A DNA stretch of 21,723 bases from a virus: IMG/VR virus record IMGVR_UViG_3300042874_000109, positions 1 through 21,723 of that record. The stretch is one strand, 5' to 3'. Shown piece after piece: positions 1 through 21,723 of this stretch. Numbering within the stretch: the stretch's first letter is position 1; the number at the start of each line of letters is the position of its first letter. Under the pieces are notes generated by a model, which ran no database searches, had not been told where the DNA came from, and saw nothing but the letters and a program-made list of their open reading frames with translations. Position numbers and translations under genes: made by a program.

Positions 1-174
1 TTTAAACGGGCGGAAACAACCCGCCACGCTGCGCAGGCAGCTAAGGAGGCACTGACCCATGCTGAAAAATCTGATCCTCTCTGGAGCGATTCTCGTGTCC
101 CTAGCGGGGTGCTCGACTCTATCCGGGCTCTTACCCGTCGTGGAGAAGCCAGTACCAATCCTCCCGCCGATTGA
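1..174 (+). CDS. Inner spanin (Rz-like), C-terminal fragment
   Basis: Frame 1 is open from the left edge to TGA at 172-174 and encodes 57 residues; the start lies outside the window. The end contains LWSDSRVPSGVLDSIRAL, which resembles the W-x-x-x-x-VP-x-x-V-x-x-x-L ending of Rz/LysB inner spanins. The preceding part is charged and alanine-rich (HAAQAAKEAL), as in the periplasmic coiled coil of that family. The next gene, a lipoprotein of outer-spanin type, starts inside it in another frame at 59, the classic nested Rz/Rz1 layout. The pair would bridge the inner and outer membranes and fuse them at lysis. The transmembrane anchor expected at the N-terminus cannot be seen here. The assignment rests on this short ending plus the neighbour. 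Confidence 0.75.
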   Translation, partial: FKRAETTRHAAQAAKEALTHAEKSDPLWSDSRVPSGVLDSIRALTRRGEASTNPPAD

Positions 175-337
175 GTTACTCGGGGACTGCCCGGTCCCCG
201 CCCTCAAGGGGGATACTAACGCGGACCTAGCTGAACTGGCTATCGACTCCCTGGAGTCCCTGCATGGGTGCAACGCGGACAAGGAGGGCATCCGTAAATT
301 CTACGAGGAGCTTACCAATGCCAAGCCTAAGGGTTGA
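59..337 (+). CDS. Outer spanin lipoprotein (Rz1/LysC-like)
   Basis: This 92-residue protein has a type II signal peptide: a hydrophobic stretch after MLKN, then lipobox LAGC with the acylated Cys at residue 18. The mature part begins with a proline-rich segment (VVEKPVPILPPIELL). It continues with the LysC-type pattern D-C-P-x-P, a short spacer, a leucine-rich helix and a second Cys (LHGCNADK). This matches P2 LysC-like outer spanins, anchored in the outer membrane and joined to the inner spanin across the periplasm. A strong Shine-Dalgarno AAGGAGG at 43-49 supports the ATG. The gene overlaps the inner spanin by 116 bases in a different frame. Endolysin and holin genes would be expected just upstream of the window. 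Confidence 0.85.
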   Translation: MLKNLILSGAILVSLAGCSTLSGLLPVVEKPVPILPPIELLGDCPVPALKGDTNADLAELAIDSLESLHGCNADKEGIRKFYEELTNAKPKG

Positions 338-620
338 CCCGAACTCGCACCTACGTAGGCTCCCTCTGTTCGGCGGGTTCAACTCGCTGATCCTGTCGCT
401 TACACCACAGGCCCTTGACCTGCCGCTTCCGCTGCAGTTCGGTAGCCGGCTGGTGCTGTGGTACGACGCTAAGCGACTGAGCACCCTCACGCTTGACGAC
501 ACTACCTTAGTCGCTATCGCTGACCGCAGCCCCAATGGGGATGGTGGCATTGGTATCCAGGAACCGCAGTTCGGCTCCACGGGGCTGCAGCCGTTCGGCA
601 TAACCTTTATGGTGACGTGA
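318..620 (+). CDS. Small structural protein with LamG-like N-terminal strand motif
   Basis: The reading frame is open from 264, but ATG 318 is the better start: GAGGAG at 305-310 sits 7 bases upstream, whereas ATG 264 lies deep in the spanin gene with no ribosome site. The resulting protein has 100 residues. Its middle reads LVLWYDAKRLSTLTLDDTTL followed by VAIADRS. This resembles the W-x-D-A-x-x-x-x-L-T-L...V-x-x-x-D-x-S opening of concanavalin/LamG-like domains in phage tail proteins. It is much shorter than a full domain of about 200 residues, so it may be a small tail component or the opening part of a once larger fibre protein. It overlaps the spanin gene by 20 bases and is followed one base later by the next structural gene. 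Confidence 0.65.
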   Translation: MPSLRVDPNSHLRRLPLFGGFNSLILSLTPQALDLPLPLQFGSRLVLWYDAKRLSTLTLDDTTLVAIADRSPNGDGGIGIQEPQFGSTGLQPFGITFMVT

Positions 621-621
621 G

Positions 622-1626
622 ATGGCGCTAAAATTCATTACTGACTTCTCGCAGTACTCAAGCACCCCAACTGCAGGCAGCTACTTCGTGTCTGGTAATG
701 CTGGTATATCAGCCAGCACTGGCATCAGTGCGGACCTAGCTAGCTCTATTACAACGTCCGGGCTTCTCGGTGGGTTTACCGCTGCGTTCTTCCCAAGAAA
801 CAACACTACCCCGGCACCAGATTGCATAAGCAGGTTTAACATTCCGGTTCCGGGCCCTGTGGACTTTGTAGTTGGTATGCACGTCCAGCTTATTACCTTC
901 AACATCTCGGACGAATTCCGAGTGTTTCTAGTAGGGGCTAACTTAGACTTTATGTCTACTGGAGTCATCCGCGCTAATGGGGCAGCCTTGTCCAACGCAG
1001 GCATTGACTTGTATCCCGGGAGACTATACTGGGTCGAGATTCTTTTCGGTGCGACAACCGCCTCAGTAGCGGTTAACGGGCTCGTTATAGGGTCGTACTC
1101 ACAAGTTCGGCCTACAGCGCTGCACCTAACTACTGCCGTGACTATCAATACAGGGACAGTGAATCTCGCCTTACTGTCGTGTTGTGTATGGACGATAGAT
1201 GGCACTTCTCTCTTAGGCGACTTCCCGCACGGCCCCGTGTTTCCGAGGACCACTGTCCCGGATGGGGACTCTACTCCCCTGAACTTCACGCCCAATGGCG
1301 GCGGGACGCACTTCAGCAAGGTCATAGGCGCGGACATCGATGGTGGGGCTGGGGTAGTGGCATCCGCTCCTGGAGAAGACCGGCTTACACTTAGCTCCCC
1401 CGGGGCGGTGAACCGTGTTCTCGGTGTAACCGGGTTCGCTGCGGTACGCTCCACAGCAGACGCTGGCGCTCTCAATCCTGCTACCGTAACCACAGGTGGT
1501 ACAGCGGACCAGAGCTTCACTGCTGTGCCCATGGCAGGTAGGTCGTTGGTGTACCGCACAACTACAGCAGCCACTGGCTCACTGTCTAGCCCGAACACAG
1601 CAGAGCTATCTATGGTAGCGTCTTAA
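622..1626 (+). CDS. LamG/concanavalin-like phage structural protein
   Basis: The 334-residue protein is rich in Gly, Ser, Thr, Ala and beta-branched residues, as in tail or capsid appendages. Around residues 130-160 it has RLYWVEILFGATTASVAVNG then LVIGSYS. This matches the central strands of concanavalin A-like/LamG folds (short hydrophobic strand with W-x-E, then V-x-V-N-G-x-x-x-G). The C-terminal third, with Val-Gly-Ala-rich text and many Thr, resembles another beta domain. ATG 622 follows the upstream stop by one base and has only a weak ribosome site, so translation is probably coupled. The next gene looks paralogous. The role is inferred to be a minor tail, fibre or decoration protein, possibly carbohydrate binding. 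Confidence 0.75.
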   Translation: MALKFITDFSQYSSTPTAGSYFVSGNAGISASTGISADLASSITTSGLLGGFTAAFFPRNNTTPAPDCISRFNIPVPGPVDFVVGMHVQLITFNISDEFRVFLVGANLDFMSTGVIRANGAALSNAGIDLYPGRLYWVEILFGATTASVAVNGLVIGSYSQVRPTALHLTTAVTINTGTVNLALLSCCVWTIDGTSLLGDFPHGPVFPRTTVPDGDSTPLNFTPNGGGTHFSKVIGADIDGGAGVVASAPGEDRLTLSSPGAVNRVLGVTGFAAVRSTADAGALNPATVTTGGTADQSFTAVPMAGRSLVYRTTTAATGSLSSPNTAELSMVAS

Positions 1627-1640
1627 CAGGAGAATACAAT

Positions 1641-2690
1641 ATGGCATTAGTTCATGCTGACGGTTTCGACAAGTACAGCGCGGGTGTAGCAGACACTGCT
1701 CGGATTGGAAGGCGCGGGACTAAAGTCGCGCTTTACTTTGAGTCCACTGGTTTCCCAGGCAACCAAGTGACTATAGTCGCCGGTGCTGGCAGGTTCGGCA
1801 ATAACGCTGCCCGATTTGAGGCTGCGACTTCTGGGGGCGTGAACTACTCCGTAGAGTTTTCAGCAGCAGCGACAAAAATCCGTGCTGGTTTTTGGCTTAA
1901 ACAGGGTGTAGGGGGTAGTTCATTAGGGTCAGTTGGGGCCGCATTCGGAGGCTTACCAGTCGAGCAGGACCTTACGCCTACGCACTTACTCGCTGTACAG
2001 TTAGTGACATTTAAGGTGTTCGTTGCTGGTGTACAGTTGACCACCCTCAGTAATGATCTATGGCGGTGGATAGAGATCGAGCACAACTCTGTTAATTCCA
2101 CAGCTACTCTGTACATAGATGGCTTACTTATAGGTTCTGTTGGTGGGATTACTCGGACATCTAACTTCATTTCTGTTGGTGCATCGGGGATTGTTGGTTC
2201 AGCCTCTGTCTCTCTTATAGATGATATTGTGTGGTGGGATAATCTAGGGACGTCACTTAGCTCTTTCCCAATCGGCCCACAGCGGATTGCTACCTTGGTC
2301 CCGGATGCCCCAGGCACTACCACGCAGTTCGCTCCGGCCTCTGCAACAAACTGGCAGAGCCTTACTGGCTCGGGGGCGTTTGGCGGCACAGGCAACCTCG
2401 GTACGACCACGCCGCTGCTGGACTACGTCCGTGTCAGTGACTTACCGTGGGCCCCCTTCTCGGGCTCAGGTGCAGTCGCCTTCGTTGCGCTCACTGACGT
2501 AGGGCAGCCAGGGACCTCGCTCCGACCACGCCTCTCTTTGGGGGGCACGGAGTACATTGGCGATCCCATTGCAATTCCTGTGTTCCAGAGCGAGATTCAC
2601 GCCACACCCACAAGCAGTGGGTCGTCCGCTGGATCAGCCCCGTCAATCTTGGACTTCAACAACGCCCAAGCCGGATACGAGATAGTCTAA
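1641..2690 (+). CDS. LamG/concanavalin-like phage structural protein, paralogue
   Basis: The 349-residue protein opens with MALVHADGFDKYSAG, the typical start of phage proteins with a concanavalin-like fold (short strand, then DGFDxY). A later segment reads LWRWIEIEHNSVNSTATLYI and then DGLLIGSV. This is the same W-x-E plus V-x-DG-x-x-x-G core seen in the preceding gene, indicating duplication and divergence. AGGAG lies 7 bases before the ATG. The C-terminus ends in a Ser-Gly-Ala linker (TSSGSSAGSAPS) also seen in the next protein as GSSAGSAPG. It is probably a virion surface component. No catalytic motif is visible. Confidence 0.78.
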   Translation: MALVHADGFDKYSAGVADTARIGRRGTKVALYFESTGFPGNQVTIVAGAGRFGNNAARFEAATSGGVNYSVEFSAAATKIRAGFWLKQGVGGSSLGSVGAAFGGLPVEQDLTPTHLLAVQLVTFKVFVAGVQLTTLSNDLWRWIEIEHNSVNSTATLYIDGLLIGSVGGITRTSNFISVGASGIVGSASVSLIDDIVWWDNLGTSLSSFPIGPQRIATLVPDAPGTTTQFAPASATNWQSLTGSGAFGGTGNLGTTTPLLDYVRVSDLPWAPFSGSGAVAFVALTDVGQPGTSLRPRLSLGGTEYIGDPIAIPVFQSEIHATPTSSGSSAGSAPSILDFNNAQAGYEIV

Positions 2691-2691
2691 C

Positions 2692-3399
2692 ATGGCCATT
2701 TCATTTGAGATCAGAGGGGCATGGGCTACCTTCGGGGAGGACGCCCGAAACGTAGACACCCCAGTAGTCACTATACAGGGGGCGTGGCTGGAGGCGGTGG
2801 CCTCTAATACTATCTTCGGCACACCCAGAATTACCGTACAGGGAGCGTGGCTGGAAGCAGTGGGCTCATCAGCTGGAAGTGCCCCCGGTATTAGCTGTAA
2901 CCCCGGCACCGCGGATAACTTCACACTCTCCTTCACTGGGCAGATACATGATCGGGACTCCCGTATTGACTTCTTAGCTGACCAAGGCATTACCCGTAGA
3001 GTGTCCCTTATCCCGTTCAACGCTACGGACCACATCCTGGAGTACCAGTACGAGGGGCTGCTTATTCAGTCTAGTCCGCTCGCACTCCCGATTAACACCA
3101 CGTTCGTGTGCCTGTTAACCGTAGACAACCCAACGGTTACCCTGCGGTTCAATGGGGCCACTATCACCACGTCTACTGTACTCGGTGCCCTGAACGACGC
3201 CACGTCTGTTCTGAATCTGCGTAGCATTCAGGGTATCCTGTTAAATGAGACCGCAGTCGTAAACTGGACCCTAGGCGAACTCGTGCTGGCTAAGAACCTG
3301 TCCTCTAACCAGCTTATCGACTTAGAGATTTGGCTAACTTGCCGCTGGCAGGGGGCTGGTCTGACTGAGGACGACAGGTACTGCTTGATCGAATTGTGA
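2692..3399 (+). CDS. LamG-like structural protein with N-terminal 21-residue repeats
   Basis: The protein has 235 residues. Residues 3-66 are three tandem units of about 21 residues, each with an I/V-x-I/V-x-GAW core; the second and third share QGAWLEAV. A Ser-Ala-Gly linker follows, then a domain of about 165 residues. That domain ends with LGELVLAKNLSSNQLIDLEI and WLTCRWQ, which matches the closing strand and helix of concanavalin-like folds (E-x-x-x-x-x-x-x-L-S-x-x-x-x-x-x-x-x-YL-x-x-W). ATG 2692 follows the previous stop by one base, suggesting coupling. The role is probably an adhesin-like virion protein in the tail region. Confidence 0.75.
   Translation: MAISFEIRGAWATFGEDARNVDTPVVTIQGAWLEAVASNTIFGTPRITVQGAWLEAVGSSAGSAPGISCNPGTADNFTLSFTGQIHDRDSRIDFLADQGITRRVSLIPFNATDHILEYQYEGLLIQSSPLALPINTTFVCLLTVDNPTVTLRFNGATITTSTVLGALNDATSVLNLRSIQGILLNETAVVNWTLGELVLAKNLSSNQLIDLEIWLTCRWQGAGLTEDDRYCLIEL
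2698..2889 (+). repeat. Three tandem ~21-codon repeats inside a structural gene
   Basis: Residues 3-24, 25-45 and 46-66 of the 2692 gene align as repeats with the shared core I/V-x-I/V-x-GAW. Units two and three share QGAWLEAV and are closest to each other also at DNA level (GCGTGGCTGGAGGC/AGC). Unit one is more diverged. This looks like a short module grown by unequal duplication. Confidence 0.7.
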
Positions 3400-3405
3400 G
3401 GCGAT

Positions 3406-3588
3406 ATGAACAACCGTAACTTTTTCGGCACTACATTCCGTCCGCGGACAGAGAAGCTGTCCTTCCGGCAACCGGAGGGGCCGCACCTAGCCTCCTTGCC
3501 CCCGCAGAGAGTATGGAAGCTGGGCTTCGATGATGTCCGTGTCCGGGACTTACCCCTGCACTTTATTGGAGTACCTAATGGCATCTGA
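3406..3588 (+). CDS. Hypothetical 60-residue protein between structural genes
   Basis: This short basic protein ([18 protein letters not shown]...) is not one I recognise. It starts 7 bases after the preceding stop, with a GAGG-type ribosome site overlapping that stop, and fills an otherwise empty interval of 178 bases. Its last 11 bases overlap the start of the first collagen-like fibre. The sequence is rich in Arg, Pro and aromatic residues and has no membrane segment or Cys motif. Position suggests a small tail or fibre accessory protein. It could instead be non-coding spacer, but the well-placed start and tight packing favour a gene. Confidence 0.55.
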
Positions 3589-5032
3589 ATTTACTGTGGG
3601 TGGGCGGGCCCCCACACTCGAGGAACAGGGTATCATCCTGACGGCCCTGGGTATTGACCCGCTTCAACTCGAGGGTGACCCCGGTCCTGCGGGTCCTGTG
3701 GGTCCCCCCGGACTTACTGGTCCAGCTGGTCCTCCTGGTCCGACAGGTGCTGCTGGCCCCACGGGGGCTGCAGGGGCCACCGGGCCTGCTGGTACTACAG
3801 GGGCTCAGGGCCCGCCGGGCCCGACTGGAGCTACTGGCCCTGCCGGAACTGCCGGTGCTACTGGTCCTACAGGAGCCCCGGGCCCTATGGGATCCGTGGG
3901 CCCGACTGGTCCTGCTGGAGCTACGGGTCCCGCCGGTGCAGCCGGAGCCACGGGTCCTGCCGGAGCTACTGGAGCGACAGGTCCTGCTGGGGCCGATGGC
4001 GCGGGTGCAGGCGTACCGCCCACTGATGGCGCGTTCCTCGTCGGGGACGGAACGGACTTTGTGGGGGAGGTAGGGGCAACTGCACGCACCAGTATTGGTC
4101 TCGGGACCGCTCATGCAGTGAGCTTTTCTGCGGTAAACTCATCCGGGGCGATTACGTGCGGTGATCCAGATGCAGTGGTGACGCAGCTTACTGTTCGGGG
4201 GGGATCAGGCGGCGCACCGATGTTTACACTAGATAGGACAGTCGGTTTACCTTCAACGTTCACGTTTATACTCTCGAGCAACGGATTAGTTTTTAATGAT
4301 GTTACCTCCAGCCAGGCTATCTGCAGCCTGTTCGCTAATACCAGTATGAATGAGCTGTATATAGGAAATAAATTAGTCGGCGCTGTTAAAAACAGACCGG
4401 CGTTACTCTCATCTACTACACAGTCGTCAGCAGCCGGGGCTAATTTGCCGGGTAACGATCTAAATCTACAGGCAGCGGGCGGCACAGGCTCTGGGGTTCC
4501 GGGCGATATCATCATTAAAACCGCTACAGCATTGGCATCCGGCACTACAGCACAGACAGCTATTAATCGTGTGGTTGTCCGAGGCGGGTCCGGGAACATG
4601 GGTGTCGGCACTAGCACACCGGCCCGAAAGGTCGACGTTATTGGGGACATAGGCGCGACTACCGGGATTAGGGTTACAGGCGCAACTGGCACAGTCGGGT
4701 ACACCACTGGGTCGGGTGGGGCTGTAACACAAGCCACTAGCAAGAGCACCGGGGTTACTCTCAACACCCCCGCAGGCACTGTCACGACTAATGCTGCTAG
4801 CCTAGCTGCCAGCACTGCTGTGACATTCACTGTTACGAACTCTCGGGTTTCAGCTACTGATTGCGTGTGCGTGTCTATCCGCGCAGCAGGGGCAACGGCC
4901 GGGGCGTACGATGTGACCGCTAGTGCAGTAGCTGCAGGGAGCTTCGCCGTAACCATCCGTAATATGACGGCTGGGGCCTTGGCAGAGACCCTGCAAATTA
5001 ACTTCGTTACTCTTGCTGGCGCTGTGGCTTAG
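3578..5032 (+). CDS. Collagen-like tail fibre protein 1
   Basis: The 484-residue protein has three parts. Residues 1-32 ([18 protein letters not shown]...) are almost identical to the start of the second fibre at 5062 and probably form the attachment module. Residues 33-143 are about 36-37 uninterrupted G-x-y triplets with many GPA, GAT and GPT, expected to form a trimeric collagen-like shaft. The rest is a long beta-rich tip. It includes [16 protein letters not shown], common in phage fibres, and a final ~95 residues ([20 protein letters not shown]...) resembling a recurrent C-terminal tail-fibre domain. The frame is open from 3530, but ATG 3578 has GGAG 7 bases upstream and matches the paralogue's start. 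Role: host recognition or side-fibre shaft. Confidence 0.88.
3674..4006 (+). repeat. Collagen-like G-x-y coding repeat
   Basis: About 36-37 consecutive codon triplets encode G-x-y with no interruption. At DNA level this is a 9-base quasi-periodic, very GC-rich tract (GGTCCTGCT-like units). It produces long false open frames on both strands. Confidence 0.9.
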
Positions 5033-5061
5033 CCCCGTGCTTAACTTTACTGGAGGATGCG

Positions 5062-6270
5062 ATGGCATCTGAATTCACTGTCGGTGGGAGAGCCCCGACG
5101 CCGGAGGAGCAGGATATAATCCTGACAGCCCTTGGCATTGACCCAATGCAGCTTGAGGGTGATCCTGGTCCCCCTGGCCCAGCAGGTCCGGCTGGTTCCT
5201 CGGGACCCGCAGGCGCTGCCGGTGCTGCTGGCCCAACTGGGGCCACTGGGGCTATTGGCCCTCAGGGGCCTGCAGGCACCCCTGGTGGTCCTCCAGGCCC
5301 GGCGGGTCCTGCTGGCCCCCAGGGACCCGTTGGCCCCACAGGTGCTACTGGCGCTACTGGCTCAGCCGGAGCTACTGGCCCGCAAGGTCTCCAGGGAGCC
5401 ACTGGTCTTACTGGTGCCACTGGGCCAGCCGGTACTACGGGGGCCACAGGGGCCGCTGGCGCTACTGGTCCTGCGGGCCCTACGGGTGCTATGGGGCCTG
5501 CTGGTCCCGCTGGCCCAGCAGGGCCAATGGGTGCGACTGGTTCTGCTGGCGCTACCGGGCCCGCAGGGCCGGCTGGCCCTACTGGTGCGGCTGGTCCAGC
5601 AGGCGCTGACGGCGCTACAGGACCCGCAGGGGCTATGGGACCCGCTGGTGCTACAGGCCCCGCTGGGCCACAAGGTATCCAGGGTATCCAGGGGCCATCA
5701 GGGAGTGGGCTAACGTACTTCGGAGGGGGGATGCAGACGCTACTGACCCCCACTGGCGCAGGGGACGGCGGCGGCTTCGCCTCAAAGGGATCCATATGGA
5801 CTCCGGACGTGAATGTCTCTGTAACTAAGATGGCTTGTGCCTTCACCCCGCTTGCAACAACGGACTCGTACCGCTTTGGTATCGCAGCGATCGATCAGAG
5901 CACCTCAGCTATCACCTCGATACTGTTTCAGACGGCCACTGTCGTGCAGAACACTACAGCACGTGTGCTCAAGACGTTTGATATTAACCCAGCCATTCAG
6001 TTAACTTCGGGGACTAAGTACCTGTTTTACGTCAGCTTCACTAACGCAGCCACTGGCCTGACAGCCGTCCGCGTAGTCGCCGCTGTATCGCCGGGCGTCG
6101 GTCCTAACCTATCTGGGCCGGGGCCAATAGCGTACAACTCCAACGCGCAGTACAACAGTGTGAACTTAGTAGCCGGAAACGTGTTCAGTAGCGCCGGGAC
6201 CGCGGGGGGTTTCGTCATCGGGCCAGTCCGTGGTCACTTCCTCATTGACGATTATGAGGCCCTGTTCTAA
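5062..6270 (+). CDS. Collagen-like tail fibre protein 2
   Basis: The 402-residue protein shares its first ~35 residues with the fibre at 3578, differing at only a few positions. A longer shaft of about 61 G-x-y triplets covers residues 33-216, with a single extra Gly near residue 75 (GTP-G-GPP) as the only break. It ends with [12 protein letters not shown], a frequent exit from phage collagen stalks. The C-terminal ~185 residues are unrelated to the tip of fibre 1 and look like a compact beta domain ([39 protein letters not shown]), possibly jelly-roll or carbohydrate-binding. GGAGG at 5052-5056 sets the ATG. It is likely a trimeric fibre with its own receptor specificity. Confidence 0.88.
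5158..5709 (+). repeat. Collagen-like G-x-y coding repeat, longer copy
   Basis: About 61 G-x-y codon triplets, interrupted by one extra glycine codon near 5284. The tract is longer than that in the neighbouring fibre gene, so the two shafts have probably expanded or contracted independently. Confidence 0.9.
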
Positions 6271-6296
6271 CCGCACATCTAACCAAAGGAATCTCT

Positions 6297-6551
6297 ATGC
6301 TTAATCCGTTCAATATCAATGGCACTCCGCTCACCTCCCGTAACTTCTACGTTGCTACGGAGAGCGACACGGTCGACCTAGCTGTGCAGGGCTTCGCTAT
6401 TTATGTACCCACTGGGGGTACAGTAGTGGCCCAGAACAGCGACGGCGTTGTTGTCACATTCGCAAACGTCCCTCTGGGTACAATCATCCCTATCCAGATT
6501 AAACGCCTTATGACGGCCACAGCGGCTGCCGGGGTCGTTATCCTGGCCTGA
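6297..6551 (+). CDS. Spike-base-like small virion protein
   Basis: The 84-residue protein has the pattern SDTVDLAVQGFAIYVPTGGT, then V-V-V-T-F-ANVPLGTIIPIQIKRL and a Thr/Ala-rich end. This resembles short phage proteins annotated as spike base protein (RCAP_Rcc01079 family, known from the Rhodobacter gene transfer agent): D-L-x-V-x-x-x-x-x-Y-V, T-F-x-N-V-P-x-G-x-x-x-P-x-x-x-x-R. AAAGGA upstream supports the ATG. It is the last gene of the structural block and follows the second fibre by 26 bases, fitting a role at the fibre or spike base. The family call is from memory of the pattern. Confidence 0.65.
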   Translation: MLNPFNINGTPLTSRNFYVATESDTVDLAVQGFAIYVPTGGTVVAQNSDGVVVTFANVPLGTIIPIQIKRLMTATAAAGVVILA

Positions 6552-6568
6552 CGTACCAGTGAAGCAAT

Positions 6569-6644
6569 CCAGACGCTCTGGGGCAATCCTAGAGCTTCTG
6601 TGTGGCTTTCCTGCAGATTGTTGGCTAGCTTTTGAAAGTCAAAA
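6569..6644 (+). terminator. Hairpins after the structural block, possible terminator
   Basis: Two short perfect stems lie within 100 bases of the last structural stop: CCAGA-cgc-TCTGG at 6569-6581, flanked by the direct repeat GCAATCC, and TTTTGA-aag-TCAAAA at 6630-6644, followed by ATTT. Neither has a proper run of Ts, so they are only weak candidates for ending late transcription. Confidence 0.3.
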
Positions 6645-6849
6645 TTTCGGAACATTTTCTCGAGGTGTCCGCCTCCATCCAATCCCCACACTCCTTCCCC
6701 CATGCCCCCCCGTCTTACCCTGAACGCTCCACAATCGCCCACAGCGAACGATCGCACCTTGGGATGACCTAGGGTAGCCCCGGTATAGCCAACGCCTCAC
6801 CACGGCCCTCCTGACGCGTTCTAGGGGCATACACAGGGGTAGCCCTCAC

Positions 6850-6897
6850 CTACCCACCGCACTACCCACCGCACTACCCACCGCACTACCCACCGCG
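6850..6897 (+). repeat. 12-bp tandem repeat, four units
   Basis: CTACCCACCGCA is repeated at 6850, 6862, 6874 and 6886; the last unit ends in G instead of A, and a partial CTACTCAC follows. The unit resembles the CTACCC/CCTACCC core of the larger intergenic repeats, so it may have grown from one of them. Confidence 0.95.
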
Positions 6898-6912
6898 CTA
6901 CTCACACGCGTG

Positions 6913-6934
6913 CCCGATCAATACCCGATCAATA
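6913..6934 (+). repeat. 11-bp tandem duplication
   Basis: CCCGATCAATA occurs twice back to back (6913-6923 and 6924-6934), 15 bases after the 12-bp tandem array. It contains the short palindrome GATC. The purpose is unknown; iteron or protein-binding site are possibilities. Confidence 0.9.
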
Positions 6935-6961
6935 ACTTGCCCAGCCTAGTACCGCACTGCC

Positions 6962-6977
6962 TAGTACGAAGATACCA
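6962..6977 (+). promoter_or_regulatory. Recurrent intergenic 16-mer, copy 1
   Basis: TAGTACGAAGATACCA is identical to 9695-9710. Its last 14 bases (GTACGAAGATACCA) recur at 10418-10431, and a relative GGTACTAAGATACCC is at 9081-9095. All lie in intergenic DNA, at least two just upstream of promoter-like sequences. It is probably a binding site for a phage or host regulator. Confidence 0.55.
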
Positions 6978-6988
6978 GAAAATAGTTC

Positions 6989-7016
6989 TTGACTTCTCCA
7001 CTGGGTAGCCGATAAT
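6989..7016 (+). promoter_or_regulatory. Sigma70-type promoter for the small-gene region
   Basis: TTGACT (6989-6994) and GATAAT (7011-7016) are separated by 16 bases. Each box matches the bacterial consensus at five of six positions. It reads rightwards into the 40-residue gene at 7074, leaving a leader of about 50 bases. It would be served by host RNA polymerase, consistent with early expression. Confidence 0.75.
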
Positions 7017-7073
7017 GACTCCATCAGCCGGGCACTCTGGCTGGTCCTAACCACCACTCTTAAGGAAACTACC

Positions 7074-7196
7074 ATGTCCACATTCGCTCGTCTCGCTATC
7101 GTCCTCGCTGTTGTCGCTGGGGCACTCACCACATGCACGGTTGCTACTGTCATGGGGCAGGTGGCCGCTAAGCTGGCTGTCATCAGCGCGCATTAA
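7074..7196 (+). CDS. Small hydrophobic membrane protein (40 residues)
   Basis: MSTFARLAIVLAVVAGALTT continues for 40 residues and ends at TAA 7194. It is the first gene after the strong promoter and has AAGGA 7 bases before the ATG. Residues 7-27 form one hydrophobic helix preceded by a single Arg, with a Cys at 21 and a second Ala/Val-rich segment after it. It would insert in the inner membrane. Early single-pass phage proteins of this size can act in superinfection exclusion, host takeover or lysis control, but nothing here decides between these. The lack of a full lipobox (LTTC) argues against a lipoprotein. Confidence 0.65.
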   Translation: MSTFARLAIVLAVVAGALTTCTVATVMGQVAAKLAVISAH

Positions 7197-7204
7197 TTGC
7201 ACTC

Positions 7205-7240
7205 GGGGAAACGTACGGTAACTCGTACGTACGCTTTTCC
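7205..7240 (+). terminator. Stem-loop with short T run, possible attenuator
   Basis: ACGTACG at 7211-7217 and CGTACGT at 7224-7230 form a perfect 7-bp stem around GTAACT. An alternative longer pairing joins GGAAA with the later TTTCC. TTTT follows at about 7235. It lies 15 bases after the 40-residue gene and may reduce read-through into the next gene. Confidence 0.4.
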
Positions 7241-7305
7241 GGACGGCCGCTAATTGTTTTCCCTTGTATATACTGGCTGTACTCACACACACTGAAGGAA
7301 CTATC

Positions 7306-7707
7306 ATGTCACAATCCATCTACCACACCCGCCTCGAAACAATCCTGTCCCGTATTGAGGCTGACCCGTCAGTCTGGAATCAAGATAGCTGGCACTGTGG
7401 GACATCTCATTGCATCGCAGGCCACGCACAGATCGATGCTGGCCTGTCCCCTGACAACGTAACGGCCGCTGTCGACGGGGCCCAATGGTTAGGGTTGTCG
7501 CCGGCTGTAGCAAACTGGGCATTCTCGCAGGACCGTACTCTTGAGGAACTGGGTAGCCTCCGAGATTATTATCTCTCGGGCGAATATGACCCAGAAGGAT
7601 TCGACAAGGATGGATTCGACGAGTACGGGTTCGACCGCATTGGATACGACGAGAGCGGGTTAGACGCCGCCGGATTCGATCAAGACGGGGTGCGGCACCT
7701 AGACTAA
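7306..7707 (+). CDS. Hypothetical protein with Cys/His motif and seven xDxxG repeats
   Basis: The frame opens at 7264, but ATG 7306 is preferred because GAAGGA lies 7 bases upstream in the leader type shared by its neighbours. The 133-residue protein has an N-terminal part with WNQDSWHCGTSHCIAGHAQ (residues 24-42) and later AQWLGLSPAVANWAF. This pattern, W-x-C-x-T-x-x-C-x-x-G then a hydrophobic LGL segment, occurs in small uncharacterised phage and bacterial proteins. Residues 94-128 are seven perfect five-residue units [YFL]-D-x-x-G (YDPEG FDKDG FDEYG ...). Such acidic Asp-Gly repeats are common in phage accessory proteins; the function is unknown. Two Cys and two His could bind a metal. Confidence 0.75.
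   Translation: MSQSIYHTRLETILSRIEADPSVWNQDSWHCGTSHCIAGHAQIDAGLSPDNVTAAVDGAQWLGLSPAVANWAFSQDRTLEELGSLRDYYLSGEYDPEGFDKDGFDEYGFDRIGYDESGLDAAGFDQDGVRHLD
7585..7689 (+). repeat. 15-bp coding repeat, seven units (xDxxG)
   Basis: Seven consecutive 15-base units encode [Y/F/L]-D-x-x-G; most contain TTCGAC or TACGAC followed by GG at the unit end. The protein pattern is kept strictly while the two middle codons vary, which suggests selection on the Asp-Gly spacing. Confidence 0.85.
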
Positions 7708-7777
7708 CAACTGCCAGAAGCTGCTGGCTCATACTGTCCGATAACGACAGTATGCACAAGCGGCCTTCGCTTGGTTA
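7705..7777 (+). promoter_or_regulatory. Three adjacent stem-loops in an intergenic leader
   Basis: Three perfect hairpins follow one another: GCCAG/CTGGC (7713-7728), CATACTGTC/GACAGTATG with a 7-base loop (7730-7754), and CAAGCG/CGCTTG with a 5-base loop (7757-7773). They are enclosed by TAAC (7705-7708) and GTTA (7774-7777), which can pair, giving a four-way cloverleaf-like fold. The fold ends just before the AAGGA of the next gene. It is not a tRNA: the central stem has 9 pairs and no T-loop sequence is present. It could be a translation control element, RNA processing site or small RNA. Confidence 0.5.
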
Positions 7778-7791
7778 ACAAAGGAAATATC

Positions 7792-8004
7792 ATGATCCAC
7801 GAAACCGATAACGAAATCAGACTCCGTCGTGCCCAAGAGTACCTAGAGCATGCCCGGGAAGCTAACCAACGGGCAGCACAAGCCGCTTACGCAGCGACAG
7901 AGGATTTCAGGAAAGCGAAAGAAAGAGTAGAGGGGCTGTACTTAAAAGTGGAAGCAGAAGAAGTACAGCGCAGGAAAGCAACGTACAATCACTTCACTGG
8001 CTAA
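7792..8004 (+). CDS. Small charged coiled-coil protein
   Basis: ATG 7792 follows AAGGA (7781-7785); the longer frame from 7771 starts inside a hairpin and is rejected. The 70-residue product (MIHETDNEIRLRRAQEYLEH...) is almost wholly helical in character. It is rich in Ala, Glu, Lys and Arg, with heptad-like spacing of hydrophobic residues across residues 8-60, and has no Cys or membrane segment. It looks like a small coiled-coil DNA- or protein-binding factor, but no family is recognised. It lies 10 bases before the next gene and shares its AAGGAAATATCATG start cassette. Confidence 0.7.
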   Translation: MIHETDNEIRLRRAQEYLEHAREANQRAAQAAYAATEDFRKAKERVEGLYLKVEAEEVQRRKATYNHFTG

Positions 8005-8014
8005 AGGAAATATC

Positions 8015-8275
8015 ATGTACACAGTATTCGACGCCCGTACTGGCATTGCTCTCGCCGCTGTCCTTGGCACTGACCTAGACGAATCCCGTAAGCAATTTCA
8101 CCGTGAGTTCGTTGGCTTAGAAGGCCGGCGTCTGTTCTTCATCGAAGGGGCTGCCCGTCTTGTCCGCCGGGACCGTAAGGTTGCCTATGCCCACGGTGCT
8201 GTGTCTTGGCCTAGCACCAACACTGTCCGTCGCTTGGCTAACGAATCTGGCCTGTGGTGCGCAGCAGAGTTCTGA
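8015..8275 (+). CDS. Hypothetical early protein (86 residues)
   Basis: AAAGGA precedes the ATG by 6 bases in the cassette AAGGAAATATCATG, identical to that of the previous gene. The protein begins MYTVFDARTGIALAAVLGTD and contains a basic centre (RRLFFIEGAARLVRRDRKVA). It looks like a compact alpha/beta protein. I recognise no family. It closes a run of three small genes; a long repeat-containing intergenic stretch follows, so it is probably the last gene of that transcript. Confidence 0.7.
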   Translation: MYTVFDARTGIALAAVLGTDLDESRKQFHREFVGLEGRRLFFIEGAARLVRRDRKVAYAHGAVSWPSTNTVRRLANESGLWCAAEF

Positions 8276-8277
8276 AA

Positions 8278-8400
8278 GCCCCCTAGAACGCACCACGATT
8301 GTCTGTAGCAGCCTCTGAGGGGTGAGGGGCTACCCTTACCTACCCCAGGGCACGAAAGCCCGCCACAGGCAATCCTAGCGCGTTTTGCGCTTTAACGGAG
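8278..8400 (+). repeat. Intergenic repeat family, copy R2
   Basis: It starts with CCCCTAGAACGC, followed by an AGCAGCCTCTGAGGGG block, the core CTACCCTTACCTACCCC (8330-8346), and a tail ending TTTAACGGAG just before the next start codon. The same order of blocks is found at 8711-8820 and 9788-9900. It occupies nearly the whole gap between the genes at 8015 and 8408. Confidence 0.75.
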
Positions 8401-8407
8401 AAATGCC

Positions 8408-8665
8408 ATGAACGGTAATAGAAATCCGATCAGAAATATTATCCCGCCTTGCCCACCTCGGTATAGCCAAGGTAACCCAACCCTGTATCCGTTCACGGTT
8501 GCTGGGGTAGGGACTGGCGGGTACGTTGCCACGGACTTACGCAACGGAACGGAGGGAACCGTATTCAGCACGTACGCTGAGGCCGCAACGGAAGCGCTCT
8601 TGGTCCTGAGATTCGAACAGGGCGTATGGTCCTCAGTCTGCCGGGAGCACTCCCCGAAACCCTAA
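8408..8665 (+). CDS. Hypothetical protein (85 residues)
   Basis: The ATG follows ACGGAGAAATGCC, a weaker version of the local ribosome-site cassette. The protein starts MNGNRNPIRNIIPPCPPRYS and continues with a Gly-rich beta part (FTVAGVGTGGYVATDL) and a helix (YAEAATEALLVLRF). The second half resembles the small beta-beta-alpha unit of many phage proteins that display query-type data (G-x-x-x-x-x-D-x-x-x-G...F-x-x-x-x-x-A), but no function follows from this. It stands alone between two repeat-containing intergenic stretches. Confidence 0.62.
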   Translation: MNGNRNPIRNIIPPCPPRYSQGNPTLYPFTVAGVGTGGYVATDLRNGTEGTVFSTYAEAATEALLVLRFEQGVWSSVCREHSPKP

Positions 8666-8710
8666 CCCCTCCCGGATATGGCCAAGGTGACCCGATCCCG
8701 CCCTCATGGA

Positions 8711-8820
8711 TGCCCCTAGAACGCTCTAGGATCGCCTACAGCAGCTTCTGGGGGTACGGGAGCCATCCTTACCTACCCCAGCCCATTTAAATCGCTCTAC
8801 GGCCTTCCTGATCAGTTTAG
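8711..8820 (+). repeat. Intergenic repeat family, copy R3
   Basis: TGCCCCTAGAACGC at 8711, then AGCAGCTTCTGGGGG, core CCATCCTTACCTACCCC (8763-8779), then TTTAAATCGCTCTACG (8786-8801) and TCCTGATCAGTTTA. The last two blocks match R4 closely (TTTTAATCGCTCTACG; TCCTGACGAGTTTA). Confidence 0.75.
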
Positions 8821-8972
8821 CCTGTTTTTGCCTGTTTTGCCCAGTCGGACCTACCCGAACGTGTACACCAGATCGGGAAATGTCGACACGAGGATCGGGG
8901 AGAAGGCCCCTGACTGATTGAAGTTTAGTAATGGAAACCCTTAGATTAACACCAAGAGAACACCAATACCTT

Positions 8973-8995
8973 GTTACTTTGTTCAACAGAGTAAC
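8973..8995 (+). repeat. Near-perfect 23-bp palindrome, copy 1
   Basis: Arms GTTACT-T-TGTT and AACA-G-AGTAAC surround a central C at 8984; only one position pair (T/G) breaks the symmetry. A related copy begins 34 bases later. The size and symmetry suit a dimeric repressor or an initiator-binding site. Confidence 0.75.
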
Positions 8996-9006
8996 TGTAA
9001 GAGCTT

Positions 9007-9029
9007 GTTACTTTGCTCAGTAGAGTACC
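9007..9029 (+). repeat. Related 23-bp palindrome, copy 2
   Basis: This copy aligns base for base with copy 1 (GTTACTTTGCTCAGTAGAG plus TACC) and differs at five of 23 positions, so its symmetry is weaker. A third, more decayed relative (TACTTGTTTCTCAGAGTAG) may lie at about 9042-9060. Start-to-start spacing of copies 1 and 2 is 34 bases. Confidence 0.65.
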
Positions 9030-9193
9030 CCAAGAGAGTAATACTTGTTTCTCAGAGTAGTGCTACAGTGTTCTGTATCTGGTACTAAGATACCCTTCCA
9101 ATGATCAGTTGCTTCATGTAATATTCAAGTCGTAGGTGCAGTGAACGAGAAGTATCGGATGTTAAACTCAAGACAACACAAGGAGCAAAAGCT

Positions 9194-9697
9194 ATGTATC
9201 AACAAGCAAGTGACATGTACGAGAGCTATTCCGGTCGGAGTAGCAGGGGCAAGAAACCAAGCAAATTCGCAGTCGGGACGATGCACGATACGAGAAACGG
9301 ACAATGTGAAATTATTGCCCGACTAGGCGGGAATCGGGTAATGGTCCGGTTTGTTGAGTCAGGGAACGAGCGCGAAGCCAACACCAGCAACCTCGGCATT
9401 GGGTACGTAGCCGACACGACTATCGTTGTTAGAAGGGGCTGTCAGCCCGGTCGGTTCGCAGTCGGCACCCGGCACAATACGCCGTACGGGATATGTGAAG
9501 TTATTCAGCACCTGGGTGGACAACGGGTCATGATACGGTTCGACAACACGGGGAGCGAACGGGAAGTACAAACCAACAACCTTGGCTACGGTCTGGTAGC
9601 TGACCTAATCCGCAACGAGCCTGACGAATCTACGATCAAGCGTAGCCTAGCTAAGCTATTCCCGAACGGTAAATGGGCCAAGGAACTGGCAGGGTAG
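9194..9697 (+). CDS. Protein with an internally duplicated small beta domain
   Basis: AAGGAG at 9180-9185 lies 8 bases before the ATG. The 167-residue protein contains two tandem units of about 53 residues. Unit 1 has FAVGTMHDTRNGQCEIIARL, GGNRVMVRF, NEREANTSNLG and GYVAD. Unit 2 has FAVGTRHNTPYGICEVIQHL, GGQRVMIRF, SEREVQTNNLG and GLVAD. The pattern G-x-x-x-x-x-x-G-x-C-E-V-I...R-V-x-V-R-F...N-L-x-x-G-x-V-x-D resembles a small beta module attached to phage HNH homing endonucleases, here standing alone without a nuclease domain. A C-terminal helical tail (STIKRSLAKLFPNGKWAKEL) follows and may act in binding. It is probably nucleic-acid binding; this is inference. Confidence 0.75.
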   Translation: MYQQASDMYESYSGRSSRGKKPSKFAVGTMHDTRNGQCEIIARLGGNRVMVRFVESGNEREANTSNLGIGYVADTTIVVRRGCQPGRFAVGTRHNTPYGICEVIQHLGGQRVMIRFDNTGSEREVQTNNLGYGLVADLIRNEPDESTIKRSLAKLFPNGKWAKELAG

Positions 9698-9710
9698 TAC
9701 GAAGATACCA
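9695..9710 (+). promoter_or_regulatory. Recurrent intergenic 16-mer, copy 2
   Basis: TAGTACGAAGATACCA, identical to 6962-6977; its first three bases are the stop codon of the preceding gene. A promoter-like element follows 22 bases later, as also happens at copy 1 (11 bases later). Confidence 0.55.
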
Positions 9711-9732
9711 TAGACGAAGTTAGGCAGCGGGA

Positions 9733-9760
9733 TTAAGATTCTCCCAACTGCTCCGATAAC
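9733..9760 (+). promoter_or_regulatory. Promoter-like element P2 inside an inverted repeat
   Basis: TTAAGA (9733-9738) and GATAAC (9755-9760) are 16 bases apart, the same spacing as the stronger promoter at 6989. Both promoters share a nearby 12-mer CACTGGGYAGCC (6999-7010; 9766-9777) and an upstream copy of the 16-mer. A perfect 7-bp inverted repeat, GTTAGGC (9719-9725) and GCCTAAC (9775-9781), encloses P2. It would drive the phosphoribosyltransferase gene at 9915. The boxes are weak, so activation may be needed. Confidence 0.4.
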
Positions 9761-9787
9761 AGATTCACTGGGCAGCCTAACCGCCAG

Positions 9788-9900
9788 TGCCCCTAGAAAG
9801 CCCTGTAAGGGGTCGCCACGGGGCGCACAGGACACAGGAGCTACCCTTACCTACCCTGACCTGTTTTAATCGCTCTACGTCGATCCTGACGAGTTTAACG
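9788..9900 (+). repeat. Intergenic repeat family, copy R4
   Basis: TGCCCCTAGAAAGCC at the start, core CTACCCTTACCTACCCT (9841-9857), then TTTTAATCGCTCTACG (9863-9878) and TCCTGACGAGTTTAACG. The tail runs into ACGGAG, the ribosome site of the next gene, as in R2. Confidence 0.75.
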
Positions 9901-9914
9901 AAACGGAGATTATC

Positions 9915-10412
9915 ATGCCCGGTACTGACCATTCGCATTATAGCCATGCCATGGCCCCCAAGCAGCTATGGGCCAAGGCCACCCAAGCCACTCAGTTCCT
10001 GCTGGACCACCCACCGAGCAAGCCCGATAACCTTGTGCTGGTGTACAGGGGGCTCAGCGGAGTAGCAGGGGCCACGGCGGTCTCCCTAGCGTATCACCAG
10101 CTTACGGGGAAGGCGCTGGCTATGCTGTACGTCAGGAAGCGCGGGGAGAAGTCGCACTCAGGGACGGTGATCGAGGTGGTCAGCACGGTAAGCCGCCCGG
10201 GTGGCAACACGAAGCGGTTTCACCCAGTCTTCGTGGACGATCTGATCGACACGGGGTCGACACGGCGAGATTGCCTCTGGGCGTTCCTTGATTACTTCCG
10301 GGCCATGACGCCGGTCTCGCAGGAAATTCAAGTGACTAGCCTGCTGCTGGGTGGGGCGGATTACAACACGGATTTCAGAACGGGAGGGGTATCGCTTAGC
10401 GACACGTGGTAG
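9915..10412 (+). CDS. Phosphoribosyltransferase-fold protein
   Basis: The 165-residue protein carries VFVDDLIDTGST at residues 106-117, the PRPP-binding signature (hydrophobic-x-DD-x-x-x-TG-x-T). Earlier it has VYRGLSGVAGATAVSLAY (residues 43-60), the substrate-loop segment of type I phosphoribosyltransferases found in phages. It would join or release a base at PRPP, as in purine or orotate salvage, in the cytoplasm; the base cannot be told from sequence. The ATG follows ACGGAG. It has its own upstream control region (16-mer, P2, repeat R4). With the deoxyribosyltransferase-like and dATP/dGTP diphosphohydrolase-like genes further right it suggests phage control of nucleotide pools. Confidence 0.82.
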   Translation: MPGTDHSHYSHAMAPKQLWAKATQATQFLLDHPPSKPDNLVLVYRGLSGVAGATAVSLAYHQLTGKALAMLYVRKRGEKSHSGTVIEVVSTVSRPGGNTKRFHPVFVDDLIDTGSTRRDCLWAFLDYFRAMTPVSQEIQVTSLLLGGADYNTDFRTGGVSLSDTW

Positions 10413-10660
10413 CGGGGGTACGAAGATACCATTGCGGGGTGTTCCAAAATACCCCAGAATGGTTTCAAGGCGGCAACGGTCTTACGGTTGCAGGGGCGCG
10501 AGTGGTCATGCCTCTAGAGTGCTCGGTCAGAGAGTATCAAGTACCCACGCGGGGCGTCCTACGGCGCACCCGGCCCCGGTATCCAACCCAGGGGTCAAGA
10601 GAACTGTAGGACTATCAAGGATGCAGATTGATTCCAGTCTGCCTTTTGAGAGGAAGCGAA
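10413..10660 (+). other. Intergenic region with 16-mer relative and hairpins
   Basis: No convincing gene lies in these 248 bases. They contain GTACGAAGATACCA (10418-10431, third copy of the recurrent element), a GGGGT/ACCCC hairpin with a 10-base loop (10436-10455), a GCAAC/GTTGC stem (10473-10491), and TGCCTCTAGAGTGCTC (about 10508), which resembles the start of the intergenic repeats. The open frames crossing it are extensions of neighbours in other frames. Confidence 0.55.
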
Positions 10661-10876
10661 ATGAATACACCAAGCACGGTCGACAAAACCAAAATTGAGG
10701 ACAAGGGCCGAACGTTTCGGCTCGTGGACACGAGGGCCGGATTCACCTGTGAAGGATGCATGTTCGCCCGTGAGACCCCGGATTCGGTGAACAAACTGTG
10801 CGGCACGTACGAGTGCGTTGTAGCCGGTCAGCCGTACCAGTGGATAGAGGACAAAGGAGAAGCACATGGAACTTAA
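10661..10876 (+). CDS. Four-cysteine small protein, possible zinc ribbon
   Basis: The frame opens at 10628, but ATG 10661, 4 bases after AGGAAG, is preferred. The 71-residue product has C30-x2-C33, then C47-x4-C52 (FTCEGCMF...LCGTYECV), a spacing that could hold one zinc ion. Small early phage proteins with a C-x-x-C-x-F motif of this kind are common; none I know has a defined role. Its last 11 bases overlap the next gene. It begins a run of four tightly packed small genes. Confidence 0.7.
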   Translation: MNTPSTVDKTKIEDKGRTFRLVDTRAGFTCEGCMFARETPDSVNKLCGTYECVVAGQPYQWIEDKGEAHGT

Positions 10877-11102
10877 AGAGGGTAGCACTTTTGTGACACA
10901 GCGTGGGGACAGTGGGCGGGTCATCGCAATCGACCGTCAGTCAGACAGCCACCCAGTTGTGACGCTGGTTTCTTATGACTTCGGGCTACGGGCTACGGTG
11001 CTTTACACGGCGGACGGGAAGTACTACGCTGACGGGCGCACTAGTCGCGCCGATATCGCGTACTCGCCGGACCTCCCTAACAACCTGACCACACAAGGAT
11101 AA
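10866..11102 (+). CDS. Hypothetical 78-residue beta-rich protein
   Basis: AAAGGAG lies 6 bases before the ATG, inside the end of the preceding gene. The sequence MELKEGSTFVTQRGDSGRVI then YPVVTLVSYD-like text (HPVVTLVSYDFGLRATVLYT) and DGKYYADG suggests a small SH3-like barrel, a shape frequent in uncharacterised phage early proteins. I infer no activity. It is separated from the next gene by 5 bases. Confidence 0.68.
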   Translation: MELKEGSTFVTQRGDSGRVIAIDRQSDSHPVVTLVSYDFGLRATVLYTADGKYYADGRTSRADIAYSPDLPNNLTTQG

Positions 11103-11107
11103 ACACC

Positions 11108-11296
11108 ATGAGACGCTATCACTACGAAGCCTGCCTAGACAACGGCAAGATTATCCCTTTCGACACCGTGGCTGATTCAGAGCCCGAGGCCAATGTAGGA
11201 GCCTTCCAACACTTTCGGGCCGTGGGCGTTACGGACATGAACGCCCGGGCGGTTGACTTAATCCGCACGACCCGTGCTTATCTAGGAGACGAATAA
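11108..11296 (+). CDS. Hypothetical 62-residue protein
   Basis: AAGGA sits 8 bases before ATG 11108. The product MRRYHYEACLDNGKIIPFDT... appears to fold as two or three strands plus a helix (EANVGAFQHFRAVG). No family is recognised. It ends in TAATG, so its stop overlaps the start of the next gene by one base, indicating coupled translation. Confidence 0.65.
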   Translation: MRRYHYEACLDNGKIIPFDTVADSEPEANVGAFQHFRAVGVTDMNARAVDLIRTTRAYLGDE

Positions 11297-11496
11297 TGTT
11301 CCTCACAATTTTCTTTCTGCTGGCCTCTGGACAGGAGTACCAATTCACTTTCCCCGCCGATGCGGAGTTCGGGGGCATCAAGCCAGAGAGCCGGTGCTAC
11401 GAGGCGGCTCAAGTTATGGCCCTGAGTGGGCTTCTGGACCGCGCCAAAGTACCGGCCGGGGCGCCGTTCCGCTGCACCGAGACGCATCTTATGTGA
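11296..11496 (+). CDS. Small protein with hydrophobic N-terminus, possibly exported
   Basis: The start overlaps the upstream stop (TAATG), with AGGAG at about 11283. MFLTIFFLLASGQEYQF has a hydrophobic stretch and an A-S-G that could be cleaved, although it lacks the usual positive residue, so this may simply be a buried segment. Two Cys (34 and 60) could form a disulfide if the protein is exported. The function is unknown. It is the last gene before two hairpins, so a transcript may end here. Confidence 0.62.
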   Translation: MFLTIFFLLASGQEYQFTFPADAEFGGIKPESRCYEAAQVMALSGLLDRAKVPAGAPFRCTETHLM

Positions 11497-11502
11497 CCGC
11501 TT

Positions 11503-11548
11503 ACTTGTTCCCGTACAAGTCTCCAATCCAAGCCCCTCACGGGGGCTT
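11503..11548 (+). terminator. Two hairpins, the second terminator-like
   Basis: ACTTGT-tcccgt-ACAAGT (11503-11520) is followed by AAGCCCC-tcacg-GGGGCTT (11530-11548), a GC-rich perfect 7-bp stem that runs into TTGG. The T run is short, so termination may be partial. It separates the small-gene run from the replication operon. Confidence 0.5.
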
Positions 11549-11584
11549 TGGTGGGCGTCTTGCCCTGCACAGAGGTAATGCAAA

Positions 11585-11794
11585 ATGAACACGATCAACA
11601 CCACCAAAGCGCCGCGCTTCACGGCTATCTTCGTCAACGGCACGTACGCCGTCCGGGATTCTGTTGGCTTCACGCACAGGGCTACTCGGGGCGCTGGGCA
11701 GGCGGAAGCGCTGGCCCGGGTATGCAACGCGGCTGGGCGGTTCACTTTCGGGGGCACGGGCGGGGCCAAAGGTGGCCGTAATGACAACCGGTAA
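11585..11794 (+). CDS. Hypothetical 69-residue basic protein before the primase gene
   Basis: An AGAGG-type ribosome site lies about 9 bases before the ATG. The protein (MNTINTTKAPRFTAIFVNGT...) has a beta-like start and a helix with AGQAEALARVCNAAGRF, then a Gly-rich basic tail. No known family. Its last 14 bases overlap the start of the TOPRIM gene, so the two are likely translated together. It lacks the Cys pairs that would make it the missing primase zinc finger. Confidence 0.6.
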   Translation: MNTINTTKAPRFTAIFVNGTYAVRDSVGFTHRATRGAGQAEALARVCNAAGRFTFGGTGGAKGGRNDNR

Positions 11795-12593
11795 ATCGCC
11801 TGCTTGGTTCACCGCAGCGGCGGAGGCGCTAATGCCCGGCTGCAGCTACCGGGAATCCCCGCCCGTGGTCGTCAGCCGCTCTGATGATGGCTTGCGGTGG
11901 TTCCGGTACGACTACCGCGACCCAGACGCAGCTAGCTGCCACCGCCCGCAGCTGAGCACGGCAGCCCGGCTGCAACTCCTGTCCGAGCGCAAGACCGCGC
12001 AGACCGCGGCGCTGCGTAGCCCACACCTACCCGAGGGCTTGGACCCCTTTAATCCGCGGTTCTCCACGGCGGCTCGCGTTTGGTTACTGAAGGCTGGCTT
12101 CCATGCGGAGCGGGCGGCGGAGCTCGGGATACTTTATCACCCCAAGATGGATCGGGTGATCCTGCCATTCACCACCCTAAGCGGCGTCAATAGCTGGACG
12201 GCGCGGCGTATGGGTGACGCGGGGCCTAAGTACTTCGGGCCTAGCACGCGTGGCCTTGGTCCTGCGGTCATGGGCTCACGGACTTGGGTCACGGACAAGG
12301 TACTGGTGACAGAGGACTTGCTGTCCGCGTGGCACGTGCACGAGCACACCGGGCTTACTACCGTGTGCGCCTTGGGTGTCTCGCTGTCAGTGCTTAACTT
12401 AGCGCACTTGCAGCACGCCGGGATGAAGCGCCTGTACGTTTGGCTCGATCCGGACGCGGCTGGGCAGCGCGGGGCCACTTACATTCGGAGGCTAGCCGAA
12501 CGGCTGGACATCGGAGTGCGGATCATCGGCCGGCACACCGTGGACCCGAAGTACATCCCAGCGGGCGAGATCGGAGGGTACATTGAACCTTGA
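11781..12593 (+). CDS. DNA primase-like protein, TOPRIM domain
   Basis: The frame is open from 11664, but ATG 11781, overlapping the previous gene by 14 bases with a GGTGG site upstream, gives 270 residues without an unlikely basic extension. The TOPRIM core is visible: LVTEDLLSAW with acidic residues E178/D179, and YVWLDPDAAGQRG with D223/D225. The segment before it, ARVWLLKAGF...HPKMDRVILPF and WTARRM...GPKYFGP, matches the primase N-terminal part found next to TOPRIM in T7 gp4-like proteins. No paired-cysteine zinc motif is present (three isolated Cys). It should make RNA primers with the helicase encoded next; 11-base overlap with that gene supports a split gp4-type pair. Confidence 0.83.
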   Translation: MTTGKSPAWFTAAAEALMPGCSYRESPPVVVSRSDDGLRWFRYDYRDPDAASCHRPQLSTAARLQLLSERKTAQTAALRSPHLPEGLDPFNPRFSTAARVWLLKAGFHAERAAELGILYHPKMDRVILPFTTLSGVNSWTARRMGDAGPKYFGPSTRGLGPAVMGSRTWVTDKVLVTEDLLSAWHVHEHTGLTTVCALGVSLSVLNLAHLQHAGMKRLYVWLDPDAAGQRGATYIRRLAERLDIGVRIIGRHTVDPKYIPAGEIGGYIEP

Positions 12594-13842
12594 CATATCC
12601 GTGCTCCGCCTGATGAAAACGCGGGCGGCGTTTGAGCGGTACAGGGGGCTTATACCGGGGGGAGTTCTATCCCCAGAGACCACGGCTTTTATCCGGCACT
12701 TCGGTGGTTTCTTCACTGAGGTTGACACTGACTCCATAACCTACGACGCATTCTGGCCGTACCTGTCCAGCAAGTATCCTAACTGGACAGACGATCAGCG
12801 GACTACGTGGCAAGCGCTGCTACTTCCCGTGGACGGGGATAACCCACCGGGATACGATCACATCGTGGTGCGCAACCTACTGACCACGGAGCTCTCTGGC
12901 AAGGTGCTAAGGGCGGTCGAGGGCTGGGAGTCGGGCGAAGAGGTGGAGCTGTCAGCCGCCTTGCGCACTATGGTAGAGAAATTCGACAGCGAATCCGAAC
13001 GTCGCATTAAGTCGGATTTAGTTACGCTACCGTGGGACCAGATGCTCGCAGAGGCAGAGGACGAGAGCGGGCTAACCCTCGGAATCCCGTGCCTTGACCA
13101 GTGCATGAAGCCCCTTACTCCGGGGGCGTTCGGCATAATCGCCATGCGCCCGGACCGCGGCAAGACCTCACTGTGCGGGGTTGTCGCAGCCTCTTTCGCC
13201 CGGCAGATGCACGCCGCAGGTGAGACGCGCCCAGTAATGTGGCTGAACAACGAGGGTCCGGGTAGCCGCATCCTTGGGCGCATCCGGCAGGCTGTTCTGC
13301 AGAAGACGCTGAGTGAGCTGCACAGAGATGGCTCAGCCGCGGCGGAGCGTGAGTACGTGGCCCGCGGCGGGAACTTGATTCAGGTGCGGGATATTCACCT
13401 GTGGCGCTCGTTCGAGGTCGAGGATTTGATTAGCCGAGTCAACCCAGCAGTCGTATTCTGGGACATGATAGACAACATACAGTTTTCGGGCACTACGGTC
13501 AACGGCGGGGAGCGGACGGATCAGTTCCTTGAGTCCATGTACCAATGGGCGCGGTCGCTGTGCGTCAAGTACGAGATGATCGGTATCGCCACGTCGCAGT
13601 TGTCTGGTGACGCGGAGGGCCTGCACTACCCTGAACAGAAGCAGCTTAAGGATTCCAAGTCCGGGAAGCAAGGGGCATGTGACTTCATCATCACTGGCGG
13701 GTACGATGACGAGACCCCGAGCCTGCGGTACATAGGCTGCACCAAAAACAAACTGAAGCGTGAGGGTGCACCTGCATCCCCACGGGCTGTGGTCAAGTTC
13801 GACTCCGACCGCTGCATGTTCAACGAACCTAAGATGGAGTAA
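12583..13842 (+). CDS. Replicative DNA helicase, RecA/DnaB-like
   Basis: The start is TTG at 12583 with GGAGGG 5-6 bases upstream, overlapping the primase stop by 11 bases. The 419-residue protein has an N-terminal helical part of about 145 residues, then a RecA-fold ATPase. Walker A is AMRPDRGKTS (about residues 187-196; the usual first Gly is Met, the ARPxxGKT-type variant of phage DnaB-like helicases). Walker B is VVFWDMID (D294), and IGIATSQLSG (333-342) is the DnaB-type sensor with Gln. FNEPKME ends it. It would unwind the fork as a hexamer with the TOPRIM protein. Confidence 0.85.
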   Translation: MNLDISVLRLMKTRAAFERYRGLIPGGVLSPETTAFIRHFGGFFTEVDTDSITYDAFWPYLSSKYPNWTDDQRTTWQALLLPVDGDNPPGYDHIVVRNLLTTELSGKVLRAVEGWESGEEVELSAALRTMVEKFDSESERRIKSDLVTLPWDQMLAEAEDESGLTLGIPCLDQCMKPLTPGAFGIIAMRPDRGKTSLCGVVAASFARQMHAAGETRPVMWLNNEGPGSRILGRIRQAVLQKTLSELHRDGSAAAEREYVARGGNLIQVRDIHLWRSFEVEDLISRVNPAVVFWDMIDNIQFSGTTVNGGERTDQFLESMYQWARSLCVKYEMIGIATSQLSGDAEGLHYPEQKQLKDSKSGKQGACDFIITGGYDDETPSLRYIGCTKNKLKREGAPASPRAVVKFDSDRCMFNEPKME

Positions 13843-13847
13843 CCAAT

Positions 13848-14030
13848 ATGGACACAGATATGACCGAAGACCAATGCAAAGCAGAGCTTAGCATCGCACT
13901 TACATTGTTCTCGTACTGCCGGCAGCTACTGCGGTACAGCGGAGTTGATCCCGTCAAGGCGTCATACGCTTACGACGGCATCAATGAAACTGTGGGTGTG
14001 TGGATTAAGCACATGGAAGATAGTGCATAA
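13848..14030 (+). CDS. Hypothetical 60-residue helical protein
   Basis: A GGAG site lies before ATG 13848, 5 bases after the helicase stop. The product (MDTDMTEDQCKAELSIALTL...) appears to be mostly alpha-helical, acidic at the N-terminus, with two Cys. I recognise no family. Its position between helicase and polymerase suggests a small replication accessory protein, without direct evidence. Confidence 0.6.
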   Translation: MDTDMTEDQCKAELSIALTLFSYCRQLLRYSGVDPVKASYAYDGINETVGVWIKHMEDSA

Positions 14031-14084
14031 GAACCAGTACTTTATTGCACCTCTCTGTTACGGAGACCCAACAATGGAGGCATT

Positions 14085-16421
14085 ATGCAAGGAAGCATAA
14101 CTTTCGACGTGGAGACAACGATCCACACGCTGCACAAGAACAAGGCGTCCCCGTGGCATCCGGACAACTTCATTGTTGCGGCCGCGGCTGCGCATGACGG
14201 GGTGCTACTGCCCTCCCAGACCATCTGGGCCGGGAGCAAAGAGAAGAGCACGCAGTCCTTTGGTGCCTGGCTTGCCTTTTTACTTGAGAAGTACAGCCCT
14301 GAGTATCTGGTCGGGTTTAATATCGGCTTCGATCTCCTGTGGATGCTGCAGCACCCACGCAACTACAGCGCATACAAGCAGTGGGTGGCGGACGGCGGGA
14401 AGCTGTGGGACTGCCAGCTTGCGGAGTACCGGCTACGTGGCATGGGGCAGGAGCAGCACATGCTGTCCCTCAACGAGGTCGCGCTGCGGTACGGCGGCGG
14501 TGTGAAGATCGACGAGGTCGCTCTCATGTGGGCGCAGGGAGTTGACACGCACCTGATCCTTAAGGACATGCTGCTGCGGTATCTCGCTGGCGACGTGGCC
14601 TCGGGCTACGACGGGGACATACAGAACACTCACCGGGTGTTCGCGGGGCAGCACAGACAAGCCAGCCAGACGCAGTACGGCGCACGCAACATGGACCTAC
14701 AGATGGGTGCGTTAATCGCCACCATCGAGATGAAGCGCAATGGCCTGATGGTCGACACGGACCTCGCTGAGGAGCACCGCGAGCTGCTGCTGCAGCGTAT
14801 CGCTAGGTTGCAGGAGTCCATGAAGAGTCATATCCCGGCGAACTTACCGCCTGAGGTGACCTTCACTTGGACTAACCGCTACCACCTGTCACCCCTGCTG
14901 TTCGGGGGCAGCATCAAGTACAAGGCTCGGGCCTCTGTGCTGGACGACGACGGTAAGCAGACGTACGCCACCAAGGAGGTCACGACTGAGACGGGCGAGG
15001 TGTACAAGTCCGGGAAGAATGTTGGTCTGCCTAAGACCCGCAAGGAACGAGTCCCTGATCTGGACAAGCCCAAGACTCGCATAACCGAGTTCGAGTTCTC
15101 TCTGCCCGGCCTTATTCAGCCGCTACCGGGGACCTCGCCGGATGACACGGGGCTGTACTCGGTGTCCTCTGGGGCCATTGAGTCCATTGCCCTGCGGTAC
15201 GCGGCGCAGGTCCCGTTCGTCGGGGCGCTGGCTTCAGTGGCCACCCTGAGCAAGGACCTCAAGACGTACTACTACACCACGGTGGTGGACCCAGTGACCG
15301 CAGAGGAGCGACGCGATAAGGGGATGCTTACTCTGGTGGGGGACGACGGTATCGTGCATCACAGCATATCGCACGTCTCCACTGTAACCGGGCGGCTGTC
15401 GCACTCTAATCCGAACACCGGCAACTTACCGCGTGCGGAGGGTGGCCCAGACAGCAGCCGGGTCAAGGAGCTATTCGTTAGTCGGTTCAAGAACGGCGTC
15501 ATAGCTTCCTCGGACTTCTCCGCGCTGGAGGTGTACTGCCAGCAGTGGCTCACCGGGGACAAGCAGCTGTTAGAAGACCTTACTGCTGGCATGGATATGC
15601 ATTGCGCCAGACTTTCTGTTGTGACCGGCAAGCCATACGAAGAAGTGCTACGGCTGTGCAAGGGGGACAAGGACCACCCGCCAGTTAAGGAGTGGAAAAA
15701 CAATCGTACAAACATAAAATCTTTCAGTTTTCAGAGGGCTTACGGAGCTGGCGTGTCGGCTATTGCCTTGTCCCTGGGCTTGCCCGAGGACGAGGTGCAG
15801 AAGTTCGTTGACGCGGACGAGTCCCGGTACCCACAGATTACCCCGTGGCAGCAAGGCACTATCCAGAGCATCAAGAACGCGGCGGTGGCAACGGGGCGCT
15901 TCACCATGCACCCTGTCCTTAAGCGCCCGGTAGAGATTCACTCGTCGGATGTGCGCAGCCCAGTGGACGGGACCCTCTTCCATTTTGAGAGCGGTCCATC
16001 CCCTGAGTTCTTAGCCCGCAAGGGGCAGCTTGGCTCGTTCTCTCCCACCGAGGCGAAGAACTACTTCGTGCAGGGGCTAGGCGGAGAGGTGATGAAGGCA
16101 GCCCTGACCCTCATGGTGCGGTACCTGTACCGTCGCCCGGACCTGACGGACCACATCAAGCTAGTGCTCACCGTGCACGACGCTGGGTACATCGATGTGG
16201 CCCCAGAAAAAACGCAGATCGGCATCCCTGTACTTCACGCGTGCATGACTGTAGCAGCGGAGTACCTGTTTGCGCTGTACGGCAAGACAGTCCCTGTGCC
16301 CGTCCCTGCTGAGACGCACTTCGGTGCTAGCATGGCTGACGAATCTAACCACATGAACGCGGACCTGCTTGAGCGTGCCAAGCTGCACGCCAACTGGATG
16401 CGAGAGCACTACTTCCCATGA
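14085..16421 (+). CDS. DNA polymerase I-like (family A) with 3'-5' exonuclease
   Basis: GGAGG at 14076-14080 precedes the ATG. In the 778-residue protein, the exonuclease domain shows FDVETT (D8, E10), NIGFD (N79-D83) and YLAGD (Y166-D170). The polymerase part shows GRLSHSNPNTGNLPR (436-450), motif A SSDFSALE (D477), motif B R541-x3-K545-x3-F549-x3-Y553-G, and motif C TVHDAG (H698, D699). The O-helix has Phe where T7 polymerase has Tyr. Motif C has Ala where most family A enzymes have Glu. A loop at about 260-345 with many charged residues separates the domains. No 5' nuclease domain is present; that activity is encoded at 17873. It is the replicative polymerase of the phage. Confidence 0.95.
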   Translation: MQGSITFDVETTIHTLHKNKASPWHPDNFIVAAAAAHDGVLLPSQTIWAGSKEKSTQSFGAWLAFLLEKYSPEYLVGFNIGFDLLWMLQHPRNYSAYKQWVADGGKLWDCQLAEYRLRGMGQEQHMLSLNEVALRYGGGVKIDEVALMWAQGVDTHLILKDMLLRYLAGDVASGYDGDIQNTHRVFAGQHRQASQTQYGARNMDLQMGALIATIEMKRNGLMVDTDLAEEHRELLLQRIARLQESMKSHIPANLPPEVTFTWTNRYHLSPLLFGGSIKYKARASVLDDDGKQTYATKEVTTETGEVYKSGKNVGLPKTRKERVPDLDKPKTRITEFEFSLPGLIQPLPGTSPDDTGLYSVSSGAIESIALRYAAQVPFVGALASVATLSKDLKTYYYTTVVDPVTAEERRDKGMLTLVGDDGIVHHSISHVSTVTGRLSHSNPNTGNLPRAEGGPDSSRVKELFVSRFKNGVIASSDFSALEVYCQQWLTGDKQLLEDLTAGMDMHCARLSVVTGKPYEEVLRLCKGDKDHPPVKEWKNNRTNIKSFSFQRAYGAGVSAIALSLGLPEDEVQKFVDADESRYPQITPWQQGTIQSIKNAAVATGRFTMHPVLKRPVEIHSSDVRSPVDGTLFHFESGPSPEFLARKGQLGSFSPTEAKNYFVQGLGGEVMKAALTLMVRYLYRRPDLTDHIKLVLTVHDAGYIDVAPEKTQIGIPVLHACMTVAAEYLFALYGKTVPVPVPAETHFGASMADESNHMNADLLERAKLHANWMREHYFP

Positions 16422-16819
16422 GCCCAGAACAAGCGAAGTCCTTATTCGACGAGAGCAGGCACATCTGTGCCCCGCCTCAGTTTCAATACGAGACGGACCA
16501 CGGTACTGTAATCATCAAGCGCCCATTCGGGGAAGTCCCAATGGCTTTATTTATCGAGGCCGACGAGGGGGTGCGCACCGCTACCAAGTTATTCGAGGCG
16601 GCACTCGCAGAAGTTTACCGAGCCAGTAATATAATCTACGAAGAGTGCGGGATTCCGGGGCCAACTGAGGAACACAGGTTGCCGGAGTACCATCGGGCGC
16701 AGATCAGCCGTCTATGGCAGAAGGTCTGGGACTCAGAGCGACTCGTAGCTGTTATCTCTCGCCGTGATGCAGGCTGGAAAGTCAGCATGGCACGGTGGCC
16801 CCTTACCCACGCAGTTTAA
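16418..16819 (+). CDS. Hypothetical 133-residue protein in the replication operon
   Basis: ATG 16418 overlaps the polymerase stop (ATGA), implying coupled translation. The protein (MSPEQAKSLFDESRHICAPP...) has a beta-rich part with HGTVIIKRPFGEVPMALFIE, then a long helix (TATKLFEAALAEVYRASNII) and an ending with WKVSMARWP. No recognised family or catalytic motif. A role with the polymerase or DNA is suggested only by position. Confidence 0.7.
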   Translation: MSPEQAKSLFDESRHICAPPQFQYETDHGTVIIKRPFGEVPMALFIEADEGVRTATKLFEAALAEVYRASNIIYEECGIPGPTEEHRLPEYHRAQISRLWQKVWDSERLVAVISRRDAGWKVSMARWPLTHAV

Positions 16820-16839
16820 TCTTTTAGGAGCAACACACA

Positions 16840-17676
16840 ATGGCAGATTATCTCAGCAAACTTAAAGAGAACCTCGCTAAGACCGGCCCGAACCTGACTA
16901 TCGCCACCAGCGGCGGTGCTGACTCAGCCCCGGCTGCGTTGGGTGCTACCCGCGCCCGGCTGGTATCGTACGTCGAAGTGGGCCACCAGAAGAGTTCATT
17001 CCAGGGGCAGGAGAAGATCAAGCCCACTGCTTTCCTGCAGTTTGAGCTGTCTGGTCCGAAGCACCCGCCGCGTGTTGGGGAGAATGGCACGCAGTACCCG
17101 ACGATTATCACCGTCAAGATGGCTGTCGGCCTGCACCCCAAGAACGGATACTACAAGCTGTTTAACCTGCTGAACACCACCAGTGGTGGCGGGAAGACGC
17201 ACTTCGCTGAGCTGGTTGGCCTCGCGTGGGCGGCTAAGGTGACGCACCGCAAGTACACCAACGCGGCCGGCGAAGAGAAGATCGCAGCTAACCTGCGGGA
17301 GGATGCGTGGAGCTTCAGCCCGCTTACGTTCGAGGACCCCGAGAGTGGCGAGCTGCGCACCCTGCGTGCTGGCCCGCAAATCTCGGCGTCACGAGTGTTC
17401 GTTTGGGACTTCGCGGACGCTGGGCAATGGGAGTCTCTGCACATCCCCGGCACGTTCGAGGACGGCAGCAGCAAGAACCGGTTCCAGAACGCTATCCGCG
17501 AGGCCAGTAACTTCTCGGGCTCACTCGCTGAGGCCATTACTCTGAGCCTCTCTGAGCCCGGTGCGGTTGCCCCTGCGGACAGCGACGCGGCCCCCGAGGC
17601 GGACGAGTTCGACGACTTCGAACCCCCTGCCCCCTTGCCCGCTAAGGCCAAGGCAGCAGTGGACCCCCTCGAATGA
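16840..17676 (+). CDS. Single-stranded DNA-binding-like protein
   Basis: AGGAG is 8-9 bases upstream of the ATG. The 278-residue protein has a core with ARLVSYVEVGHQ and KIKPTAFLQFELSG, then YPTIITVKMAVGLHPKNGYY, which resembles phage SSB-like proteins with an OB fold. Its C-terminal region is Ala/Pro-rich and strongly acidic (EADEFDDFEPPAP), a hallmark of gp2.5-type SSBs that recruit polymerase and helicase; a short basic patch (PAKAKAA) follows it. The context between polymerase and exonuclease supports the call. It overlaps the next gene (ATGA). Fold-level assignment is by pattern only. Confidence 0.75.
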   Translation: MADYLSKLKENLAKTGPNLTIATSGGADSAPAALGATRARLVSYVEVGHQKSSFQGQEKIKPTAFLQFELSGPKHPPRVGENGTQYPTIITVKMAVGLHPKNGYYKLFNLLNTTSGGGKTHFAELVGLAWAAKVTHRKYTNAAGEEKIAANLREDAWSFSPLTFEDPESGELRTLRAGPQISASRVFVWDFADAGQWESLHIPGTFEDGSSKNRFQNAIREASNFSGSLAEAITLSLSEPGAVAPADSDAAPEADEFDDFEPPAPLPAKAKAAVDPLE

Positions 17677-17879
17677 CCATCACCGTCTGGGCAGTGGCTT
17701 CAGCTATCCTCAATGACATGGACAGCAGCCCAGACCCCTGTTTCTTCTCGACAGAGGCCGGGGCGAAGCTGTACGCCGAAGAGACTTACGCTGACCGCTT
17801 TTACATTATGGACTTCGACACGGGGGCCGAGCTCCCCGAGCGTATATACACAGAGGAAGACTGGGGGCCACCGTGTTAG
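17673..17879 (+). CDS. Hypothetical 68-residue acidic protein
   Basis: The start overlaps the SSB stop (ATGA), and the end (TGTTAG) overlaps the GTG start of the exonuclease. The protein MTITVWAVASAILNDMDSSP continues acidic, with FYIMDFDTGAELPERIYTEE and a final Pro-Cys. No family is recognised. Tight packing on both sides argues that it is translated. Confidence 0.65.
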   Translation: MTITVWAVASAILNDMDSSPDPCFFSTEAGAKLYAEETYADRFYIMDFDTGAELPERIYTEEDWGPPC

Positions 17880-18784
17880 ATACAGCCGCGCTTTCTAAGC
17901 GCATGAGCGTGCACCCACTGGGCAACGCTGGGGCCACCCTGCATGTCGACGCTGACGTTGCGGCTTACGTGTACTGCGGGGGTGACGAGACTACCTTGGT
18001 CGCAGCCAAGGGTAATCTGGCGGATGCCGTGGCGACCATGGCCGCGGCCCTCCGAGTTGACAGGGTACTGATGCACCTGACATCCGCGGGCTCGGACAAG
18101 GGCAGTCGATACGAGATGGCGTTCACCAAGCCTTATCAGGGGCAGCGCAGGGGTGGCAGCAAGCCTCGTCTGTACGCCCCTCTGCGGGCTTGGCTGGTGT
18201 CCGAGCCCACGCTGTGCCCGAACATGCAGTACAGCATAACGACCCACGCTGAGGCGGATGACACTATAGGCTGCGGCGCATTGGCTGACTTAGGGGCCGG
18301 CCGCACCCCGTACATCCTGACCAAGGACAAGGACCTACGGATGATCCCGGGGGTGCATGTCAACTGGGACACGGGAACGCGGGTCACCTTAGGGCCGGAC
18401 GTCTTCAGTCTAGTGCACGGGACCAAGACGTACGGCACGGTCTTCTTCTGGGAGCAGATGCTGTCCGGGGATACGGTCGATAACATACGGGGCATCCCCG
18501 GCATAGGCCAAGAGAGGGCGGTGGGCATCCTCAAGCATGTTGGTATGGACAGCACAGCCTTTAGCACCGTGCTCGATCAGTACCGACAGAAGTTCGGGGA
18601 TGCTGCGACCTCCTTGTTCTGTGAGTCAGCGGCCCTCTTATGGATACGCCGGCGTGAGGCAAGCAACCGGTTCGACTTCCTCAGCTGGCTGCGTAATGTG
18701 GACGGCATCTGTCCCGAGGACTTCAATGACGTTCTCGGAGAATACGCGAGGCTTTATGGCAAATCCAAGACGCTTAACGGCTAA
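17873..18784 (+). CDS. 5'-3' exonuclease / flap nuclease (T7 gp6-like)
   Basis: The GTG at 17873 overlaps the upstream stop by 7 bases; ATG 17903 is an alternative start ten codons in, with no better ribosome site. The 303-residue protein has metal-binding acids in LHVDADVA (D26, D28), AEADDTIG (E127, D129, D130) and TKDKDLRMI (D152, D154). SGDTVDNIRGIPGIGQERA (198-216) is the helix-three-turn-helix signature of the PIN/FEN family, with D200 and D203. It would remove RNA primers and degrade DNA during replication, complementing the polymerase, which lacks this domain. Confidence 0.9.
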   Translation: MLDTAALSKRMSVHPLGNAGATLHVDADVAAYVYCGGDETTLVAAKGNLADAVATMAAALRVDRVLMHLTSAGSDKGSRYEMAFTKPYQGQRRGGSKPRLYAPLRAWLVSEPTLCPNMQYSITTHAEADDTIGCGALADLGAGRTPYILTKDKDLRMIPGVHVNWDTGTRVTLGPDVFSLVHGTKTYGTVFFWEQMLSGDTVDNIRGIPGIGQERAVGILKHVGMDSTAFSTVLDQYRQKFGDAATSLFCESAALLWIRRREASNRFDFLSWLRNVDGICPEDFNDVLGEYARLYGKSKTLNG

Positions 18785-19145
18785 GCAACTGACTGAGTGG
18801 CGCACTCGTACTGCGGCCGAGCAGAAGCTACTGTGTGCCCTGTGCGGCGAGCCGTTCAGTGTGGCTAACCCGGCGGTGGCTGACCACGACCACGTCAGTG
18901 GGGTACTCCGGGCGGTCCTGCACCGGGGCTGCAACTCAATGCTAGGCGTACTAGAGAACGGCCGCGCTCGGTACCAACTACGGTCTGACGTGCGATTCGC
19001 CAAGTTCCTGTCGTCCATTCAACAGTACCTGTGGCGGCAGTACGGGGATGACCAGCCGCTGTATCCGACGTTCCGCACTACCGAAGAAAAGAAAGCTTTA
19101 ACTAAGCGTCGGTCTATTAAACGAAAGGTGAATAACATTGAATAA
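18756..19145 (+). CDS. Endonuclease VII-family (HNH/His-Me finger) nuclease
   Basis: The frame is open from 18537, but that part lies inside the exonuclease gene. ATG 18756 has GAGG 4 bases upstream and gives 129 residues beginning MANPRRLTAKQLTEW. It shows C27-x2-C30, then VADHDHVSG (D43-H46), VLRAVLHRGCN (C59, N60) and MLG, the recombination endonuclease VII pattern with a structural zinc and catalytic His. It would resolve Holliday or branched DNA, for example before packaging. A strongly basic tail (ALTKRRSIKRKVNNIE) is likely DNA-binding. It overlaps the exonuclease by 29 bases and the phosphoesterase by 8. Confidence 0.88.
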   Translation: MANPRRLTAKQLTEWRTRTAAEQKLLCALCGEPFSVANPAVADHDHVSGVLRAVLHRGCNSMLGVLENGRARYQLRSDVRFAKFLSSIQQYLWRQYGDDQPLYPTFRTTEEKKALTKRRSIKRKVNNIE

Positions 19146-20868
19146 GCAAAAGCCCCCTGGCCTCAGGATACTGGTTATCCCCGACGCACACGCACGGCCA
19201 GATCACCACAATGACCGCTTCACCGCGCTCGGTAACTTCATTGTGGACAAGAAGCCTGACCATGTTGTGAGCATCGGGGACTGGGCTGACATGGCCAGCC
19301 TGTGCCACTACGACAAGGGCACTGTGTCGGCAGAGGGTCGGCGGTACGTTGATGACATCGACTCAGCGAACGACGCCCTTAAGCGTACTATGGACATCGT
19401 TAATGCTCACCATCGCAAGACTCGGAGAGTCAAGCCGGAGTTTCATATCACGGCCGGCAACCACTGTCTTTTACAATCGCATAACGTTCTCACTAAGGCG
19501 GGCTGGAAGTTCCACACAGAGGTGGAAGTGGGGGACGAAGTGCTCACCCGGAACGCTGACGGCACGGCGGAGTGGAATCCCATTCTTGACAAGTTCGAGA
19601 AGGAGGTAGATGAGCCTATCTACATGTACGACAGCCAGACAGTTTCGCTGGCGTGCACCCAGCCCCACCGGGTTCTGTACCAGACCTCAAGTGGGAAAGA
19701 GACTTACAAGCCCGCCGGGGATATGCCTGACACCTTCGACATAATTTGTTCAGCTACGGCCATGGGCAAACGCGTAGAGTTTTCTGACGACGAGTTGCGG
19801 CTTGCTGCTATTCTGTGCACAGACAGCCATCACACCAAGCTTGGTGGATTTGTGCTGTACCAGAGTGGGGAGAAGGCGACGGTCATCAAGAAGCTTCTTG
19901 ATGACCTCGGGGTGCTATACACGCACCACGTTCGGGACAGGGCTCCGAAGGAGATATGCGGGGTGGCCCTCAAGTCGCATAAAATCGCGCATGAGTTTCA
20001 TGTAGGTGTTGCGCAAGGTGGCCGTGCAATCTGTGCGCGGCTCGGCGTATTGAGCAATCTCAGACTCCCCGAATGGGCCATGGAACTTCCGCAAGATCAA
20101 TGGGAAGTTTTCAAGGACATGCTAATCTTCTGCGACGGGACTACGTACAAAGGTGGGCGGGGGCTATGCATGTTTTACGGCAAGAAGGAGATATGCGAAG
20201 ACTTCATGGGGGCAGCTGTAGCTCATAACGCTAGGGCATCTCTGCGAGAATACCGTCCGGGCCATTGGCGCGTAAATTATGCTTCGGGCCACCACAAATC
20301 TAGAGTTACTGGTTTTCAATCTAGCCTCGTCCCATATACAGGGACCGTGTGGTGTATCTCGGTTCGCAACACCAACTTCTTCACCCGGCTTAACGGCAAT
20401 GTCCATGTTACAGGAAACTGCAACCGCATTGACAGAGCTGCCCAGGCAGACCCGGCCATGTTCGGGAAGCTGTCGATGGATGACTTGCACTTTAAAAAGT
20501 ATGGGTGGAACGTCGTTCCGTTCCTTACGCCCTTGACGCTCGGTGGAGTTTCATTCCAACACTATTATACCTCAGGTACAATGGGCCGACCGATAGGGGG
20601 CCAGAACCACGCTCGCTCTCTGGTCACTAAGAACTTCCAGTCATGCGTGTGTGGGCACAGCCACAGCAGGGACTTCTACGAAGATACTCGGGCCGACGGC
20701 ACGAAAGTAATGGGCCTAGTTGTTGGGCACTACGATGACGGGGTGTCGCACTATACCACTGAGATGAGGCGCTGGTGGTCGGGGCTAGTCATGCTGCACG
20801 AGGTGCACGACGGCAGCTTCGAGCCAGCGTTCTACTCAATCGATTATGTTAAGCGGAAATATCTATAG
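19138..20868 (+). CDS. Calcineurin-like metallophosphoesterase interrupted by an intein
   Basis: TTG 19138 (AAGGTG 8 bases upstream) overlaps the endonuclease stop. The 576-residue precursor has metal-binding motifs split by an intein: VIPDAHARPDH (D16-H18), SIGDW (D48), TAGNH (N108-H109), then, after residues 110-427, CNRIDRAA, and CGHSHSRDF near residue 513. The spliced product would be 258 residues, a usual length. In related phage enzymes the motif reads GNHE-x-RI; here the residue after GNH is Cys, as splicing chemistry needs. Likely substrates are nucleotide or nucleic-acid phosphoesters; whether it serves repair, host takeover or processing is unknown. The last gene before the nucleotide-pool genes. 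Confidence 0.88.
   Translation: MNKQKPPGLRILVIPDAHARPDHHNDRFTALGNFIVDKKPDHVVSIGDWADMASLCHYDKGTVSAEGRRYVDDIDSANDALKRTMDIVNAHHRKTRRVKPEFHITAGNHCLLQSHNVLTKAGWKFHTEVEVGDEVLTRNADGTAEWNPILDKFEKEVDEPIYMYDSQTVSLACTQPHRVLYQTSSGKETYKPAGDMPDTFDIICSATAMGKRVEFSDDELRLAAILCTDSHHTKLGGFVLYQSGEKATVIKKLLDDLGVLYTHHVRDRAPKEICGVALKSHKIAHEFHVGVAQGGRAICARLGVLSNLRLPEWAMELPQDQWEVFKDMLIFCDGTTYKGGRGLCMFYGKKEICEDFMGAAVAHNARASLREYRPGHWRVNYASGHHKSRVTGFQSSLVPYTGTVWCISVRNTNFFTRLNGNVHVTGNCNRIDRAAQADPAMFGKLSMDDLHFKKYGWNVVPFLTPLTLGGVSFQHYYTSGTMGRPIGGQNHARSLVTKNFQSCVCGHSHSRDFYEDTRADGTKVMGLVVGHYDDGVSHYTTEMRRWWSGLVMLHEVHDGSFEPAFYSIDYVKRKYL
19465..20418 (+). other. Intein with LAGLIDADG-like homing endonuclease core
   Basis: Residues 110-427 (318 aa) begin with Cys (CLLQSHNVLTKAG...VEVGDEVLTRN, block A) and end with HVTGN followed by Cys (block G, with a Gly before the terminal Asn where His is usual). 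Block B is ACTQPHRVLY (T174, H177), and block F is TVWCISVRNTNFFTR. Between them lie two LAGLIDADG-like segments: LAAILCTDSHHT (D229) and DMLIFCDGTTYKGG (D333). The first is degenerate. A 120-base sample inside (20221-20340) has 50% G+C against 57% in a sample of the extein (20641-20760), fitting a separate origin. The host gene would be restored by protein splicing. Confidence 0.9.
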
Positions 20869-20876
20869 GGGGGATC

Positions 20877-21218
20877 ATGGCTGAATACGACGAGAAGCTT
20901 AGTACCTCGGAGTCCATCCGGGAGCGTAAGGGTACGGGTAAGCCGAAGCTGGCGAGCGAGCTACTGGCTAAGTTCCCCAGGGCGTGCGCCGCAGTGGCGG
21001 AGTGCTCTAGCTTCGGGGCGCAGAAGTACGGCCTGCAACCTATGGACACTGGATACAAGACCGTGCCTAGTGCCGAGGTCGCGTACTCCGACGCCGCAGT
21101 CCGGCACATTACTGCGTACCTGTCTGGGCAGCAGCTGGATAGCGAGTCCGGTAGGCCGCACCTCGCACACGCTGCGTGGAGCGTACTCGCGGCGCTTGAA
21201 GTTCACCTGGAGAAATGA
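20877..21218 (+). CDS. dATP/dGTP diphosphohydrolase N-terminal-family protein
   Basis: A GGGGG site precedes the ATG. The 113-residue protein shows R-K-G-T-G-K-P-K-L near residues 17-25, SSFGAQKYGLQP (44-55), AYSDAAVRHITAYLSGQQLD (69-88) and SGRPHLAHAAWSVLAALE (91-108). This is the K-P-x-L...FGA-x-KYG...DAA-x-RH...G-x-x-x-D-x-ESG-x-x-HL-x-HA pattern of the family called dATP/dGTP diphosphohydrolase, N-terminal domain (earlier DUF5664). In other phages that family occurs alone or fused to a MazG-like partner. It may adjust dNTP pools; activity as a stand-alone domain is inferred. The next gene follows after 3 bases. Confidence 0.75.
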   Translation: MAEYDEKLSTSESIRERKGTGKPKLASELLAKFPRACAAVAECSSFGAQKYGLQPMDTGYKTVPSAEVAYSDAAVRHITAYLSGQQLDSESGRPHLAHAAWSVLAALEVHLEK

Positions 21219-21221
21219 GCT

Positions 21222-21701
21222 ATGTCTGAGAATGTCAAACCTAAAGTGTATGTGATTGGCTCGCTCCGCAGCGACCGCGCGTCTAGCCTAGCTAACTACC
21301 TGCGGGAGCGGATTGCGGATGTGGAGTTCTTCGACGACTGGCAGGCTGCTGGGCCAGGGGCCGATGACTCATGGCGTGACTACGAGCGGACTAAAGGTCG
21401 CACCTTCAAAGAGGCCCTCGCCGGGCACGCTGCTAAACATGTGTTCGGGTTCGATAAGGCGCACCTGGATTCGAGCGACGCCTGCATCCTCTGTCTTCCA
21501 GCCGGAAAGAGTGCGCACCTAGAGGCTGGCTACATGATCGGTAAGGGCGTCCCGACTTACATCTTCCTGGACGATACGGTTGACCGCTGGGACATAATGT
21601 ATCAGTTCGCAAACGACTTCGACTCCGACCCCGGAGAGGTAGTACGGTGGGTCTGTGAAGTCCTTGGTGTCCAGTACGATTCCCCGTATGACGCAGGCTG
21701 A
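21222..21701 (+). CDS. Nucleoside 2-deoxyribosyltransferase-like protein
   Basis: GGAG about 8 bases upstream supports the ATG. In 159 residues it shows KVYVIGSLRSDRA (8-20), then FGFDKAHLDSSDACILCLPAGKSAHLEAGY in parts (75-104), with the catalytic-type Glu at 101 in SAHLEAGY, and VPTYIFLDD. These match the small alpha/beta N-deoxyribosyltransferase fold, where Asp and Glu bind ribose and act as nucleophile. Such enzymes exchange or hydrolyse the base of deoxynucleosides or deoxynucleotides. Together with the preceding protein and the phosphoribosyltransferase at 9915 it suggests active editing of nucleotide pools. The substrate cannot be told. Confidence 0.75.
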   Translation: MSENVKPKVYVIGSLRSDRASSLANYLRERIADVEFFDDWQAAGPGADDSWRDYERTKGRTFKEALAGHAAKHVFGFDKAHLDSSDACILCLPAGKSAHLEAGYMIGKGVPTYIFLDDTVDRWDIMYQFANDFDSDPGEVVRWVCEVLGVQYDSPYDAG

Positions 21702-21723
21702 GCGTGAGCTAAAGCTACTCCGC
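21688..21723 (+). CDS. Start of a further gene, cut by the window edge
   Basis: ATG 21688 overlaps the stop of the deoxyribosyltransferase-like gene by 14 bases and stays open to the right edge (MTQAERELKLLR). The tight overlap is typical of this operon. Only 12 residues are visible and no strong ribosome site is seen, so it is a tentative call. Confidence 0.4.
   Translation, partial: MTQAERELKLLR

Follow-up and report, generated by a model that had tools for sequence, protein, structure and literature searches.

An intein in the GNH motif of a phage metallophosphoesterase, one codon from the usual insertion point of its relatives

How can an enzyme accommodate a protein element inserted within its active-site motif, when the residue after the insert is a Cys in place of the usual acidic residue? 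The question is raised by a phage phosphoesterase gene that is interrupted directly after the codons for GNH. Inteins are known in active sites, and their insertion points are usually regarded as fixed per family. The window, i.e. the whole stretch of DNA analysed here, is a virus contig of 21.7 kb. Its replication module is podovirus-like and encodes a primase, a DnaB-like helicase, a DNA polymerase of family A (42% identity to Escherichia phage phiKT), an exonuclease and endonuclease VII, followed by the phosphoesterase and a dATP/dGTP diphosphohydrolase-like gene. Location in this module is the only clue to the role of the phosphoesterase in the window phage. When the DNA polymerase and the intein were each used as a single-protein query against viral contigs, no close relative was found. 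The gene, its parts and its neighbours are as follows.

18771..19145, + strand: endonuclease VII, upstream neighbour (Pfam Endonuclease_7 E 1.3e-9; phrog_423 E 2.8e-29)
19138..20868, + strand: precursor reading frame, 576 aa from a TTG start, metallophosphoesterase interrupted in frame by an intein (phrog_221 E 9e-41 across the insert)
19138..19464, + strand: N-extein, residues 1-109, ending ...TAGNH (from alignments and column counts)
19465..20418, + strand: intein, 318 aa, C1...N318, precursor C110-N427 (Nhonho gp52 intein homology; AF2 model; PDB inteins at Z up to 23.9)
20419..20868, + strand: C-extein, residues 428-576, CNRIDRAA... (from alignment and column counts)
20877..21218, + strand: dATP/dGTP diphosphohydrolase-like gene, downstream neighbour (Pfam dGTP_diPhyd_N E 8.9e-22)

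The TTG start of the phosphoesterase shares 8 nt with the end of the endonuclease VII frame, and a AAAGGTGA stretch lies immediately 5' of it (19125-19145); the overlap and this stretch suggest that the two genes may be translationally coupled. Elsewhere in the window, two adjoining long collagen-like (Gly-X-Y) ORFs (3530-5032 and 5062-6270) have near-identical starts, and would on this likeness resemble a pair as in tail-fibre proteins derived by duplication. The ORF at 7264-7707 has a C-terminal short acidic repeat, EYDPEGFDKDGFDEYGFDRIGYDESGLDAAGFDQDGV.

The precursor reads ...FHITAGNH, C110...VHVTGN427, CNRIDRAA..., and the frame is open for all 576 aa. The phrog_221 metallophosphoesterase profile covers residues 9-573 and spans the insert, with matches on both sides of a 318-residue gap; the arrangement is beyond chance. 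The Pfam Metallophos score (21.8 bits, cut-off 21.5) is barely above threshold. In the N-extein are found motif I, DAH (D16), motif II, GDWAD (D48, D51), and the GNH of motif III (N108, H109); the C-extein supplies, in spliced numbering, motif IV (H157) and motif V, GHSH (H189, H191). An earlier note, made from the letters of the DNA, had placed a 318-residue intein at GNH, from Cys to Asn, leaving a 258-residue extein. Its placement is exact to the base, with homology, model and empty sites in agreement, and the frame gives the same extein length (576 - 318 aa). The empty site is best seen in a relative at 61% identity (L014), in which ITLGNHENRIDRAA is uninterrupted: its DNA reads GGC AAC CAC GAG AAC CGC, versus GGC AAC CAC (intein) TGC AAC CGC in the window. 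Other uninterrupted relatives read GNHENRINR or similar. In alignments to intein-free phosphoesterases such as L014 the block is absent, and a search for intein-free homologues that retain it found none.

All of the elements that the note had named (blocks A, B, F and G, and two LAGLIDADG-like segments, LRLAAILCTDS and FKDMLIFCDG) could be located in the insert. The family alignment consists of nine intein rows, across which Cys1, T65, H68, TDS, D224-G225, C297, G317 and N318 are invariant.

19465..19506, + strand: splicing block A with the Cys1 nucleophile, CLLQSHNVLTKAGW; Cys1 invariant in the nine aligned members
19639..19680, + strand: block B, T65-x-x-H68 (CTQPHRV; T65-Q-P-H68); T65, H68 and R69 invariant
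19795..19833, + strand: LAGLIDADG motif 1, RLAAILCTDSHHT, catalytic Asp D120; T119-D120-S121 invariant
20104..20145, + strand: LAGLIDADG motif 2, EVFKDMLIFCDGTT, catalytic Asp D224; D224-G225 invariant
20335..20397, + strand: block F, YTGTVWCISVRNTNFFTRLNG, F:4 = Cys297 (VWC297); V295, C297 and V300 invariant
20395..20421, + strand: block G and C-terminal junction, GNVHVTGN followed by C; G317-N318 invariant, with TGN or SGN throughout the family

Block G (H314VTGN318) has Thr316 at G:5 and the penultimate Gly317, then Asn318 and Cys+1 (N427-C428 of the precursor). Each LAGLIDADG motif has its catalytic acidic residue, D120 in CTDS and D224 in FCDG. An AlphaFold (AF2) model built from nine aligned relatives has a mean pLDDT of 90.3. 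Its best PDB match is TliVMA (Z 23.9 over 295 residues); matches to PI-SceI and TliVMA span 279-295 residues, I-SceI is also matched, and numerous inteins and hedgehog domains follow at Z 14-24. The insert can thus be modelled with confidence as a HINT splicing domain plus a LAGLIDADG endonuclease domain. The VMA-type inteins TliVMA and PI-SceI share the predicted fold, HINT split by LAGLIDADG (Z 20-24), but are only ~13% identical to the window intein and have an ATPase subunit as host.

The intein itself is ordinary and of a kind already known. The insert alone matches, over all 318 residues, the intein in gp52 of Mycobacterium phage Nhonho, annotated 'contains intein' (E 4e-36), and the two align end to end at 31-33% identity. 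Full-length relatives (~31% identity) occur in the RDF/phosphoesterase of ~90 mycobacteriophages, and by homology the window intein is a distant member of this published family. The mycobacteriophage RDF intein (Bethlehem gp51, Nhonho gp52) has 317 aa versus 318 and shares the host-protein superfamily and the GNH motif; common to both are Cys1, F:4 Cys, G:5 Thr, the penultimate Gly, and the LAGLIDADG variant (TDS / DGT). Unlike the RDF intein carriers, the window host gene lies in a non-mycobacteriophage replication module.

On its sequence the window intein is best assigned to class 1, the hallmarks being Cys1, the C-terminal Asn with Cys+1, block B TxxH and, in the predicted model, the HINT fold. 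It is very probably a class 1 (Cys1) intein with its own LAGLIDADG endonuclease in motif III of the phosphoesterase, which splices and homes, and whose upstream site is tolerated as Cys. From the sequence anatomy, homology, predicted folds, empty sites and site offset we infer splicing, endonuclease activity, activity of the spliced enzyme, and the following order of events. The intein would have colonised GNH[E/D], the motif III of a metallophosphoesterase encoded in a phage replication module. Once the precursor is translated, Cys110 would attack the His109-Cys110 bond, the N-extein would be transferred to Cys428 (+1), and cyclisation of Asn427 would free the 318-aa intein, leaving a ligated 258-aa phosphoesterase with the junction GNH-CNRIDRAA. 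Before splicing the precursor is plausibly inactive. The endonuclease of the freed intein would cut intein-less alleles, and the element would spread. The Cys may have been pre-existing, in a phage that was an intein-ready empty site, or brought by the intein.

The novelty lies in the site, which on the alignments is one codon off the usual point of the relatives, with the acidic residue replaced. Family scans added six intein types (L094, L095, L109, L110, L114 and L115), which bring the total to eight when the window and mycobacteriophage types are counted; the comparison sequences are mostly unannotated metagenome contigs. A scan of genome contigs with a three-intein alignment gave no match. 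The junctions of the eight types are as follows.

Window: GNH-intein-CNRIDR
L095: GNH-intein-CHRLNK
Mycobacteriophages: GNHD-intein-SRARD
L094: GNHE-intein-CRITR
L114: GNHE-intein-CRISR
L110: GNHE-intein-SRVW
L109: GNHE-intein-CFDS
L115: GNHD-intein-CRVI

Insertion is thus after GNH[E/D] in six of the eight types (GNH[E/D]-C...N-[C/S]) and after GNH in the window and L095 only (GNH-C...N-C). As read from these junctions, two insertion points one codon apart are in use. The mycobacteriophage RDF inteins follow GNHD and have Ser at +1, keeping the acidic residue, whereas the window intein lies one codon upstream and its +1 Cys replaces that residue; because of this offset it is a homologue at the neighbouring site, not an allele of the RDF intein. 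The L094 and L114 inteins (unannotated; 36-40% identical to the window intein) also have phrog_221-type phosphoesterase hosts, but they follow GNHE with the +1 Cys at the next residue, and the acidic residue is kept. The L095 intein (IMGVR 3300047545_000119, unannotated, 38% identical) shares the upstream site, yet it comes from a different phage and clusters with L094 and L114 at the other site: its nearest relative is L094 (53% identical), and in the intein tree it joins L094 (94/93) and then L114 (96/95). Forcing the window and L095 into one clade was rejected (AU p 0.008). The insertion point has therefore likely shifted at least twice, short of proof because the tree is small (12 rows, four of them outgroup inteins) and some branches are long, so that the count could change with more members. 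No report of intein insertion points that differ by one residue turned up in literature searches, which were also empty for actinophage metallophosphoesterase inteins under that wording; subscription journals were thinly covered by both, and a prior report is possible. Another protein of the same phosphoesterase family, L223 (frame 1985-3535), has a different intein-like insert near its C-terminus (IIAGS, CLKQDHKVL...GYPHHN, CYEHDEDY); its GNH site itself is an intein-free GNHC.

What does the Cys mean for the enzyme? As the earlier note had held, the +1 Cys stands where Glu/Asp is usual and the spliced product would read GNHC; junction and alignments bear this out. An acidic residue after GNH is the usual calcineurin-like signature, from which the window departs, but intein-free members with Cys exist too, for which reason GNHC is no bar to phrog_221 membership. 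We know of no metal-ligand role for the D/E of GNH[D/E]. The metal-ligand columns D16, D48, N108, H157 and H189 (D, D, N, H, H) are conserved among 190 homologues and intact in the window. In the signature, Asn is a metal ligand and His serves catalysis (PMC3407115). In view of these roles, the conserved ligand columns and the many intein-free phages with GNHC, the suggestion, made from the sequence alone, that GNHC may alter metal binding is not supported. The window has the canonical His at H18 (motif I) and H191 (motif V); in each of these two columns Gln is found in 159 of the 190 homologues and His in ~30.

Among the 190 homologues GNH is followed by E (154), C (31) or D (5), and never by another residue such as A, S, Q, N or G; the sample includes seven intein carriers, and its last scan was deliberately enriched for C. 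Two of the 31 GNHC proteins are intein carriers; in the two less directed scans, one of 74 distinct rows and two of 69 had GNHC. GNHC without an intein is found in single proteins (L084, L148, L180) and in whole clades, e.g. most of L208-L219, and in two intein-free proteins (L220, L224) GNHCNRIDRA, the predicted spliced junction, occurs verbatim. L159 and L163 proved on checking to have GNHE. An extein tree of 106 rows, built quickly and weak at many forks, gives 11 E/C changes by parsimony and at least 7 by well-supported branches. The intein-free GNHC proteins and the repeated E/C changes argue that GNHC is a tolerated natural variant and that the spliced window enzyme need not be crippled. 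A covarying partner of the E/C position was sought in the 190 homologues, and no column rose above shared-clade expectation. The model of one intein-free GNHC protein (L084, 39% identical to the spliced window product; pLDDT 92), standing in for the window extein, matches LpxH and the Mre11/SbcD nucleases at Z ~14. The related cluster A mycobacteriophage protein is reported to act as a recombination directionality factor (Bxb1 gp47) and to have phosphodiesterase activity (A10ZJ24 Gp48; PMC12287305).

Insertion at the upstream point would be possible because this enzyme family tolerates Cys as the x of GNHx and has evolved it repeatedly. Among intein-free proteins, those nearest to the window (L014, L015) have Glu; on present data, therefore, the Cys of the window lineage seems to coincide with the intein. 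Where, then, did the Cys of the other phages come from? In the window as in intein-free phages, GNHC might be the scar of precise loss of an upstream-site intein or of flank conversion during homing, as opposed to a neutral variant that was there beforehand. Cys is exactly what an upstream-site intein must leave, E, D and C are the only residues at the position although E to C takes three base changes, and L223 (TGT) and L243/L238 (GAA), though close elsewhere in sequence, differ in the entire codon. However, entire clades are GNHC, no intein was found at the upstream site in the GNHC clades, the close pair L223/L243 has no visible conversion tract around the E/C codon of L223, and Cys may simply be the sole other workable residue. 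We regard the scar as a possible but rather unlikely origin. The broader proposal that inteins reshaped a phage active-site motif, by at least two one-codon moves, each changing GNHE to GNHC, with intein-free GNHC proteins as empty sites or scars, is tentative and rather unlikely.

With the class 1 homing intein as the preferred reading, does the window copy still splice and cut, and does it do so constitutively? The penultimate residue is Gly, which had led to the expectation of slow or conditional splicing, and an intein of that kind might switch the phosphoesterase by slow or redox/metal-dependent splicing, with Cys at both splice sites. Conditional splicing has been described for some mycobacterial inteins (PMC6195587, PMC7360933). 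The Cys residues at position 1, F:4 and +1 would suit such a switch, as would insertion within the active-site motif, hence a precursor that is probably inactive. The expectation fails in the nearest experimentally tested relative, Bethlehem gp51, which is ~31% identical to the window intein, has Ser at +1 and lies at the other site: with its native penultimate Gly (position 316) it was spliced completely at time zero, whereas the G316H mutant took more than 5 h for ~50% splicing (PMC5050341). Every family member found has Gly here, which makes it the norm, and nothing about the window intein versus other members predicts slow splicing. A regulatory intein is therefore improbable.

It is more improbable still that the intein has decayed, with its splicing or endonuclease half dead and the phosphoesterase dead or merely cleaved. 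LAGLIDADG motif 1 is off the textbook consensus and had been called degenerate; all nine aligned members share its TDS without variation, and the Asp of the second motif is retained. Wild-type Bethlehem endonuclease was toxic in E. coli, such that a mutation was required (PMC5050341); being toxic, it is therefore active. The mutation that inactivates the Bethlehem endonuclease, R157W, is uninformative either way, as R157 aligns to window His155; R157 and R159 of the window intein, near His155, are invariant across the family. GC3 is 0.62 in the intein versus 0.69 in the exteins, which indicates at most a different origin. Against decay, the frame is open throughout, every family-invariant splicing and nuclease residue is present, the full-length fold is confidently predicted, and the extein metal ligands are intact. 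By these sequence and model data the window copy is a real and probably functional homing intein.

Class 3 inteins are defined by the lack of a position-1 nucleophile and by Trp-Cys-Thr at B:12, F:4 and G:5. A class 3 mechanism, with the first attack by Cys297 (F:4) instead of Cys1 as in the phage WCT inteins, was considered on account of the F:4 Cys and G:5 Thr, which the WCT inteins share (several phage members have the penultimate Gly as well), and the class 3 split intein AceL NrdHF is among the top splicing-domain matches (Z 19.2). This assignment was ruled out, and the mechanism is very unlikely, because a family-invariant Cys1 is present and B:12 is Val70 in place of Trp; F:4 Cys is moreover the second commonest residue there across inteins (PMC4031507), and Kelley et al. 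treat the RDF intein as class 1 (PMC5050341). In Gordonia phages Woes and GordDuk1 and Mycobacterium phage Pinkcreek (L008, L010, L012), with a portal protein, a terminase and an unnamed protein as hosts, the inteins have a Cys at apparent position 1 plus the full class 3 triplet (Trp B:12, Cys F:4, Thr G:5).

The expectation that a penultimate Gly means poor splicing is corrected by this family. Two inteins as close as those of L094 and L095 (53% identical) occupy neighbouring points, one codon apart, in one motif, and the choice of insertion point determines whether the enzyme retains its acidic residue. With the natural intein-free GNHC proteins, these phages offer a small, testable system for the drift of homing sites and for the limits of active-site alteration. 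If inteins did reshape the motif, one could read their past gain and loss from the GNHE or GNHC of an enzyme.
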